Source: Clostridium sp. 'deep sea' (GTDB lineage: Bacteria; Bacillota; UBA994; PWPR01). Taken from it: a stretch of 64,000 bases of DNA. The first letter of the stretch is position 1. Every line of letters starts with the position of its first letter. Both the position numbers and the translations under genes were made by a program. The notes beneath the pieces were generated by a model. The model was not told the origin of the DNA. It saw only the letters and a program-made list of their open reading frames with translations, and did no database searches. Positions 1-64,000 of this stretch are shown piece after piece. Location of the stretch: positions 248,001 to 312,000 of the forward strand of contig NZ_CP063353.1 in the NCBI RefSeq assembly GCF_014931565.1. Reading direction: 5' to 3'.

Positions 1-93
1 AGTGACCTTGGCAGTAAATAACTTATTTTTTACAGTACGCTCAAAAACTCCAACCCAAAATGGTCCTTCAAAGAACACTGTAAACGAAATCAT
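1..93 (-). CDS. yjdF: YjdF family protein, N-terminal fragment (runs off window)
   Basis: The reverse strand from the ATG at 93 encodes 31 residues beginning MISFTVFFEGPFWVGVFER, and the frame stays open to the window edge. This matches the start of YjdF (DUF2992) proteins, which typically begin with a TVFFDGQFWVGV-like stretch. A strong AGGGGG ribosome site lies 8 bases upstream. The function of YjdF is not established. The family is recognised mainly because it sits behind the yjdF riboswitch, which appears to be present here too. Only the amino end is visible. Confidence 0.8.
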   Translation of the reverse strand, partial: MISFTVFFEGPFWVGVFERTVKNKLFTAKVT

Positions 94-225
94 ATCAATA
101 CCCCCTGAACTAAAAATGCTGATATCGAGAATGGACAACCCAGGGGCAGGTTACTGACAGTTTTTAAGCTGTATTCGGACTACCAACCGAATAGTGTTTT
201 AATCTCTTAGCTATTAATCATTATA
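94..225 (-). promoter_or_regulatory. yjdF riboswitch (azaaromatic-sensing RNA) with promoter
   Basis: The leader of the YjdF gene, read on the minus strand, has the hallmarks of the yjdF motif RNA as I remember it. A stem CTATTCGG...CCGAATA is followed by CTGTCAGTAACCTGCCCC and a GGGTTG segment, and the leader ends at the gene's AGGGGG ribosome site. A TATAAT -10 box lies at 220-225, so transcription should start near 212. Published yjdF RNAs bind azaaromatic compounds and act mostly on translation initiation. The assignment rests on motif memory plus the adjacent gene; a covariance search was not possible. Confidence 0.65.
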
Positions 226-397
226 TCATGTTATTAAAATCTTTATTAGCTTTGTTTAAAAATATTAATGGAAATGGTTAGCTTAGTAACAACTTATGTA
301 TTTCCAGATAAGCATAAACAGTAACTTGAAGTTTTATGGTATAAATATGACAATACATTGTCTTATTTTAGGGGTATAATAAACTTAGGTGATAATT

Positions 398-1312
398 ATG
401 AAAATCAATAGGTTGTTTGAAATTGTTGTTATCTTATTAAATAAAAATGTTGTAACGGCTAAAGAGCTAGCTGACCGTTTTGCTGTTTCTACCAGAACAA
501 TATATCGAGATATTGATGTTCTTTCAACTGCTGGTGTACCTGTATATACCAATAAAGGTAGTGGCGGAGGCATATCACTATTAGATAATTACGTGCTTAA
601 CAAAACTATGGTATCCGAAAAAGACGTTGAGAATATTTTAATGACTTTGCAAACCCTAAAAGCTGCTAGTTATACAGATGTAGATAATGTAGTGCAAAAA
701 CTAGCTTCTTTGTTTAAGAATATTCAAATTCAAGACTGGATAGAGGTAGATATAAGTGAGTGGGGTAGTTCTTCAAATAACAAAGAAAAATTTAATAGCA
801 TTAAAAAAGCAATAATTAGCCAAAATTGTCTAAAATTTAAGTACTATAATAGCGAAGGCCTTAAATCAGAAAGAGAGGTTGAGCCGCTAAAATTAATATT
901 TAAAGGACAATCATGGTATGTATGGAGCTTTTGTAAACACAAAAATAATTTTAGAATTTTTAAAATAAACAGAATGAAGGATTTTAAGGTTTTAGAAAAA
1001 ACATTTAATAGAGAGAACCATATAAATAAAATAGGGTATAAATATGAAATTAGTAAAAATTATAAAGTAAAACCTATTAAACTTAAAATGAGATTTCATG
1101 AAAAACTTTTATATACCTTATATGATTATTTTAATGAAGAGGATATTGTATATAATAGTAGTGGTACAGTAGAAGTGCAGTTTGTCTTTCCCCATACTGA
1201 TTGGATTTATAATTTTATACTTTCATTTGGAGCAGATGTTGAAGTTCTTGAACCTCAGCATGTTAGAGAAGAAGTGAAAAAGAGGTTATTAAAAATGCTT
1301 TTATTGTACTAA
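398..1312 (+). CDS. WYL-domain HTH transcriptional regulator
   Basis: This is a 304-residue DeoR/YafY-type regulator. The N-terminal winged helix (residues about 1-60, with TAKELADRFAVSTRTIYRDI) should bind DNA. A wing containing GSGGG and a linker follow. The C-terminal WYL domain (about 130-230, with GQSWYVWSFCKHK and a later FRIFKINRM) is thought to sense a ligand, often a nucleotide or nucleic acid. I chose ATG 398 over the upstream GTG at 389 because the TAGGTG ribosome site then lies 6 bases before the start. A TATAAT -10 box lies at 375-380. It is divergent from yjdF. The target genes cannot be read from the sequence. Confidence 0.85.
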   Translation: MKINRLFEIVVILLNKNVVTAKELADRFAVSTRTIYRDIDVLSTAGVPVYTNKGSGGGISLLDNYVLNKTMVSEKDVENILMTLQTLKAASYTDVDNVVQKLASLFKNIQIQDWIEVDISEWGSSSNNKEKFNSIKKAIISQNCLKFKYYNSEGLKSEREVEPLKLIFKGQSWYVWSFCKHKNNFRIFKINRMKDFKVLEKTFNRENHINKIGYKYEISKNYKVKPIKLKMRFHEKLLYTLYDYFNEEDIVYNSSGTVEVQFVFPHTDWIYNFILSFGADVEVLEPQHVREEVKKRLLKMLLLY

Positions 1313-1428
1313 ACACTTTAGTTAAAAACATAATGTTAAAGTTTTATATAGATTTCATATAAATTAGTGGATTAGAATTTTAAATGTTACAATATACTAA
1401 CTAAGCTCTATGATGAGGAGGAATACTA

Positions 1429-2268
1429 TTGAACGAATATATTGTTATGGATCAATGGGACGGTAAAATTAAAATTGAAGTCAATAATAATCTAACATCA
1501 TCTAAAATAGTATTTGAACAGTTTATTACAAAGTTAAAAGATAAAATAGAATGTGTTTTTTTTGATGAAGATGAAATTAGACGTTATTCACCAGAAAATA
1601 ATGAGTTAAATATAACCTATTTAGGTTCAAGTTTTGCTGTTCAAGATTTAAAACAAAAAATAATAAATGAGCAAAATGATAGTATTAAAGTTGAGTTTGT
1701 AAATGAGTTTAAATCGTTAGGAAAAGTTAAAATGCCTCTTAATGATAAAATTTTATTTGATGGTTGGCTAAAAGTTTATCAACGAAAAGTATCTAGTAGA
1801 GAATATAACATTCTCAAAAACTATAGTGCGGTAACTTCCTTAATTGTAAATGAAGACAGTGAGGTTTTATTAGTTAAGCAATTTAGACCAGCAGTTATGA
1901 CTATTACATATGAGCTGCCAGCAGGTTGTTTGGATGTTGAGAACGAAGATCCTTTAGATACAATGGTAAGAGAGTTAAGAGAAGAGACTAATTTAACTAT
2001 AGGAAGAACACGATTACAAAAATTAATTACCTATTATACATCTTTAGGACACTCCAATAGTCAAAACACAATCTACTATGCAAGTGTAGCAAAGTCTGAG
2101 CAATATGCTACATGTATTAATGATGAAGATGTTTTAGAGACAGTCTGGATGCCTTTTAAAGAGTTTGAGAAACATATTAAACAGGGTAATATTAGTGATT
2201 CTAAAACTGTAATGGCATACTATCATTATAAAACATTTATAGAGCAAAAAACGCTGAGCATTCACTAA
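1429..2268 (+). CDS. Nudix hydrolase with unrecognised N-terminal half
   Basis: The protein has 279 residues and a TTG start 7 bases after GAGGAGG. The C-terminal half is a Nudix domain of the ADP-ribose pyrophosphatase type. It has SLIVNEDSEVLLVKQFRPAV, then ELPAG, then the Nudix box around residues 165-190 with the core RELREET. The box has one extra residue between its first Gly and first Glu compared with the classic spacing. The family hydrolyses nucleoside diphosphates linked to another moiety, using Mg2+. The first ~110 residues match nothing I know and may be a substrate or partner module. A close ribosome site 36 bases downstream suggests cotranscription with the next gene. Confidence 0.8.
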   Translation: MNEYIVMDQWDGKIKIEVNNNLTSSKIVFEQFITKLKDKIECVFFDEDEIRRYSPENNELNITYLGSSFAVQDLKQKIINEQNDSIKVEFVNEFKSLGKVKMPLNDKILFDGWLKVYQRKVSSREYNILKNYSAVTSLIVNEDSEVLLVKQFRPAVMTITYELPAGCLDVENEDPLDTMVRELREETNLTIGRTRLQKLITYYTSLGHSNSQNTIYYASVAKSEQYATCINDEDVLETVWMPFKEFEKHIKQGNISDSKTVMAYYHYKTFIEQKTLSIH

Positions 2269-2304
2269 GTGAGTGTTGTTTAGTGGATAGGAGAAACTAC
2301 AACA

Positions 2305-3042
2305 ATGAATAAAATTGTATTATACTTGATAACAATCATACTTATGGCAGCATTAGTGGCTCTTAAAGTACCATATTTGTTAGCTACTATAATTACAGTA
2401 TCCGTAGTGATGGTTTTATATATGAAGTTAATTACTAATAAAAGCAGATTGCGTTATAAAGTATTAGCTCAAGAATGTAATCCCGCTGAGTTTATAAAGA
2501 TTACTGAGCAGCAATTAGTTGTTCATAAAAAAAATAAAAAAGCAGTTGCCTATTTAACAATTGATAAAGCAGCAGCTTTAATAGCACAAGGTGATTTTGA
2601 GCAAGCAAAAGAATTGTTGTTAGCTATAGACAAAAACTATATTACAGAAAAAAACGGATTACTATTAAACTACAATATTTACTATGTTACTTGTTTGTAT
2701 GAACTAAACTTAATAGATGAGGCAGAAGAGTTTTACGAGAAAAACATAGTTAAATTAATCGAAAATAATGAAAAACAAGCTTTAACAATACTGCTTTTAG
2801 AGGGTGAAAGAGATTTTTACTTGCAGAATTATACTAATAGCAAACAAAAATTGCAAAGTATATTAAGTAATTCAATATCTTTAATGAGTAGATTAAAAAT
2901 CTTATACAAGCTTGCCTTAATTGATTTATATAATGGTGATAAAGAAAGTGCTAAAGTTAAGTTAAAAGAGATATTAGAACTTGGAAATGGATTAATGGTA
3001 GCCCAAAAAGCACATCAGCATTTAGTATTATTGAATAACTAA
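2305..3042 (+). CDS. Membrane-anchored TPR-like protein
   Basis: This 245-residue protein starts with two adjacent hydrophobic helices (about residues 3-20 and 24-42). A cytoplasmic-looking helical region follows, with TPR-style motifs such as AALIAQGDFEQAKELLLAI, YYVTCLYELNLIDEAEEFYEKN and LIDLYNGDKESAKVKLKEIL. TPR folds mediate protein-protein contacts, so a scaffold role at the membrane is plausible. No enzyme signature is present. It follows the Nudix gene by 36 bases and is closed by two terminator-like hairpins. Confidence 0.7.
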   Translation: MNKIVLYLITIILMAALVALKVPYLLATIITVSVVMVLYMKLITNKSRLRYKVLAQECNPAEFIKITEQQLVVHKKNKKAVAYLTIDKAAALIAQGDFEQAKELLLAIDKNYITEKNGLLLNYNIYYVTCLYELNLIDEAEEFYEKNIVKLIENNEKQALTILLLEGERDFYLQNYTNSKQKLQSILSNSISLMSRLKILYKLALIDLYNGDKESAKVKLKEILELGNGLMVAQKAHQHLVLLNN

Positions 3043-3054
3043 GTAAAATAAATG

Positions 3055-3085
3055 ACTGTTACTATAAACTGGTAGCAGTTTTTTT
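3055..3085 (+). terminator. Rho-independent terminator
   Basis: A stem ACTGTTAC/GTAGCAGT with one G-U pair and an eight-base loop is followed by seven T residues. It sits 13 bases after the TPR gene stop codon. Confidence 0.8.
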
Positions 3086-3097
3086 GGCTCTATAATA

Positions 3098-3133
3098 AAT
3101 AGTGTGGGCGAAAAACATCCATACTATTTTTTT
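3098..3133 (+). terminator. Second terminator-like hairpin
   Basis: AATAGTGTGG pairs with CCATACTATT (one mismatch) around a GCGAAAAACAT loop, and a run of seven T follows. It backs up the hairpin at 3055. Bases 3134-3213 show nothing I recognise. Confidence 0.6.
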
Positions 3134-3213
3134 AAATAAAATAAGAAGGGCATAACCCCAGAACGTAGTAGTTTTAATTGCTCCAGAATCTATGGTACTA
3201 ATCTAAGTAAATA

Positions 3214-3256
3214 TTTCAGTGTATTTCACATCAGTTTCACATTAAGGATGTATTAT
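3214..3256 (+). promoter_or_regulatory. Phased TTCACA direct repeats plus -10 of the response-regulator gene
   Basis: TTCACA occurs at 3225 and 3236, 11 bases apart, with a weaker TTCAGT one turn upstream. A TATTAT -10 box begins at 3251, exactly 15 bases after the start of the last repeat. The same repeats with the same 15-base distance precede the secreted protein gene (4274-4316). Direct repeats phased by one helical turn and taking the place of a -35 box are typical of OmpR/PhoB-type activator sites. I infer that the adjacent response regulator binds here and controls itself. Confidence 0.6.
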
Positions 3257-3320
3257 ATAGCTAACCAACATGTTAAATTAAAAAATATACTTGTATATTG
3301 AGATTAGTAGTATTTCATAT

Positions 3321-3350
3321 AAATTTGCCTGCCTAAAGGTAGGCAAATTT
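3321..3350 (+). promoter_or_regulatory. Leader hairpin of unknown role
   Basis: A 13-base-pair inverted repeat (AAATTTGCCTGCC / GGTAGGCAAATTT, one G-U pair) with a four-base loop lies in the ~145-nt leader of the response-regulator gene. No T run follows on the plus strand. It may be an RNA stability or binding element. Confidence 0.5.
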
Positions 3351-3402
3351 AAGTTGTAGGTTATAATAAACTATATACAAAGCTTTATATGAAGGTGTAA
3401 AA

Positions 3403-4083
3403 ATGAGCAATTCAATACTTGTTGTGGAAGATGAAAAAAGAATGATAGAAATAATCTGTGATTATATAGAATCTGAAGGGTATGCCGTTTATAAGGCTGC
3501 TGATGGACTAGAGGCTATGGATATATTTGATAATAATGATATTAATTTGGTAATCCTAGATATAATGATTCCTAAACTGGATGGCTGGTCAGTATGTAGA
3601 AGAATAAGAAAAAAATCTGATACTCTAATTATTATATTGAGTGCTCGTAGTGACGAAGACGATAAATTACTTGGTTTTGAACTAGGTGCAGATGAATATG
3701 TTACCAAGCCGTTTAGTCCCAAAGTTTTAATGGCTAGGGTTAAAGCCCTATTAAAAAGATTTGAAAACAACTGTCCCTATAATAATAGAAATATTACTAT
3801 AATAGATGAACTTTGCATAGATAAAGATGCCTACAAAGTTTTAGTTAATAACAAAGAATTAAACTTAACAATTAAAGAATATGAGCTTTTACTAAAGCTT
3901 GTAGATAATAAAGGCAAGGTATTTAAAAGAGATGTATTAATTAACTCAATTTGGGGCTATGATTATTTTGGTGATGGTAGAGTAATAGATACAAATATAA
4001 AAACACTACGCAAAAAACTAGGGATTTGTTCAAAATTTATAAAAACTGTAATAGGTGTTGGATACAAGTTCGAGGTGAAATAA
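3403..4083 (+). CDS. OmpR-family response regulator
   Basis: The protein has 226 residues. The N-terminal receiver domain (about 1-120) has the acidic pocket E9/D10, the phospho-acceptor D53 in VILDIMIPK, and the conserved Lys in YVTKPFSP. The C-terminal winged-helix domain (about 130-225) ends in VIDTNIKTLRKKLG...VIGVGYKFE, the OmpR/PhoB DNA-binding signature. It is a cytoplasmic transcription factor activated by a sensor kinase. The stop codon overlaps the ATG of a decayed kinase gene (TAATG), so the original partner was lost. The intact kinase at 5470 is the likely current partner. Phased TTCACA repeats in its own promoter suggest autoregulation. Confidence 0.92.
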   Translation: MSNSILVVEDEKRMIEIICDYIESEGYAVYKAADGLEAMDIFDNNDINLVILDIMIPKLDGWSVCRRIRKKSDTLIIILSARSDEDDKLLGFELGADEYVTKPFSPKVLMARVKALLKRFENNCPYNNRNITIIDELCIDKDAYKVLVNNKELNLTIKEYELLLKLVDNKGKVFKRDVLINSIWGYDYFGDGRVIDTNIKTLRKKLGICSKFIKTVIGVGYKFEVK

Positions 4084-4333
4084 TGAAAAAATCACCTACT
4101 TTTAAATGTTTTTGCTTATGTTCATGTTCTTTATGTTGTTAATTAGTTTCATAACAATGTTTAACTAAAATTTTATTTAGCAAAAACTGTATAGAGATGT
4201 TGTTATTAGACTTAATTGAGCAAGAATTTAAAGATTGTATAAGTGAATTGTGAAGAGAGTTTGTAGCCAATGTTTCACATCAAGTTCATACAGGTTTCAC
4301 ATTAAAGTTCTATAATGAAAACATCAAAATATA
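4083..4333 (+). pseudogene. Histidine-kinase remnant
   Basis: Immediately after the response regulator, overlapping its stop by one base, a new ATG opens. It runs out after about 19 codons, but a one-base shift reveals a membrane helix (MFLLMFMFFMLLISFITMF). Further on, another frame reads LDLIEQEFKDCISEL, a stop, then REFVANVSHQ. The last part is the kinase H-box, matching FVANVSHELK in the intact kinase at 5470. The sensor domain, the end of the dimerisation domain and the ATPase domain are missing. This is a heavily deleted and frameshifted kinase gene. Its H-box sequence now forms part of the next gene's promoter. Confidence 0.8.
4274..4316 (+). promoter_or_regulatory. Three phased TTCACA-type repeats and TATAAT, promoter of the secreted repeat protein
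   Basis: TTCACA (4274), TTCATA (4285) and TTCACA (4296) follow each other at exactly 11-base spacing. A perfect TATAAT begins at 4311, 15 bases from the last repeat, as in the promoter at 3214. There is no usable -35 box, which fits an activator-dependent OmpR/PhoB-class promoter. The first repeat coincides with codons for the H-box of the decayed kinase. The site places the secreted protein in the regulon of the response regulator at 3403 (inference). Confidence 0.65.
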
Positions 4334-4344
4334 GGAGGTTTAAT

Positions 4345-5358
4345 ATGTATAAAAAAATAGTTGGAGTAGCATTAGCAACAGTTATGAGTTTAACAACATT
4401 AGGAGTTAATAATGTTAATTTGGGTGATGAGTTTAATTCAAAAAATATTGAAAGAGTAGAGGTAACTAATAGTCTAGAAAATCAAGAGTTAAATTTAGTT
4501 AGTCTAACTGGTAATGAGAGTATTCGTTACTTAATATGTAAAATTATGCACGTTCCAAGTTTTAAGAGTTTTCAAGAGTATAAAAGTAGGTTAATGGTTG
4601 ATGTAACTGAAGAAGTACTAAGTAAAGCTGAAAATATTTATAATAAAGCTATGTTGCTAGATAAAGCTGGAAATATAGAAGAATTGAATAAAGTTTGGCT
4701 TGAGTTCAATAAATTAGGATTAGAGTATTTAGGACAATATGAATATTATGATTATTTTTACGAAACTGCACTCTTTAATGCTTTTATGCCTAAAGAAATA
4801 GAAGAAAAAGCAAAAAGTCTATATAATAATGCAATTAAAGCTGAAAAAGAAAATAATAAAGAAAAAGCAATTAAGTTATGGGCTGAATTGCAAGATATGA
4901 AGCTGTTTAATAAGGTTTTTGAACCTGAGGATACATATGAATGTTTAAAAGGTAATGGTATAAGATATATATCTTGTCTGCAAATCAATGAACCAGATTT
5001 TGATAGTTTTGATGACTATAAAAACAGACTTCTTGTAAATATTACTAACGAAGAGTTGGAAAAGGCAAAAGATTTATATAATAAAGCTATGTCGCTTCAA
5101 AATAGACGTGATTATAGTGGAGCAAATCATATATGGAATGAGATGTCTGAGTTAGGCTTATTAGAATATACTGACCAATATAAATTTGGACCTTTTGAGT
5201 ATATTTCTCCTTTTATTAAGCAAGAACTCTCTGAAGAAGAGTATTTAAAAGCTGAAAGATTGTATAATGATGCTGTAAAAGCCGAAAAAGGAAATAATGC
5301 TAAAGAAGCGTCTAGACTATGGAACGAGTTACAAAGATTAACTACAATTTACAAATAA
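4345..5358 (+). CDS. Secreted protein with four helical repeat modules
   Basis: The start is ATG 4345, seven bases after AGGAGG. An upstream in-frame ATG at 4315 overlaps the -10 box and cannot be used. The 337-residue product has a signal peptide (MYKKIVGVALATVMSLTTLG). The rest is two copies of a ~150-residue unit, each opening with a SIRYLIC- or GIRYISC-type motif. Each unit holds two modules of the form KAxxLYNxAxxAExxxNxxxAxxLWxEL. The modules look like TPR-type helical hairpins. I do not recognise the family. Its place between regulator and kinase, under the TTCACA promoter, suggests an exported sensor partner or main target of the system. Confidence 0.75.
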   Translation: MYKKIVGVALATVMSLTTLGVNNVNLGDEFNSKNIERVEVTNSLENQELNLVSLTGNESIRYLICKIMHVPSFKSFQEYKSRLMVDVTEEVLSKAENIYNKAMLLDKAGNIEELNKVWLEFNKLGLEYLGQYEYYDYFYETALFNAFMPKEIEEKAKSLYNNAIKAEKENNKEKAIKLWAELQDMKLFNKVFEPEDTYECLKGNGIRYISCLQINEPDFDSFDDYKNRLLVNITNEELEKAKDLYNKAMSLQNRRDYSGANHIWNEMSELGLLEYTDQYKFGPFEYISPFIKQELSEEEYLKAERLYNDAVKAEKGNNAKEASRLWNELQRLTTIYK

Positions 5359-5373
5359 ATTGTAATATTCAAA

Positions 5374-5419
5374 CAATTATAAGCTCTCGTTTTTTAATAG
5401 GGAGCTTATAATTGTTTTC
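5374..5419 (+). terminator. Rho-independent terminator
   Basis: A 15-base-pair stem (CAATTATAAGCTCTC with its near-perfect complement, one mismatch) is followed by TTTTCT. It separates the secreted protein gene from the kinase gene. Confidence 0.75.
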
Positions 5420-5469
5420 TGTATTTAAGTGTATAAATTAACTAATGTAGAATGTAAATGGGAGATAAA

Positions 5470-7179
5470 ATGAGGAAATCGTTAACATGTAAAGTTTTTT
5501 TAATCACTTCATTATGTTTTACTTTAATTTTAGGTTTAGTTACTCTATTTACAACAGTGTTTATAGACAGTGTACATCAAAAAAAAGAAATTTCTTATGC
5601 AATTAAAAGTGTAAATAATTTTGTAACCCAAAACAATAAAAAAGATTGGACTCAAAGAGAACTTTATATCAAACTAATTCATACGAACATTAACAGTCAG
5701 GCATTATGTGAAATAGTAGACCCAAAAGTGGGTTTTGGTAGACCATCCAAAGCATATGATGACTTTCAAAGGGTATTATTTACTGTAGAGAGAAATGGAA
5801 ATGATTTATATGATATACGAATATCTAAAAAGAAATATGATATTGCATTTGGTAAAAAAAATATTTTTAATGGAGATATGTTAAGAATTAAAGGATATAT
5901 TAAAGCAAAAAGTATAATACCAATTCAAATAAATGGGGTTAACTTAGAATATGACAAAAACATAACACTAGATAAGAGTATAGATGATATTTTTTATGTG
6001 AGAGCAATATCATTTGACAATAAAGCTAACTACGAAGTTATCAGTGATATTTTTACTAAAAGAAATTTTATAGGTTTTGAATATTATATTTCCAAATCTC
6101 CAAATTTTGCTAGGCATCTATATTATAAAAGAAAAATTGAAAATACAAGTGGTAAGGTTTTAGCTGTGCAAGCTATTGTAATATTACAGCCTGTATATCA
6201 AACTATTAAATTGATTAAGGAATATTATGTTTACTTCTATATACTAGCATTAGGTGTCTCATTAGTTATGACATTTATTTACTCAAGAGTTGTAACAAAT
6301 CCATTAAAAAAATTATCACATTCTGCAAGTAGAATGGCAAATATGGATTTTTCTGATAACTATAGTGTTAATAGTGAGGATGAATTGGGCATTTTATCTA
6401 AAAGTTTAAATACTCTTTCACGTAATTTAAATGATGCTCTTAATCAATTAAAAAGTGCTAACTATCAACTTAAACTAGACTATGAAAAAGAGCTTAAACA
6501 AGAAAAATCACGTAAGGAGTTTGTAGCGAATGTTTCACATGAGCTGAAAACCCCTCTAGGAATAATAAAGGGTTTTGCAGAGGGACTAAAGGATGGCATA
6601 AAAAAAGATAAAAGAGATTATTATATAGATGTTATTTTAGATGAAGTTGAAAAAATGAACATCTTAATTTTGGAGATGTTAGAGTTATCTAAGCTTGAGG
6701 CTGGAGCTTTAAAGCTTAAAGTTGAAGAGTTTGATTTAAATAAATTAGTAAATAAGGTAGCAGATGTATTTAAGTTACCTGTAAGTGATAAAGGTTTAGT
6801 TATTAGTATTAGTGGTTTGTTTAATAATGTTATAGCTGATAAATCGAAAATTGAACAAGTTATAATAAATTTAGTTGGTAACGCCATAAAACACAGTACC
6901 GAGAATAGTGAGATTAAAGTATATGGTGAAGTTAAAGATAATAAAAACTATGTATATATTAAAAATAAATGTAATCCACTAACAGATGAAGAGTTAGTGA
7001 ATATTTGGCATAGATTTTATAAAACAGATAAGTCACACAATAGAGATAATGGTGGTACTGGCTTGGGGTTAGCAATAGTAAAAGCAATACTTGAGGTTCA
7101 TGAATTTGATTATGGTGTTAATAACTGTAATGATGGGGTTATATTTTATTTTGCAGTTGATTTAAGTATTAAAGATTAG
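5470..7179 (+). CDS. Membrane sensor histidine kinase
   Basis: ATG 5470 follows GGGAG by 5 bases; an ATG at 5458 has no ribosome site. The 569-residue protein has a first membrane helix (about 8-30), an extracellular sensor region of ~200 residues, a second helix (about 245-265) and a HAMP segment. The HisKA H-box follows with phospho-acceptor H357 in FVANVSHELKTP. The C-terminal HATPase_c has an N-box (NAIKHS) and a G-box (GGTGLGLAIVK). It autophosphorylates and passes phosphate to a response regulator, most likely the one at 3403. The sensor domain resembles nothing I can name. It lies directly downstream of the secreted repeat protein, which could be its ligand or modulator. Confidence 0.9.
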   Translation: MRKSLTCKVFLITSLCFTLILGLVTLFTTVFIDSVHQKKEISYAIKSVNNFVTQNNKKDWTQRELYIKLIHTNINSQALCEIVDPKVGFGRPSKAYDDFQRVLFTVERNGNDLYDIRISKKKYDIAFGKKNIFNGDMLRIKGYIKAKSIIPIQINGVNLEYDKNITLDKSIDDIFYVRAISFDNKANYEVISDIFTKRNFIGFEYYISKSPNFARHLYYKRKIENTSGKVLAVQAIVILQPVYQTIKLIKEYYVYFYILALGVSLVMTFIYSRVVTNPLKKLSHSASRMANMDFSDNYSVNSEDELGILSKSLNTLSRNLNDALNQLKSANYQLKLDYEKELKQEKSRKEFVANVSHELKTPLGIIKGFAEGLKDGIKKDKRDYYIDVILDEVEKMNILILEMLELSKLEAGALKLKVEEFDLNKLVNKVADVFKLPVSDKGLVISISGLFNNVIADKSKIEQVIINLVGNAIKHSTENSEIKVYGEVKDNKNYVYIKNKCNPLTDEELVNIWHRFYKTDKSHNRDNGGTGLGLAIVKAILEVHEFDYGVNNCNDGVIFYFAVDLSIKD

Positions 7180-7386
7180 TAACAGTTGTATAGTTACACG
7201 TTAGCTAAGTATCAACAACGTAACTACTAAGATACTTCATTTAAACAATAAGTTACACTTGTGTTAGTAAAATACTTTTATTTTAGCTTGTCTACAAATA
7301 TTTTGAGATAACCATTGTTTTTTGTTTAAACGTTTTTAATTATTATCATATTATAATTAAATTATGAAAAAAGTATCTTAATTATA

Positions 7387-7395
7387 TGATATACT
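7387..7395 (+). promoter_or_regulatory. Extended -10 promoter of the triple-riboswitch leader
   Basis: TG-A-TATACT forms an extended -10 box with no clear -35. Transcription would start near 7402, giving a leader of about 360 nt that spans all three c-di-GMP aptamers. Upstream, 7180-7386 is AT-rich with partial inverted repeats of TAGTTACACG and GTAACTA types, and no gene is visible there. Confidence 0.5.
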
Positions 7396-7450
7396 AATCA
7401 TGAGAGGGTAATTAAAGTGCAGTCAGACAGTATTGACCGCAGTATTCTGT

Positions 7451-7528
7451 AAATAGCAAAACATATTAAAGTATGTGACGCAAAGCTATAGGGTCTAAGG
7501 CTTAAAAAGCTAGGATAGCCAGCTACCA
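7451..7528 (+). promoter_or_regulatory. c-di-GMP-I riboswitch aptamer 1 of 3 (GEMM)
   Basis: The segment has the GEMM-I core. AGCAAAACATA and TATGTGACGCAAAGC flank a short loop (P2). TATAGGGTCTAAG and a GATAGCCAGCTACC closing segment follow. The order GCAAA - hairpin - GACGCAAAGC - GGGTCTAAG - AGCCAGCTACC is that of known c-di-GMP-I aptamers. A strong hairpin with loop around ACCATG (about 7529-7569) separates it from aptamer 2. Confidence 0.85.
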
Positions 7529-7566
7529 GAAAAGTCTTTGATTACCATGTAATCTATAGATCTTTT

Positions 7567-7650
7567 CACGACAAACGGCAAACTAAGTGAAAGCTTAGGA
7601 CGCAAAACTAGAGGGTCTAAGTCTTAATTGATATGACAGCCAGTTATCGA
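7567..7650 (+). promoter_or_regulatory. c-di-GMP-I riboswitch aptamer 2 of 3 (GEMM)
   Basis: ACGGCAAACTAAG, a GTGAAAG-type capped hairpin, CTTAGGACGCAAAACT, GAGGGTCTAAG and GACAGCCAGTTATC reproduce the GEMM-I order. P2 is five base pairs (CTAAG/CTTAG). It is followed by a purine-rich/pyrimidine-rich hairpin at 7649-7674. Confidence 0.87.
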
Positions 7651-7679
7651 AAGAAGAGTTTTAACTTTTCTTTCCCAAA

Positions 7680-7750
7680 TAAGGGCAAACCTGCTGTGAG
7701 GCAGGGACGCAAAACTATAGGGTCTTTGAAAAAAGATAGCCAGATGCTAA
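7680..7750 (+). promoter_or_regulatory. c-di-GMP-I riboswitch aptamer 3 of 3, adjoining the ribosome site
   Basis: AGGGCAAACCTGC, loop, GCAGGGACGCAAAACT, TAGGGTCT, a shortened P3 and GATAGCCAGATGC match GEMM-I very closely. The aptamer ends one base before the GGGAGAGG ribosome site (7751-7758) of the TTG-started gene at 7764, so control of translation is likely. CTTTCCC at 7670-7676, just before the aptamer, can pair either with the upstream purine hairpin or with this ribosome site. Confidence 0.88.
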
Positions 7751-7763
7751 GGGAGAGGCTTAA

Positions 7764-8549
7764 TTGAAAAGAATAGTATTAACTTTTGTAATGGCATTAA
7801 TTTTAACGTTAATGTTTACACTAACAGCTGTTGCTGATAGTGAAATTATAAAGGTCAATACTGAAGAAAGCACTATTAGCATTAATTTAAATGTTAATGA
7901 TTATTCTGAATTTAAAGTGATTGTGAAAAGTGAGAAAGGTAAGTATACTTATAATCTCTATTCACAAAGTGAAATTCTTCCTTTACAAATGGGTAATGGT
8001 AAATATACTGTTGGTGTTTACCAAAAAATTGAAGGTAAAAGATACAAGCTTGTTACTAAAAAAGAATTTGTATTAAATACCGAAGAAAATAAAGTATATT
8101 TAGCCAGCTCGCAAAATGTAACTTGGAATAATGAATCTGCTACAACAACTCTAGCACATCAATTAACAGAAAACCTTAAAACTGATAAAGAAAAGCTAGA
8201 AGCTATACATAGTTATATTATTAATAATATAACTTATGATAAAAGTAAAGCTTTAAGTGTAACTACTAGGTATAATCCTAACGCAGAAGCTACTCTAAAA
8301 GACAGCAAAGGAATATGTTATGACTATGCCTCTTTAACTGCAGCTATGCTGAGAAGTGTTGGTATTAAAACTAAGCTTGTTAAGGGAAATAGTACTTATA
8401 CACGTTTTTATCATGCATGGAACGAGGTATTAATAGATGGTAGTTGGCTTGTAGTAGACACAACTGCTGATGCGGCTTATAATGCACAGGATATTAATGT
8501 ATCTTACATAAAAAATACTGATGATTATAAAGCTGATAAAGTTTATTAA
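7764..8549 (+). CDS. Secreted transglutaminase-fold cysteine enzyme under c-di-GMP control
   Basis: A TTG start five bases after GGGAGAGG gives 261 residues with a signal peptide (about 1-24, ending TAVADS). Residues 25-115 look beta-rich. Residues 135-235 form a transglutaminase-like core: C185 in SKGICYDYASL, H217 in RFYHAWNE and D232 in WLVVDTT make the Cys-His-Asp triad. Such folds act as proteases, amidases or cross-linkers on the outside of the cell. The gene lies behind three c-di-GMP-I aptamers and directly before a giant wall adhesin, so that adhesin is the obvious candidate substrate. This is inference by analogy; no sequence similarity to LapG is claimed. Confidence 0.82.
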   Translation: MKRIVLTFVMALILTLMFTLTAVADSEIIKVNTEESTISINLNVNDYSEFKVIVKSEKGKYTYNLYSQSEILPLQMGNGKYTVGVYQKIEGKRYKLVTKKEFVLNTEENKVYLASSQNVTWNNESATTTLAHQLTENLKTDKEKLEAIHSYIINNITYDKSKALSVTTRYNPNAEATLKDSKGICYDYASLTAAMLRSVGIKTKLVKGNSTYTRFYHAWNEVLIDGSWLVVDTTADAAYNAQDINVSYIKNTDDYKADKVY

Positions 8550-8587
8550 ATATAGAATATTTAATCCCTCTCATAAATCGACATATT

Positions 8588-8617
8588 ACTTCTATTTTTA
8601 TAGAAGTTTTTTTATTT
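8588..8617 (+). terminator. Rho-independent terminator
   Basis: ACTTCTAT/ATAGAAGT with a four-T loop is followed by seven T. It ends the transglutaminase-fold gene, so the adhesin downstream needs its own promoter. Confidence 0.8.
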
Positions 8618-8724
8618 TAAACTTTAAAAAAGATTAAAAGAAATATGAATTTAAAGATAACTTAAATATATATGAAACATAACTTAAAAATGTTATTTTA
8701 ACAATTAAATTTAGCTTTTTTTCA

Positions 8725-8753
8725 TTGTTAAAGTAGGGGTGTTTTGCTATAAT
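8725..8753 (+). promoter_or_regulatory. SigA-type promoter of the giant adhesin
   Basis: TTGTTA, a 17-base spacer and a perfect TATAAT give a start near 8760 and a leader of about 140 nt. I looked for a c-di-GMP-I or -II aptamer in the leader and did not find one. Bases 8618-8724 hold no gene. Confidence 0.65.
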
Positions 8754-8901
8754 TATTTTGAACTTTTTGTTTCTAGAATTATTTAAACTGTAGATAAAAT
8801 AGATGTTTAATGTTTGGAAAAACAAATGTATCATATTCTGGCTTTTTTATATACATGTGTTCTAAAAGTTCGATAGGGAATCTATTTACGGAGGTGGAAG
8901 C

Positions 8902-11900
8902 ATGCAAGTAGCAAAAGGCAAAAAGAGCACAAAATTTTTGGCTTTATTATTATGCTTTGCATTAATTTTTTCTAATTTTACTTCAATTCAGGGTTTTGCT
9001 GAGACAGAAGAAGTTTTAAAGATAACTTCACAACAGCAAGAGGACAATACCAATAGACAAACTGCTGGAATTAAAATGCCAACAGAGAGCACTGAAAAAA
9101 ATCTGAGACAAGAAGTAACTGAGCCACCGTCAGATACAACAGATGGTGATGATGATAAAGTGACTGAGCCAAACGATGAAGATGACGAAGTGACTGAGCC
9201 ACCATCAGAAAACGAAGATGATGAAGATGACGAAGTAACTGAGCCATCAACAGATGATGAAGATGATGAAGATGACGAAGCAACTGAGCCATCAACAGAT
9301 GATGAAGATGACGAAGCAACTGAGCCATCAACAGATGATGAAGATGACGAAGCAACTGAGCCATCAACAGATGATGAAGATGACGAAGCAACTGAGCCAT
9401 CAACAGATGATGAAGATGACGAAGTAACTGAGCCATCAACAGATGATGAAGATGACGAAGCAACTGAGCCATCAACAGATGATGAAGATGACGAAGCAAC
9501 TGAGCCATCAACAGATGATGAAGATGACGAAGTAACTGAGCCATCAACAGATGATGAAGATGACGAAGTAACTGAGCCACCATCAGAAAACGAAGATGGT
9601 GAAGATGACGAAGTAACTGAGCCATCATCAGATGACCAGCTTATGACCTTAATGATGGTTCCTCAATACCTTACAGAATTACCAAGCCCTAATATTAATC
9701 AAAATGCAGCTTATTTTTATGCTAGTGATTTTAGTGGAAGAACTGTTAAAATATTCCCATTGAAGTCTCTGGAGAATATTCACCATATAGAGCAGGTATC
9801 TGGTGTAGATAGTGGTTATACCGATATTGCCTCAAGTACAGGTAAACTGTATGGAGTAAGTTCTGGAATATGTGGTGGCTTATATGAAGTAAAAAGAGGT
9901 AATGATAAAAAAATAACAGATGAAGTATATGGTAATGCCTTACACTATGATGGTGCTGGAAAATTCTACTTTATGAAGGGTACTATTTTAGCATTTTATG
10001 ATATAAATAATGATACAGTACAAGATGTTATTGATGTAGGATATTACAGTAAAGGTGATTTAGCATTTTACAATAACGATATCTACCTTTTAGGAAAAAG
10101 AAAACATAACTCTCATAGATGTTTGTTAATTAGAATCACACATGAGTTAAATGTTGAGGTTGTTAAGTACATTAATAATAACTCTTTTGGGTTAGCAGTG
10201 TGTGAAAATAATTTATATGTAGCTTATGACAATAAAGTGCAAGCAATTAATCCTAACACTGGTAATTATCTTGGTGAAGCGATTTTGGTACCAGGCTTAG
10301 GTTATATATATGGTTTAGCCCAAGCAAATGACGATTCTCAAATTACATATGTACCTGGTTATGTGTATTCACAGCATTACAAGATTAATCAATTACCAAC
10401 GGTTAGTGATGAACAAAAATGGAGACTAGACTCTCATGACATAAAGCTTGGTTTGCCTGTAATTAAAAAATCTTTAACAGGTAGAAATAACTATACAAAA
10501 AACAGTACTGAGGCTGCGTTTTTAAAGCATGTACCTAGTGTTTTTCCAGATTCAAAATCTAAAAATGCTCAAAAAATATATGGATATTTAATTCCACAAG
10601 CTAATATCACAGATATTAGAGTAACAACAGATGACGGTGTGAGATTTTATCTTGATAGTGATTTAAATAACAATATTAATTTAAGCGATTTACTTATTGA
10701 TAAGTTTATTGTACAGTCTAAAACAACGTATGAAACTAAAGTGAATTTAAGCAGAGGCACACCTTATCTTTATCAAATTAGCTACTTTAACTGGGGTGGT
10801 GCTGGTGCTTTATATTTTGAGTACAAATCAGACAATCATTGGACTAGAGTGCCTGCTAATTGGTGGCATATTAAATTGAATACAGCAATACCGTTCGAAA
10901 ATACACCACCTACAATAGTAGTAAACCCAAGTAAAGAAACTATTTTTTATAACAATACCAGTTATAATATTAACCACGGAGTAACAGTTCATGATAATGA
11001 GCAGCCTGACTTAGCTTACCAAACAGATGATGATAACTTTGTACATGGTAATACAGGAGATACTGAAAAGGTTTATAACATAAAGTATACTGCTGAAGAT
11101 GCCTTTGGTAAAAAAACAGAGGCAACAAGAAAAGTTACAATATTACCTAATCAGGCGCCAGTAGTAGAAGTAAATGAACCTATTATTAATATTGCTTTTA
11201 AAAGTGAATTTAATGATAGTTTAATTATGCAAGGTGTATCAGCTAAAGATGTTGATGGTTCGGTACAAAGTTTAGATTACAACATACCAATACCAATAGA
11301 TACTCATCAGCAAAATACTAGTTTTATTATTAACTATATTGCTGTAGATAATGATGGCAAAGTAGGCTATGGTACTAAAACTGTTAAAATTGGAGCTAAT
11401 CATAAACCGAAATTAACAGTGCCTAGTAGTATTAAAAAGATTCTTTTTGGTGCTCCAAGTATTAATCTACTTGAGGATATTACAGCAACTGATGTAGAAG
11501 ATGGCAATTTAATAGATCAAGTTGTTTATAATCCCAAAACAATTGATACCCAGATAGCTACAACTACTGAGATCATATATACAGTTAGTGATAATGATGG
11601 TTTAACAAGTGAAGCTAGTAGGGATTATGAGGTACTTAATAATAATCCACCTCAATTAATTGTAAATAATGTTACCATAGAATATGGAGCTAACTTTAAT
11701 GAAAGTGATTACAACAATTACTCAGTTAGCGATGTAGAAGATGATGCGCATGCACTTAAAGTAAAAGTAGCATACTTAGGTAAAGTAAATACCTATCAAC
11801 CTAATAGCTACACTATAAGTTATACAGCTACGGATTCTGCTGGTGCTAAGGTTACTAAAGATAGAATAGTTACAGTGGTAGATACAAAAATGCCTACAAT

Positions 11901-14900
11901 AAATAACGAATATCCTACAGTAACCATTAAGCTTGGTACTAAGTATGGACTTAATGAAATTATGGCAGGTGTTAGTGCTAGTGATCCAGTAGATGGACCA
12001 CTTAATGTAACTTATACTGGTAGTGTTAATACTAGTATAGTAGCTCAGTATAAAATAACATACTCAGCCAAAGACTTTAACAATAATGAAGTCACCTGTA
12101 CCCGTATAGTTAATGTAGCAGATAAAACTGATCCTACTCTTACAGTAAATCCACTAAGAATAGTGGTGCTAAAGGGTGATAAAATAGATGACTATTTTAT
12201 GGGAGTTAGTGCTACAGATAATTATGATACAGATGTAAAAATCACTAAGAGAGGAACAGCAAACACCAATAAAGAGGGAGACCATAAAGTAACATATATT
12301 GCCACAGATGACTCTGGAAACAAAACAGAGGTAACACGAATATACCATGTTAATTATGCTCCAACAATTATTACAAACGGTGTAAGGAATGTGTATTTTG
12401 GTGAAAAGATTAATGTATATAGTGAAATAACCACCAATGATCAAGATGGAACAGTTGAAAGTGTTATTGCTGAGCCAAACACTATTGACTCTAAAACTGT
12501 TGGTGCAACAATAGTAAAATATACAGTTACAGATAATGATAAAGCAGTAACTGTTGGATTTAAAACATTTAGTGTTAAACAAAATAATCCACCTGTTTTA
12601 ACCATAAAAAGACTTAACCCTAATCAACTAGTAGACACAGTTGAATATGGAGCTTCATTTGAGATGTTTAACGGTGTTTCAGCAAAAGATAAAGAAGATG
12701 ATAAGTTAGGTTTTAAGGTAGAAATAACATATGACAACGAGCTGGATACTTCTAAGGTAGGAATACATTCCATAGAGTATACTGCAACTGATTCAGAGCT
12801 TGCTACTGATAAAAAAATACGAGTAATAGCTGTTATAGACACTAATAAACCAACAATAACTAATAAAATAGCCAATGTGGATTTATTATTGGGAGATACT
12901 TACAATAAAGCTGATATCTTGGCTGGAGTAGAGGCCAAAGATAAAGTAGATGGTGTCTTACCAAGCAGTAACATTAGCTATACAATTAAAGACAAAAATA
13001 ACCAAATTGTAAGTGAAATTAAATCTGACCTAGTAATGAACTATACCATTACTTATGAAGCAGTAGATAAACATAATAATAAATCCAATGAAGTTACCAG
13101 AACAGTAAGCGTAAAAGATAAAGAAGCACCTGTTTTTGAAGCTTACAATAATTATATTGTAGTACAGCAGGGAGCTACTATAGATTATTTAGCTGGCATA
13201 AAAGCCAATGATAACTACGATAGTACAGTTCAAATTAAACATGATGGTGATATAAACACAAAAAATCCGGGTGAGTATACTGTTACCTATACAGCAACAG
13301 ATAGCTCATTAAACGAAGCTAAAATAAAGCGAACTTATAGAGTAAATGCCAAGCCAATAATTAACATAACTAATCCAAGTCAAGAAGTATACTATGGAGA
13401 GCAGAACATTGATGTATTAGCAGGTGTTACTGCAAACGACAGTGAAGATGGTGACCTTACAGCTGTTATTGATGTGGATCTTAATACTATAGACTCAACT
13501 ATAGTTGGTTCAAAAAAAGTAACATATGAAGTTGTAGATAAAGACGGTGCTAAAACAATAGCAACAAAAACATTTACAGTGTTACCAAATAAACAACCTG
13601 TTTTAACAGTGAATGCTATAAATGAACCAATTAAATTTGGTAGTAAGTTTGATACCTTAACCGGAGTATCTGCAACAGACTATGAGGATAAAAAACTTGG
13701 TCTTGATGTAGATATAAAATTTGATAAAAAAATTGATACAACCACAGCAGGTAACCAAACAATTACCTATACTGCAACCGATTCAGCAGGAGCAAAAGTA
13801 ACTAAAAGCAGAACTGTTACAGTTGCAGCGAATACTGCACCAGTTATAACATTTAAAAATAATGAAACAGTAATTACCTTTGAATATGGTGTTGTAGTAA
13901 CTAAAGAAATGCAACTTAATAATGTAGAAGCTAATGATAATGAAGATGGAGTTATAACTGATATAACTACCGATGCTGAAGCTAAAGCTTATGCTGTAGG
14001 AGACCATATCATTACTTATACAGCAAAAGATAAACATGATTTAGTAGGTACTAACTCAAGAACAATGAGAATTAAAGATACCGAAGCACCAGTACTAACT
14101 AATAAAATAGCCAATGTTGACTTAGTATTGGGAGATACTTATCCTAAAGCTAAAATCTTAGCTGGAGTAGAGGCCAAAGATAAAGTAGATGGTGTCTTAC
14201 CATGCAGTAACATTAGCTATACAATTAAAGACAAAAATAACCAAATTGTAAGTGAAATTAAATCTGACCTAGTAATGAACTATACCATTACTTATGAAGC
14301 AGTAGATAAACATAATAATAAATCCAATGAAGTTACCAGAACAGTAAGTGTAAAAGATAAAGAAGCACCTGTTTTTGAAGCTTACAATAATTATATTGTA
14401 GTACAGCAGGGAGCTACTATAGATTATTTAGCTGGCATAAAAGCCAATGATAACTACGATAGTATAGTTGAAATTACACATGATGGCAAAATAAACACAG
14501 ACAGTCCGGGTGAGTATACTGTTACCTATACAGCAACAGATAGCTCATTAAACGAAGCTAAAATAAAGAGAACTTATAGAGTAAATGCCAAGCCAATAAT
14601 TCACATAGCTAATCCAAGTCAAGAAGTATACTATGGAGAGCAGAACATTGATGTATTAGCAGGTGTTACTGCAAACGACAGTGAAGATGGTGACCTTACA
14701 GCTGTTATTGATGTGGATCTTAATACTATAGACTCAACTATAGTTGGTTCAAAAAAAGTAACATATGAAGTTGTAGATAAAGACGGTGCTAAAACAATAG
14801 CAACAAAAACATTTACAGTGTTACCAAATAAACAACCTGTTTTAACAGTGAATGCTATAAATGAACCAATTAAATTTGGTAGTAAGTTTGATACCTTAAC

Positions 14901-17900
14901 CGGAGTATCTGCAACAGACTATGAGGATAAAAAACTTGGTCTTGATGTAGATATAAAATTTGATAAAAAAATTGATACAACCACAGCAGGTAACCAAACA
15001 ATTACCTATACTGCAACCGATTCAGCAGGAGCAAAAGTAACTAAAAGCAGAACTGTTACAGTTGCAGCGAATACTGCACCAGTTATAACATTTAAAAATA
15101 ATGAAACAGTAATTACCTTTGAATATGGTGTTGTAGTAACTAAAGAAATGCAACTTAATAATGTAGAAGCTAATGATAATGAAGATGGAGTTATAACTGA
15201 TATAACTACCGATGCTGAAGCTAAAGCTTATGCTGTAGGAGACCATATCATTACTTATACAGCAAAAGATAAACATGATTTAGTAGGTACTAACTCAAGA
15301 ACAATGAGAATTAAAGATACCGAAGCACCAGTACTAACTAATAAAATAGCCAATGTTGACTTAGTATTGGGAGATACTTATCCTAAAGCTAAAATCTTAG
15401 CTGGAGTAGAGGCCAAAGATAAAGTAGATGGTGTTTTACCAAGCAGTAGCATTAGCTATACAATTAAAGACAAAAATAACCAAATTGTAAGTGAAATTAA
15501 ATCTGACCTAGTAATGAACTATACCATTACTTATGAAGCAGTAGATAAACATAATAATAAATCCAATGAAGTTACTAGAACAGTAAGCGTAAAAGATAAA
15601 GAAGCACCTGTTTTTGAAGCTTACAATAATTATATTGTAGTACAGCAGGGAGCTACTATAGATTATTTAGCTGGCATAAAAGCCAATGATAACTACGATA
15701 GTACAGTTCAAATTAAACATGATGGTGATATAAACACAAAAAATCCGGGTGAGTATATTGTTACCTATACAGCAACAGATAGCTCATTAAACGAAGCTAA
15801 AATAAAGAGAACTTATAGAGTAAATGCCAAGCCAATAATTCACATAGCTAATCCAAGTCAAGAAGTATACTATGGAGAGCAGAACATTGATGTATTAGCA
15901 GGTGTTACTGCAAACGACAGTGAAGATGGTGACCTTACAGCTGTTATTGATGTGGATCTTAATACTATAGACTCAACTATAGTTGGTTCAAAAAAAGTAA
16001 CATATGAAGTTGTAGATAAAGACGGTGCTAAAACAATAGCAACAAAAACATTTACAGTGTTACCAAATAAACAACCTGTTTTAACAGTGAATGCTATAAA
16101 TGAACCAATTAAATTTGGTAGTAAGTTTGATACCTTAACCGGAGTATCTGCAACAGACTATGAGGATAAAAAACTTGGTCTTGATGTAGATATAAAATTT
16201 GATAAAAAAATTGATACAACCACAGCAGGTAACCAAACAATTACCTATACTGCAACTGACTCAGCAGGAGCAAAAGTAACTAAAAGCAGAACTGTTACAG
16301 TTGCAGAGAATACTGCACCAGTTATAACATTTAAAAATAATGAAACAGTAATTACCTTTGAATATGGTGTTGTAGTAACTAAAGAAATGCAACTTAATAA
16401 TGTAGAAGCTAATGATAATGAAGATGGAGTTATAACTGATATAACTACCGATGCTGAAGCTAAAGCTTATGCTGTAGGAGACCATATCATTACTTATACA
16501 GCAAAAGATAAACATGATTTAGTAGGTACTAACTCAAGAACAATGAGAATTAAAGATACTGAAGCACCAGTACTAACTAATAAAATAGCCAATGTTGACT
16601 TAGTATTGGGAGATACTTATCCTAAAGCTAAAATCTTAGCTGGAGTAGAGGCCAAAGATAAAGTAGATGGTGTTTTACCAAGCAGTAGCATTAGCTATAC
16701 AATTAAAGACAAAAATAACCAAATTGTAAGTGAAATTAAATCTGACCTAGTAATGAACTATACCATTACTTACAAAGCAGTAGATAAACATAATAATAAA
16801 TCCAATGAAGTTACTAGAACAGTAAGCGTAAAAGATAAAGAAGCACCTGTTTTTGAAGCTTACAATAATTATATTGTAGTACAGCAGGGAGCTACTATAG
16901 ATTATTTAGCTGGCATAAAAGCCAATGATAACTACGATAGTACAGTTCAAATTAAACATGATGGTGATATAAACACAAAAAATCCGGGTGAGTATATTGT
17001 TACCTATACAGCAACAGATAGCTCATTAAACGAAGCTAAAATAAAGAGAACTTATAGAGTAAATGCCAAGCCAATAATTCACATAACTAATCCAAGTCAA
17101 GAAGTATACTATGGAGAGCAGAACATTGATGTATTAGCAGGTGTTACTGCAAACGACAGTGAAGATGGTGACCTTACAGCTGTTATTGATGTGGATCTTA
17201 ATACTATAGACTCAACTATAGTTGGTTCAAAAAAAGTAACATATGAAGTTGTAGATAAAGACGGTGCTAAAACAATAGCAACAAAAACATTTACAGTGTT
17301 ACTAAATAAACAACCTGTTTTAACAGTGAATGCTATAAATGAACCAATTAAATTTGGTAGTAAGTTTGATACCTTAACCGGAGTATCTGCAACAGACTAT
17401 GAGGATAAAAAACTTGGTCTTGATGTAGATATAAAATTTGATAAAAAAATTGATACAACCACAGCAGGTAACCAAACAATTACCTATACTGCAACCGATT
17501 CAGCAGGAGCAAAAGTAACTAAAAGCAGAACTGTTACAGTTGCAGCGAATACTGCACCAGTTATAACATTTAAAAATAATGAAACAGTAATTACCTTTGA
17601 ATATGGTGTTGTAGTAACTAAAGAAATGCAACTTAATAATGTAGAAGCTAATGATAATGAAGATGGAGTTATAACTGATATAACTACCGATGCTGAAGCT
17701 AAGGCTTATGCTGTAGGCGACCATACCATTACTTATACAGCAAAAGATAAACATGATTTAGTAGGTACTAACTCAAGAACAATGACAATTGAAGATACGG
17801 AAGCACCAGTGATAGAAAATAACTTAGCTGAAAAAACAATTACAGTAGGAACTGAGTATGGTGATAGCGACATCCTTAGTGGCGTAAGTGCAAGTGACCC

Positions 17901-19029
17901 AATTGATGGAGAGGTAGCAGTTACCTACGTAATAGAGTTAGTAAAAGCAGATGGTAGTAAAGAAAAAGTTAGCGCAATTGCCAAAGATAGCTTAGGTAAA
18001 TATCTAATAACCTATTCAGCAAAAGACAAAAATGGAAACTTGGCAGATACAAAAGAGCGTACTGTAGAGGTAATTGATGATGTAAAACCACAACTAAGTA
18101 TAAACCCAAATAGAATTAGGGTTTTACGTGGAAGAACAGTTTCTAACTACTTATATGGTGTAACAGCAACCGATAATTATAATACAAACGTTACAATAAA
18201 ACATAATGGACCAATTAATACTGATTCTTTAGGTGAAAAAACTGTTGAGTATGTAGCTAAGGATGCCTCTGGTAATGAAGTAAAGGGTACAAGGGTATAT
18301 GTGGTGTATGAATATTATTATCCACCAACACCGCCAGAACCTAAGCCTGAACCTAAACCAGAACCACCAACTCCAGAAACACCTACTGAGCCAGGAGATG
18401 AAGAAATTATTGAAGACGATGAAACTCCATTAGGTGTTGTTGAGTACTTTGATCCTTATATTCATGGTTATGAAGATAAGACATTTAGACCAGCAAATAA
18501 TGTAACAAGAGCAGAATTAGCTGCTATGATTTCAAGAATACTAAAGCTCAATTTAGATGAACCAACTGATATTAGCTTTAGTGATGTAGCAGAGGGTAAG
18601 TGGTATACTAAGTGTATTTTAGCTGTATCTAAGTTAGGGTTATTTAATGTTTACGAAGATGGAACATTTAAACCTAATCAGGCTGCTACAAGAGCTGAGG
18701 TATCATATTTATTCTCACAATACTGGAAATACCTTAACATTGAGGTTAATAATCAGGCTGATTACTTTACAGATATAAAGGGACATTGGGCTGAGGCTTA
18801 TATTAATCAAATGTATAATGCTGGTGTAGTAAACGGATTTAAAGATAAAACCTTTAGACCTGATACTGCCTTAAAGCGAGAGCAGGTTGTTGTTATAATA
18901 AATAAACTTATTGGCAGACCTGTGTTACAGCCAGAGTCACCTTCATTCCCTGATATGCCAAAAGAACATTGGGCATATGGTGAAGTAGAGGCTGCAACTG
19001 TTAGCTTTGAAAGAGAAAAGCAAGAATAG
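8902..19029 (+). CDS. Giant S-layer-homology surface adhesin with Ig-like repeats
   Basis: The protein has 3375 residues, starting after GGAGGTGG. In order: signal peptide (1-33); Thr/Glu/Pro/Asp-rich stalk (about 70-245) of 12-residue EPSTDDEDDEAT-type units; a region resembling beta-propeller blades (about 255-480); a PA14-like domain (about 525-660, with DDGVRFYLDSD and SYFNWGGAGALYFEY); then about 30 Ig/cadherin-like modules of 72-95 residues, typified by GVSAxDxxDG and TYTAxDxxG. Residues 1320-2971 are four nearly identical 413-residue units of five modules each. A Pro-rich linker (PEPKPEPKPEPP) precedes three SLH domains (from about 3180, two with TRAE) and the start of a fourth. SLH domains bind pyruvylated secondary wall polymer. 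The likely role is a long, wall-anchored adhesin. Confidence 0.9.
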   Translation: MQVAKGKKSTKFLALLLCFALIFSNFTSIQGFAETEEVLKITSQQQEDNTNRQTAGIKMPTESTEKNLRQEVTEPPSDTTDGDDDKVTEPNDEDDEVTEPPSENEDDEDDEVTEPSTDDEDDEDDEATEPSTDDEDDEATEPSTDDEDDEATEPSTDDEDDEATEPSTDDEDDEVTEPSTDDEDDEATEPSTDDEDDEATEPSTDDEDDEVTEPSTDDEDDEVTEPPSENEDGEDDEVTEPSSDDQLMTLMMVPQYLTELPSPNINQNAAYFYASDFSGRTVKIFPLKSLENIHHIEQVSGVDSGYTDIASSTGKLYGVSSGICGGLYEVKRGNDKKITDEVYGNALHYDGAGKFYFMKGTILAFYDINNDTVQDVIDVGYYSKGDLAFYNNDIYLLGKRKHNSHRCLLIRITHELNVEVVKYINNNSFGLAVCENNLYVAYDNKVQAINPNTGNYLGEAILVPGLGYIYGLAQANDDSQITYVPGYVYSQHYKINQLPTVSDEQKWRLDSHDIKLGLPVIKKSLTGRNNYTKNSTEAAFLKHVPSVFPDSKSKNAQKIYGYLIPQANITDIRVTTDDGVRFYLDSDLNNNINLSDLLIDKFIVQSKTTYETKVNLSRGTPYLYQISYFNWGGAGALYFEYKSDNHWTRVPANWWHIKLNTAIPFENTPPTIVVNPSKETIFYNNTSYNINHGVTVHDNEQPDLAYQTDDDNFVHGNTGDTEKVYNIKYTAEDAFGKKTEATRKVTILPNQAPVVEVNEPIINIAFKSEFNDSLIMQGVSAKDVDGSVQSLDYNIPIPIDTHQQNTSFIINYIAVDNDGKVGYGTKTVKIGANHKPKLTVPSSIKKILFGAPSINLLEDITATDVEDGNLIDQVVYNPKTIDTQIATTTEIIYTVSDNDGLTSEASRDYEVLNNNPPQLIVNNVTIEYGANFNESDYNNYSVSDVEDDAHALKVKVAYLGKVNTYQPNSYTISYTATDSAGAKVTKDRIVTVVDTKMPTINNEYPTVTIKLGTKYGLNEIMAGVSASDPVDGPLNVTYTGSVNTSIVAQYKITYSAKDFNNNEVTCTRIVNVADKTDPTLTVNPLRIVVLKGDKIDDYFMGVSATDNYDTDVKITKRGTANTNKEGDHKVTYIATDDSGNKTEVTRIYHVNYAPTIITNGVRNVYFGEKINVYSEITTNDQDGTVESVIAEPNTIDSKTVGATIVKYTVTDNDKAVTVGFKTFSVKQNNPPVLTIKRLNPNQLVDTVEYGASFEMFNGVSAKDKEDDKLGFKVEITYDNELDTSKVGIHSIEYTATDSELATDKKIRVIAVIDTNKPTITNKIANVDLLLGDTYNKADILAGVEAKDKVDGVLPSSNISYTIKDKNNQIVSEIKSDLVMNYTITYEAVDKHNNKSNEVTRTVSVKDKEAPVFEAYNNYIVVQQGATIDYLAGIKANDNYDSTVQIKHDGDINTKNPGEYTVTYTATDSSLNEAKIKRTYRVNAKPIINITNPSQEVYYGEQNIDVLAGVTANDSEDGDLTAVIDVDLNTIDSTIVGSKKVTYEVVDKDGAKTIATKTFTVLPNKQPVLTVNAINEPIKFGSKFDTLTGVSATDYEDKKLGLDVDIKFDKKIDTTTAGNQTITYTATDSAGAKVTKSRTVTVAANTAPVITFKNNETVITFEYGVVVTKEMQLNNVEANDNEDGVITDITTDAEAKAYAVGDHIITYTAKDKHDLVGTNSRTMRIKDTEAPVLTNKIANVDLVLGDTYPKAKILAGVEAKDKVDGVLPCSNISYTIKDKNNQIVSEIKSDLVMNYTITYEAVDKHNNKSNEVTRTVSVKDKEAPVFEAYNNYIVVQQGATIDYLAGIKANDNYDSIVEITHDGKINTDSPGEYTVTYTATDSSLNEAKIKRTYRVNAKPIIHIANPSQEVYYGEQNIDVLAGVTANDSEDGDLTAVIDVDLNTIDSTIVGSKKVTYEVVDKDGAKTIATKTFTVLPNKQPVLTVNAINEPIKFGSKFDTLTGVSATDYEDKKLGLDVDIKFDKKIDTTTAGNQTITYTATDSAGAKVTKSRTVTVAANTAPVITFKNNETVITFEYGVVVTKEMQLNNVEANDNEDGVITDITTDAEAKAYAVGDHIITYTAKDKHDLVGTNSRTMRIKDTEAPVLTNKIANVDLVLGDTYPKAKILAGVEAKDKVDGVLPSSSISYTIKDKNNQIVSEIKSDLVMNYTITYEAVDKHNNKSNEVTRTVSVKDKEAPVFEAYNNYIVVQQGATIDYLAGIKANDNYDSTVQIKHDGDINTKNPGEYIVTYTATDSSLNEAKIKRTYRVNAKPIIHIANPSQEVYYGEQNIDVLAGVTANDSEDGDLTAVIDVDLNTIDSTIVGSKKVTYEVVDKDGAKTIATKTFTVLPNKQPVLTVNAINEPIKFGSKFDTLTGVSATDYEDKKLGLDVDIKFDKKIDTTTAGNQTITYTATDSAGAKVTKSRTVTVAENTAPVITFKNNETVITFEYGVVVTKEMQLNNVEANDNEDGVITDITTDAEAKAYAVGDHIITYTAKDKHDLVGTNSRTMRIKDTEAPVLTNKIANVDLVLGDTYPKAKILAGVEAKDKVDGVLPSSSISYTIKDKNNQIVSEIKSDLVMNYTITYKAVDKHNNKSNEVTRTVSVKDKEAPVFEAYNNYIVVQQGATIDYLAGIKANDNYDSTVQIKHDGDINTKNPGEYIVTYTATDSSLNEAKIKRTYRVNAKPIIHITNPSQEVYYGEQNIDVLAGVTANDSEDGDLTAVIDVDLNTIDSTIVGSKKVTYEVVDKDGAKTIATKTFTVLLNKQPVLTVNAINEPIKFGSKFDTLTGVSATDYEDKKLGLDVDIKFDKKIDTTTAGNQTITYTATDSAGAKVTKSRTVTVAANTAPVITFKNNETVITFEYGVVVTKEMQLNNVEANDNEDGVITDITTDAEAKAYAVGDHTITYTAKDKHDLVGTNSRTMTIEDTEAPVIENNLAEKTITVGTEYGDSDILSGVSASDPIDGEVAVTYVIELVKADGSKEKVSAIAKDSLGKYLITYSAKDKNGNLADTKERTVEVIDDVKPQLSINPNRIRVLRGRTVSNYLYGVTATDNYNTNVTIKHNGPINTDSLGEKTVEYVAKDASGNEVKGTRVYVVYEYYYPPTPPEPKPEPKPEPPTPETPTEPGDEEIIEDDETPLGVVEYFDPYIHGYEDKTFRPANNVTRAELAAMISRILKLNLDEPTDISFSDVAEGKWYTKCILAVSKLGLFNVYEDGTFKPNQAATRAEVSYLFSQYWKYLNIEVNNQADYFTDIKGHWAEAYINQMYNAGVVNGFKDKTFRPDTALKREQVVVIINKLIGRPVLQPESPSFPDMPKEHWAYGEVEAATVSFEREKQE
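9235..9570 (+). repeat. 36-bp tandem repeat encoding an acidic stalk
   Basis: About nine units with a 36-base period encode EPSTDDEDDE followed by AT or VT. Variation between units is almost confined to one GCA/GTA codon, pointing to recent slippage or unequal exchange. The product would be extended, highly negative and a potential Ca2+ or glycan carrier. Confidence 0.9.
12859..17814 (+). repeat. Four tandem 1239-bp repeats inside the adhesin gene
   Basis: Units start at 12859, 14098, 15337 and 16576, and each encodes 413 residues (five Ig-like modules). They are almost identical at DNA level. Scattered differences include PCSN for PSSN in unit 2, KINTDSP for DINTKNP in unit 2, and TYKAVD and LLNKQ in unit 4. 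Identity including third positions indicates recent duplication or gene conversion. Copy number could differ between strains or be wrong in a short-read assembly. Confidence 0.95.
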
Positions 19030-19048
19030 AAATATAATAACCTAAATA

Positions 19049-19089
19049 AAAAGGCATAATCAGTAACTATACTGATTATGCCTTTTTTT
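19049..19089 (+). terminator. Strong Rho-independent terminator
   Basis: A stem of about 16 base pairs (AAAGGCATAATCAGT and its complement, AACTA-type loop) is followed by seven T, 20 bases after the adhesin stop codon. Confidence 0.9.
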
Positions 19090-19260
19090 ACATTTCTTAT
19101 GGTATAAAACCCTCTTTACTTTAGTGAAACTTAATGTTACATTAAACAATGTAAACAAATTTTAGCAGTTTAGTAACTGATAATCTAATTATTGATGATT
19201 AATATACCAGATACTTATTAAAAATGAATAGCTAAATTAGCATAAAGGAGAGAATACACC

Positions 19261-19521
19261 ATGCCATTTAAAACAATAATTTTTACTCTATTATTTGTAG
19301 CTGTCACCTATGCTCAAGTTATACTTAGTAGCCATAAAAATAAATACTTAGGTTTAATAATACCAATAATTAATATATTATTTGCGTTAAATTTGACCGT
19401 TGATGAGGTAGTAAAAACTCAGGATTATACTATTCTTTTTATATATTTAATACCAGCAGCGATTAACTTAGCAATTTATTTTTCTTGTAGATGGAAAACA
19501 AGAACAATTTATACTAGCTAA
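19261..19521 (+). CDS. Small membrane protein, unknown
   Basis: The product has 86 residues and an AAAGGAGAG ribosome site 9 bases before ATG. It is almost entirely hydrophobic, with three probable membrane helices (about 4-22, 29-46, 58-75) and a basic C-terminus (CRWKTRTIYTS). I do not recognise the family. It stands alone between the adhesin terminator and the convergent antiporter gene, so context gives no function. Confidence 0.6.
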   Translation: MPFKTIIFTLLFVAVTYAQVILSSHKNKYLGLIIPIINILFALNLTVDEVVKTQDYTILFIYLIPAAINLAIYFSCRWKTRTIYTS

Positions 19522-19551
19522 TTTTGTTTAAAAAATCATATCTAGTAATAA

Positions 19552-20766
19552 CTAATCACTTACCTTTTTTAGGTTTTTAGTTTTAGTATCTTTAGTTAGC
19601 CAGCGATTACCAAATATTTTAATAGCGATTGCTCCTAATGGAGCAGTAATGATAATCGCCATAACTGCTAATGCTAACATAACCTCTCCCGAGGCTATTC
19701 CCATACCTAGTGGAATAGCTCCTATGGCTGCCTGTACAGTTGCTTTAGGGGTATATGCTACTACGCAAAATAAACGCTCTTTAAATGTAAGCTTTGTATT
19801 TAAGGTAGAAATCATTACCCCAATGCTACGGGCCAATAGGCCTAAGGTAATAATTACAATACCTGAAACTCCTGCATTAAGTGCTACAGCAACATCTACC
19901 TCTGCACCTACTAAAACAAACAAAATAATCTCAGCAAATACCCATATTTTATTGAGCGAAAAAGATAGCTTTTTCGCTGTTTTAGGTGTTATTTCTAAAA
20001 TCATAAAACCAATGGTCATTACGCCTAACAGACCTGCTATGGCAATTTCATTTTTTAAATACTCTTCAATAACTACAGTAATAAAAGCAAATCCCAATAA
20101 CACTAAAGTACTTTTAGTTGAAACTAGATTGCTTTTATTAAAAAATTTAGCCAATAAATAACCTAATAAAGCACCAATGCCAACTCCTAAAACAATAGAT
20201 AGAGGAATGCCTAGTAATTGAATACCTAAGTTAACTTTATTACCTCCATATAAGCCTAAAAATGAGCCAAAGATAGTTATTGCAAATACGTCATCTATTG
20301 ACGCAGAAGCTAAAATTAGTGTTGGGATACTCTTATTTGTGCCTATGCCCTTATCCATAAACTTTAACATTAAAGGTACAACAACAGCGGGAGATACAGC
20401 TGCAATAATAAAACCTAAAATACCTCCCTCTACAAAGCTAAAGTTTAATAGATAAATTGAAATAAAAGCGATTGTAAAGCCCTCAAGAAGTCCGGGTAAA
20501 AAACTTAGTTTTAGAGCTGTTTTTCCAACTCGTTTTAAACTTTCTCTACTAATACCTAAGCCAGCTCTCAACAGAATTACGATTAAAGCAATTTTTCTTA
20601 GTTCACCACTTATTTTTATAGTTTTGGGGTCTAACAAATTAAGAGCATGTGGTCCAATTATAATACCGAGTATTAACATTCCTAATAAACCAGGTAGTTG
20701 TAACTTCTCAAATAGGTAGTTAAACAATAATCCCAACAAGATAATAACTGCCAAACTAAAAATCAT
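19552..20766 (-). CDS. CPA-type cation/proton antiporter, fluoride-riboswitch-controlled
   Basis: This 404-residue integral membrane protein has about 12 hydrophobic segments and the monovalent cation:proton antiporter fold (Na_H_Exchanger family). Signatures include GLLGMLILGIIIGPHAL near the N-terminus, AAVSPAVVVPLMLKF, SIDDVFAIT (the Asp-Asp ion site) and GLLGVMTIGFMILE. No C-terminal TrkA-N domain follows. Members exchange Na+ or K+ for protons. The fluoride riboswitch in the leader implies induction by fluoride, so the protein may expel fluoride or repair the pH or ion disturbance it causes. Antiporters of this general kind are among the genes reported behind fluoride riboswitches. Confidence 0.88.
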   Translation of the reverse strand: MIFSLAVIILLGLLFNYLFEKLQLPGLLGMLILGIIIGPHALNLLDPKTIKISGELRKIALIVILLRAGLGISRESLKRVGKTALKLSFLPGLLEGFTIAFISIYLLNFSFVEGGILGFIIAAVSPAVVVPLMLKFMDKGIGTNKSIPTLILASASIDDVFAITIFGSFLGLYGGNKVNLGIQLLGIPLSIVLGVGIGALLGYLLAKFFNKSNLVSTKSTLVLLGFAFITVVIEEYLKNEIAIAGLLGVMTIGFMILEITPKTAKKLSFSLNKIWVFAEIILFVLVGAEVDVAVALNAGVSGIVIITLGLLARSIGVMISTLNTKLTFKERLFCVVAYTPKATVQAAIGAIPLGMGIASGEVMLALAVMAIIITAPLGAIAIKIFGNRWLTKDTKTKNLKKVSD

Positions 20767-20849
20767 AATTTAACCTGCTTTCAATTATACTAAGCTGTTT
20801 ATTTACATTAAATAATACTACATGTTGTTTATGAGTAGTAATTTAAAAT

Positions 20850-20928
20850 ACAAAACTCCTACAGAAACAAACATGCCACTGTAGGAGTCATTAGCTTAAG
20901 CATTTAAGGGCGAACTCCATCGCCACTA
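20850..20928 (-). promoter_or_regulatory. Fluoride (crcB-type) riboswitch with terminator platform
   Basis: Read on the minus strand from about 20926, the leader contains GGCGATGGAGTTCGCC, then AAATGCTTAAGC, then TAATGACTCCTAC, the conserved pieces of the fluoride aptamer. GGAGT in the first loop can form the known pseudoknot with ACTCC. That ACTCCTACAG strand can instead pair with CTGTAGGAGT (20855-20864) to make a 10-base-pair terminator followed by TTTGTATTTT. Aptamer and terminator are mutually exclusive, giving a fluoride-ON transcription switch. Confidence 0.88.
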
Positions 20929-20933
20929 GCTGA

Positions 20934-20962
20934 AGTATAGCATAAAACCTAAGTTTGAACAA
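20934..20962 (-). promoter_or_regulatory. Promoter of the fluoride-riboswitch transcript
   Basis: On the minus strand TTGTTC (20962-20957), a 17-base spacer and TATACT (20939-20934) place the start close to 20927, immediately before the aptamer. Confidence 0.65.
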
Positions 20963-21101
20963 TATTGTAGGTATAATTTTTACACAGATAAGTTATTGTA
21001 TTATAATTTTAATTACGCACTATTTAAATTAGCAAGATAATACAAGACTATAGTAGATAGTTCCACTATCATAAACAGGTGGTTACAAGGAGGATTACAT
21101 T

Positions 21102-21977
21102 TTGAAAGCTAGTTCACAAGGAACTTATATTCAAAGCATCAATAACGTAATAGATTATATTGACAAAAATATTCAAAAGAAATTGAGCCTAGAGCATTTA
21201 GCTAAAATAGCTGGCTTTTCAAAATACCATTTTCACAGAATCTTTAGTGCTTATATGGGTGAAACCTTAAACAATTTTGTAATGAGGTTACGGGCAGAAA
21301 AAGTTGCTAATATACTGTGTTGTTACCCTCATAAATCTTTTACAGAAATAGCTTTTGAATGTGGCTTTGCGGACTCTGCTGCCTTTACTAAGGCATTTAA
21401 AAGAAGGTTTAACTTAGCACCCAATGAGTGGGTTAAGCAAAAGCGAAGTGTTGAAATACAGCTAAATAAACCTGCTATGCCTATATTTAATAATATCCAT
21501 GATATATTCATATCAGCTAGTGTTGAAAACTTACCATCTTATACTATTGCTTATGTACGTTATATTGGAAAATATGCTGGTGATGTTGAGCTTTTTACTA
21601 ATCTTTTTAATCAGCTTGCTGAATGGTGTATGCTAAATAAAGTACCCTATCAAACATCAACCTCGTTTTGTCTATATCACGATAGTATAAAGCTAACCGA
21701 TGTAAATAAGCTTAGAGTAACAGTTGGGGTAGAGGTAATGCCTAATGTTGAGGTAAACAACAAAATTGGTAAGCTAGTTATTGAAAGTGCTAGATATCTT
21801 GTTGCAAGTTTTAAAATAAACGAAAATCAATATGGCTACGCTTGGAGATATGTTTTTGGATATTTACTTAATGACTTTAATGTAAAGCCTGCTAGTAAAC
21901 CAAGCTTTGAAATGTATAAACCTTGTTCACTTAATAATGGGGAGCATTATGTAAGTATATGTGTTCCACTTCAATAG
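21102..21977 (+). CDS. AraC-family regulator with GyrI-like sensor domain
   Basis: A TTG start after AAGGAGG gives 291 residues. The N-terminal ~110 residues are the double helix-turn-helix of AraC proteins (LSLEHLAKIAGFSKYHFHRIFSAYMGE and FTEIAFECGFADSAAFTKAFKRRF). The rest is a GyrI-like small-molecule-binding domain (LPSYTIAYVRYIGKYAGD at its start). This architecture is common in regulators of drug or stress responses. It is 11 bases ahead of the trmO-like gene and probably cotranscribed with it. The effector is unknown. Confidence 0.88.
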   Translation: MKASSQGTYIQSINNVIDYIDKNIQKKLSLEHLAKIAGFSKYHFHRIFSAYMGETLNNFVMRLRAEKVANILCCYPHKSFTEIAFECGFADSAAFTKAFKRRFNLAPNEWVKQKRSVEIQLNKPAMPIFNNIHDIFISASVENLPSYTIAYVRYIGKYAGDVELFTNLFNQLAEWCMLNKVPYQTSTSFCLYHDSIKLTDVNKLRVTVGVEVMPNVEVNNKIGKLVIESARYLVASFKINENQYGYAWRYVFGYLLNDFNVKPASKPSFEMYKPCSLNNGEHYVSICVPLQ

Positions 21978-21988
21978 GAGGATTTAAT

Positions 21989-22852
21989 ATGTCTTGCACT
22001 ATCAAGCCTATCGGAAGTTTACAAATAACACGTAACGTTATAACTGGTTTAGTAAATGAAAAATATCAGCCGGCACTAAAAAAACTTGAGCTATTTAGTC
22101 ATCTTTTATTAATTATAGATAATCCTAAAAATAACGATAAAGAGAATACGCATTTCCATAACAGCGCTATTTATATTCTAACTGCGCAAATAGAAAACAT
22201 TACAGATAATAAAATTTGTTTAAATGCAACTGTGAACTTTAAGGGTAAATACAATATTTATGATATTAAGCCATACTTTCCTTGTGAGGATAGAGTGTTT
22301 GAGGCAAAGATTACTGAGAATACTATTTACCAAGAAAGCTTAATAAAAAAATTAATAAACAAACAGCTAATTCAGCAATCTAAAGAGCTAAAGATAAAAG
22401 GTTATATTCAAAAGAATCAAGATGGATATTTTTTAGATTTATCTCAGTACCCAAAAGATATAATAGAACAGTATAGTAAGTTTTCACATTTAAGAGTTAT
22501 TTGGCAGTTTAGTAGATTTAGTAAGGATAAACATAAAAGAGTTTTGTTAGTGAATCCTCCGTATGAGAATGCCCCTAAATCAGGCCTATTTGCAACAAGA
22601 TCTCCAGTTAGACCAAACCCTATTGCTATAACTGTAGTTAAAATAAAAGAAGTAGATATCTTAAATAAACTAATGGCTGTAAGTGATTTAGATTCATTTA
22701 ATAATACCCCCATATTAGATATAGTTCCGTATATACCCCAAAAAGATTTTGTAGAGAGCTTTTTTGTGCCTAGCTATTTAGCGCATTGGCCTAAGTATTT
22801 TCAAGATATCAAAAAAGAGTTCAAGATTCAAAAAAGGTTCCTAAGTATTTAG
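21989..22852 (+). CDS. TrmO/TsaA-type tRNA N6-methyltransferase family protein
   Basis: ATG 21989 lies seven bases after AGGAGG and gives 287 residues; an in-frame ATG at 21959 lies inside the previous gene without a ribosome site. It opens with IKPIGSLQ and carries the family hallmark GLFATRSPVRPNPIAITVVKI near residue 200. TrmO methylates N6 of threonylcarbamoyl-adenosine-37 in tRNAs using SAM. The protein is longer than the usual ~150-230 residues because of extra sequence between the N-terminal strand and the signature, so its substrate may differ. Confidence 0.75.
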   Translation: MSCTIKPIGSLQITRNVITGLVNEKYQPALKKLELFSHLLLIIDNPKNNDKENTHFHNSAIYILTAQIENITDNKICLNATVNFKGKYNIYDIKPYFPCEDRVFEAKITENTIYQESLIKKLINKQLIQQSKELKIKGYIQKNQDGYFLDLSQYPKDIIEQYSKFSHLRVIWQFSRFSKDKHKRVLLVNPPYENAPKSGLFATRSPVRPNPIAITVVKIKEVDILNKLMAVSDLDSFNNTPILDIVPYIPQKDFVESFFVPSYLAHWPKYFQDIKKEFKIQKRFLSI

Positions 22853-22975
22853 CTCGGTTATTAATAACCTTGGTTCAAGATAGCTCGGTTATTAATAAAG
22901 ACAAAGTTCAAATACTGAAATTGGATCAGTATAGAAACTGACAAAGTTGCCTCACGATCTTAGCTCGGTTATTAA
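22850..22975 (+). repeat. Three short repeats before the UvrA-like gene
   Basis: TAGCTCGGTTATTAATAA occurs at 22850 and 22881, with a shorter copy (TAGCTCGGTTATTAAAA) at 22961. The first copy provides the stop codon of the TrmO-like gene. The spacers share GACAAAGTT and GGTTC-type pieces. The last copy sits exactly where the UvrA-like gene should have its ribosome site and start, and supplies an in-frame TAA. The origin is unknown. Confidence 0.7.
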
Positions 22976-22981
22976 AATATA

Positions 22982-25678
22982 ATTATAAAGGGAGCTAACC
23001 AGAATAATTTAAAAAATATTTCTTTAACTATACCTAAAAATAAACTAACTGTTTTAACAGGGGTAAGTGGTAGTGGAAAATCGAGCATTGCGTTTGATAC
23101 CCTTTTTGCTGAAAGCCAAAGAAGATTTTTAGGTAATATGAGTGGTGCTAACAAAAATATCTTAAGTAATTTACCAAAACCCCAGGTAGATCAAATAATA
23201 AGTTTACCGCCAGCTATCGCTATTAAGCAAAAATCAAGCAATAAAAACACAAGATCTACGGTAGGTACTATTACAGATATAAATAATTATTTAAGGGTAC
23301 TGTTTGCAAAAATAGGTTTAAGAAGATGCCCTATTTGTGGAAAAACTATTGAAGTTAAAACAGAAAATGAAATAATAAAATTAATAATGAGTTTAAAACC
23401 GAAAGCAACAATAGAGATTAAAGCTTATAATGGTAACGAGAGTTTGTTAAATACAGTAATTACTAAGGAGCAAAGTAAAGAACAACAAAAAATAGTTAAA
23501 GAGATTGTTTTAAAGGCACTACACTTAGGTAAGGGTGCCTTACAACTTACGATTAATCAGCAATTAAGTTTAACTTTACAAACAAAAGAAATGTGCTTTC
23601 ACTGTGAGCAAATTATGTTTGAGCTTACTGCCTCAGATTTTAGCTTTAATAATCCTGAGAGCATGTGCAGTAAATGTAATGGATTGGGTAGCATTTTAAC
23701 GGTTGACAAGAACCTAATTATCCAAAACCCTCACTTATCTATATTAGATGGTGCCTCAGAGTGGTGGGGCAACTTAAGAAAACATCGTAAAAATCCCAAT
23801 GCCAATTGGATGCGAGGCGAGGTATTAGCTTTAGCAGAAGAAATGCATGTTGATCTTAATTTACCATGGACTGATTTGCCTAAGGATTTTCAACATCAGG
23901 TTATTTTTGGGTCAGGTAAAAAAGAGGTTAGCTTTGTATATAAAAATAAAAACGGACGATCGGGTAAAATAACTCGGCCAGTTGAGGGTGCTTATAATGC
24001 TATAAAACGTCTCTATAATAAAGCTAATGGTTCAAGTCATTTTATTGCTAATAAATTTATGAAAAAACAACCATGTCCAAAATGTAATGGTGAGAGGTTA
24101 AATACAGCCTCAAGGCTAGTTTCAATAAACGGTATAAGGTACCCTGAGGTAATTAATAAAAATATTACTGACTTATTAGAGTGGATAAATAACTTACAGT
24201 ATAGCCTAACTACTCAACATCGAATTATAGCCAAGCCGATAATTAATGAAATTAAAAATAGGTTAGTTAGCTTAACTGAGGTTGGACTATCATACCTCAA
24301 TTTAAACCGTAGTGTTCCTAGCTTATCGGGTGGAGAGCTACAAAGAATAAGATTAGCATCTCAATTAAATAATGGCCTTAGTAATATGCTATATGTATTA
24401 GATGAACCTTCTGCTGGATTACATGCTTATGATAATAAAAAACTTATTAAGACCCTACAGCAACTTAAAACCAAGGGTAATACTGTAGTAGTAGTTGAGC
24501 ATAACCGTGACACTATAGAGGCGGCTGATAATATTATAGATATTGGACCAGGGGCAGGAGTTAATGGTGGATATGTAGTTGCTAAAGGAAGTTTAGTTGA
24601 AGTTATGAGCAATGAAAAATCTGTTACGGGTAATTATCTGACAAATAAAATTAATAATGTTAACTTAAATAACAACAGATTCGATTTTTACCTAACAATT
24701 AAAAATGCTAACGATAATAATTTAAAAAATATAGATGTAAAAATACCTTTAGGTGTTGTAACTTGTATTACAGGTGTGAGTGGCTCCGGTAAATCAACCC
24801 TGTTACTAAAAACACTTTATCCGGCTTTATTAACCAAGCTAAATAATCAAAAACAAGAGTGTGGAAGGTATAGTAGTTTAAGTGGATATGAAAATATTGA
24901 TAACGTTATAAGAATATCTCAAGCAGCTATTGGGCGTTCACCAAGGTCTAATCCTGCAACTTATACTGGGGTTTTTGATTTTATAAGAGAAGTATTTGCA
25001 AAAACAAAAACAGCAACAGAACTTGGCTATAATAAAAGTTTTTTTAGTTTTAATAGTAAACAAGGTCAATGTGAAGACTGTAAAGGGGAAGGTCGTAAAA
25101 AAATTAAGCTTCATTTTATGCCAGATATTTGGATTGAGTGTACAAATTGCAGAGGTAATAGGTACAAAGAAAAAGTTCTTCAAGTAAAATACAATAATAA
25201 ATCTATTGCTGATGTGCTCAATATGGATATTGCCGAAGCTGCAGAATTATTTTCTGCTGAAGGTAAAGTGTATAATATCCTTAAGGTGCTTTGTGATGTA
25301 GGATTAGGATATTTAAAGCTTGGGCAGTCCTCGTTAACTTTGTCAGGAGGAGAGGCTCAGCGAGTAAAGTTAGCTAAAGAGCTTAGCAAAAATAACACTG
25401 GTAAAACACTTTATATACTAGATGAGCCAACTGCAGGATTACATTTTAAGGATATTGAAAAATTAAATACATTATTTAATACCATTGTTAAAGAAGGCAA
25501 TAGCCTGGTAATAATAGAACACAATTTGGAGGTAATAAGTAAAGCAGATTATATTATTGATTTAGGACCATACGGAGGAGACCAAGGTGGAGAAATAGTT
25601 GCATGCGGCACAGTAAGAGATATTGTAGCATGTGAAAAAAGCATCACAGGTCAAATGTTAAAAGAATACTTATCCTAA
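22982..25678 (+). CDS. UvrA-like ABC ATPase, start codon missing or non-canonical
   Basis: The reading frame begins IIKGANQNNLKNISLTIPKN with the first Walker A GVSGSGKSS, which lies upstream of the first ATG (23138). In-frame TAA at 22973 leaves only ATA/ATT codons as possible starts, with no ribosome site. About 898 residues remain. They include two ABC ATPase halves (second P-loop GVSGSGKST; signatures SLSGGELQRIRLASQL and TLSGGEAQRVKLAKEL) and UvrA zinc modules including C-x2-C-x20-C-x2-C. UvrA recognises bulky DNA lesions. Divergent UvrA2-like paralogues are linked to drug tolerance. Either a rare start is used, or repeat insertion removed the true start and the gene is dying. The rest of the frame is intact. 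Confidence 0.75.
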   Translation: MIKGANQNNLKNISLTIPKNKLTVLTGVSGSGKSSIAFDTLFAESQRRFLGNMSGANKNILSNLPKPQVDQIISLPPAIAIKQKSSNKNTRSTVGTITDINNYLRVLFAKIGLRRCPICGKTIEVKTENEIIKLIMSLKPKATIEIKAYNGNESLLNTVITKEQSKEQQKIVKEIVLKALHLGKGALQLTINQQLSLTLQTKEMCFHCEQIMFELTASDFSFNNPESMCSKCNGLGSILTVDKNLIIQNPHLSILDGASEWWGNLRKHRKNPNANWMRGEVLALAEEMHVDLNLPWTDLPKDFQHQVIFGSGKKEVSFVYKNKNGRSGKITRPVEGAYNAIKRLYNKANGSSHFIANKFMKKQPCPKCNGERLNTASRLVSINGIRYPEVINKNITDLLEWINNLQYSLTTQHRIIAKPIINEIKNRLVSLTEVGLSYLNLNRSVPSLSGGELQRIRLASQLNNGLSNMLYVLDEPSAGLHAYDNKKLIKTLQQLKTKGNTVVVVEHNRDTIEAADNIIDIGPGAGVNGGYVVAKGSLVEVMSNEKSVTGNYLTNKINNVNLNNNRFDFYLTIKNANDNNLKNIDVKIPLGVVTCITGVSGSGKSTLLLKTLYPALLTKLNNQKQECGRYSSLSGYENIDNVIRISQAAIGRSPRSNPATYTGVFDFIREVFAKTKTATELGYNKSFFSFNSKQGQCEDCKGEGRKKIKLHFMPDIWIECTNCRGNRYKEKVLQVKYNNKSIADVLNMDIAEAAELFSAEGKVYNILKVLCDVGLGYLKLGQSSLTLSGGEAQRVKLAKELSKNNTGKTLYILDEPTAGLHFKDIEKLNTLFNTIVKEGNSLVIIEHNLEVISKADYIIDLGPYGGDQGGEIVACGTVRDIVACEKSITGQMLKEYLS

Positions 25679-25688
25679 ATACTAGAGG

Positions 25689-25727
25689 GGTAGTCGGTAA
25701 AGAATTTTTAATTTACTGACTACCTTT
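25689..25727 (+). terminator. Terminator-like hairpin
   Basis: GGTAGTCGGTAAA pairs with TTTACTGACTACC (one G-U) and is followed by a weak T stretch, just after the UvrA-like gene. Confidence 0.6.
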
Positions 25728-26047
25728 AATAATTAGAGGAGCATGGTGAATATATTAACAGTATAAGCAATATTAATGGTTTTTAAGTAGCTTAAGTTCG
25801 CTATCTTAGTAACTCAAGTATGTTTTTTTTAATTTTGTTTGTTATAATATTTGTAGTAGTAGGTTGCAAACTGAGGGTGAGTATAAACTGTTAGTTAGAA
25901 AACATGATTATAATGTTATTGTAGCATAGTAGTTTTGCTGAGCAATCTAAGAAACTATTTATTTTAACTTTGTTTTAGTTTTGGTCTGTTTAAGTATTGT
26001 TAGAGTCTCATTTTAAAAATAAATATAAAAAATGGTGAGGAAAAAAC
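25728..26047. other. Intergenic region, no gene seen
   Basis: AT-rich spacer with short T runs and a TATAAT near 25843-25848 that may start transcription of the phosphatase gene. It gives a leader of ~190 nt that includes GGTTGCAAACTGAGGGTGAG. I could not match the leader to a known riboswitch. Confidence 0.4.
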
Positions 26048-26608
26048 ATGAGTAGAATATATTTTGTAAGACATGCTGAGTCAAACTCGAAAATTCACGA
26101 GGATTTATTAAGGCCACTTACCGAGCAAGGTAAACAGTCAGCTCAAAAGATTACAGAATTTTTTAAAGACAAGAATATAACTAAAGCTTTATCTAGCCCC
26201 TATAAAAGGTCTATAGATACCATTAAACCCTTCACAGATAAGTACAGCATAAACATAGAGCTTATCGAAGACTTTAGGGAGCGCAAGATAGCTACGGGCT
26301 GGATAGCTGATTTTACTAGTTTTGCTCAAAAGCAGTGGTCTGATTTTAATTATAAATTAGAGCAGGGGGAGTGTTTAAGAGAGGTTCAAAAGCGTAATAT
26401 TAATGCTTTAACAAAGGTTATTAAAGAATACGACAATCAGAATATTATAATAGGTACTCATGGAACAGCCTTATGCACTATTTTACATTATTATAATAAT
26501 GATTTTTGCTATAATGATTTTGATAGAATAAGACCTCTAATGCCCTATGTGATATGTTTAGAGTTTAATGATAAAAATTTAGTAAGTATAAAAGAGTTTT
26601 TAATATAG
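26048..26608 (+). CDS. Histidine phosphatase superfamily protein (phosphoglycerate-mutase-like)
   Basis: This 186-residue cytoplasmic protein starts with the catalytic RHAE motif (IYFVRHAESNS) that carries the phospho-His. It later has SSPYKRSIDTIKPF and a second catalytic His in IIIGTHGTALC. The family removes phosphate from small metabolites or proteins, and the substrate cannot be deduced. The length is normal. GGTGAGG lies 8 bases upstream of ATG. It precedes the MerR gene but is separated from it by that gene's own promoter. Confidence 0.85.
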   Translation: MSRIYFVRHAESNSKIHEDLLRPLTEQGKQSAQKITEFFKDKNITKALSSPYKRSIDTIKPFTDKYSINIELIEDFRERKIATGWIADFTSFAQKQWSDFNYKLEQGECLREVQKRNINALTKVIKEYDNQNIIIGTHGTALCTILHYYNNDFCYNDFDRIRPLMPYVICLEFNDKNLVSIKEFLI

Positions 26609-26625
26609 AAAGTTGTTTTTTAGCC

Positions 26626-26656
26626 TTGACTGTGTCCTTGGGGAATAGCCTAACAT
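26626..26656 (+). promoter_or_regulatory. MerR-type promoter with 19-bp spacer
   Basis: TTGACT and TAACAT are separated by 19 bases instead of 17, as in promoters activated by MerR-family proteins through DNA distortion. The spacer has a partial dyad (TCCTTGGGGA). Since a MerR gene follows directly, autoregulation is likely. Confidence 0.5.
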
Positions 26657-26675
26657 TAACTGTGAGGTGATTAAA

Positions 26676-27590
26676 ATGTTAATAAATGAGGCTGTAAAGG
26701 CTACTCACTTAACAAAAAAAGCAATAAGGTATTATGAAGAGAAAGGACTAATTTTTCCGGTTGTTAATGAAGAAAATGGCTACAAAATATTTAGTATTAA
26801 TGATATTGAAAAACTCAAACAAATATCTTTTTTACGTAATATAGGTATGCCAGTATCCGTAATAAAAGACTACTTAAATAATCCCAATAATCGCGAACTT
26901 ATCTTAAAGCAGTTTTCTAAAAATATATCAGAGCAGATTGAAGATCTTAAATTTGCAAAACAAATAATAATCGATATGCTAAACAATAAAATAACAGATT
27001 ATGAAAAACTAAATGATATATTACTAATTAGCCAGCAAAGTAATAAAAATTATGTCATTAAACAGTTGCTTAGATTGTTCCCAAATCCATTTGGCAAACA
27101 GCTGGTAGCACATTTTTCACCATTCTTAAATGAACCACTAAATAGCCCTGAAAAAAAGCAGGCTTTTAATGAGATAATCGAGTTTTTTGATAATTTAGAT
27201 GAAATACCATTACCCAAAGAATTAGCCCAAGAATATGAATCAATGGATGATAAAAAGCTGTTTAATTTCTATGAAAATGTTCAGAATAAAATTAAAGACA
27301 TGTTAAAAATTGACTTAAACGATAAAACAGCTATGTTAAAGTTAAAAGAAGATATGAAAAAATATGCTGATATTAGAAACGACATGAATGATGCAAGCAA
27401 TAAGATGTTTGTTAAGGTCCAAAAGCAATTAGGAGATACTTTAAAAGCAAGCGGTTATTATGATAAGTTTGTTGTTAATATGAAAATAATCAGTAGTGAT
27501 TATAAGCAGTACACTGAGAACATTATAAAATTAGGTGAAGTACTATTATTAAGCTACGATGAAGAGGGTAATGCTGTAGTAGGAAATTAA
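26676..27590 (+). CDS. MerR-family transcriptional regulator
   Basis: ATG 26676 is used rather than GTG 26667, since GTGAGGTG then lies at the right distance. The 304-residue product has an N-terminal MerR winged helix (INEAVKATHLTKKAIRYYEEKGL, then NGYKIFSINDIEKLKQISFLRNIGMPVSVIKDYL). A dimerisation helix and a ~200-residue helical C-terminal domain follow, the latter of no family I recognise. This is longer than metal sensors, so a drug- or ligand-sensing type is more likely. No conserved Cys cluster is present, which argues against metal or redox sensing. The gene stands alone with its own terminator. Confidence 0.85.
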   Translation: MLINEAVKATHLTKKAIRYYEEKGLIFPVVNEENGYKIFSINDIEKLKQISFLRNIGMPVSVIKDYLNNPNNRELILKQFSKNISEQIEDLKFAKQIIIDMLNNKITDYEKLNDILLISQQSNKNYVIKQLLRLFPNPFGKQLVAHFSPFLNEPLNSPEKKQAFNEIIEFFDNLDEIPLPKELAQEYESMDDKKLFNFYENVQNKIKDMLKIDLNDKTAMLKLKEDMKKYADIRNDMNDASNKMFVKVQKQLGDTLKASGYYDKFVVNMKIISSDYKQYTENIIKLGEVLLLSYDEEGNAVVGN

Positions 27591-27598
27591 TTTTGTAG

Positions 27599-27631
27599 GA
27601 ACTACTGTATTTTTTCAGTAGTTCTCTTTTA
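27599..27631 (+). terminator. Rho-independent terminator
   Basis: GAACTACTG/CAGTAGTTC with an eight-base T-rich loop, then TCTTTT, directly after the MerR gene. Confidence 0.75.
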
Positions 27632-27672
27632 CATATTAATTAGTAATAAATTATATGACTAGGGGTGTAGCT

Positions 27673-28395
27673 ATGACTGTTTGGAACCCATGGAGAGGCT
27701 GTCATAAAAAGAGTGAGGGATGTAAAAACTGTTACATTCATAGAGCTAATGCCAGAAAAGGTATTAATACAGATATAATATATAAAACTGAAGAATTCTA
27801 TAAACCTATTGCCAAAGACTCAAAAGGTAACTATAAAATGAAAAGTGGACAAACTGTTTATGTCTGTTTTAATAGTGATTTTTTTGTAAAAGAAGCTGAT
27901 GATTGGCGATGCGAAGTTTGGAATATGATGAAAACAAGGCATGATTTAAACTTCTTTTTTATTACGAAGAGAATTGAAAGATTTAAAATGGGTTTACCAC
28001 CAGACTATCAAGATGGATACGATAATGTAACAATTTCAATAAGCGTTGAAAACCAATTACGAGCTAATGAAAGAATACCGATTCTAAAAGAGCTACCTAT
28101 AAAACATAAAGCCATAGCTTTTCAACCCTTATTAGAAAAAATAGATATTTCTAATTTAATAGACAATAGTCTTGAGTATGTAGTGGTAGGTGGGGAGTCT
28201 GGTAAAGGTGTAAGACCTTTAAACTATGAATGGGTTTTAGATATAAGAGAACAATGTATGACAAAAAAGGTTAGTTTTATTTTTAGACAGGTAGGCTCTA
28301 TTTTTATTAAAGATGCAGTTACCTATAAAATTCAAAAACGATATTTATGTTCCCAAGCTAGAGATGCAAATATTAATTATAATAGTAAGGCATAA
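27673..28395 (+). CDS. DUF5131 (phage Gp37/Gp68-like) protein
   Basis: ATG 27673 follows AGGGGTG by 5 bases; an ATG at 27655 has no ribosome site. The 240-residue product opens TVWNPWRGCHKKSEGCKNCY, the family hallmark, with a C-x6-C-x2-C cluster that recalls radical-SAM iron-sulfur sites. Later motifs are FNSDFF, RPLNYEW and FRQVG. The family is common in phages and mobile DNA, and its function is unknown to me. The gene is isolated and followed by a strong promoter for a putative small RNA. Confidence 0.75.
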   Translation: MTVWNPWRGCHKKSEGCKNCYIHRANARKGINTDIIYKTEEFYKPIAKDSKGNYKMKSGQTVYVCFNSDFFVKEADDWRCEVWNMMKTRHDLNFFFITKRIERFKMGLPPDYQDGYDNVTISISVENQLRANERIPILKELPIKHKAIAFQPLLEKIDISNLIDNSLEYVVVGGESGKGVRPLNYEWVLDIREQCMTKKVSFIFRQVGSIFIKDAVTYKIQKRYLCSQARDANINYNSKA

Positions 28396-28398
28396 AGA

Positions 28399-28427
28399 TT
28401 GACATATAATAAAAAATAATATATTAT
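28399..28427 (+). promoter_or_regulatory. Strong consensus promoter
   Basis: TTGACA, a 17-base spacer and TATTAT start transcription near 28434. No ORF follows for about 250 bases, but a structured segment with its own terminator does. Confidence 0.7.
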
Positions 28428-28433
28428 AGCACA

Positions 28434-28644
28434 ATAGAAACTTAAAAAAGGTGGAATGTCATCCGCTTTCGCTTATAGCAAGCGAATTTGGAAAGGTAAA
28501 ATAAAATCTTAAATTTTATAATTGTTTATAACTGAAAAAGTTCAGTTTATTGAGCAATTGCTTTAAAGATTTTATTTTACGAAAATACATTCAACTTTAC
28601 TTTTGGTAGTAAGGCCGTAGAATAAAATTCTACGGCTTTTTTGT
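28434..28644 (+). ncRNA. Candidate structured small RNA (~210 nt)
   Basis: Between a consensus promoter and a strong terminator lies a non-coding segment rich in nested pairing. The ends can pair (GTGGAATG with CATTCAAC, CTTA with TAAG). TTCGCTT/AAGCGAA forms a side hairpin. GTAAAATAAAATCTT pairs over 15 bases with AAGATTTTATTTTAC. Inside are AATTG/CAATT and AACTGAA/TTCAGTT. A long rod with internal openings, ~200 nt long, recalls 6S RNA, but I could not confirm conserved 6S features. It could also be a new RNA. Confidence 0.55.
28613..28644 (+). terminator. Terminator of the candidate small RNA
   Basis: GCCGTAGAAT/ATTCTACGGC with a three- to four-base loop, then six T. Confidence 0.88.
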
Positions 28645-28691
28645 ATTGTGTAAAAGTAATTACCACCTTTAAACAGAGAAGGAGATAAATA

Positions 28692-29540
28692 ATGAAAGAA
28701 ATCAATATCACCAGTTTACTAAGCTATGGTGTAAAGCCTAAGCTTTTTACCAAAGGTGAGATTCAGTTTTGGCAAGACTCTCATATAGCTAAGGGCATGT
28801 TACAGGCGCATTTAAACCAAGATACTAATGCTGCTAGTTATAAGCTTAGTAAAATTAGAGAAATTGTTGACTTTATTACAAAAACAATAAGGCTTCAAGC
28901 AGAAAATAAAATACTAGATTGTGGTTGTGGGCCAGGTTTATACTGTGAATTATTTAGTAAAAAACTGCTAAATGTTACGGGAGTAGATATTTCCCCTAAT
29001 TCTATTGCCTATGCTCGGCAGTCAGCAAATAAGCAAAACCTAAATATTAAATATGAATGTAACGATTATTTAAGCTTAAGCTATAAAAGAGAATTTGAGG
29101 CAGCCCTCATTATTTGGCAGGATTTTTGTGTACTTAATAATAATGAAAGAAATATATTTTTACAAAATATATATAATGCCTTAAAGCCTCTTGGCTACTT
29201 TGTGCTTGATGTTTCAACACCCAATATAGAAAACGAAAATACCGAAAGGAGCTCTTGGAGTGTTTATAAAACTGGATTTTGGAGTGAAAAAGAGCACCTA
29301 GTATTAGAAAACCTGTTCTTTTACAACAATAAAAAAATACGTTTAAAGCAATATGTTGTTATAGAAAAAGATAGAGAACGAGTATTTAGAATATATCAGC
29401 AACACTACGAGCCACAGGAATTGACTAATATCTTAAAACAAAATGGCTTTAATGTTATCCATTGTTATGAGGACTTAACGGGTAAGCCCTACACTAAAAA
29501 CAGCAAGACTATGGCAATTATTGCCCAGAAAATAATGTAA
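28692..29540 (+). CDS. Class I SAM-dependent methyltransferase
   Basis: This 282-residue protein starts after AAGGAG. Motif I is ILDCGCGPGLYCELF (about residue 77-92), followed by the acidic VTGVDISPNSIAYAR and the post-motif LDVSTPNIENEN. This is the Methyltransf_25/11 fold. It transfers methyl from SAM to an unknown small molecule. The nitroreductase remnant begins 11 bases downstream, suggesting a former operon. Confidence 0.82.
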   Translation: MKEINITSLLSYGVKPKLFTKGEIQFWQDSHIAKGMLQAHLNQDTNAASYKLSKIREIVDFITKTIRLQAENKILDCGCGPGLYCELFSKKLLNVTGVDISPNSIAYARQSANKQNLNIKYECNDYLSLSYKREFEAALIIWQDFCVLNNNERNIFLQNIYNALKPLGYFVLDVSTPNIENENTERSSWSVYKTGFWSEKEHLVLENLFFYNNKKIRLKQYVVIEKDRERVFRIYQQHYEPQELTNILKQNGFNVIHCYEDLTGKPYTKNSKTMAIIAQKIM

Positions 29541-29551
29541 GGAGAACGAAA

Positions 29552-30128
29552 ATGATTATTGACCTATTAAGTAATAGAGCAAGCGAGAGCCTTTGACGAT
29601 AAAAAGATACCTGAGGAAGTTCTAAATAAGATACTTGAAGCTGGTAGACTTTCCCCCTCTGGAGGTAATGAACAGCCTTGGCTATTTGGGGTGATTAAGA
29701 ACAAACAAACTATTAATAAAATAGCTAACCTAGCTTATAATCAAAGTTGGCTTAAGTCAGCACCCTTAATTATTGTGTTATGTACTAAGATTTACGATAA
29801 AAATAAAGGAGGTAGAAATATATGTATAAAACGATTTCCTCACTTAAAAGAAGATATTGAAAATATGAATGATGAACTTTTCGCTGCCTTAAATGCCGAA
29901 GAGCATCAAACTAACATAGCAGGTAGTCATATGGTTTTAAGTGCTTTAGAACATGGTGTTTATTCTACTTGGCTTTCATATTTTAAGGTGGCTGAACTAA
30001 ATGAACTATTAAATTTGCCAGCAGATTTTATTGCTTCAGAGATGATTGCCTTTGGTTACCCCAAAACAGTACCCATAATGAGGCCTAAAAAGAGTCTAAA
30101 AGAAATAGTGTTTTATGAGAGTATATAA
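29552..30128 (+). pseudogene. Nitroreductase-family gene broken by a frameshift
   Basis: ATG 29552 after AAGGAG begins MIIDLLSNRAS, the usual nitroreductase opening, but the frame stops after 14 codons. In the +1-shifted frame from about 29583 the protein continues ARAFDDKKIPEEVLNKILEAG, then RLSPSGGNEQPWLFGVI, to the stop at 30128. One extra base (or two lost) near 29580-29586 explains it. The restored ~192-residue protein would be an FMN-dependent NAD(P)H oxidoreductase. An internal ATG at 29691 could make only a fragment without the N-terminal FMN-binding part. A sequencing error is the alternative. Confidence 0.8.
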
Positions 30129-30455
30129 ATGATATTCGACTCTAACAGACCGTTCCGATTTCGTCATCAGTGACTCTGCGTCACTTTCACAACGTCGTGT
30201 TGATCATTTTGTTAAAGCTCAACTATTCGGTCTCCTTATAATAAAAAAAAATAGCTGCAAGTTCAAAATGTCTGTTTTTCGACTGTCCCTTAATTACTTG
30301 CAATAAACAAGTTGTATTAGTAACTTTATACAAAATATATATAAAAAATATTTTTTTATTATTGCAAATTTTTAACATTATTGCAAAGCCAATATTTGCA
30401 TATAAACTAGCTAAAAAAAACAAGAATTTATTTATGATTTTATTCAATATTTTAC
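30129..30455. other. Intergenic region with GC-richer inverted repeats
   Basis: Bases 30140-30215 are clearly less AT-rich than the neighbourhood and contain AGTGAC-TCTGC-GTCACT and CACAACG-TCGTGTTG inverted repeats. The remainder is T/A-rich with no convincing gene on either strand. Confidence 0.4.
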
Positions 30456-30507
30456 TTGACTTTGCATATAGATATGATAAGATAGAAGAGAGTGATAATT
30501 ATTATCA
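30456..30507 (+). promoter_or_regulatory. feoA promoter with Fur box
   Basis: TTGACT (30456), a 16-base spacer and TAAGAT (30478-30483) form the promoter. Ten bases on, TGATAAT-T-ATTATCA (30493-30507) is a perfect 7-1-7 Fur box over the start site. Iron-loaded Fur would block transcription when iron is plentiful. Confidence 0.8.
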
Positions 30508-30611
30508 ATAGCTGTTTATTTTAGTCAATAAACAGTGCTCTAATACTGGATATTTTATTAAAAGATTTTTCAAGGGTTATGAAGAATAGTTATTTTAAGA
30601 GGGTGAATTTA

Positions 30612-30827
30612 ATGAAATTATCTAAAGCTAGAATAGGTGAAACCTTTACTGTAAACGATATTGAAGGTAAAGATAAAACTAAAAAGTTTTTATTTTCACT
30701 GGGTTGCTTTGCTGGTGAAGAGATTACATTAATCTCTAAATTAGCAGGTACTTATGTTGTTAATATTAAAGATAGTAGATATGCAATTGATGAGGGTATG
30801 GCAAAATCAATTTTAGTTAGTGCTTAG
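30612..30827 (+). CDS. feoA: FeoA ferrous-iron transport accessory protein
   Basis: ATG 30612 follows AGAGGGTG and gives 71 residues; an ATG at 30579 has no ribosome site. The small SH3-like protein has MKLSKARIGETFTVNDI, then FLFSLGCFAGEEITLISKLAG and YAIDEGMAKSILV, the FeoA pattern. FeoA is cytoplasmic and assists FeoB in Fe2+ uptake. It is followed by a second Fur-controlled promoter before feoB, so the two genes may be expressed both together and separately. Confidence 0.9.
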   Translation: MKLSKARIGETFTVNDIEGKDKTKKFLFSLGCFAGEEITLISKLAGTYVVNIKDSRYAIDEGMAKSILVSA

Positions 30828-30944
30828 TAATAAAAGGTTTATTCTTTAGGCATACAAGCGTGTACTTTGTACAGCGCTTGATGTTCTTAAAGATGAAATA
30901 ATGTTTTATTATTAAACGGGGTTTATTTTCTCTTTTTTTGGACA

Positions 30945-30966
30945 TATAATGATAATGGTTATCATT
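30945..30966 (+). promoter_or_regulatory. feoB promoter overlapped by a Fur box
   Basis: TATAAT (30945-30950) overlaps the 19-base palindrome AATGATAATGGTTATCATT (30948-30966), a close match to the Fur consensus. Repressor binding would cover the -10 box. Confidence 0.75.
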
Positions 30967-31002
30967 ATTGAAATATAACAACCTTTAGGCGGAGGTAACA
31001 AA

Positions 31003-32952
31003 ATGAAAATAGCATTAGCAGGAAACCCTAACTCAGGGAAAACAACTTTGTATAATGCAATAACAGGCAAGAATGAGTATGTTGGTAACTGGTCTGGAGT
31101 TACAGTTGATAAAAAAGAGGCAGATCTCAAGAGAAAATATAACTCTAAAGGCTTAAAAATTAGAGTAGTAGATTTGCCAGGGGCTTATTCTATTTCACCA
31201 TTTACGGGTGAAGAAAAAATTACTCGTGACTTTGTTTTAGATGAAAAGCCTGATGTAATAATAAATATTGTTGATGGAGCAAATTTTAGTAGGAGTTTGT
31301 TTTTTACAACCCAATTATTAGAACTTGGAATTCCTGTGGTAATTGCTTTAAATAAGAGTGATATTATTGCTCGTAGAGGCGACACGGTAGCCATTGATTT
31401 ACTTAGTAAAGAGCTAAAATGTAAGATTGTAGAAACTACAGCTACAACTGATAAAGGTTTATCTGAGTTAATTAACGAGGCAATAAAAATGGGCAGTGGA
31501 TCCCAAAAACAAATAGCACCAATAATTGATACTAAAGGTTCAGCAGATGCTGATATAGCAAGACAAAAGCATGTAGATAAGGTTCTTAAAAAATGCTTAG
31601 TGAAAAAAAGAGATGCTACTAAGGTTAATATATCTGATAAACTAGATAGAATTGTTGCAAATAAATGGCTTGGCTTACCTATTTTTATTTTAATTATGTG
31701 GGCAGTGTATGCAATATCTATTGGTGGTATAGGTGGATACTTTACAGGCTACTTAAATGATACTTTATTTGGTGAAATTGTACCCAATGCTGTTAACTCA
31801 TTTTTAGAAGGCTTAGCCGTTCACCCATTATTACAAGGATTAATAGTTGATGGTGTTATTGCAGGGGTAGGTGCTGTGTTAGGTTTCTTGCCACAGATTA
31901 TGATGTTATTCTTCTGCTTATCACTACTTGAAGATTGTGGCTATATGTCACGTGTTGCTGTTATTATGGATAGGTTCTTTAAAAAGTTTGGTTTATCTGG
32001 TAAATCAATTATTCCTATGATTGTTGGCTCTGGTTGTGCTATACCAGGAGTTATGGCAACTAGAACTATTGAGGATATTAATCAAAAAAGAATGACAGTT
32101 ATGCTTGCACCTTTTATACCTTGTAGTGCAAAGTTGCCTATAATAACATTATTTGCTGCGGTTTTCTTTCCAAATAAGTTATGGGTTGGACCATTAATGT
32201 ATTTACTAGCAATTCTTATGATTGCTATTGGTGGTATGTTACTAAAAAAATTGTTTGTGTGGGAAAACACTTCTCATTTTATAATGGAATTACCAGAGTA
32301 TAAAGTGCCTAGCTTACTACATGCCGTAGGTCAAATGTTTGATAAGGCAAAAGGTTTTATTTACAAAGCAACCACTATTGTATTAGTGTGTAACGCCTTT
32401 GTCTGGTTTGCACAGACTTATAATTGGGCCTTACAGCCTGTGGAACAAAACGTTAGTATTTTAGCATCAATAGGATCATTGATTGCCCCTATTTTAGTTC
32501 CATTAGGGTTTATGGGCTGGCAATTAGGAGCAGCCGCTGTTACAGGTTTTGTGGCCAAGGAAAACGTTGTTGGTACTTTTGCAGTATTATTAGCTGTATC
32601 AGAAAAAGCTTTACACTTACCAACTGGTCCTTTAGGTAGTTTCTTTACTCCAGTTACTGCCTTTGCCTATTTAGCTTTTAACTTGTTTACACCACCTTGT
32701 TTTGCAGCAATTGGTGCTATGAACTCAGAAATGGGCTCAAAAAAGTGGTTATGGAAAGGTTTGGCTTTTCAGTTTTCAGTAGGTTATTTAGTTGCAATGG
32801 TAATAACCCAAGTTGGTACTTTAGTGTTTTATGGTAAGGCTGCAGCAGGTTTAATTCCAGCTATAATTATTGCAGCTGTAACAGCAATATTCTTAGTATT
32901 TAAGATTAAAAAATCTAATATCCAAAGAGAAAAGGTTAATTTAGCAGCCTAA
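31003..32952 (+). CDS. feoB: FeoB ferrous-iron transporter
   Basis: The protein has 649 residues and GGAGG before ATG. The N-terminal GTPase has G1 GNPNSGKTTL, the switch region YVGNWSGVTVDKK, G3 DLPGAYS and G4 NKSD. The membrane part has Gate motifs with the conserved Cys in IVGSGCAIPGVMATRT and PFIPCSAKLPI, then FNLFTPPCFAAIGAM. It imports Fe2+ under low-iron, usually anoxic conditions. The length fits the shorter clostridial FeoB class. It lies between feoA and the Cys-rich peptide, with its stop overlapping the next start. Confidence 0.95.
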   Translation: MKIALAGNPNSGKTTLYNAITGKNEYVGNWSGVTVDKKEADLKRKYNSKGLKIRVVDLPGAYSISPFTGEEKITRDFVLDEKPDVIINIVDGANFSRSLFFTTQLLELGIPVVIALNKSDIIARRGDTVAIDLLSKELKCKIVETTATTDKGLSELINEAIKMGSGSQKQIAPIIDTKGSADADIARQKHVDKVLKKCLVKKRDATKVNISDKLDRIVANKWLGLPIFILIMWAVYAISIGGIGGYFTGYLNDTLFGEIVPNAVNSFLEGLAVHPLLQGLIVDGVIAGVGAVLGFLPQIMMLFFCLSLLEDCGYMSRVAVIMDRFFKKFGLSGKSIIPMIVGSGCAIPGVMATRTIEDINQKRMTVMLAPFIPCSAKLPIITLFAAVFFPNKLWVGPLMYLLAILMIAIGGMLLKKLFVWENTSHFIMELPEYKVPSLLHAVGQMFDKAKGFIYKATTIVLVCNAFVWFAQTYNWALQPVEQNVSILASIGSLIAPILVPLGFMGWQLGAAAVTGFVAKENVVGTFAVLLAVSEKALHLPTGPLGSFFTPVTAFAYLAFNLFTPPCFAAIGAMNSEMGSKKWLWKGLAFQFSVGYLVAMVITQVGTLVFYGKAAAGLIPAIIIAAVTAIFLVFKIKKSNIQREKVNLAA

Positions 32953-33095
32953 TGGGTACTTTTATTGTAGGCGTAATATTAGCTGGAATAATATTTTACG
33001 CCGCTAAAAGAGTTTGGCATGATATGAAAACCCCAGGCTGTGCAGGATGCTCAAGTTGCTCAATGAAAGATAAATGTAACAGTAAGCAGCAATAA
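32952..33095 (+). CDS. FeoB-associated Cys-rich membrane peptide
   Basis: A 47-residue ORF starts in the TAATG overlap with feoB. One membrane helix (TFIVGVILAGIIFYAAK) is followed by a cytoplasmic tail with CAGCSSC and a further Cys, matching the FeoB-associated Cys-rich family. Its role in Fe2+ uptake is unproven; iron transfer or anchoring is suggested. Translational coupling to feoB is clear. Confidence 0.85.
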   Translation: MGTFIVGVILAGIIFYAAKRVWHDMKTPGCAGCSSCSMKDKCNSKQQ

Positions 33096-33289
33096 TACGT
33101 TTTGCTTGCAAAACGTTACCCTATAGAGTTAAAATAATACGTTTTGCTTGCAAAACGTTACCCTATAGAGTTAAAATAATACGTTTTGCTTGCAAAACGT
33201 TACCCTATAGAGTTAAAATAATACGTTTTGCTTGCAAAACGTTACCCTATAGAGTTAAAATAATACGTTTTGCTTGCAAAACGTTACCT
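33092..33289 (+). repeat. Five 42-bp tandem repeats with a palindrome
   Basis: TACGTTTTGC begins at 33096, 33138, 33180, 33222 and 33264, an exact 42-base period. Each unit carries the palindrome ACGTTTTGC-TT-GCAAAACGT followed by TACCCTATAGAGTTAAAATAA (last copy partial). The copies appear identical. They lie between the last feo gene and its terminator, so they would be transcribed as five short hairpins. Role unknown: protein-binding array, RNA stabiliser or mobile repeat. Confidence 0.92.
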
Positions 33290-33312
33290 TAGAAATTTAT
33301 AATTATACAAGG

Positions 33313-33339
33313 CTGTCGCACAAAAGTGCGACAGTTTTT
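33313..33339 (+). terminator. feo operon terminator
   Basis: CTGTCGCAC/GTGCGACAG with a four-A loop, then five T. It follows the 42-bp repeat array. Confidence 0.85.
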
Positions 33340-33661
33340 AGTAATATAGTACTTTTTATATCGATAGAAATAAATATAAGGTTAGAACGTAATAATTTTT
33401 GCTCTACCTCAAAATATAATAAAATTAATCGCGCCCGTAGTGAATCACCTCTGTGTGATTCATTTGTAGTTTCATAAATAACACCATTATGTAAAATAAA
33501 CCTATATATAACAATATATTTAAATTAACCTTGTGAATTTTACGTAAAAAATGATATTCTATTATCAAGATGTTGGACATTATCAAGAAGGTTACTTAAA
33601 ATAGGGGTTCTCATTGCCTCTTTTATGTTGGTAATATTTAATAGACTTTATTTATAAACTA
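33340..33661. other. Intergenic region, no convincing gene
   Basis: AT-rich apart from CGCGCCCGTAG near 33430. An inverted repeat TGAATCAC-CTCTGT-GTGATTCA lies at 33441-33462. A 67-codon frame across the repeats and terminator has no ribosome site and is not believed. Confidence 0.4.
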
Positions 33662-33662
33662 A

Positions 33663-33688
33663 AAAGAAGGGCATAGATACCCTTCTTT
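33663..33688. terminator. Bidirectional terminator-like hairpin
   Basis: AAAGAAGGG/CCCTTCTTT with an eight-base loop. It has T-rich flanks on both strands and could end minus-strand typA read-through. Confidence 0.6.
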
Positions 33689-33723
33689 GTTTGTACATAC
33701 ATATAAAAAATGTAGCATTATCT

Positions 33724-33767
33724 AGCAAAAATACGTATCCTTTGGCAAATCCTTTTAAAGGATACGT
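33724..33767 (-). terminator. typA terminator
   Basis: On the minus strand, 11 bases after typA, ACGTATCCTTT pairs with AAAGGATACGT and is followed by ATTTTTGC. Confidence 0.75.
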
Positions 33768-33777
33768 AAGCTACTCT

Positions 33778-35595
33778 CTAGTTCTTACTTTTCTTCGCTT
33801 TAACCCTTTTATTTTTATCTAGTATTCTTTTACGTAATCTAATATTTCTAGGTGTCACTTCTACTAGTTCATCTTCGGCAATAAACTCAAGAGCCTGTTC
33901 AAGTGACATATCTGCTACAGGGACTAGTCTTACAGCATCATCTGCCCCTGAGGAACGTGTATTTGTTAACTGCTTCTTTTTACACACGTTTACATCCATG
34001 TCTTCTGAGCGGGCATTCTCGCCAACTATCATGCCTTCATAAACGTCTGTGCCTGGGGTAATAAATAGTCTGCCACGATCTTGGGCGTTATATAGACCAT
34101 ATCCTACAGCAGTACCTGGGTGAAAAGCTATTAATGAGCCACGTTGGCGTGATGGAATATCTCCTTTATAAGGAGCATAACCGTCAAAAATATGATTCAT
34201 AATTCCATTACCACGGGTATCAGTTAAAAACTGAGATCTGTAACCAATTAGGCCTCGAGCAGGTATTTTAAACTCAAGCTTCACGGTACTGTTAAGGTTA
34301 TTTTCTAAATTAATCATTTCACCTTTACGTTTTCCTAATGCCTCTATTACAATACCAGAGAATTGGTTTGGAACTTCTATGGTTACATGTTCCATAGGCT
34401 CACAGACCTTGCCATTAATAGTTTTCAAAATTACCTCTGGGCGAGAAACTGAAAACTCAAAACCCTCACGGCGCATAGTTTCAATTAAAATAGATAAATG
34501 TAATTCCCCTCTACCAGATACCTTGAATGTATCTGAAGTGGCTCCTTGATTTACACGTAGCGCTACATTAGATAATAACTCACGATTTAATCTGTCTTTA
34601 AGATGCCTACTGGTTACATATTCGCCATCTCTATTGGCAAATGGGCTATCATTAACATTAAAGTTCATAGAGATAGTAGGTTCATCAATCTTAATGAACG
34701 GTAATGGATCAATTTTATCTAGTGAACAAATTGTTTCACCAATATTTAACTCATCAGTTCCAGCAATTGCAACTATATCTCCTATTTTTGCTTCATCAAC
34801 CTCAACCTTTTTTAGTCCTTCAAAACTATAAAGTTTGGTAATTCTAAATGTAAAAGGTTCTCTTTCTGTTGAGCATAAAATAACATCTTGATTTTTCTTT
34901 ATTATACCTCTACTAATTTTACCAATACCCATTTTACCTACATATTTGTCATAGTCTATAGAAGAAAGTAAAAGCTGTAAGCCATCATCTTCTACTCCTT
35001 CGGGGGCTGGTACTTGATTAATTATCATATCAAATAGAGGCATAAGATCTTGATTTTTATGGGTTAACTCAAATTTAGCGAATCCATTTTTGGCTGAGGC
35101 ATAAATCACGGGAAAATCTAATTGATGATCATCAGCACCTAAGTCTAAAAACAACTCAAAAACTTGGTCAACAACCTCTTCACATCTTGCCTCTGGCCTG
35201 TCGATTTTGTTTATTACTACAACAGGTTTAATTCCTGATTCTAAAGCTTTTTTTAGTACAAATCTAGTTTGGGGCATCGGTCCCTCAAAGGCATCAACTA
35301 ACAGTAAAACACCCTCAACCATTCTCATAATTCGTTCAACTTCGCCACCAAAGTCAGCATGACCTGGGGTGTCAATAATGTTTATTTTAATGTCATTATA
35401 AGTAACTGACGTATTTTTAGACAGTATTGTAATTCCACGTTCTCTCTCTAAGTCATTAGAATCCATCATACGCTCATTAGTAGTTTCGTTATCTCTAAAT
35501 GTTCCGCTCTGTTTGAGCATTTCATCTACTAATGTAGTTTTGCCATGATCAACGTGGGCAATAATTGCTATATTTCTTAAATGCTTTTGAATCAT
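33778..35595 (-). CDS. typA: TypA/BipA translational GTPase
   Basis: The protein has 605 residues and GGAGGAAG before ATG. G1 is AHVDHGKTTLVDEML, the switch has RERGITI, G3 is DTPGHADFGGEVER and G4 is NKIDRPEA. EF-G-like domains follow, including the typical KRKGEMINL and ARGLIGYRSQFLTDTRGNGIM of TypA. It binds the 70S ribosome and aids 50S assembly and stress adaptation. The length is normal and no residues are lost. It is transcribed alone, divergent from the DtxR-type gene. Confidence 0.96.
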   Translation of the reverse strand: MIQKHLRNIAIIAHVDHGKTTLVDEMLKQSGTFRDNETTNERMMDSNDLERERGITILSKNTSVTYNDIKINIIDTPGHADFGGEVERIMRMVEGVLLLVDAFEGPMPQTRFVLKKALESGIKPVVVINKIDRPEARCEEVVDQVFELFLDLGADDHQLDFPVIYASAKNGFAKFELTHKNQDLMPLFDMIINQVPAPEGVEDDGLQLLLSSIDYDKYVGKMGIGKISRGIIKKNQDVILCSTEREPFTFRITKLYSFEGLKKVEVDEAKIGDIVAIAGTDELNIGETICSLDKIDPLPFIKIDEPTISMNFNVNDSPFANRDGEYVTSRHLKDRLNRELLSNVALRVNQGATSDTFKVSGRGELHLSILIETMRREGFEFSVSRPEVILKTINGKVCEPMEHVTIEVPNQFSGIVIEALGKRKGEMINLENNLNSTVKLEFKIPARGLIGYRSQFLTDTRGNGIMNHIFDGYAPYKGDIPSRQRGSLIAFHPGTAVGYGLYNAQDRGRLFITPGTDVYEGMIVGENARSEDMDVNVCKKKQLTNTRSSGADDAVRLVPVADMSLEQALEFIAEDELVEVTPRNIRLRKRILDKNKRVKAKKSKN

Positions 35596-35743
35596 AATCT
35601 ATCTTCCTCCATGCCATTTTGACAACGCACTATTTTACCATACAATTGTGCAATAAACAATTAGTATTGAACAAAAAAAGTTATTACCATAATGTTTGAG
35701 TTGTTTTTTAGTAGTTTAACACCTATAAATGTTTAAAATACAA

Positions 35744-35791
35744 TTGACTTATATATCTATTAAAGGTAAAATGTTAGTTAGTACTAACTTA
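35744..35791 (+). promoter_or_regulatory. Promoter and DtxR/IdeR-type operator
   Basis: TTGACT (35744), a 17-base spacer and TAAAAT (35767-35772) form the promoter. TTAGTTAGTACTAACTTA (35774-35791) lies over the start site; its central 14 bases are a perfect palindrome. It resembles the TTAGGTTAG-type boxes of metal-dependent DtxR/IdeR repressors, so the following DtxR-type gene is probably self-repressed. Confidence 0.7.
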
Positions 35792-35820
35792 TAATTGTTT
35801 TTGTGAAAGTGGGTTAAGTA

Positions 35821-36201
35821 ATGAACAAAGTTATCACAGCTTCTATGCAAGATTACCTAGAGGTTATTTTAAATTTAAATGATTATGAAGAGGCTGTAAG
35901 AGTGACTGATATAGCTAAAAAATTAGATATTGCCAAAGCCAGTGTAAATCAATCTATTAATAAACTTAAAAAGCTAGGTTTGGTAAAACATGAGGTATAT
36001 GGCCCTGTAGAACTTACTGAAAAAGGAAGAAAAGTGGCTGAAGATGTAAGAATGAGGCATAATAAGCTTTATAATTTTTTAGTAAATATATTAGGTGTAG
36101 ATTCCCAAACTGCCGAAAAAGATGCCTGTTTAATGGAACATGTAGTAAGTGAGCAAACTATGATTAGGTTAACTGAGTTTTTAATAAAGACTGAAAAATA
36201 A
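35821..36201 (+). CDS. DtxR/MntR-family metal-dependent repressor
   Basis: The 126-residue protein has an N-terminal winged helix (QDYLEVILNL, then VRVTDIAKKLDIAKASVNQSINKLKKLGLV). A dimerisation domain has the metal-site pattern RHNKLYNFL and KDACLMEHVVSE. The SH3-like domain of full DtxR is absent, as in MntR. The Cys-Met-Glu-His set resembles DtxR/IdeR iron sites more than MntR (inference). It would bind the palindrome in its own promoter when loaded with Fe2+ or Mn2+. It precedes the DUF2325 gene by about 55 bases. Confidence 0.87.
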   Translation: MNKVITASMQDYLEVILNLNDYEEAVRVTDIAKKLDIAKASVNQSINKLKKLGLVKHEVYGPVELTEKGRKVAEDVRMRHNKLYNFLVNILGVDSQTAEKDACLMEHVVSEQTMIRLTEFLIKTEK

Positions 36202-36256
36202 GCAGTTTTTTTACCCAATAAGTTAGGCTTAGCTAACAATGAGAGGGGTTGTGATA

Positions 36257-36553
36257 GTGAGTATTGTTTTAGTTGGTGGTCATGAACGTATGCACATGGA
36301 GTACAAGGATATAGGTAACAAATTAGGACACAAAATAAAAGTCTTTACCAAAATGCCAGCACGGTTTGAAAAAGTAATTGGGAAACCAGATGTAATGGTT
36401 TTATTTACTAGCACAGTATCACACAAAATGGTAGCTATAGCTACTAAAGAAGCTAAGAGGAAAAATATACCCATTATTCGTAGCCATAGTAGTAGCGGTA
36501 CTTCATTAGAAAATGCTCTATTACAACTTAACAGTTTAATGGCGGCAGATTAA
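36257..36553 (+). CDS. DUF2325 family protein
   Basis: The likely start is GTG 36257, nine bases after AGAGGGG, giving MSIVLVGGHERM and 98 residues; the ATG at 36239 has no ribosome site. IVLVGGHERM near the N-terminus, DVMVLFTSTVSHKM in the middle and IIRSHSSSGTSLENAL at the end are typical of DUF2325, a small Rossmann-like family of unknown function. Its conserved His/Ser residues could bind a metal or nucleotide. The position behind a metal-responsive repressor hints at a metal-linked role (inference). Confidence 0.75.
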   Translation: MSIVLVGGHERMHMEYKDIGNKLGHKIKVFTKMPARFEKVIGKPDVMVLFTSTVSHKMVAIATKEAKRKNIPIIRSHSSSGTSLENALLQLNSLMAAD

Positions 36554-36723
36554 ATTAATTTATTTAGTCATTACCTAAATTATAACCCACTATTAAGGAC
36601 TATAGTATTAAAGATTTGATAACGAACAATGGGTTTAAAATAATTACTGACAAGTTTTTAAGTACTATAAATTTCAATTAAAATTATAGCAGTGATAACT
36701 AATTGTTTATATTTTAATAATCG
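36554..36723. other. Short intergenic region before the IS element
   Basis: AT-rich sequence with imperfect inverted repeats (TATAACCCA ... TGGGTTTA) that may act as a weak terminator for the DUF2325 gene. Nothing else is visible. Confidence 0.3.
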
Positions 36724-36773
36724 GGGGTTGTCGTGAAATAGGAATTTTAGCCCCTAAAAACAAGAAGTAATAA

Positions 36774-36824
36774 AAACCTGCTAGGTATAACACTAAAGAA
36801 CAGTGTACATGACCTAGTAGGTTT
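36774..36824 (-). terminator. Transposase-gene terminator inside the IS
   Basis: On the minus strand AAACCTACTAGGT and ACCTAGCAGGTTT can pair and are followed by TTTATT. It lies after the transposase stop. Confidence 0.55.
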
Positions 36825-36898
36825 CTTATTTTATGGTCTAATATTGAATTTTGGGTATAACAAATAAAGGTACAGTGGCTAAAGAGAAGCTTTTTCAA

Positions 36899-38646
36899 TT
36901 AAGCAACATTACCTACTGTTTTACCTTCATATTTATGTAATTTACCATTTTGAAAACGATGGTATTTATTAATATTTCTAGAGAAAACATATAATAGAAA
37001 CTGTTTATACACTTTTTCTGAAGAGCGGTAATTAAAGCGTCTAAATTTCTGATTGCCTTTTATATCTCCAAAGTGACCTTCCGTTTGGATTGAGCGTATT
37101 TGTCTATTTAAGATACCTTTCTCACTTTGTATATTAGTATATGAGTTCTTTTTTAAGGTCTCCCATAGTTCATTAACTTTCATAATTTTATTTTTATGAG
37201 CATGTTTTTCTTCATTATATTTATATAAACACTGTGGTTTGAGATGACAGCCATTACAATCATCACAGGCATAAACCTCAAAGGTTTTTGTGTATCCATT
37301 TTCTTTATGTTTTTCACTATGACTATGTAAAAGCTTGCGGTTATTATGACAAATATAATAAGGTTTTTCACAATCTACTTTTTTCATGTTATAGTGTTTT
37401 CCGATATTTTGAAAATAGGCTCTTGTTTTCATCTTCTCATGTTCTTGTAGTTTTATAAAACTTTGTATTTTACGTTCATGTAAGTAAATTAGGTTTTTTT
37501 CACTACAATAGCCACTATCTGTAGTTGTCCCATCTGGATAATATCCAAAATGTGTTTTATGTTTATTAAGTAATGGGATAAGGGTATTATAGTCTGTTCG
37601 GTCATTACTGATGTAACTATGAATAATAAAGTAATTTTCTACAGCTATCTGAACATTATATGCTGGTTTTAATTGCCCATTTTTCATGTGGTCATCTTTC
37701 ATTCTCATAAAGGTTGCTTCAATATCTGTTTTAGAGTAGCTATTACGGTCAGTTCCCATAATCTTAAAATGTGTTTTGTATTTTAGTAATTGCTTACTAT
37801 AGGTTTCTAGTTGCTCATATAGCTTTTGAAGCTCATTTTTTGGTTTACCTTTACCACTTGTGAAGGTAATTCCTTCTCCCTTAGCTATTTTTATAAGATT
37901 AGCTTGTAATTTTAATAGCTTGATCGGTGAGGTATTGTCAATTTCTATGATAGTGTTATTTGATCTTTTCTTTTGCCCTTTATTCTTGCGTTTACGATTT
38001 TGGGCAATTATTTTTTTTACTTTGTCTATTCCCTGAATACTAAACATAATGGTATCTGCCAATTTGTATTTTTGGTCATAGCCACCATTTTTAATAAAGA
38101 TGTTATATCTTGTATATAAGTTATCTATGTTATCTAATAGCCCTGCTAAGTGATAGTTAATACTACCTCGCCAAACAAATGTATAACGATTAGCATTTGC
38201 CTCTATTTTAGTTCCATCTATATACAATTGCTTTAGAGTAACATAGTTTTCTTTTTGCAATGTTCTTATAAATTGATAATGTAAGTCTTCTAATATTTCA
38301 ACTGTCAATTTATTATTGAAGAACTGATAAAAAGCATCTCGCTTTGGAGTCTCCCCTTAGTTAGCGATATATATACTATATCTCGTTCACATAATTCTAC
38401 TATTTTATCTACCGAACTTACTCCTTGCATGTTCGCATACACCATAACTGCATACATCATTATTGGATTATAGCCTTTTCTTCCTCTATTTTTATATCTA
38501 GCTAACAGGCTAGTATAGTTTAATTCCTCCAATATTTTTATTAAGGTATAGACTGGGTCATTGGCTGGCAATCCTATTTCTGATAGTTTGAAGTTTATTT
38601 TTAGTTGTCCTTTTTTGAAAAATTGATTATAATATTCTTGTTTCAT
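36899..38646 (-). pseudogene. IS1182-family DDE transposase, frameshifted
   Basis: The N-terminal frame (38646-38305) carries the DUF772-like domain (ARYKNRGRKGYNPIMMYAVM ... ISLTKG). It then leaves the family sequence. Reading one frame over from about 38355 continues TPKRDAFYQFFNNKL directly into TVEILEDLHYQF and the DDE domain (YIDGTKIEANANRYTFVWRG; later TDSGYCSEKNL; CNGCHLKPQC near the end). The lesion is the gain or loss of a base around 38345-38356. As this family normally uses one frame, I take it as inactivated. Programmed frameshifting is the less likely alternative. Confidence 0.85.
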
Positions 38647-38780
38647 GTGTAGTTACATTATACAATGTAGCGGGAACGAGATGGTCTTTTTTGACCATCT
38701 TTTTTCTTTTCATATTAAAATAAGCAACTCTACTCTTTCGAGTATTGTTGCTTTTTAGGATTGTATTTCCCGACAACCCC

Positions 38781-38995
38781 TTAGTTTATATGTTTTATTT
38801 ACTAAATAACAGATATTATATTTATCTTGCCATAGGGAAATATATGTAGTAGAAATCTCTGCTTAGTAAAATATAATAGTATTTTAAGGTGTTTTATATT
38901 GAAACTTATAGATGTGTTATGATATAAATAAAGTTACCAATAATTTTAGATAAAAAAAAGATAAATATAGAATTATTAGTATAAGGAGTTGCAAA
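38781..38995. other. Intergenic region before cls
   Basis: AT-rich, with several possible -10 boxes (for example TATGATATAAAT near 38918). It presumably holds the cls promoter, but no certain -35 is visible. Confidence 0.3.
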
Positions 38996-40549
38996 ATGAA
39001 AAAGGTAACTAGAAAGATATTAATAATATTAGGTACAGCAATTGCGATAGTATTGCTGGTAGCAATATTATTTTCATTATATAATGTAAACTTTTTAGAA
39101 ACAGATTTATATAGGTCTATTGCTAAGTCGTTTAGTTTTATTTTTTGGTTTAATATAATACTCATCGCTTTATTCATTTTCTTTGAAAACCGCAATCCAT
39201 CTAGAACTTGGGCCTGGTTATTAGTACTATTTGCTGTACCATGGTTAGGTTTTATATTATACATACTTTTAGGAAGAAATACATTTAAAAGACGTAGAGT
39301 AAAACAAAAGCAGAAGAGTGATAAAGAAAGAATGAATTATTTTGTGCAATATCAATCAGATATTTTTAGTGAAGTAGATATATTTCCTAGTGACAAGCTA
39401 TTAAATAATAAGTTAATTAACTTGTTGCTAAAAAATTCAGAGGCACTCTTTACAGTAAATAATTCCGTAAAAGTATTAACAAATGGTAAAGAAAAATTTC
39501 CTGAAATGATAAAAGACCTTGAAAATGCCAAACACCATATTCATTTAGAGTATTTTATCATTAAAAATGACAATATTGGCAATAAAATAAAAGATATTTT
39601 AATAAAAAAAGCTCAGGAAGGGCTTGAAGTGAGGTTAATGTATGACTCAGTAGGATGCTGGCATCTTGGTAAGAAGTATGTAAGAGATTTAGAGGATGCT
39701 GGTGTAGAAACCTATGCTTTTTTTCCAGTATTGCTTCCTATCCTTTCAGAAGAGCTTAATTACCGTAATCATCGAAAAATATTGGTAATTGACGGTAGCA
39801 TAGGATACGTAGGTGGTCTAAACATTGGAGATGAGTACCTTGGAAAAAAGCGCCTAGGATTTTGGAGAGATACCCATCTTAAAATACAAGGAGAAGCTGT
39901 TCAAGGTCTACAGCGCATATTTTTAAATGATTGGGCCTTTGTTTCTAAAGAAAACATTAGTGAAACAAAGCAGTATTTGCCTATAAATAAAGAGTATGGC
40001 AGTAGTATGATTCAAATAACATCTTCAGGACCTGATTCTGATTGGTTTGCTATTCATCAGGCATATTTCACTATGATTAATTGTGCAAAAAAAAGTATAT
40101 GGATAACAACCCCTTATTTTGTTCCAGATGATGGTATAATGATGGGTTTAAAAACAGCAGCGCTAAGTGGTATTGATGTGCGAATTATTATCCCAAATAA
40201 ACCAGATCACTTTTTTGTTTACTGGGCTACCCAAGATAATATAGAAGAGTTATTAGAGGCTGGAGTGAAGGTTTATCAATATCACAATGGTTTTGTTCAT
40301 TCAAAACTTATTATAGTAGATGGTAATTGTGCTTCTGTAGGTACAGCTAATTTTGATGTAAGATCATTTCAAATTAATTTTGAAGTAAATGCATTTTTAT
40401 ATGATGTAGAGGTTATAAAAATACTAGAGAAGGACTTTAACAAAGACATTAATCATAGCCAAGAAATAGAATTGGAAACATTTAGAACACGAAAATGGTA
40501 TCGTAAATTTTTAGAAGCCACTGCAAGATTAGTATCACCATTACAATAA
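38996..40549 (+). CDS. cls: Cardiolipin synthase
   Basis: This 517-residue protein starts after AAGGAG. Two N-terminal membrane helices (about 8-27 and 42-62) and the PLDc_N segment RTWAWLLVLFAVPWLGFILY precede two phospholipase D motifs. These are NHRKILVIDGSIGYVGG (about residue 260) and HSKLIIVDGNCASVGTANFD (about residue 435). The enzyme joins two phosphatidylglycerol molecules into cardiolipin at the inner membrane. The length is typical of bacterial Cls. The CoA-binding protein gene follows after 11 bases, indicating an operon. Confidence 0.93.
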   Translation: MKKVTRKILIILGTAIAIVLLVAILFSLYNVNFLETDLYRSIAKSFSFIFWFNIILIALFIFFENRNPSRTWAWLLVLFAVPWLGFILYILLGRNTFKRRRVKQKQKSDKERMNYFVQYQSDIFSEVDIFPSDKLLNNKLINLLLKNSEALFTVNNSVKVLTNGKEKFPEMIKDLENAKHHIHLEYFIIKNDNIGNKIKDILIKKAQEGLEVRLMYDSVGCWHLGKKYVRDLEDAGVETYAFFPVLLPILSEELNYRNHRKILVIDGSIGYVGGLNIGDEYLGKKRLGFWRDTHLKIQGEAVQGLQRIFLNDWAFVSKENISETKQYLPINKEYGSSMIQITSSGPDSDWFAIHQAYFTMINCAKKSIWITTPYFVPDDGIMMGLKTAALSGIDVRIIIPNKPDHFFVYWATQDNIEELLEAGVKVYQYHNGFVHSKLIIVDGNCASVGTANFDVRSFQINFEVNAFLYDVEVIKILEKDFNKDINHSQEIELETFRTRKWYRKFLEATARLVSPLQ

Positions 40550-40560
40550 GGAGAAAGTAT

Positions 40561-40959
40561 ATGGAAAATTTACTCGAAGTAATGTTACAACATAAAGAAT
40601 GGGCTGTTATAGGGGCATCTGACAAAAAGGATAGATATGGTTATAAGATATTTAAAAAACTTCAACAGCATAATTATGAAGTATATGCTATTAATCCTGG
40701 CTGTGAAGAAATTGAATCAATAAAGTGTTATAAAGGATTAAAAGAATTACCAAAGGTAGTTAAATGCGTAAATATGGTAGTTAATCCTAAAATATCTATG
40801 AAAGTGTTAGATACAATTAATGAGTTAAAAATAAAAAATGTTTGGTTTCAACCTGGTAGCTTTAATAAAGATGTTATTAATAAAGCTAATGAGCTAAAAC
40901 TTAATATAATAAACGAGCATTGTATTTTAGTAGAGTTAAGAAAAAAAGAAAATAATTAA
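40561..40959 (+). CDS. CoA-binding (YccU-like) protein
   Basis: The product has 132 residues and a ribosome site AAGGAG. A Rossmann fold with WAVIGASDKKDRYGYKIFKKL at the start, VYAINPG and NVWFQPGS is the CoA_binding_2 family. The function is unknown; nucleotide or CoA binding is expected. It is in an operon with cls. Confidence 0.85.
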   Translation: MENLLEVMLQHKEWAVIGASDKKDRYGYKIFKKLQQHNYEVYAINPGCEEIESIKCYKGLKELPKVVKCVNMVVNPKISMKVLDTINELKIKNVWFQPGSFNKDVINKANELKLNIINEHCILVELRKKENN

Positions 40960-40960
40960 A

Positions 40961-41075
40961 AAATAAAATGTTTTAGATGTAGCAGTATGATTTCTGTAGG
41001 AAAAGAAAGCAAGTGTGTAAACTTTGTTTTGTATGTGATTTTAGCTATCATGAGAAGTGCTCATTGCTAACATAA
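40961..41075 (+). pseudogene. Possible remnant of a Cys-rich (zinc-ribbon-like) ORF
   Basis: One frame reads CFRCSSMISVGKE. A second reads FCRKRKQVCKLCFVCDFSYHEKC and ends at TAA 41073. Together they hold eight Cys and one His in short C-x2-C spacings, unusual for chance sequence. No start codon or ribosome site is present, and the pieces lie in different frames. I treat it as a possible decayed small metal-binding gene at the end of the cls operon. Confidence 0.3.
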
Positions 41076-41086
41076 ACACTAAAAAC

Positions 41087-41135
41087 AAAACTATTAACCT
41101 TTAAGATTATATTTAAAGGTTGATAGTTTGTTTAT
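41087..41135 (+). terminator. Rho-independent terminator
   Basis: AAACTATTAACCTTTAA pairs with TTAAAGGTTGATAGTTT (one G-U) and is followed by GTTTATT. It probably ends the cls transcript. Confidence 0.7.
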
Positions 41136-41424
41136 TATTCATAAAAGTAGTTTGTTAAGAATTTATAAGACCTGCATTGTGGGAACGTAATCTGTTATAT
41201 ATATTTTTTTGTAGGTTTAAACCATAAAACTATGATTTATTACTAAAAAAATTAGTTCGATAAGTTTTAAAAGCATTGTATTTAGAATGATTTACAGCTA
41301 GAAATTTGGTGTTGATAGAGATTGTAGTTACAACAAAATAAACCTTAGGTTTATTTTTTAAACATGGCCGTCATTGTATTTTATTGCACTTTAATATACC
41401 ATTAAACCAAGGTGGTGTTGCAAA
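41136..41424. other. Intergenic region before the XRE regulator
   Basis: AT-rich, with no ORF or known motif seen. It presumably carries the regulator's promoter (AATATACCATTAAA near 41392 is a weak candidate). Confidence 0.3.
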
Positions 41425-42066
41425 ATGGACCAATACAGTGTTGGACGATTTATTGCTAAATTAAGAAAAGAGAAAAACTTAACACAAAGAGATTTAGCAG
41501 AGAAATTAGGCATAACTAATCAGGCAGTTTCTAAATGGGAGCGTGGAGAAAATTTACCTGATATTTCAATTTTAATGGAATTAGCTAAAATTTTTAATGT
41601 AACGGTAGATGAATTGCTAAAAGGAAATAGAGGAAGTGAAATGGCTAACTCTGTGTTTGAAAAAAACAAAGATAGCAATAAAGAACCAATAAGTAATTTT
41701 AAAAGTTTTAAAAAAAGCAGTGAAATAGAAAATAACCATAAATTATGGATAGCAGTAGCTATTGCATTATTTGTTATTTCACCTATAAGCTTTTTTTTAT
41801 TCAATAGTTCAATAGCTAAATTTTCATTATTCTTTACAATTATCGGAATTGCAACAGGTATTATTATCTATAAATCTCCAGCTGAACATAGTAATTGTGA
41901 AGATGACCCAAAATTACAAACCTTAACTTCTATAATTTATAGTAGTGCTACTATAATATTTTTTGTAATTGGATATTTGTTTAAAACCTATAGAACAGCA
42001 TGGTTAGTATTTTTGCTTGCCACTTTATTAGTACAAATCATAAAATATAGATATAGTAAAAACTAG
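41425..42066 (+). CDS. XRE-family regulator with C-terminal membrane domain
   Basis: This 213-residue protein has a helix-turn-helix at residues 5-62 (FIAKLRKEKNLTQRDLAEKL, then GITNQAVSKWERGENLPDI). A charged linker follows, then three to four membrane helices (about 105-125, 130-147, 170-190, 193-208). Membrane-bound XRE regulators of this layout are common in Firmicutes, often of unknown target. GGTGGTG precedes ATG. It is followed by the diguanylate cyclase gene about 95 bases on. Confidence 0.82.
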   Translation: MDQYSVGRFIAKLRKEKNLTQRDLAEKLGITNQAVSKWERGENLPDISILMELAKIFNVTVDELLKGNRGSEMANSVFEKNKDSNKEPISNFKSFKKSSEIENNHKLWIAVAIALFVISPISFFLFNSSIAKFSLFFTIIGIATGIIIYKSPAEHSNCEDDPKLQTLTSIIYSSATIIFFVIGYLFKTYRTAWLVFLLATLLVQIIKYRYSKN

Positions 42067-42161
42067 GTAATAGTTATAATTTTTATCCAACTGAATAGTA
42101 TTGTTGTGTTAATGTAATACAAAAAGTATAATAGTCTTGGTATATTATAATAAAGATTGAA

Positions 42162-43607
42162 ATGGTGAAGAAATTGAAGAAAAATAATGCTAAGTTATTA
42201 TTATCTTTTTGTATTATTATATTTATGGGATCATTTGTTATAGGTGTGGTTGATTATAAAATATATAGCAATGTAATAAATCAAGATATAGAGAATATAA
42301 CTAAATTAACATCCTCAAATATAAGTGATCAAATATCAACAGAGCTTATTAAACCCTTGTTTGTTTCTTTAACAATGGCAAACGATGAGTTTTTAAAAGA
42401 CTGGATTCAAATTGATAACGAAGTTAATACGAAGAAAATAGCAAGTTATTTAAAAGGTATAAGAAAAAAATATAATTACTCATCTGTATTCTATGTTTCC
42501 AATATTACTAACAAATATTATAACCATAAAGGTGTACATAAGATAATATCTTTAGAAGATAAACATGATGTTTGGTATTATGATTTTGTGAAAAAAGATA
42601 TACAGTATGCTTTAGATGTAGATAATGATCAAGCAAGTAAAAATGATTTAACTGTATTTGTAAACTGTAAAATTGTTGGAGACAATGGAGAATTATTAGG
42701 GGTTACTGGTGTCGGATTGAAAATGACTCAGCTTAGCTCAATGTTTAAGCATTACAAAAAATCACTTAACGTAGAGGCTTTTTTGGTTGATGCAAATGGA
42801 TTAATACAGGTGCATACTAACTTAAGCAAAATTGAAAAAGAGAATATTTTTAAACACTATAATTTGCAAAATTTAAAAACTAGAATAATTAATAAGAAGA
42901 CTTCATTACAAGCATTTAAACCTACGCAAACTAAGTTAAATAGCTTTGTTATCACAAGGTATATAGAAGAATTAGATTGGTACTTAATAAATATTAAGGA
43001 TACGTCTGAACTGGTTAGTGCTTTACATACCCAAGTTTTTATTCAAATTTTTTTAACGGTTTTAGTTTTTATCGCAGTTATAACTATTAATATAAAACTC
43101 GTCAATAAATCTCAAAAAGAGTTAACCCATCTAGCAACAACAGATATGTTAACTAGTCTGTATAATAGAAGAAGTTTTGATTATAAGTTACATCAGACTA
43201 TCAAGAATGCTAGGTTAAATGATATACCATGTTCTTTAGTTTTGTTTGATATAGATAATTTTAAAGAAATAAACGATAGTTACAGCCATTTAGTGGGAGA
43301 TGAGTTACTTAAAGCTATTGCAAATTATACTATGGATACATTTAAAGAAGAGGCAATTATTGCTCGATGGGGTGGAGATGAGTTTGCAATAATATTTGAA
43401 AGAACTTTAAGTGATGTAATAGTGAAAATGAATAAGTTTAGAAAGAATTGTAAAAAAATAGAGAGTATAGCTAATTACAATATAACTATTAGTGTAGGTA
43501 TATCTGAATATTTAAGCGGTGATACAGCTATTACTATGTTAAGTAGAGCAGATAAAGCTTTATTACAATCTAAAAAAAATGGTAAAAATCAAATAAAATA
43601 TTTATAG
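42162..43607 (+). CDS. Membrane diguanylate cyclase (Cache-GGDEF)
   Basis: This is 481 residues from ATG 42162; TTG 42174 with a nearby GGTGA is an alternative start. A membrane helix (about 10-30), an extracellular Cache/PDC-like sensor (about 35-280, with SSVFYVSNITNKYYN and LLGVTGVGLKMTQL) and a second helix (about 290-312) lead into GGDEF. The catalytic domain has TDMLTSLYNRRSF and RWGGDEFAIIFER. It makes c-di-GMP from two GTP. The usual inhibitory RxxD site just before GGDEF is replaced by KEEA, so product inhibition may be absent. It can feed the c-di-GMP riboswitches at 7.4-7.75 kb. Confidence 0.92.
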   Translation: MVKKLKKNNAKLLLSFCIIIFMGSFVIGVVDYKIYSNVINQDIENITKLTSSNISDQISTELIKPLFVSLTMANDEFLKDWIQIDNEVNTKKIASYLKGIRKKYNYSSVFYVSNITNKYYNHKGVHKIISLEDKHDVWYYDFVKKDIQYALDVDNDQASKNDLTVFVNCKIVGDNGELLGVTGVGLKMTQLSSMFKHYKKSLNVEAFLVDANGLIQVHTNLSKIEKENIFKHYNLQNLKTRIINKKTSLQAFKPTQTKLNSFVITRYIEELDWYLINIKDTSELVSALHTQVFIQIFLTVLVFIAVITINIKLVNKSQKELTHLATTDMLTSLYNRRSFDYKLHQTIKNARLNDIPCSLVLFDIDNFKEINDSYSHLVGDELLKAIANYTMDTFKEEAIIARWGGDEFAIIFERTLSDVIVKMNKFRKNCKKIESIANYNITISVGISEYLSGDTAITMLSRADKALLQSKKNGKNQIKYL

Positions 43608-43780
43608 TAGTTAAACTGAGTATACTTGTAGCTTAATTATAATGCGGATATAAGTATTTGCATTCAGTAAGTTTTCGCTGTAAAATTAATGAGACGAAGA
43701 ATTGGTAACTATTTAGCTTAATAGTCTTAATATCACTAAAATTTTGGTACATGAAGAATAAAGTATTTGAGGTAGATGTT

Positions 43781-44092
43781 ATGGAAAACAAAAAAGATTG
43801 TGATTTTATTATAGAGAATTCTCAAGTCAATAATCACCCTAGTAGAAAGCAAGTAATTAACAGATTCTCACGCTTAATTGGCCATACAGAGGCGGTAAAG
43901 AGAATGTACATTGAAGGTGCTAGTTGCAGTGACATTTTAATTCAGATTGCTGCAATAAAATCTGCTATGAATAATGTTGGCAAAATAATTTTAAAAGATC
44001 ATATTAATCATTGTATTGTAGAGGCTGTTAATAATAAAGATACAAAATCTCTAGAGAGTTTAAATAATGCAATTGATAAGTTTGTGAAATAA
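43781..44092 (+). CDS. csoR: CsoR-type copper-sensing repressor
   Basis: ATG 43781 has GAGG at good distance; ATG 43751 does not. The 103-residue DUF156 protein has C49, H74 and C78, with spacings (25 and 4) identical to the Cu(I) site of CsoR. The motifs are RLIGHTEAVKRMYIEGASC and LKDHINHCI. It would be a helical repressor released by Cu(I). No copA or copZ gene is adjacent, so its targets lie elsewhere. A sulfur-responsive CstR function is a weaker alternative. Confidence 0.8.
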   Translation: MENKKDCDFIIENSQVNNHPSRKQVINRFSRLIGHTEAVKRMYIEGASCSDILIQIAAIKSAMNNVGKIILKDHINHCIVEAVNNKDTKSLESLNNAIDKFVK

Positions 44093-44129
44093 TATTTTTT
44101 TAATACTAAAAGAATTAATTATATAAATA

Positions 44130-44170
44130 AGTTGCTTAGCACAATATTTATTTTGCTAAGCAACTTTTTT
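44130..44170 (+). terminator. Rho-independent terminator
   Basis: AGTTGCTTAGCA pairs with TGCTAAGCAACT, followed by six T, after csoR. Confidence 0.9.
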
Positions 44171-44268
44171 ATGTATATATGACTTTAACAATAATTTAAC
44201 TTAATTTTAATATTATGTTGTTATAATGAATCAAAAGTATTAAATGGTTTAAAGGAGAGTATTAAACA

Positions 44269-45090
44269 ATGAATCATAAACTTTTAGGGGAATTAGTTGG
44301 AAAAGGTAGATGCGCAGAGGTATATAACTATGGATTAGGTAGAGTCATTAAACTGTTTAATAACGATTTTGATATTAAATATATTGAACAGGAATTTTCA
44401 ATAAACAAAATAATCAATGATTTAAATATTTCTGCACCTAAAGCTTATTCAATAGAGTCAGTAAATCAAAGAATGGGTATTGTTTATGACAAAGTTGATG
44501 GCACAACACTTACTTCAACAATATTTGATAATAGTAAATCAATACACAACTACGGTGAGTTAATGGCAAAACTACACTTAAGCATACATAGCTGTAAGGC
44601 TGCAAGCCTGCCTGATGGTTTGAGTAGGTTTAAAAATAAGATTCTAAGACAACAATTATTGAGCGATTATGTTAAAAATGAATTAATAGAGGTTGCAAAT
44701 ACACTACCTAATGAAGATACCTTATGCCATAGCGATTTTCACTTTGACAATATTATGAGAAACAATGAAGAGTTAATAGTAATCGACTGGTTAGGGGCTT
44801 ATAAAGGATATCCTTTATTAGATGTAGCACGCTCTTATTTAATGTTGTTATCTCCATCTATACCAAGCTATCTTAATAAACCTGTAAACATTGTTAATAA
44901 AATACAAAAAGAAATAGCAGAAACGTATTATAATTACTATATAAATAATGGTAGTTATAGTATAAATGAGACTGAAATTGTGAATGTTTTTAGAATAGTA
45001 GCTGTAGAAAGGTTGTATGATAATATACCTTTTGAAAGAGACTGGTTATTAGAAATAATAAAAGATAAAAAAATACCTACTATAAGTTAG
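44269..45090 (+). CDS. APH-family small-molecule kinase
   Basis: This 273-residue protein starts after AAAGGAGAG. It has the aminoglycoside/choline kinase fold: a glycine-rich loop (LVGKGRCAEVYNY), catalytic HSDFHFDNIM and metal-binding VIDWLGAYKG. It would phosphorylate a hydroxyl on an unknown small molecule using ATP. A resistance role cannot be claimed. It is a single gene with its own terminator. Confidence 0.85.
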   Translation: MNHKLLGELVGKGRCAEVYNYGLGRVIKLFNNDFDIKYIEQEFSINKIINDLNISAPKAYSIESVNQRMGIVYDKVDGTTLTSTIFDNSKSIHNYGELMAKLHLSIHSCKAASLPDGLSRFKNKILRQQLLSDYVKNELIEVANTLPNEDTLCHSDFHFDNIMRNNEELIVIDWLGAYKGYPLLDVARSYLMLLSPSIPSYLNKPVNIVNKIQKEIAETYYNYYINNGSYSINETEIVNVFRIVAVERLYDNIPFERDWLLEIIKDKKIPTIS

Positions 45091-45093
45091 TAA

Positions 45094-45127
45094 AAAATGA
45101 CCTTAGCAGTATTTAAGGTCATTTCTT
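45094..45127 (+). terminator. Rho-independent terminator
   Basis: AAATGACCTTA pairs with TAAGGTCATTT, then CTTATC. It lies right after the kinase gene and faces the convergent symporter gene. Confidence 0.7.
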
Positions 45128-45197
45128 ATCTAAATGATTGTATTGATTAGCACTAAGCAACTAAATTAAGTTTTTGATTATAATTATAATAATAATA

Positions 45198-46574
45198 TTA
45201 CTTAAAGAACCTTTTCTTTTTATCAAATTTATAGGTCATTTTAAATATTATTGGACTTAGTGCCAGCAGCCCTATTAAATTAGGTATTGCCATTAGTCCA
45301 TTAAAAGTATCTGCAATGTTCCACACTAAATCTAGTGACAACCATGATCCTGACCAGCATAATATTATGAAAACTATCTTATAAAGCCAAATTATTTTTA
45401 CTCCAGCTATAAATTCTAAACACTTTGATCCATAATAATACCAACCTAAAATAGTAGAAAAGGCAAAAAATACTAAACCAACCGACACCATAATAGATCC
45501 ATAACCTGGTATTGCAGTACTAAAGGCTCTGGTAGTTAAAGCTGCTCCTGTTAGGTTATCAGCAATAAACATCTTACCACTAGCGTCAAAAGTTATTAAT
45601 CCAGATACTAAAATCACTAAAGCAGTCATTGTACAGATTAATAAGGTATCTATAAACGAGCCTAATGTGCCAATAATCCCCTGTTTTACAGGGTTATTGA
45701 TTTTTGAAGCTGCATGAACTATTGCAGCACTACCTAAACCTGCTTCATTAGAGAATACTCCTCTTGCTACCCCATAACGAACTACAGTTCCAATAAAACC
45801 ACCAGAAACTGCTCTTGCAGAAAAGGCATTGCAGAAAATCATATTAAAAGCCTCAGGAATTAAACTAAATCGTAAAAAAAGCACATATAATGATGCTGAA
45901 ATATATAAAATAGCCATAGTAGGTACAATTTTATCTGTGACATTAGCAATACTCTTAATTCCACCTAGAATTACTAAAGCTGTTATTAGTGCTACTACTA
46001 TACCTGTAATATAGGGGCTTATGCCGAAAGAGGTATTTAATGACTCAGCTACAGAGTTTGATTGAACCATGCTACCTATTCCAAATGAAGCTAAAAACCC
46101 AAATAAGGCAAATAGCCAACCTAACCAACCAAAATGTAATCTATAAACATCCTTAAAACCGTATTTTATATAATACATAGGTCCACCAGATTTTTCACCT
46201 TTTTCGTTTGTTATACGATACTTAATAGCTAAAAGTGCTTCGCTAAACTTAGTTGCACCACCAAAAGCTGCAGTTACCCACATCCAAAAAACTGCTCCAG
46301 GACCACCTGAGGCAATTGCAGTAGAAACACCAGCAATATTTCCTGTACCAATGGTTGCTGCTAAAGAGGTCATCAAAGCTTGAAATGCAGTGATATCTCC
46401 ATTATTATTATTACTCTTCATAAATAATAATTTAAAAGCATATCGTAACTTTCTAAACTGAACTAGTCTTGTACCAATAGATAAAACAATGCCTGTTCCT
46501 ACTAACAGGACAATCATAAATCCGCCCCAAGCGAAGTCGTTTATAGATTCTATTATTAATTTAAGTTGCTCCAT
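45198..46574 (-). CDS. Alanine/glycine:cation symporter (AGCS family)
   Basis: This 458-residue membrane protein has about 11 helices. Family motifs include GTGNIAGVSTAIASGGPGAV near residue 80, FWMWVTAAFGGATKFSEALL next to it, GVARGVFSNEAGLGSAAIVH and YYYGSKCLEFI. It takes up alanine or glycine with Na+ or H+. The length is normal. I looked for a glycine riboswitch in the leader and did not see one. Minus-strand neighbour ferredoxin-like gene is separated by a hairpin. Confidence 0.94.
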   Translation of the reverse strand: MEQLKLIIESINDFAWGGFMIVLLVGTGIVLSIGTRLVQFRKLRYAFKLLFMKSNNNNGDITAFQALMTSLAATIGTGNIAGVSTAIASGGPGAVFWMWVTAAFGGATKFSEALLAIKYRITNEKGEKSGGPMYYIKYGFKDVYRLHFGWLGWLFALFGFLASFGIGSMVQSNSVAESLNTSFGISPYITGIVVALITALVILGGIKSIANVTDKIVPTMAILYISASLYVLFLRFSLIPEAFNMIFCNAFSARAVSGGFIGTVVRYGVARGVFSNEAGLGSAAIVHAASKINNPVKQGIIGTLGSFIDTLLICTMTALVILVSGLITFDASGKMFIADNLTGAALTTRAFSTAIPGYGSIMVSVGLVFFAFSTILGWYYYGSKCLEFIAGVKIIWLYKIVFIILCWSGSWLSLDLVWNIADTFNGLMAIPNLIGLLALSPIIFKMTYKFDKKKRFFK

Positions 46575-46725
46575 CTGTAGCCCTCGTTTTAAACATTAGT
46601 TTGGGTTTCTTTTGTATATTTTTTAGATGTAAGGTGTTTAGTAATGTATACTTTAAAAATATGGAAATAGAGTAACTAAGATACCTATAGTTATTAAAAT
46701 AATAAACGTATTAATTTAAATAGCA

Positions 46726-46755
46726 AGATGACTCCTGTTGGTACAGGAATCATCT
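46726..46755 (-). terminator. Hairpin after the BFD-like gene
   Basis: AGATGATTCCTGT/ACAGGAGTCATCT (one G-U pair) with a short loop. The T run is weak, so termination is probable rather than certain. Confidence 0.5.
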
Positions 46756-46826
46756 ATATAATAGTTAAATATTTTTGTTAGAGTTTTGGGTTCACTGCAA
46801 TAAATGCTCTTTTTTCTAGAAAATAT

Positions 46827-46997
46827 TTATTTTGATTTCAGACTATTGATTATATTCTGTATTTCATCTCTGCATGCTCCACAACCAGTTCCCGCATTTG
46901 TTACTTCTCCAACTTCATCAACTGTGCTAGCTCCATTGTTTATAGCCTCAATAATTTGGTTTTTTGTAACGTCAAAACATGCACATATAACTTCCAT
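46827..46997 (-). CDS. BFD-like [2Fe-2S] protein
   Basis: A 56-residue ORF on the minus strand has AAAGGAGA seven bases before ATG. It reads MEVICACFDVTKNQI and ends its domain with TGCGACRDEI. The C-x-C ... C-x2-C arrangement is that of bacterioferritin-associated-ferredoxin-like domains, which carry a [2Fe-2S] cluster. It may deliver electrons for iron release or to an unlinked oxidoreductase. It is too small for many gene finders. Confidence 0.85.
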   Translation of the reverse strand: MEVICACFDVTKNQIIEAINNGASTVDEVGEVTNAGTGCGACRDEIQNIINSLKSK

Positions 46998-47066
46998 AAT
47001 ATATCTCCTTTAGTTTATTATTAGTATGATATACCAATGGCTAGGTACTTATACTTAAAACAAATA

Positions 47067-47768
47067 TTAAAGTTTTTTGGCTATGTATTTATTGCATTTT
47101 GTTAATAGATGCATGCTGGCATTAATATGTAGTACATGATGTCGAGTAACTGGCATTAGTAGAATACCAGCAACGTTCTTTTTGCCCCAAAAATCAATTA
47201 GCCAAATGGCCTTTTCATGACTTAATACTGCTCCTTCAGATATAATTCTATTCTTTTGGTCCTCGGTAAAGGTTTGTTTTAAATCTTCTTGTTTTAATTT
47301 TTTTATAGTATTTTGGGTAACTTTTGCTACCTCTAATCTATAGTTTAAAAGTTGTTCAATATTTAACTCTTGACTCAATTTTAGTATTTGTTCACTTGTC
47401 ATAGAATTGCCAGTATCTGCAAACTGAGTACCTAGCTTTTTGCTCCAGTTATCACTATTTATAACTTGTTTACTATTATTAATCAGTATATTTACTGTTA
47501 TATCTTCAATTCTAGTGCAATGCCAAATGTGAAAAACAATTGTTCTTTTATCTTTGTCTTGTAGATTTCTAAAACAATCTTGATTAATATTTTCAATAAC
47601 TAAATCAAATAAGGTAGTAGTTTCTTTATTTTTAAGTAACGATGAGTGTACAAGGCTGTGCTGTGTTAAACAGAGTTCTTGTGCCTCTAAAAATGTACTT
47701 TTCTTTTTTAACAAGGGTCTTAACTTACGCTGATTATCATTAAAATTTTGTTTTAACTCTTTATACAA
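47067..47768 (-). CDS. DinB-like helical protein (tentative)
   Basis: The best start is TTG 47768, six bases after AGGAGG, giving 233 residues. The helical protein has spaced His-rich motifs: VFHIWHCTRIEDITVNIL in the middle, LSHEKAIWLIDFW, and RHHVLHINASMHLL near the end. This is compatible with the four-helix DinB/DUF664 fold, where three His bind a metal. The family match is from memory and weak. The enzyme activity is unknown. It is divergent from the YcaQ-type gene at 47860. Confidence 0.5.
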   Translation of the reverse strand: MYKELKQNFNDNQRKLRPLLKKKSTFLEAQELCLTQHSLVHSSLLKNKETTTLFDLVIENINQDCFRNLQDKDKRTIVFHIWHCTRIEDITVNILINNSKQVINSDNWSKKLGTQFADTGNSMTSEQILKLSQELNIEQLLNYRLEVAKVTQNTIKKLKQEDLKQTFTEDQKNRIISEGAVLSHEKAIWLIDFWGKKNVAGILLMPVTRHHVLHINASMHLLTKCNKYIAKKL

Positions 47769-47859
47769 AAAATTACCTCCTAGCAAACATACATTTGGTT
47801 TTATGGTATAATTATATTACTTAAATAAGCTAATCTCAAGCTATTAGGAGAATAATCAT

Positions 47860-49047
47860 ATGAAAATAAGTAAAAAAGAAGCTCTTAAGTATTTGTTATG
47901 GTATCAAAATTTAGCTAAGCCGAGGTCACTAAAATATAAGCAAGATATTATGAGCTTTATAAAAAAGGTAGGTTGTATTCAATATGATCCTTTAAACACA
48001 GTAGGGTATAATCCGAATTTAGTCTTGCAATCACGAGTAAAAAACTATCACCCTCAAATGCTCTATAATTTACTTTATGAAGATAAGTTATTAGTAGATG
48101 GTTGGGATAAATGCATGTCTATTTACAGTAGAGATGAGTGGGCTTACTTTAGTAGAGTAAGAGAAATGTCGTATGTTAATAGAACTAAGTACAATAATTC
48201 ACAAGTTAAAAATGCTGTAGACCAAGTTAAACAAGTTATAAAAGACAAGGGCCCTATTTGCTCAATAGACTTAGATATTAGCGACAAAGTAAAGTGGTTT
48301 TGGGGAAGTGCTAAACTTGCCAGAGCTGTATTAGAGTACTTATTTGTTAGAGGAGAGATTGTTGTTCATCATAAGGTTGGTACCAGAAAGTATTATGATT
48401 TGGCTGAAAATGTAATAGCTAAAGAGCATCTAGTAACTCATGTTTATGAGAGTGATGAGCAGTATTTTGAGTGGTACGTATTGAGGAGGCTTAAGTCTAT
48501 AGGTTTATTATGGAACAGAGCAAGTGATGCTTGGCTTGGTATTCACAACTTAAAAAGTGGCATTAGAAATAAAGCCTTTAACTCACTTAAACAGCAAATT
48601 ATACTCACAGAAGTTGAGGTTGAGTCTATTAAGTACAATTTTTATTTACCCACAGAATATTACAATATTTTCAATAATATAATTAGTAGTTTTCCAAAGC
48701 AAAAAAAAGTATCTTTTATTGCACCCTTAGATAACTTAATGTGGGATAGAAAGCTAATTAATGAACTGTTTAATTTTGAATATACATGGGAGGTTTATAC
48801 ACCAGCAGCTAAAAGGAAGTACGGATATTATGTGTTACCTGTATTATATGGAGATAAGTTTGTTGCCAGATTCGAACCAAGATTTAATAAAAAAAGCAAA
48901 CAGCTTGTGATTTTAAACTGGTGGTGGCAAAAAAATGTGCGCTTATCAAAGACTTTAAAAGAGGCAATAGAGCAGGCTCTAGATGACTTTTGCAAGTATT
49001 TAGGAGCTGTTGAACTTATTGGTAGAGGTTTAATCTTTAAATTATAA
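47860..49047 (+). CDS. YcaQ-type winged-helix DNA glycosylase
   Basis: This 395-residue protein starts after AGGAG. It belongs to the HTH_42/YcaQ family. Q41 and D43 in CIQYDPLN form the QxD catalytic motif. Other marks are NPNLVLQSRV, VDGWDKCMSIY, LNWWWQKNV and PLDNLMWDRKL. E. coli YcaQ opens interstrand cross-links made by DNA-alkylating agents. The length is close to that of E. coli YcaQ. It is a single gene, divergent from the DinB-like gene. Confidence 0.82.
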   Translation: MKISKKEALKYLLWYQNLAKPRSLKYKQDIMSFIKKVGCIQYDPLNTVGYNPNLVLQSRVKNYHPQMLYNLLYEDKLLVDGWDKCMSIYSRDEWAYFSRVREMSYVNRTKYNNSQVKNAVDQVKQVIKDKGPICSIDLDISDKVKWFWGSAKLARAVLEYLFVRGEIVVHHKVGTRKYYDLAENVIAKEHLVTHVYESDEQYFEWYVLRRLKSIGLLWNRASDAWLGIHNLKSGIRNKAFNSLKQQIILTEVEVESIKYNFYLPTEYYNIFNNIISSFPKQKKVSFIAPLDNLMWDRKLINELFNFEYTWEVYTPAAKRKYGYYVLPVLYGDKFVARFEPRFNKKSKQLVILNWWWQKNVRLSKTLKEAIEQALDDFCKYLGAVELIGRGLIFKL

Positions 49048-49183
49048 TAAAGTATTGACTATAGTATTCATTTTTGTACTAAAGAGTGGTAGAATGTTTA
49101 GAAATAATTTTATTGTGAAGAAAAGGGATAAGGGCAAACTAATATAGAATTATTATAAACTATCTATAATGTAGGTGATATAA

Positions 49184-50389
49184 ATGAATGTAGTTGTTCA
49201 AAAATATGGTGGCACATCAGTGGGCACAACAGAAAAAATAAAGAATATAGCCCATAAAATTGTTGCTCAAAAACAGTTAGGTAAAAAGGTAGTTGTAGTA
49301 GTTTCAGCCATGGGTAAAACAACCAACTCTTTAATAAACTTAGCAAAGGAAATTTCTAAAAATCCAGATAAAAGAGATATGGATATGTTAATGTCTGCTG
49401 GAGAACAGATATCTATAGCACTTTTAGCTATAGCTTTAAAAGAGCTGGGTCATGATTCAGTTTCACTTACTGGATTTCAAGCTGGAATAATGACTGAGGG
49501 CTCTCATATGAAATCTCGTATACTAGATATAAAAATAGAAAATATAAAAAAACATTTAGATAATGATAAAATTGTAGTAGTGGCTGGATTTCAGGGTATA
49601 AATGAAACAGGAAGTATTACAACCTTAGGTAGAGGTGGATCGGATACCTCTGCAGTAGCTTTAGCTGCCAAATTGGGTTGTGTATGTGAGATATATACTG
49701 ATGTAGATGGTATATATACTGTTGACCCTCGACTACATGCTAATGCCAAAAAACTTGATTATATTAGCTACGAAGAGATGTTAGAAATGGCAAGCTTAGG
49801 TGCTGGTGTAATGCATACTAGATCAGTAGAGATTGGTCAAAAATATAAAATACCAATTTATGTTGCAAATAGTAGTAATGATAAATTAGGTACGTATATA
49901 AAGGAGTTTGATAAAACAATGGAGAGTAAAGCGATTACAGGTCTTTCAGTGAGTGACAATGATATGATGGTTACCATTAACAAAGTAAAATTTGATGTTT
50001 CTAATGTCTCTCATTTATTTGAGGTTTTAGCTAACAATGAAGTAAATGTTGATATGATAAGCCAAACTGCTCCATTAAAAGGATATATTAATATATCTTT
50101 TACAGCTCCTAAGTCAGATAAAGAAACTATAGTGGCTATTTTAAATGATTTCAAAAAATCATTGCCCGAAGTAGAGATTGAAATTGAAGAAGATATAAGT
50201 AAGTTATCTGTAGTTGGCATTGGCATGAGGAGTCAGGCTGGTGTTGCTGCCAAAATGTTTAAGGTTTTTTCAGATAACAATATTATGTTTAAACAGGTTA
50301 CAACATCTGAAATAAGAATTTCATTTACTATCAATACTGTAGATAAAGAGAAGGCAGTGAAAACAGTAGCAAAAGAATTTGAATTATAA
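49184..50389 (+). CDS. lysC: Aspartate kinase
   Basis: The protein has 401 residues and GTAGGTGA before ATG. The catalytic domain has VVQKYGGTSVGT at the start, TLGRGGSDTSAVALAA and EIYTDVDGIYTVDPR. Two ACT domains (about 260-400, with LSVVGIGMRSQAGVAAKMF) give feedback control by lysine and/or threonine. It phosphorylates aspartate, the first step towards Lys, Thr, Met and diaminopimelate. No lysine riboswitch fits in the short leader. The single gene is followed by a weak GCTGTCA/TGACAGC hairpin at 50427-50453. Confidence 0.95.
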   Translation: MNVVVQKYGGTSVGTTEKIKNIAHKIVAQKQLGKKVVVVVSAMGKTTNSLINLAKEISKNPDKRDMDMLMSAGEQISIALLAIALKELGHDSVSLTGFQAGIMTEGSHMKSRILDIKIENIKKHLDNDKIVVVAGFQGINETGSITTLGRGGSDTSAVALAAKLGCVCEIYTDVDGIYTVDPRLHANAKKLDYISYEEMLEMASLGAGVMHTRSVEIGQKYKIPIYVANSSNDKLGTYIKEFDKTMESKAITGLSVSDNDMMVTINKVKFDVSNVSHLFEVLANNEVNVDMISQTAPLKGYINISFTAPKSDKETIVAILNDFKKSLPEVEIEIEEDISKLSVVGIGMRSQAGVAAKMFKVFSDNNIMFKQVTTSEIRISFTINTVDKEKAVKTVAKEFEL

Positions 50390-50534
50390 TAAAATATGCT
50401 ATATTAATTAAAGACTATAGAACAGAGCTGTCAACTACATTTAGTATGACAGCCTCTTGTTTAATTTAAGAGTTATATATAGGGTAATAAAAAAATAGTG
50501 TTATAAATAAAGGGCGTTTATTCAGGAGTTAAAA

Positions 50535-51374
50535 ATGTATAAAATACTAAAAAAAGAAAAATTAAATAATAATATCGAAAAAATGATAATTGAGGCCCCC
50601 TATGTTGCAAAAAGGTGTGAGCCTGGTCAGTTTGTTATTTTAAGAGTAAATAAAGAGGGAGAAAGAATTCCCTTAACAATTGCTGATTTTAATCGTGAAA
50701 AACAGAGTGTAACAATTATTTACCAAGTAGTAGGTTACACAACAACAATGCTAAGTCAAAAAGATGCTGGTCAATATATAGAAGATTTTGTTGGTCCACT
50801 AGGTATGCCCAAAAAGTTTAATAAGATTAAAAAGGTTTTAGGTATAGGTGGAGGTGTTGGTGTTGCACCTCTCTACCCTCAATTAAAGCACTTAGCTAAA
50901 CAGGGTGTGCAAGTAGATAGCATTATTGGAGCCAGATCAAAAGAGCAAATTATATTGCATAGTGAGCTACAAGAACTTAGCCAAAACCATTATATAGCAA
51001 CCAATGATGGGACAAGTGGTGTAAAAGGTTTTGTAACAGATATCTTAAAGCAACTGCTTATAAGTGAAAGCTACGATGAAGTTATAGCTATTGGTCCCTT
51101 AGCAATGATGAAAGCAGTAGTGGAGATAACCAAGCCGTTAAACATAAAAACTAGTGTTTCATTAAACCCCATTATGATTGATGGTACAGGCATGTGCGGT
51201 GGATGTAGAGTTACAGTTAATGGAGAAACAAAATTTGCTTGTGTAGATGGACCAGATTTTGATGGTTTTTTAGTGGATTTTGATGAATGTATATCGCGAC
51301 ATAGCTTTTATCAGGAAGAAGAGCATGTCTGTAAATTGCAGGCAAAAGGACTAAGAGAAAATGAGCAAAAATAA
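50535..51374 (+). CDS. nfnA: NfnA-type FAD/[2Fe-2S] subunit
   Basis: This 279-residue protein resembles the small subunit of NADH-dependent ferredoxin:NADP+ oxidoreductase. It has an FAD-binding barrel (EPGQFVILRV, ERIPLTIADF), an NAD site (VLGIGGGVGVAPLYP) and a C-terminal [2Fe-2S] cluster (MCGGCRVTVNG plus FACVDGPDFDG). With NfnB it bifurcates electrons between NAD(H), NADP(H) and ferredoxin in anaerobes. It overlaps nfnB by 14 bases. Sulfide dehydrogenase SudB is the same architecture and cannot be excluded. Confidence 0.88.
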   Translation: MYKILKKEKLNNNIEKMIIEAPYVAKRCEPGQFVILRVNKEGERIPLTIADFNREKQSVTIIYQVVGYTTTMLSQKDAGQYIEDFVGPLGMPKKFNKIKKVLGIGGGVGVAPLYPQLKHLAKQGVQVDSIIGARSKEQIILHSELQELSQNHYIATNDGTSGVKGFVTDILKQLLISESYDEVIAIGPLAMMKAVVEITKPLNIKTSVSLNPIMIDGTGMCGGCRVTVNGETKFACVDGPDFDGFLVDFDECISRHSFYQEEEHVCKLQAKGLRENEQK

Positions 51375-52740
51375 AAAAGTTAAGATGAGACTATTGGCTA
51401 AAAAGGAACGAATAAGTACATTTTGTGAGGTAGCGTTAGGCTTTAATGAAGAAGAGGCTTTAATTGAGGCCAATAGATGTTTATTATGTAAAGCTATGCC
51501 TTGTGTACAAGGCTGCCCAGTAAATGTACCCATACCCCTATTTATAACTAGTATTAAAGAAAAAAGATACAGAGATGCCCATACTCAAATTATTAGTGAA
51601 AACTCTTTACCCGCTATTTGTGGTAGGGTTTGCCCACAAGAAAAACAGTGTGAGGCAAACTGTGTAAGAGGCAAAAATGGTGAGCCTGTGGCAATTGGCA
51701 GACTAGAGAGGTTTATAGGTGACTGGGGCTTAATAAATAAGAGCCAAGTAACCCAGCTTAATACAGCCCATAAAGTTGCAATAGTAGGTTCTGGTCCTGC
51801 TGGCTTAGCCTGTGCTGCTGAACTAGTAAAAAACAACATTAAACCGGTAGTGTTTGAGGCATTACATGATTTTGGTGGTGTTTTAAGATATGGAATTCCT
51901 GAGTTTAGGCTACCTAAAGAGATTCTTAATCAAGAGATTCAGCAACTAAAACAGCTAGGAGTTTGTTTTGAAAAGAATGTTGTAATAGGCAAATCACTAA
52001 CTATTGAAGACTTAATGCAGCAAGGCTATAAAGCAGTTTTTATTGGCTCTGGAGCAGGATTACCGCGTTTTATGGGAATCCCTGGAGAAAATCTAAATGG
52101 GGTTTTCTCTGCCAATGAGTTTTTAACTAGAGTAAATTTAATGAATGCAAGGCTTTTTCCACATTATAAAACACCAATTAAAATTCCCTCACAAATTGCT
52201 GTGATAGGTGGAGGTAATGTAGCTTTAGATGTAGCAAGAGTGGCTAAAAGGCTCGGAGCAAAGCATGTATCTATTGTTTATAGACGTGGTATGAAAGAGC
52301 TACCTGCTAGGTTGGAAGAGGTTGAACATGCTATAGAAGAAGATATTGAGTTTATGGTGTTGAGTCAACCGATTGCTGTTCATGGTGAAAACAAAGTACA
52401 GTCTTTAGAGTGTTTAAAGATGGAACTGGGTGAACCAGATAGTTCAGGTAGAAGAAGACCAATCGTTATTAATAATAGTAATTTTACGCTTAAAGTTGAT
52501 ACAGTTGTTATAGCTGTAGGACAAACCCCTAACCCCTTAATAATAAAAAATAATAAAGGATTAAAAACAAATAAATGGGGTGGAATAGTTATAAATAATA
52601 ACCAGTTAACCTCAATAAAAAATGTTTATGCTGGGGGGGATGCTGTTACGGGTGCTGCCACTGTTATATCGGCAATGGGTGCAGGAAAGAAAGCTGCAAA
52701 AGCAATTATTATATCAATTAAAAATAATTATAGTGAGTAA
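51361..52740 (+). CDS. nfnB: NfnB-type glutamate-synthase-like subunit
   Basis: The 459-residue partner of NfnA has an N-terminal dicluster domain for [4Fe-4S] centres (CLLCKAMPCVQGCPVNVPIP and GRVCPQEKQCEANC). An FAD site (VAIVGSGPAGLACAAELV), an NADP site (IAVIGGGNVALDVARVAKRL) and a C-terminal GGDAVTGAATVISAM follow. It is annotated in many genomes as the small chain of NADPH glutamate synthase, but linkage to nfnA and absence of a large chain favour NfnB. The reaction links reduced ferredoxin plus NADH to NADPH formation. Confidence 0.9.
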   Translation: MSKNKKVKMRLLAKKERISTFCEVALGFNEEEALIEANRCLLCKAMPCVQGCPVNVPIPLFITSIKEKRYRDAHTQIISENSLPAICGRVCPQEKQCEANCVRGKNGEPVAIGRLERFIGDWGLINKSQVTQLNTAHKVAIVGSGPAGLACAAELVKNNIKPVVFEALHDFGGVLRYGIPEFRLPKEILNQEIQQLKQLGVCFEKNVVIGKSLTIEDLMQQGYKAVFIGSGAGLPRFMGIPGENLNGVFSANEFLTRVNLMNARLFPHYKTPIKIPSQIAVIGGGNVALDVARVAKRLGAKHVSIVYRRGMKELPARLEEVEHAIEEDIEFMVLSQPIAVHGENKVQSLECLKMELGEPDSSGRRRPIVINNSNFTLKVDTVVIAVGQTPNPLIIKNNKGLKTNKWGGIVINNNQLTSIKNVYAGGDAVTGAATVISAMGAGKKAAKAIIISIKNNYSE

Positions 52741-52808
52741 TTTTGTTTTCAGATGTTGGTTTTTACTAAATTAAAGCTAGAATTATTTGTCACATAAGGA
52801 GCTACAAT

Positions 52809-53696
52809 TTGAATTATAGTTTAGTTATTAAAAATAGCATAGAGTTTATTGAAAAGCATATTAATGAAGAATTAACAGCCCGTGTAGTTGCCAACAATGC
52901 GGGTTATTCCTTATACCATTTTTGTCGATTGTTTAAAAGTTGTTTAGGTGTAAGTGTCATGAATTATATAAGAATAAGAAGATTATCCTTAGCTAGGTCA
53001 AAGTTGGGAAAAGGTATGAGAGTTATTGACATAGCATTAGATTATGGATTTAAAACTCATAGTGGATTTACTAAAAGTTTTAATAAGGAATATGGCTTAA
53101 GCCCAAAAAAATTGATTGATAATATCAATAGCTTTAAACAATCAACGAGTTCATATATCGTAAATCCTCTTATTGAAACTAATATTATCGAGAGACCTGC
53201 ATTTAAAATTGCAGGGTTTGGTATAGAAACAAACATTGCAAGTGAAAGATATAACAAAGACATACAGGCTTTTTGGAGTAAATTCTCGACAGAAGGCTGG
53301 GAATGTGAGTTATATAAAACTCTAAATCCACTCAAACATGGCGAGGTAGGGATATGTATACCAAGTGATAAAAATGACGGTACGTTGAGGTATGTTTTAG
53401 CTGTAATAGTTAAAGATTTTATTAATGTAACCCCTACAATGGTAACCTTTGAAATCCCTGAAGCTACCTATGCTGTATTTACTACCCCTCCTATCGACAC
53501 AAGTAAAAATATTTTAACTGCTAAACAGGATTTTTCGGATTGTATTAGAGAAACTTGGCAATATATTTTTAAAAGTTGGCTCCTAAACAATAATTATGAG
53601 TTAGATACCACAAAATATGATTTTGAGATGTATGATGAAAGATGTCATTTTAGAACTGATACTGTAATGGATATTTATATACCATTAAAAGTATGA
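52809..53696 (+). CDS. AraC-family regulator with GyrI-like domain
   Basis: A TTG start after AAGGAG gives 295 residues. The double helix-turn-helix spans residues 8-110 (LTARVVANNAGYSLYHFCRLF and VIDIALDYGFKTHSGFTKSF). The C-terminal domain (from about 120, IIERPAFKIAGFG to MDIYIPL) is an effector-binding GyrI/AraE fold. It is a paralogue of the protein at 21102. The MFS transporter gene follows about 145 bases downstream and may be a target (inference). Confidence 0.87.
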   Translation: MNYSLVIKNSIEFIEKHINEELTARVVANNAGYSLYHFCRLFKSCLGVSVMNYIRIRRLSLARSKLGKGMRVIDIALDYGFKTHSGFTKSFNKEYGLSPKKLIDNINSFKQSTSSYIVNPLIETNIIERPAFKIAGFGIETNIASERYNKDIQAFWSKFSTEGWECELYKTLNPLKHGEVGICIPSDKNDGTLRYVLAVIVKDFINVTPTMVTFEIPEATYAVFTTPPIDTSKNILTAKQDFSDCIRETWQYIFKSWLLNNNYELDTTKYDFEMYDERCHFRTDTVMDIYIPLKV

Positions 53697-53840
53697 TTTT
53701 TAATAAGACAAACTGTTATCTTATTACTTAGAATATAATGAAGTAATATCAGACTACTCCTAAAACATATCAACTGAAAATAGCAAATTAGGAACAGAAT
53801 CTCCAGAAATATGATTTATGATTGTTTAGGAGGTGTTCTA

Positions 53841-55043
53841 ATGACTAACAATTCAAAAAAAATATATTTTAGACACAGATTTTTTACCTCTTTTGCTTTT
53901 TCAATGATTTTTTCTGTTACTAGCATTTATTATATTGATAAAATAGGATTAAATCCACTACAGCTTGTAATGGTAGGGACTGTACTAGAGATATCTTATT
54001 TTTTGTTTGAGGTACCAACAGGTATTGTGGCAGATATCTATAGTAGAAAATTATCTATAATTATAGGCCTCATTTTAACCGGTTTAGGCTTTATTATAGA
54101 AGGAGCAATACCTTTATTTTTTACAGTGATAATATCACAAATACTTTGGGGAATTGGAGCTACATTTTTAAGTGGTGCAGTAGAAGCATGGATTACTGAC
54201 GAGGTTGGCGTTGATAATGTTCAGCATTTGTTTTTAACTGGTGCTCAGTTTAGCCAATTAGCAGCTCTATTAGGCATTATAGCAAGTATGCTTTTAGGCT
54301 ATGTTTCATTGCAGTTACCTATTGTATGTGGCGGATTAATTTTTATTGTGTTAGTGCTACATCATATATATTTTCTACAAGAAGCTAACTTTGTACCTTT
54401 ATTAAATGAAAATAGAGAAAGTTACAGGTCTTTATATGTTACCTTTATTAAAGGCTTACAGTTTATTAAACAAAAAAGAGTTTTATTGTTATCAATAATT
54501 ATAACTCTATTTTATGGTTTGTATAGCGAAGGTATTGACCGTTTGTGGAATATGCATTTTTTAAATAATATAAAACTACCCCTAATTTTTAATCTAAAAC
54601 CAGTGTTATGGTTTGGTATTATAAATATATGTTCTATGTTGATAATGATTTTTATTACGAGTAAAATAAAAAATAAATTACTAGATAGCAATAATAGTCA
54701 GCAAATTAATATGATAATAGTTTTAAATGCTCTTTTAGTAATTAGTATATTGACATTTGCTTTCGTTACTAATTTTTATTTAGGAGTTCTTGCTGTATGG
54801 AGTATTAAGGTGTTGAGAAAAGTTAATAGACCAATACTTAGTGCTTTTATTAATCAGCATATAGAATCTAGTGTGAGAGCAACTGTGCTTTCAACTATTA
54901 GCCAATTCGATGCATTTGGGCAAATTTTAGGTGGGCCTATCATTGGGTTTATTGCCCTGAAAATTTCTGTAAGTTTTGCTTTAGCATTTTCTGCTTTAAT
55001 TTTATTACCAGTTGTTTTTATTTTTATTCAACTAAAAAATTAA
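53841..55043 (+). CDS. MFS transporter
   Basis: ATG 53841 lies after AGGAGGTG; the ATG at 53811 has no ribosome site. The 400-residue protein has about 12 membrane helices. The motif between helices 2 and 3 (FEVPTGIVADIYSRKLSIIIG) is the MFS motif A. The first half also resembles efflux-type members with an EAWITDEVG stretch. It probably exports a small molecule. The neighbouring AraC gene could control it. Confidence 0.87.
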   Translation: MTNNSKKIYFRHRFFTSFAFSMIFSVTSIYYIDKIGLNPLQLVMVGTVLEISYFLFEVPTGIVADIYSRKLSIIIGLILTGLGFIIEGAIPLFFTVIISQILWGIGATFLSGAVEAWITDEVGVDNVQHLFLTGAQFSQLAALLGIIASMLLGYVSLQLPIVCGGLIFIVLVLHHIYFLQEANFVPLLNENRESYRSLYVTFIKGLQFIKQKRVLLLSIIITLFYGLYSEGIDRLWNMHFLNNIKLPLIFNLKPVLWFGIINICSMLIMIFITSKIKNKLLDSNNSQQINMIIVLNALLVISILTFAFVTNFYLGVLAVWSIKVLRKVNRPILSAFINQHIESSVRATVLSTISQFDAFGQILGGPIIGFIALKISVSFALAFSALILLPVVFIFIQLKN

Positions 55044-55060
55044 TACCAGAGGTGAAACCA

Positions 55061-55885
55061 TTGATTGAGATACCAGAAGCTTTAGTTATTGCAAAGCAGT
55101 TAAAAGAGACAATAGTAAACAAAAGAATATGTGATGTTATAGCAAATAGTAGCCCACATAAGTTTGCTTGGTTTTATGGAGACCCTATAGAGTATAAACC
55201 CAGGCTAGTTGGTAAAACAATAAAGAGTGTTCAAGTACATGGCAGTAGAATAGACGTTAATGCAGAGGATATAATTCTTGATTTATGTGAAGGAGTTAAT
55301 ATAAGGTATACAGAGAAAATAAGTAATATTCCTAAGAAGCATCAATTATTAATCAAGTTTTGTGATGATACATATTTATACTGCACTATTCAAATGTATG
55401 GTGGTATTTTTGCCTTTGAAAAGGGATCTTTTGATAACATCTATTACAAAATGGCTCAAGAGAAACCCTCTCCTATAAGTAATCATTTTACCTTAAAATA
55501 CTTCTTAAATTTGTTTAATGATGTAAAACAAACAATTTCTACAAAAGCATTTATTGCAACAGAACAACGTATACCTGGTTTAGGAAATGGCTGTTTACAA
55601 GATATTTTGTTTGCTGCACAGTTGCACCCTAAACGAAAAATTAATACCTTAACTAATGTTGATAAAGAATTATTGTTTAAGTCAATAAAATCCACTATAG
55701 CAAAAATGACAAACTTAGGCGGCAGAGATAGTGAAAAAGATATATTTGGCGAAAAAGGTAGATATAACGTTATAATGGGTCGAAAGAATGTCAATCAAGC
55801 TTGCCCTGCTTGTGGTAATATTATAAAGAAGGCAAGTTATTTAGGTGGATCAATTTACTACTGTGATAGTTGCCAACCATTATAG
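55061..55885 (+). CDS. Fpg/Nei-family DNA glycosylase-like protein lacking Pro2
   Basis: TTG 55061, six bases after AGAGGTG, gives 274 residues starting MIEIPEALVIAKQL; GTG 55052 is the alternative. This lines up with the MPELPE start of Fpg/Nei. The helix-two-turn-helix (RIPGLGNGCLQDILFAAQLHP) and C-terminal zinc finger (CPACGN ... YYCDSCQ) are intact. Canonical enzymes use Pro2 as nucleophile, and here residue 2 is Ile while Glu3 is kept. It may bind lesions without lyase activity or use another residue. I recall similar proteins annotated as endonuclease VIII in other Clostridia. Confidence 0.82.
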   Translation: MIEIPEALVIAKQLKETIVNKRICDVIANSSPHKFAWFYGDPIEYKPRLVGKTIKSVQVHGSRIDVNAEDIILDLCEGVNIRYTEKISNIPKKHQLLIKFCDDTYLYCTIQMYGGIFAFEKGSFDNIYYKMAQEKPSPISNHFTLKYFLNLFNDVKQTISTKAFIATEQRIPGLGNGCLQDILFAAQLHPKRKINTLTNVDKELLFKSIKSTIAKMTNLGGRDSEKDIFGEKGRYNVIMGRKNVNQACPACGNIIKKASYLGGSIYYCDSCQPL

Positions 55886-55899
55886 TTAGGTGGGATTAG

Positions 55900-56691
55900 A
55901 TGAAAATATACTTAATTGCTGAGAATAAAGCTAATAATGTTTTTGAGTGTGAACATGGCTTATGTATAGGAATTGAATACAATTCACAAAAATATTTATT
56001 TGATGTAGGTGCCTCAGATATGTTTTTACATAATGCTGAAAAGATAGGTTTTAGTGTAGATGAAGTAGACACAATAATTTTAAGTCATGCTCATTATGAT
56101 CATAGCAATGGTTTAAGTTACTTAGAGAATAAAACTATTATTACTCATCCCAACAGCTTAGAACCAACCTACCGGAAAAGAGATAATGGTTATATAGGTA
56201 TACCTCTTACTAAAAAAGAATTGCTAAATAAATATAAGGTGAAGTTAACTACAGAGCCTTTAGAAATTTCTACAAATATGTTTTACCTAGGGCAAATACC
56301 CAGACTTAACGAGTTCGAAGGAAGGGTAACCCATTTTTTAACTGCAGAGGGTGAGGAAGACTTTGTTTTAAGTGATTCAGCAATTGTTATTAAAGGTGAA
56401 AAGTCTAATGTACTAATAACTGGCTGTTCACATTCAGGAATACTAAATATAATTGACTACGCCAAAAAAATAACTGGAGTTAATAAATTTAGAGCAATAC
56501 TTGGTGGTTTTCACCTCTTAACAGTAGATGGAATAACAAAGGAAACTGTTGATAGATTGAGAAATGAAGAGATTGAAGAGCTTTACCCAATGCATTGTAC
56601 TAAAGATGATGTTATAGCTTATATGCAGAATGAGCTAGATCATGTAATTAGAATAATTGGTGGGGATAGTATAGTAATTAACGATTATTAA
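55900..56691 (+). CDS. MBL-fold metallohydrolase (COG1237-like)
   Basis: This 263-residue protein has the metal motif H63-x-H65-x-D67-H68 (SHAHYDHSNG), then ITGCSHSGILNIIDYA and LGGFHL. These are typical of the COG1237 group that includes dihydropterin-linked aminobenzene-phosphate synthases. It should bind two Zn or Fe ions. The substrate is unknown. It follows the Fpg/Nei-like gene by 14 bases, suggesting cotranscription. Confidence 0.83.
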   Translation: MKIYLIAENKANNVFECEHGLCIGIEYNSQKYLFDVGASDMFLHNAEKIGFSVDEVDTIILSHAHYDHSNGLSYLENKTIITHPNSLEPTYRKRDNGYIGIPLTKKELLNKYKVKLTTEPLEISTNMFYLGQIPRLNEFEGRVTHFLTAEGEEDFVLSDSAIVIKGEKSNVLITGCSHSGILNIIDYAKKITGVNKFRAILGGFHLLTVDGITKETVDRLRNEEIEELYPMHCTKDDVIAYMQNELDHVIRIIGGDSIVINDY

Positions 56692-56759
56692 TAAAACTTA
56701 TGATATTAAAAAGAGTTGTTAAGTTAATATAAAATTATGTATCTTAATAAAATATCTTC

Positions 56760-56812
56760 ACTACTAACTGCTGTGTTATAATAAAACATATTAAGTTGTT
56801 AGTAGTTTTTAT
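56760..56812 (+). terminator. Terminator-like hairpin
   Basis: ACTACTAAC pairs with GTTAGTAGT across a ~29-base loop, then five T. The large loop lowers confidence. Confidence 0.5.
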
Positions 56813-56873
56813 TATTAAATAATAAAGAAATTTTCATAAGAAAATTTAAATATAATAGAAAGGAGATAAAAAA

Positions 56874-57641
56874 ATGAAATTAGTATCATGGAATGTTAAT
56901 GGTTTAAGAGCCTGTGTTAAAAAGGGATTCTTAGACTTTTTTAAAGAGATAGATGCCGATATTTTTTGCATACAAGAATCAAAACTACAGGAGGGACAAA
57001 TAGAGCTCGAATTAGATGGTTATGAGCAATATTGGAACTATGCTGTAAAAAAAGGTTATTCTGGTACAGCTATATTCTCAAAACTTACTGCTCTTTCTAT
57101 TACAAAAGGTATTGGTATTCATGAGCACGATCAAGAAGGTAGAGTCATAACTCTAGAGTTCGAGAATTTTTATATGATAACTGTATATACTCCTAATTCG
57201 CAACGTGAATTAGCTCGCCTAAAGTATAGAATGACTTGGGAGGATGCTTTTGCAGAGTATATTTGTGCCTTAGAAAAAATTAAACCAGTTATTGTGTGTG
57301 GAGATTTAAACGTGGCTCATAAAGAAATAGATTTAAAAAACCCTAAAACAAATCGTAAAAATGCTGGTTTTACAGACGAAGAGCGTGAAAAATTCACTAC
57401 ATTATTAGATTGTGGTTATACAGATAGTTTTAGAAAATTATACCCTGATTTAGATGGTGCATATTCTTGGTGGTCGTATATGAGAAAAGCACGAGACAGA
57501 AATGCAGGGTGGCGTATAGATTATTTTGTAGTTTCTAATCAAATAGCAGATAAAATAATAGATTCCAAAATACATGCGGATATAATGGGCAGTGACCATT
57601 GCCCGGTATCACTTGAAATTGATTTAAAGGAGAAAAAATGA
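56874..57641 (+). CDS. xth: Exodeoxyribonuclease III
   Basis: The protein has 255 residues and AAAGGAGA before ATG. The motifs of the Xth/APE family are all present: SWNVNGLRA, DIFCIQESKLQ, YSGTAIFSK, VCGDLNVAHKEIDL, GWRIDYFVVS and the final MGSDHCPVSLEI. It cleaves DNA at abasic sites and has 3'-5' exonuclease activity. The length is normal. The stop overlaps the next gene by four bases (ATGA), so the two are translated together. Confidence 0.95.
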   Translation: MKLVSWNVNGLRACVKKGFLDFFKEIDADIFCIQESKLQEGQIELELDGYEQYWNYAVKKGYSGTAIFSKLTALSITKGIGIHEHDQEGRVITLEFENFYMITVYTPNSQRELARLKYRMTWEDAFAEYICALEKIKPVIVCGDLNVAHKEIDLKNPKTNRKNAGFTDEEREKFTTLLDCGYTDSFRKLYPDLDGAYSWWSYMRKARDRNAGWRIDYFVVSNQIADKIIDSKIHADIMGSDHCPVSLEIDLKEKK

Positions 57642-58084
57642 AAATAGATAGAACTTGGGCTGAAAAGACGTTCAGAAAATGGCAGTCAGTTTTAAGGTTA
57701 CAAGATTGGGATATGGAGTTGTATTTTGTAGAAAAAGAGTGGCGAAAAACTGGCGATATTAAAATAGACGAAGATAATAAATGTGCGATTTTAATGCTTA
57801 ATGATTTTAACCCTAAATCACTTAACTTTGAAGAAGTTATCATTCATGAATTAATACATGTTAAACTCTGGGATATGGATCAAATGTTAGAGAGAATGAT
57901 TATTAAAGTTTTTGGTAATGATGATGATGATCCTAAGTATCAATTTGCTATGGAAGAGTTTTTTAGAGTTCTAGAAAAAACAACTGAAGACTTAGCAAAA
58001 GGATTTGTTGCTATAGGTGCTGAAAATAAAAAGATATCAATGGGTAAGGTCAAAAAAGAAGTAAAAGCTGAAATTAATAAATAA
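57638..58084 (+). CDS. HExxH putative zinc metallopeptidase
   Basis: This 148-residue protein contains H70-E71-L-I-H74 (EVIIHELIHVKLWDMD), the zincin motif, with an Asp/Glu-rich segment after it that may hold the third ligand. RxLxLQDWDMEL at the start is reminiscent of small SprT/phage-type peptidase-like proteins. I cannot name a family. Overlap with xth suggests a role in DNA repair or protein-DNA processing (inference). Confidence 0.6.
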   Translation: MKIDRTWAEKTFRKWQSVLRLQDWDMELYFVEKEWRKTGDIKIDEDNKCAILMLNDFNPKSLNFEEVIIHELIHVKLWDMDQMLERMIIKVFGNDDDDPKYQFAMEEFFRVLEKTTEDLAKGFVAIGAENKKISMGKVKKEVKAEINK

Positions 58085-58088
58085 ATAT

Positions 58089-58130
58089 TAAGGAGCAATA
58101 GTTCGTGTTTGAATTATTGCTCCTTATTTT
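58089..58130. terminator. Bidirectional terminator
   Basis: AAGGAGCAATAGTTC pairs with GAATTATTGCTCCTT (one mismatch), followed by ATTTT on the plus strand. It lies between the HExxH gene and the convergent short ORF. Confidence 0.75.
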
Positions 58131-58278
58131 AACTTACAGTTTTCATTTCATCAGGCATATCTAAATTAAAATTACTTTTAATAGAGCTAACTACTGCCTC
58201 TGAGCAGTAAAAATTACCTTTTCTAAATAAGGACTCAGCGTCTTCTTTTATTTTTTTAATACTAACTTCGTTTTTCAT
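58129..58278 (-). CDS. Truncated C_GCAxxG_C_C-family ORF
   Basis: A 49-residue ORF with a good ribosome site (AGGAGGAAATT before ATG) reads AESLFRKGNFYCSEAVVSSI near its start. This is the N-terminal signature of the redox-active C_GCAxxG_C_C family. The rest of the family sequence, with the GCAxxG and later Cys residues, is missing. The stop overlaps a terminator. Either this is a decayed gene with a surviving start, or a natural short form. Bases 58279-58413 hold only the divergent promoter region. Confidence 0.6.
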   Translation of the reverse strand: MKNEVSIKKIKEDAESLFRKGNFYCSEAVVSSIKSNFNLDMPDEMKTVS

Positions 58279-58413
58279 AATTTCCTCCTATTTAATTTAT
58301 ACTAAAATTATAAATAAAAATAGTTTATATAGTTAACATGCTTAACACTGCAATTTGAGTTTGTTGTTTAAAAAAGATAAACTATAAATATCTTAAAAGT
58401 GAGAAGGATTATT

Positions 58414-59721
58414 ATGAACAATACTTTACATAACAAGAATTTAAAAGATAGTTATTTAGTTTTAATTTCTATTGATGCATTAAACGCTAAAGACTATGAG
58501 AGCATCAAGAAAATGTCTTATTTTTCGGAATTAATGCAAAATGGCACTACTGCCACAAAAGCTGTTGGAGTATATCCCTCTTTGACCTATCCCTCACATG
58601 TATCTATTATTACAGGTACTTACCCTTATAAACATGGTATTTATGATAATAAGCCCTGTAATCCACAACAGCCTAATGTACCATGGTTTTTTTATAATAA
58701 AGATATAAAAGTTAAAACACTTTATCAGTTAGCCAGAGAAAAGGGGCTAATAACTAGTTCATTTTTTTGGCCAGTAACAGCTGGTGCAAAAATTAATTAT
58801 AATTGTCCACCTATCTGGCCAACTTATAAAAAAGAAAGTCAAACATTACTTTCCTTAAAGTATGGCACCCCATTATTTTTAATTGAGATAAACAAAAAGT
58901 TTGGATGGTTAAGAGACGGTTTAAAATATCCAAATTTAGATAATTTTACAGCAGTATCAGCAGCATATACCTTAAAAAAATATAAGCCAAACTTATTAAT
59001 GGTAGCATTTTCAGAATTAGATCATGAGCGGCATAAATATGGTTTTTATTCTAAACAAGCCTTAAAGAGTTTGTATAGTACCAATGAAAGAGTTGGATTG
59101 GTAATGCAAGCTGCTAAAGATGCTGGTATATTCGATAAAACTACCTTTGTGATTTTAGGAGATCATGGTTTCTTAGATTTTACTAAAAATATATCTTTGA
59201 ATAATGTGTTTAAAAGTAACGATTTATTAAAGTTAAACAATGAAGCACAAGTTACTGAGTGTAAAGCATATGCACATTCAGCAGGTGGCTCAGCTCAAAT
59301 TTATTTGTATGATAATAATAAAAGTTTAGAAGATAAGGTATTTAATATCTTAAACAAGCTTAAAGAACAAGAGATATACGGAATTGAAGCAATTTTTAAC
59401 AAACAGCAGGCCAAAGAAAAGGGAGTTGTGGGGGATTTTAGCTTTATAGTTGAAGCAAAAAAGGGTTATCATTTTGTAGCTTCAGCACTTAAACCCTTGA
59501 TTGAAGAGGTAAAACTTACAGCCAAAGAGTTTGCTACTCATGGTTATGATCCACTTAAAAATGATTACTACACAATGACAATATTTAGTGGCTATAAGTT
59601 TATTAGCAATGAAATAATAAATAAGATTAATTTAATTGATGTAGCACCTACCTTAGCTAGTATTTTAAATTCTAAATTACCCGAGGCTGATGGTAGAATC
59701 TTAACTGAGATTTTGGTTTAG
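58414..59721 (+). CDS. Alkaline-phosphatase-superfamily phosphodiesterase
   Basis: ATG 58414 after GAAGGA gives 435 residues; GTG 58399 lies inside the ribosome site. Metal-site motifs of the nucleotide pyrophosphatase/phosphodiesterase group are present: LISIDA, the nucleophile region YPSLTYPSHVSIITGTYPYKHGIY, SELDHERHKYG and ILGDHGFLD. There is no signal peptide, so it should be cytoplasmic. The substrate is unknown. The ATL gene begins five bases after its stop. Confidence 0.86.
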   Translation: MNNTLHNKNLKDSYLVLISIDALNAKDYESIKKMSYFSELMQNGTTATKAVGVYPSLTYPSHVSIITGTYPYKHGIYDNKPCNPQQPNVPWFFYNKDIKVKTLYQLAREKGLITSSFFWPVTAGAKINYNCPPIWPTYKKESQTLLSLKYGTPLFLIEINKKFGWLRDGLKYPNLDNFTAVSAAYTLKKYKPNLLMVAFSELDHERHKYGFYSKQALKSLYSTNERVGLVMQAAKDAGIFDKTTFVILGDHGFLDFTKNISLNNVFKSNDLLKLNNEAQVTECKAYAHSAGGSAQIYLYDNNKSLEDKVFNILNKLKEQEIYGIEAIFNKQQAKEKGVVGDFSFIVEAKKGYHFVASALKPLIEEVKLTAKEFATHGYDPLKNDYYTMTIFSGYKFISNEIINKINLIDVAPTLASILNSKLPEADGRILTEILV

Positions 59722-59726
59722 CTATT

Positions 59727-60035
59727 ATGACTATATTTACAAAAAATGTTATTAATACAATAAAGTTAATCCCCTATGGAAGGGTCATGACCTATGGACA
59801 AATAGCAGCAGTTTGTGGTAATATTCGAGCAGCTAGGCAGGTCGCCCGTATTCTTCATTCAATGAGTAAAAAATATGATTTGCCTTGGCATAGAGTTGTA
59901 AATTCTCTAGGTAAAATTTCAATAAAAAATGATCAGCTAAGAAAGACTCAGAGAATGATGTTGGAAAATGAGGGAATAGTATTTAATACTATGGCAGAGA
60001 TAGACTTAGATGTATATGGACATAACATAAAATAA
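59727..60035 (+). CDS. Alkyltransferase-like protein (ATL)
   Basis: This 102-residue protein has the DNA-binding half of O6-alkylguanine transferases ([23 protein letters not shown]). The active-site PCHRV is changed to P53-W54-H55-R56-V57. ATL proteins with Trp there bind O6-alkylguanine without repairing it and recruit nucleotide excision repair. A UvrA-like gene is in the window but unlinked. It is tightly coupled to the phosphodiesterase gene and upstream of the spe genes. Confidence 0.87.
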
Positions 60036-60061
60036 TAAAACAGAGGTGTCAATATAATAAA

Positions 60062-60835
60062 ATGGCAAACAAACTTAAGTTACACGGATTTAACAATTTA
60101 ACAAAAACACTAAGCTTTAATATGTATGATATTTGTTATGCTCAAACAGTAGAAGATAGAAAAGCCTACATTAAATATATAGATCAGCAGTACAATGCTG
60201 AAAGATTAACAGATATTTTAACTGAGGTATCTAATATTATTGGAGCTAATATCCTTAATATTGCTAAACAGAATTATACCCCTCAGGGAGCCAGTGTAAC
60301 TATTTTGGTTTGCGAAGGAAAAGTAGAAAGTGCTTCCTTAACAAAATCAATCGCAGCTCATTTAGATAAAAGTCATATTACAGTTCATACTTATCCAGAG
60401 TATCATCCCGATGAGGGAGTGTGTACCTTTAGAGCAGATATTGATGTTTCAACATGTGGTAAAATATCCCCATTAAGAGCACTAGATTTTTTAGTTAAGA
60501 GTTTTGCACCCGATATTATGACTTTAGATTATCGAGTAAGAGGATTTACTAGAGACATTGCAGGTAATAAGTTATTTATTGATCATGACATAAATTCTAT
60601 TCAGGATTATTTAAATAAAGATATTTTACAGAAATATGATTTAATAGATGTAAATGAATATAAACAAAATATATTTCATACCCGTTGCCGATTAAAAGAG
60701 TTTGATATAGATAACTATTTATTTGGCATATCAGAGCAAGATTTAGAATATGAAACTAAGTATGAAATTATCAATAAACTGTCTCGTGAAATGAATGAGA
60801 TTTTTTATGGTAGAAATCTATTACGGGATTATTAA
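60062..60835 (+). CDS. speD: S-adenosylmethionine decarboxylase proenzyme
   Basis: This 257-residue product is of the long, E. coli SpeD-like type. Self-cleavage is expected between K103 and S104 in [13 protein letters not shown], turning Ser104 into the pyruvoyl cofactor. [18 protein letters not shown] follows, with catalytic residues. It makes decarboxylated SAM, the aminopropyl donor. It is first in the set speD-speA-speE-speB, with two bases to the next gene. Confidence 0.93.
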
Positions 60836-60837
60836 GA

Positions 60838-62328
60838 ATGAATAAAAATCATAGCAAAACTCCATTATTCAGTGCTTTAGAGCAATATAGCAAAAAAAAT
60901 ATTACCCATTTTGATGTGCCTGGACATAAAAAAAATAGCCAGTCCTTCATTGCCCAGGCTTTAGGTGCATCAATAGTAAAACTAGATGCTAACTCCACCA
61001 AAGAACTAGATATGGTTAGTAATCCAACTGGAGTAATAAAAGAGTGTGAATCACTATTGGCAGATGCTTACGGAGCAGATAAAGCTTTTTTATTAGTAAA
61101 TGGTTCTACATCAGGTGTTCAATATATGATAATGTCTGCTTGTAAGCCAAAAGAAAAGATACTTATCCCTCGTAATGTTCATAAAAGTGCGATTAATGCC
61201 TTAATAATTAGTGGATGTGTTCCTATATTTTTAAAACCAGAGGTGAGTTTAAGTTGTGGCATAAGTCATGGCGTTACACTAAAGGCAGTACAAGAAGCAG
61301 TAAAATTACACCCAGATAGCAAAGCTATATTTTTAATGAATCCAACATATTTTGGAGTAGTCAGTGACTTAAAATCTATAGTAGAATTTGCTCATAAAAA
61401 AAATATTGCAGTATTAGTTGATGAAGCTCATGGAGCACATTTCCCTTTTCATGATAAGTTGCCATGTAATGCAATGAGTGTTGGTGCAGATATGGCTACA
61501 GTTAGCATGCATAAAACAGCTGGCTCTTTAACTCAGAGCTCCGTGTTATTATTAAATCAGGGAATTTTAAAAAAGAATACAGTACGAAATGTTGTTAACC
61601 TAATGCAAACATCAAGTGCATCTTATTTATTAATGGCCAGTCTAGATATTGCTAGAAAAAACCTAGTTATAAATGGTTATCAGCTATATAATAAATTGCT
61701 TAAGGAAATAAATTTACTTAAAAAGAGCATAAATGACATTGATGGTTTAAGTACTATAGATCAACTTATAGTTGAGTGCCCAGGAGTTTTTAATTACGAT
61801 GATACCAAAATTGTAATAAAGGTTAATGAGCTGGGATTAAGTGGATTTGAGTTATATGATATTCTGTTTAAAGAATATAACATTCAAGTAGAGCTCGCAG
61901 AATCTTATGTGGTGTTAGCTATTGTAGGCGTAGGGGATAACGAAAAATCCTTTGAGAATTTATTGAAAGCGTTAAAAGATATCTCAAAAAGATATTATAA
62001 TAAATTGCCAGCTTACAAGATTAATATTAGTAATTTTCTTAAAGAGCCAGTTAGTAGAATTACCCCTAGAAAGGCTCATTATCTTGAGAAACAAATAGTT
62101 AAAATAGAAGAAAGTGTTAATAGAATTAGTGGAGAATCAATCATGATATATCCACCTGGTATTCCATTGGTTATACCTGGAGAGATAATAACAAAAGAAA
62201 TAGTAGCACATTATCAATTTTACAAAAATAATAATTGTGTACTTGTAAACGACGAAGAAAACTCTGGTTTAATAAAAGTTGTAATAGAGAAGGAGGAAGT
62301 AAATGGCAATTATAAAAGAAAACTATGA
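60838..62328 (+). CDS. speA: Orn/Lys/Arg decarboxylase, probably arginine decarboxylase
   Basis: This 496-residue PLP enzyme of the short aspartate-aminotransferase-fold type has FDVPGHKK, LVNGSTSG, VDEAHGAHF and the PLP lysine in SMHKTAGSLTQSS. Its C-terminal domain ends with YPPGIPLVIPGE. Arginine is the likely substrate because agmatinase is in the same cluster, which makes agmatine the required product. Lysine or ornithine activity cannot be excluded from sequence alone. It overlaps speE by 26 bases. Confidence 0.88.
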   Translation: MNKNHSKTPLFSALEQYSKKNITHFDVPGHKKNSQSFIAQALGASIVKLDANSTKELDMVSNPTGVIKECESLLADAYGADKAFLLVNGSTSGVQYMIMSACKPKEKILIPRNVHKSAINALIISGCVPIFLKPEVSLSCGISHGVTLKAVQEAVKLHPDSKAIFLMNPTYFGVVSDLKSIVEFAHKKNIAVLVDEAHGAHFPFHDKLPCNAMSVGADMATVSMHKTAGSLTQSSVLLLNQGILKKNTVRNVVNLMQTSSASYLLMASLDIARKNLVINGYQLYNKLLKEINLLKKSINDIDGLSTIDQLIVECPGVFNYDDTKIVIKVNELGLSGFELYDILFKEYNIQVELAESYVVLAIVGVGDNEKSFENLLKALKDISKRYYNKLPAYKINISNFLKEPVSRITPRKAHYLEKQIVKIEESVNRISGESIMIYPPGIPLVIPGEIITKEIVAHYQFYKNNNCVLVNDEENSGLIKVVIEKEEVNGNYKRKL

Positions 62329-63151
62329 ACATGATGTTAGCTTTACAATTTCAGCTAAGTGTCACTTACATAGTGAAAGAAGTGAATTTCAAAAAATAGA
62401 TTTTTACGATACAGAAACCTTTGGAGTAGTATTCACTTTAGATGATTTAATTATGGTGACTGAAAAAGATGAGTTTATTTACCATGATATGATTTGCCAT
62501 CCCTCGTTTGCCATAAATCCAAAAATAAAAAAAGTTTTAATCATTGGTGGTGGAGATGGAGGTACTGCAAGGGAGGTTTTACGCTATCCTGTAGAACAAG
62601 TAGATATGGTAGAAATAGATGAAAGAGTAGTATTATTATGTGAGAAGTATCTACCTCAAACGGCCTATAAATTAAAAGATAAAAGATTAACATTACACTA
62701 TAAAGATGGTATTAAATTTGTGAAGCAAGCTGCTAATAATAGTTATGACTTAATTTTAGTTGATTCAACTGATCCAATTGGGCCAGGAGAGGGTCTGTTT
62801 TCATATGATTTTTATCAAAATTGTTATAGATGTTTAAATAAAAATGGTATATTAATAAATCAGCATGAAAGCCCCTATTATAGTAAAGACTGTCATGAGA
62901 TGTTGCGTGCGCAAAAAAAACTCAAGCAAACGTTTGAAGTATCCCAAATATATCAGTTTCATATGCCGACCTATCCGTCTGGACATTGGTTATTTGGATT
63001 TGCTTCTAAGGGCTTAAATCCTGTAAAGCCCCTTAAAGCACAAGAATGGCTTAACTTTAATCTATATACTAAGTACTATAATGTAGACTTACACAGGGCT
63101 TCCTTTATGTTACCAACATATGTTAAGGAGCTATTAAAGAATAATGATTGA
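62303..63151 (+). CDS. speE: Spermidine synthase
   Basis: This 282-residue protein starts at an ATG after AGAAGGAGG, inside the end of the decarboxylase gene. Motifs are YHDMICHPSF, LIIGGGDGGTAREVLRYP, VEIDERVV and LVDSTDPIGPGEGLFS. It transfers the aminopropyl group from decarboxylated SAM to putrescine. The length is standard. It overlaps speB by eight bases. Confidence 0.95.
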   Translation: MAIIKENYEHDVSFTISAKCHLHSERSEFQKIDFYDTETFGVVFTLDDLIMVTEKDEFIYHDMICHPSFAINPKIKKVLIIGGGDGGTAREVLRYPVEQVDMVEIDERVVLLCEKYLPQTAYKLKDKRLTLHYKDGIKFVKQAANNSYDLILVDSTDPIGPGEGLFSYDFYQNCYRCLNKNGILINQHESPYYSKDCHEMLRAQKKLKQTFEVSQIYQFHMPTYPSGHWLFGFASKGLNPVKPLKAQEWLNFNLYTKYYNVDLHRASFMLPTYVKELLKNND

Positions 63152-63998
63152 TACTATTGAAAGAAATTATATATCTTGTAATGGTAGTTTTTTAGATAGC
63201 AACTTAGTCTTACTTGGAGTACCCTTTGATGGTACAGTTTCGTTTAGATCAGGTGCAAGAATGGCTCCTAGTGTTTTAAGAAATGAGTCTATAGGTTTAG
63301 AAACCTACAGCCCATATCAAAATCTTGACTTAGAGGATTTTAACATTTATGATGCTGGAGATTTAGATTTACCTTTTGGTAATACTGAAAAAACAATGTT
63401 TGTAATAGAGCAAGCAATAACTAAACTTTGCCAAAACAATAAAAAAATTATTAGTGTTGGTGGAGAGCATTTAATAACCTATCCTATAGTTAAAGCTTTG
63501 TTAAACAAGTATCCAGACCTTTGTTTTATCCATTTTGACGCCCATGCTGATTTAAGAGACAATTATTTAGGTGAAAAACTATCTCATGCAACAACTTTAA
63601 GAAGAGTTTGGGATATGGTTGGAGATAATCGAATTTTTCAGTTTGCAATACGTTCTGGAACTAAAGAGGAATTTAAATGGGCTCAAAATGGACATACTGT
63701 GATGGAAAAATTTACGACTAAAACTCTTGATTCGATATTACCAAAACTAATCAATAAACCAACATATATTACAATAGATGTAGATGTTTTAGATCCATCT
63801 GTTGTGAGTGGAACAGGTACACCCGAAGCAGGGGGTTTACAGTTTAATGAACTATTACAAGCAATTTTAAAATTGAAGCCTTTAAATATTATTGGGGCAG
63901 ATGTAGTTGAACTATCACCTATGTTAGACACTAGTGGAGCTTCAACAGCTGTAGTAAATAAAATTATTAGAGAATTAATGTTAATATTACTTAGTTAA
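63144..63998 (+). CDS. speB: Agmatinase
   Basis: The 284-residue ureohydrolase has the binuclear Mn motifs GGEH, HFDAHADLRD and TIDVDVLDPSVVSGTGTPE. FRSGARMAPSVLR near the start is typical of agmatinase. It hydrolyses agmatine to putrescine and urea, supplying speE. The stop codon is two bases from the window end. With the three genes before it, it completes arginine to spermidine. Confidence 0.94.
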   Translation: MIDTIERNYISCNGSFLDSNLVLLGVPFDGTVSFRSGARMAPSVLRNESIGLETYSPYQNLDLEDFNIYDAGDLDLPFGNTEKTMFVIEQAITKLCQNNKKIISVGGEHLITYPIVKALLNKYPDLCFIHFDAHADLRDNYLGEKLSHATTLRRVWDMVGDNRIFQFAIRSGTKEEFKWAQNGHTVMEKFTTKTLDSILPKLINKPTYITIDVDVLDPSVVSGTGTPEAGGLQFNELLQAILKLKPLNIIGADVVELSPMLDTSGASTAVVNKIIRELMLILLS

Positions 63999-64000
63999 CT

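Follow-up and report, generated by a model that had tools for sequence, protein, structure and literature searches.

Three tandem c-di-GMP-I aptamers in the leader of a transglutaminase-like protein gene: a conserved array predicted to act as a translational OFF switch

What can three c-di-GMP-I aptamers do when they are stacked in the leader of a single gene, and is such a stack real? The question is raised by a locus in Clostridium sp. 'deep sea' (contig NZ_CP063353.1), analysed here within a stretch of 64,000 nucleotides that is referred to as the window. Tandem riboswitches of this class are abundant, and the papers considered here explain them as independent terminators in series.

The array and its relatives

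A cmscan search against Rfam 15 returned three RF01051 (GEMM-I) matches on the + strand of the window, each spanning model positions 1-87 and scoring above the gathering score of 35 bits: aptamer 1 at 7445-7530 (74.0 bits, E 1.2e-12), aptamer 2 at 7567-7651 (72.5 bits, E 2.8e-12) and aptamer 3 at 7674-7751 (59.3 bits, E 4.7e-09), with E-values referring to the whole window. An earlier note on this DNA had claimed three GEMM-I cores in one leader and had named an RF01051 search as the check, with fewer than three significant hits counting against it; three were found, at coordinates that match the proposed cores to within a few bases, and the presence of three c-di-GMP-I-type aptamers in a single leader is thereby confirmed. 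Searches of the whole 3.83-Mb genome gave no RF01051 match outside the array and no c-di-GMP-II match, the latter being a search that cannot establish absence. Two other riboswitches lie on the - strand of the window, an azaaromatic (yjdF) riboswitch at 114-213 (74.7 bits) and a Fluoride (crcB) riboswitch at 20875-20933 (50 bits).

The three aptamers are 59-66% identical to one another, are separated by linkers of 36 nt (aptamers 1-2) and 22 nt (aptamers 2-3), and are not interrupted by any ORF upstream of the gene. Their fold covaries among 35 aligned copies from the gene family, with 95% of cells paired and a covariation score of 0.64 vs 0.24 in shuffles. An extended -10 element, TGaTATACT (7387-7395, + strand), points to a transcription start near 7402, in agreement with the leader start given earlier, and the sole ORF downstream of the array is the TTG-started 7764-8549, so that the leader does precede one gene.

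The census comprised 81 loci, namely the window and 80 orthologs of the transglutaminase-like protein. Aptamers precede the gene in 77 of them, as triples in 5, as doubles in 40 and as singles in 32. Three Vallitalea-type genomes (loci L034, L035 and L036) have kept the triple and also the extended -10, and the aptamers of these loci and of the window cluster by position, with support of 100/100 for aptamer 1, 100/99 for aptamer 3 and weaker support for aptamer 2. The four triples are one inherited array and, because the leader of approximately 360 nt is conserved in all three relatives and its aptamers group by position there, it is not an assembly artefact. The fifth triple (L064:2490-2937), found in the same gene family, is an independent triplication with copies 89-93% identical.

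The description of triples as unusual holds for their frequency: the 5/81 counted here agrees with the 6% of triples, against 94% of doubles, given for c-di-GMP-I riboswitches of COG1305 transglutaminase-like genes of Bacillota in the available part of a 2025 survey (PMC12452182), and 12 triplets vs 347 doublets were counted in a 2022 survey (PMC9481103). It does not hold in the sense of novelty, since such triples are already known and one has been characterised experimentally (PMC4759541). The contiguous c-di-GMP-I/COG1305 loci of the 2025 survey share aptamer class, gene family and the phylum Bacillota with the present locus; that survey, in its available part, gives only counts, to which the present analysis adds, for the Vallitalea-type triple, contact residues, the Shine-Dalgarno overlap and linker hairpins. 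We regard the array as a real, conserved variant of a known arrangement, apparently a translational, single-platform triple with divergent contact residues.

Overlap of the Shine-Dalgarno sequence with aptamer 3

The Shine-Dalgarno sequence GGGAGAG (7751-7757, + strand; its GGAG at 7752-7755 stands 8 nt ahead of the TTG codon) doubles as the 3' strand of aptamer 3's outer P1 helix and pairs with the anti-Shine-Dalgarno strand CUUUCCC (7670-7676, + strand), which is the 5' strand of the same helix. Both strands are invariant across the four triple leaders and the flank duplex has an energy of -12.1 kcal/mol. A Shine-Dalgarno-like motif lies no more than 12 nt from the end of the start-proximal aptamer in 69/75 orthologs and, in 25 non-redundant Bacillota loci, the duplex between P1 extension and Shine-Dalgarno sequence reaches -8.07 kcal/mol when matched vs -6.25 kcal/mol when swapped (permutation p=5e-5). 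This complementarity and covariation place the Shine-Dalgarno sequence in the P1 helix, a helix that we assign by inference to the ligand-bound state. Ligand binding stabilises P1 in GEMM-I riboswitches (PMC3764141) and, because P1 contains the Shine-Dalgarno sequence, translational OFF control is predicted.

The 5' strand of the outer P1 is also occupied by the linker 2-3 hairpin (7649-7674, + strand), a proposed anti-sequestor which shares bases with the 3' end of aptamer 2 and has a mean pair probability of 0.97 in the free leader (-11.5 kcal/mol, z -5.72); its homologs in L034-L036 have z values of -4.4 to -8.4. In the folding model, mean Shine-Dalgarno accessibility in the window falls from 0.46 to 0.06 once aptamer 3 is made to form its outer P1, an effect that is partly built in because the forced-P1 test presupposes the bound structure, and it stays at 0.47-0.54 when aptamers 1 and/or 2 alone are forced. 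The modelled free state of the relatives has the Shine-Dalgarno sequence already largely paired (0.15-0.29 unpaired), and the modelled all-bound state of the window retains a partial 2-3 hairpin. A long-range pair suggested by RNAfold (7561-7568 with 7765-7772) was set aside, as alignment inspection found that it is not kept in the relatives.

A scan of 7150-9000 on the + strand, which a weak AU-rich terminator could escape, detected no intrinsic terminator, and terminator-based transcriptional control was rejected on this basis. The idea that stacking might give logic between transcription and translation control thus finds no footing here, the only visible platform being Shine-Dalgarno masking by aptamer 3, with no terminator found between or after the aptamers. 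In many orthologs (L037, L044, L076, L086, L098 and similar) a T run, absent in the window, directly follows the Shine-Dalgarno strand of P1 before the ATG, so that P1 there could also serve as a terminator-like stem.

The locus is best read, in our judgement with fair probability, as a translational c-di-GMP OFF switch in which three GEMM-I aptamers serve a single expression platform. Without ligand, hairpin 7649-7674 would sequester CUUUC(CC) and leave GGGAGAG free, allowing the secreted transglutaminase-like protein to be made; binding of c-di-GMP to aptamer 3 would extend P1 outward by pairing CUUUCCC with GGGAGAG, mask the ribosome-binding site and stop translation. Aptamer 2, through the overlap of its 3' end with the anti-sequestor hairpin, and aptamer 1 would act as upstream modulators, which in the relatives are predicted to aid each other's folding by way of mutually exclusive linker hairpins, an aid that is predicted to be weak in this genome. 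Signalling by c-di-GMP is plausible since the genome encodes 10 GGDEF domains.

Divergence and coupling of the upstream aptamers

Ligand contacts were located by Vc2 numbering, in which G20 stands just before the G21-C46 pair and G14-C93 lies at the apex of P1 (PMC3764141). In the alignment, aptamer 1 has A20 (7455), A47 and C92, aptamer 2 has G20, A47 and U92 (7647, a position that is C in all three relatives), and only aptamer 3 has all three canonical contacts, G20 (7684), A47 and C92 (7747). The earlier proposal that the three aptamers differ, suggesting different affinities, is borne out at the sequence level by these contacts (AAC / GAU / GAC); the motif it gave for aptamer 1 is indeed AGCAAAAC, and the shortened P3 of aptamer 3 can be seen in the RF01051 alignment. 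Aptamer 3 further has the GNRA loop GUGA, the P2 loop of aptamer 1 is UAAA in place of GNRA, and J1/2 of aptamer 2 exceeds that of the relatives by two bases. The base changes A20 in aptamer 1 and U92 in aptamer 2 suggest a lower affinity or an altered ligand preference.

Of 142 aligned aptamers, 128 have G at position 20, 10 have A and 3 have C; C92 is substituted in 4, and position 47 is A in all 142, which is why the Rfam label RF03167 'c-di-GMP-I-GGC' carried by some ortholog matches was not used as a specificity call. Aptamer 1 lacks G20 in all four Vallitalea-type triples (the base is C in L034), vs 9/137 of the other aptamers (Fisher p 4.5e-5, for sequences that are not independent), and U92 recurs in three other Shine-Dalgarno-proximal aptamers of the gene family (L073, L078 and L080).

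Aptamer 1 is enclosed by an outer 11-bp helix (7407-7417 paired with 7536-7546, + strand; mean pair probability 0.78 in the free leader). L034-L036 preserve this pairing, apart from G-U/A-U changes and a single mismatch at the end. The linker 1-2 hairpin (7529-7567, + strand; GAAAAG...CUUUUC with inner GAUUAC/GUAAUC; -11.4 kcal/mol, z -3.84) overlaps both of its neighbours, aptamer 1 in its 3' P1 strand and aptamer 2 in its outer 5' strand, and its homologs in L034-L036 have z values of -3.0 to -5.7. Coupling was computed as the free energy by which forcing the P1 of one aptamer eases another's and was compared with 40 linker shuffles, the energy model ignoring tertiary contacts and kinetics. 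Between aptamers 1 and 2 it amounts to -4.35, -5.30 and -6.23 kcal/mol in L034, L035 and L036, with 0/40 shuffles as low in each, and to +0.36 kcal/mol in the window (29/40 shuffles as low), so that serial 1-2 coupling is not supported in this genome. For aptamers 2 and 3 all four leaders give values of -0.8 to -1.7 kcal/mol (-0.81 in the window), which are equalled or surpassed by 2/40 shuffles for the window, 6/40 for L034, 0/40 for L035 and 3/40 for L036. The few Paenibacillus doublets computed gave no consistent coupling.

These energies bear on a serial relay, in which binding at aptamer 1 would favour aptamer 2 and binding at aptamer 2 would favour aptamer 3, giving a truly cooperative system with one output. 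The linker hairpins speak for it, with z values between -3.0 and -8.4 and each drawing on the 3' P1 strand of the aptamer before it and on the outer 5' P1 strand of the aptamer after it, and the strong 1-2 coupling of the relatives together with the negative 2-3 coupling of all four leaders points the same way; against it stand the window's own values, an energy model without tertiary contacts or kinetics, and the 1-2 hairpin of L036, which survives in the modelled all-bound state. Set beside the energetic coupling of a glycine-type cooperative tandem riboswitch, the array has a 1-2 link that is strong in the relatives and absent in the window, and a weak 2-3 link. Because of this difference the relay is a credible reading of the lineage and a weak one of this genome, and as a general account we hold it possible but doubtful; its narrower form, with three aptamers in series through mutually exclusive linker hairpins, one ribosome-binding site and a changed specificity base upstream, appears somewhat more doubtful still. 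The earlier suggestion that stacking steepens the response is plausible, the computed coupling favouring steepening in the relatives and hardly in this genome.

Similarly doubtful, though deserving consideration, is a partly decayed array in which aptamer 3 alone would be functional here and aptamers 1 and 2 would be remnants. The A20 and UAAA loop of aptamer 1, the U92 and lengthened J1/2 of aptamer 2 and the loss of 1-2 coupling in the window could all be signs of decay, but aptamers 1 and 2 (74.0 and 72.5 bits) outscore aptamer 3, aptamer 1 shares 86-91% identity with its counterparts and U92 has the recurrence described above. Moreover, in Cd1 no large effect followed when G was replaced by A or by C at what appears to correspond to position 20 (PMC9262584).

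Three independent, complete riboswitches in series, acting pseudo-cooperatively, are what is known from Bc3-5 of B. thuringiensis CT-43 (PMC4759541), which resembles the present array in aptamer class, in having three aptamers per leader and in the surface-related genes downstream; both surveys, one in its available part, view c-di-GMP-I tandems in this way (PMC9481103, PMC12452182). Bc3-5, however, consists of three very similar terminator-type elements, transcriptional ON switches before cspABCDE, whereas the aptamers here are divergent, are joined by short linkers and are associated with a translational platform that is predicted to be OFF. The + strand scan of 7150-9000 found no terminator after the individual aptamers, and the 2-3 hairpin is directly followed by CCAAAU, without a U tract, which makes this explanation very unlikely.

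The least probable explanation, a two-signal device with aptamer 1 reading 3',3'-cGAMP through A20 and aptamer 3 reading c-di-GMP, draws on A20 as a mark of c-AMP-GMP riboswitches (PMC9481103), on the binding of cGAMP by Vc2 G20A and on the non-G20 enrichment in Vallitalea-type aptamers 1, but the base is C in L034, no Ser occurs at the Hypr position among the readable GGDEF domains of this genome or the seven of a sister genome, and no SMODS nucleotidyltransferase was found in the genome. At the Hypr position, the eight GGDEF domains of this genome that bear the motif carry Asp in seven cases and Asn in one; a ninth, degenerate one has Asp, the tenth being too degenerate to read. On these GGDEF and SMODS results aptamer 1 was rejected as a cGAMP sensor, and its lower affinity or relaxed specificity is the more economical assumption, given the readable GGDEF domains and the small effect in Cd1. 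Its A20 is shared with the Geobacter GEMM-Ib / 3',3'-cGAMP riboswitches, from which the array differs in that the genome has no Hypr GGDEF signature and G20 is retained in aptamers 2 and 3. A Peptococcaceae ortholog of the same gene family (L079:1028-1263) has A20 in both aptamers and is a possible cGAMP-type doublet.

The regulated gene and its possible role

The gene behind the array (7764-8549, + strand) encodes a secreted transglutaminase-like (COG1305-type), protease-like protein of 261 aa with a Pfam Transglut_core match (E 5.4e-23), a signal-peptide-like N-terminus, a triad Cys185-His217-Asp232 that is conserved among 19 aligned proteins, and an AlphaFold2 model with a pLDDT of 83. Start codons are weak (TTG/CTG), and the exact start in L034 and L035 is unsure because of an in-frame upstream ATG inside aptamer 3.

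Downstream, 8902-19029 encodes a 3375-aa SLH-anchored surface protein with 17 matches to bacterial Ig-like repeats and, in its N-terminal part, an acidic tandem repeat, STDDEDDEATEP-like, and this protein is a candidate substrate of the enzyme. Directly upstream of the same leader, an SLH protein is found in L035 and an SdrD_B/LPXTG protein with a sortase in L036, while L034 has no surface-protein neighbour of that kind at the leader. In the window, the region just upstream of the leader holds a two-component regulator (3403-4083) and a HAMP/HisKA kinase (5458-7179), with a probably secreted repeat protein (4315-5358) between them.

By analogy, the transglutaminase-like enzyme may act on surface proteins, by trimming or crosslinking them, at low c-di-GMP. 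In Clostridioides difficile the protease ZmpI/PPEP-1, which cleaves surface adhesins, is repressed by c-di-GMP through a class I riboswitch (PMC6366702); a c-di-GMP-I aptamer and a secreted enzyme are common to both systems, with repression being a prediction here, but ZmpI/PPEP-1 is a zinc protease with proven adhesin substrates, whereas the present locus has a transglutaminase-like enzyme and three aptamers. As proposed for ZmpI/PPEP-1, the role of the predicted OFF switch would be to keep surface adhesins on the cell at high c-di-GMP.

The covariation of the overlap between Shine-Dalgarno sequence and P1 across Bacillota predicts the OFF direction for the whole gene family. A triple without detected terminators and with one shared Shine-Dalgarno sequence would be a clean system in which to ask whether stacked aptamers cooperate on a single platform, and equally how the response is tuned by contact bases that are changed in one copy or another. 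If the relay were true, it would constitute true thermodynamic cooperativity in a riboswitch class whose tandems have so far been regarded as a series of independent switches.
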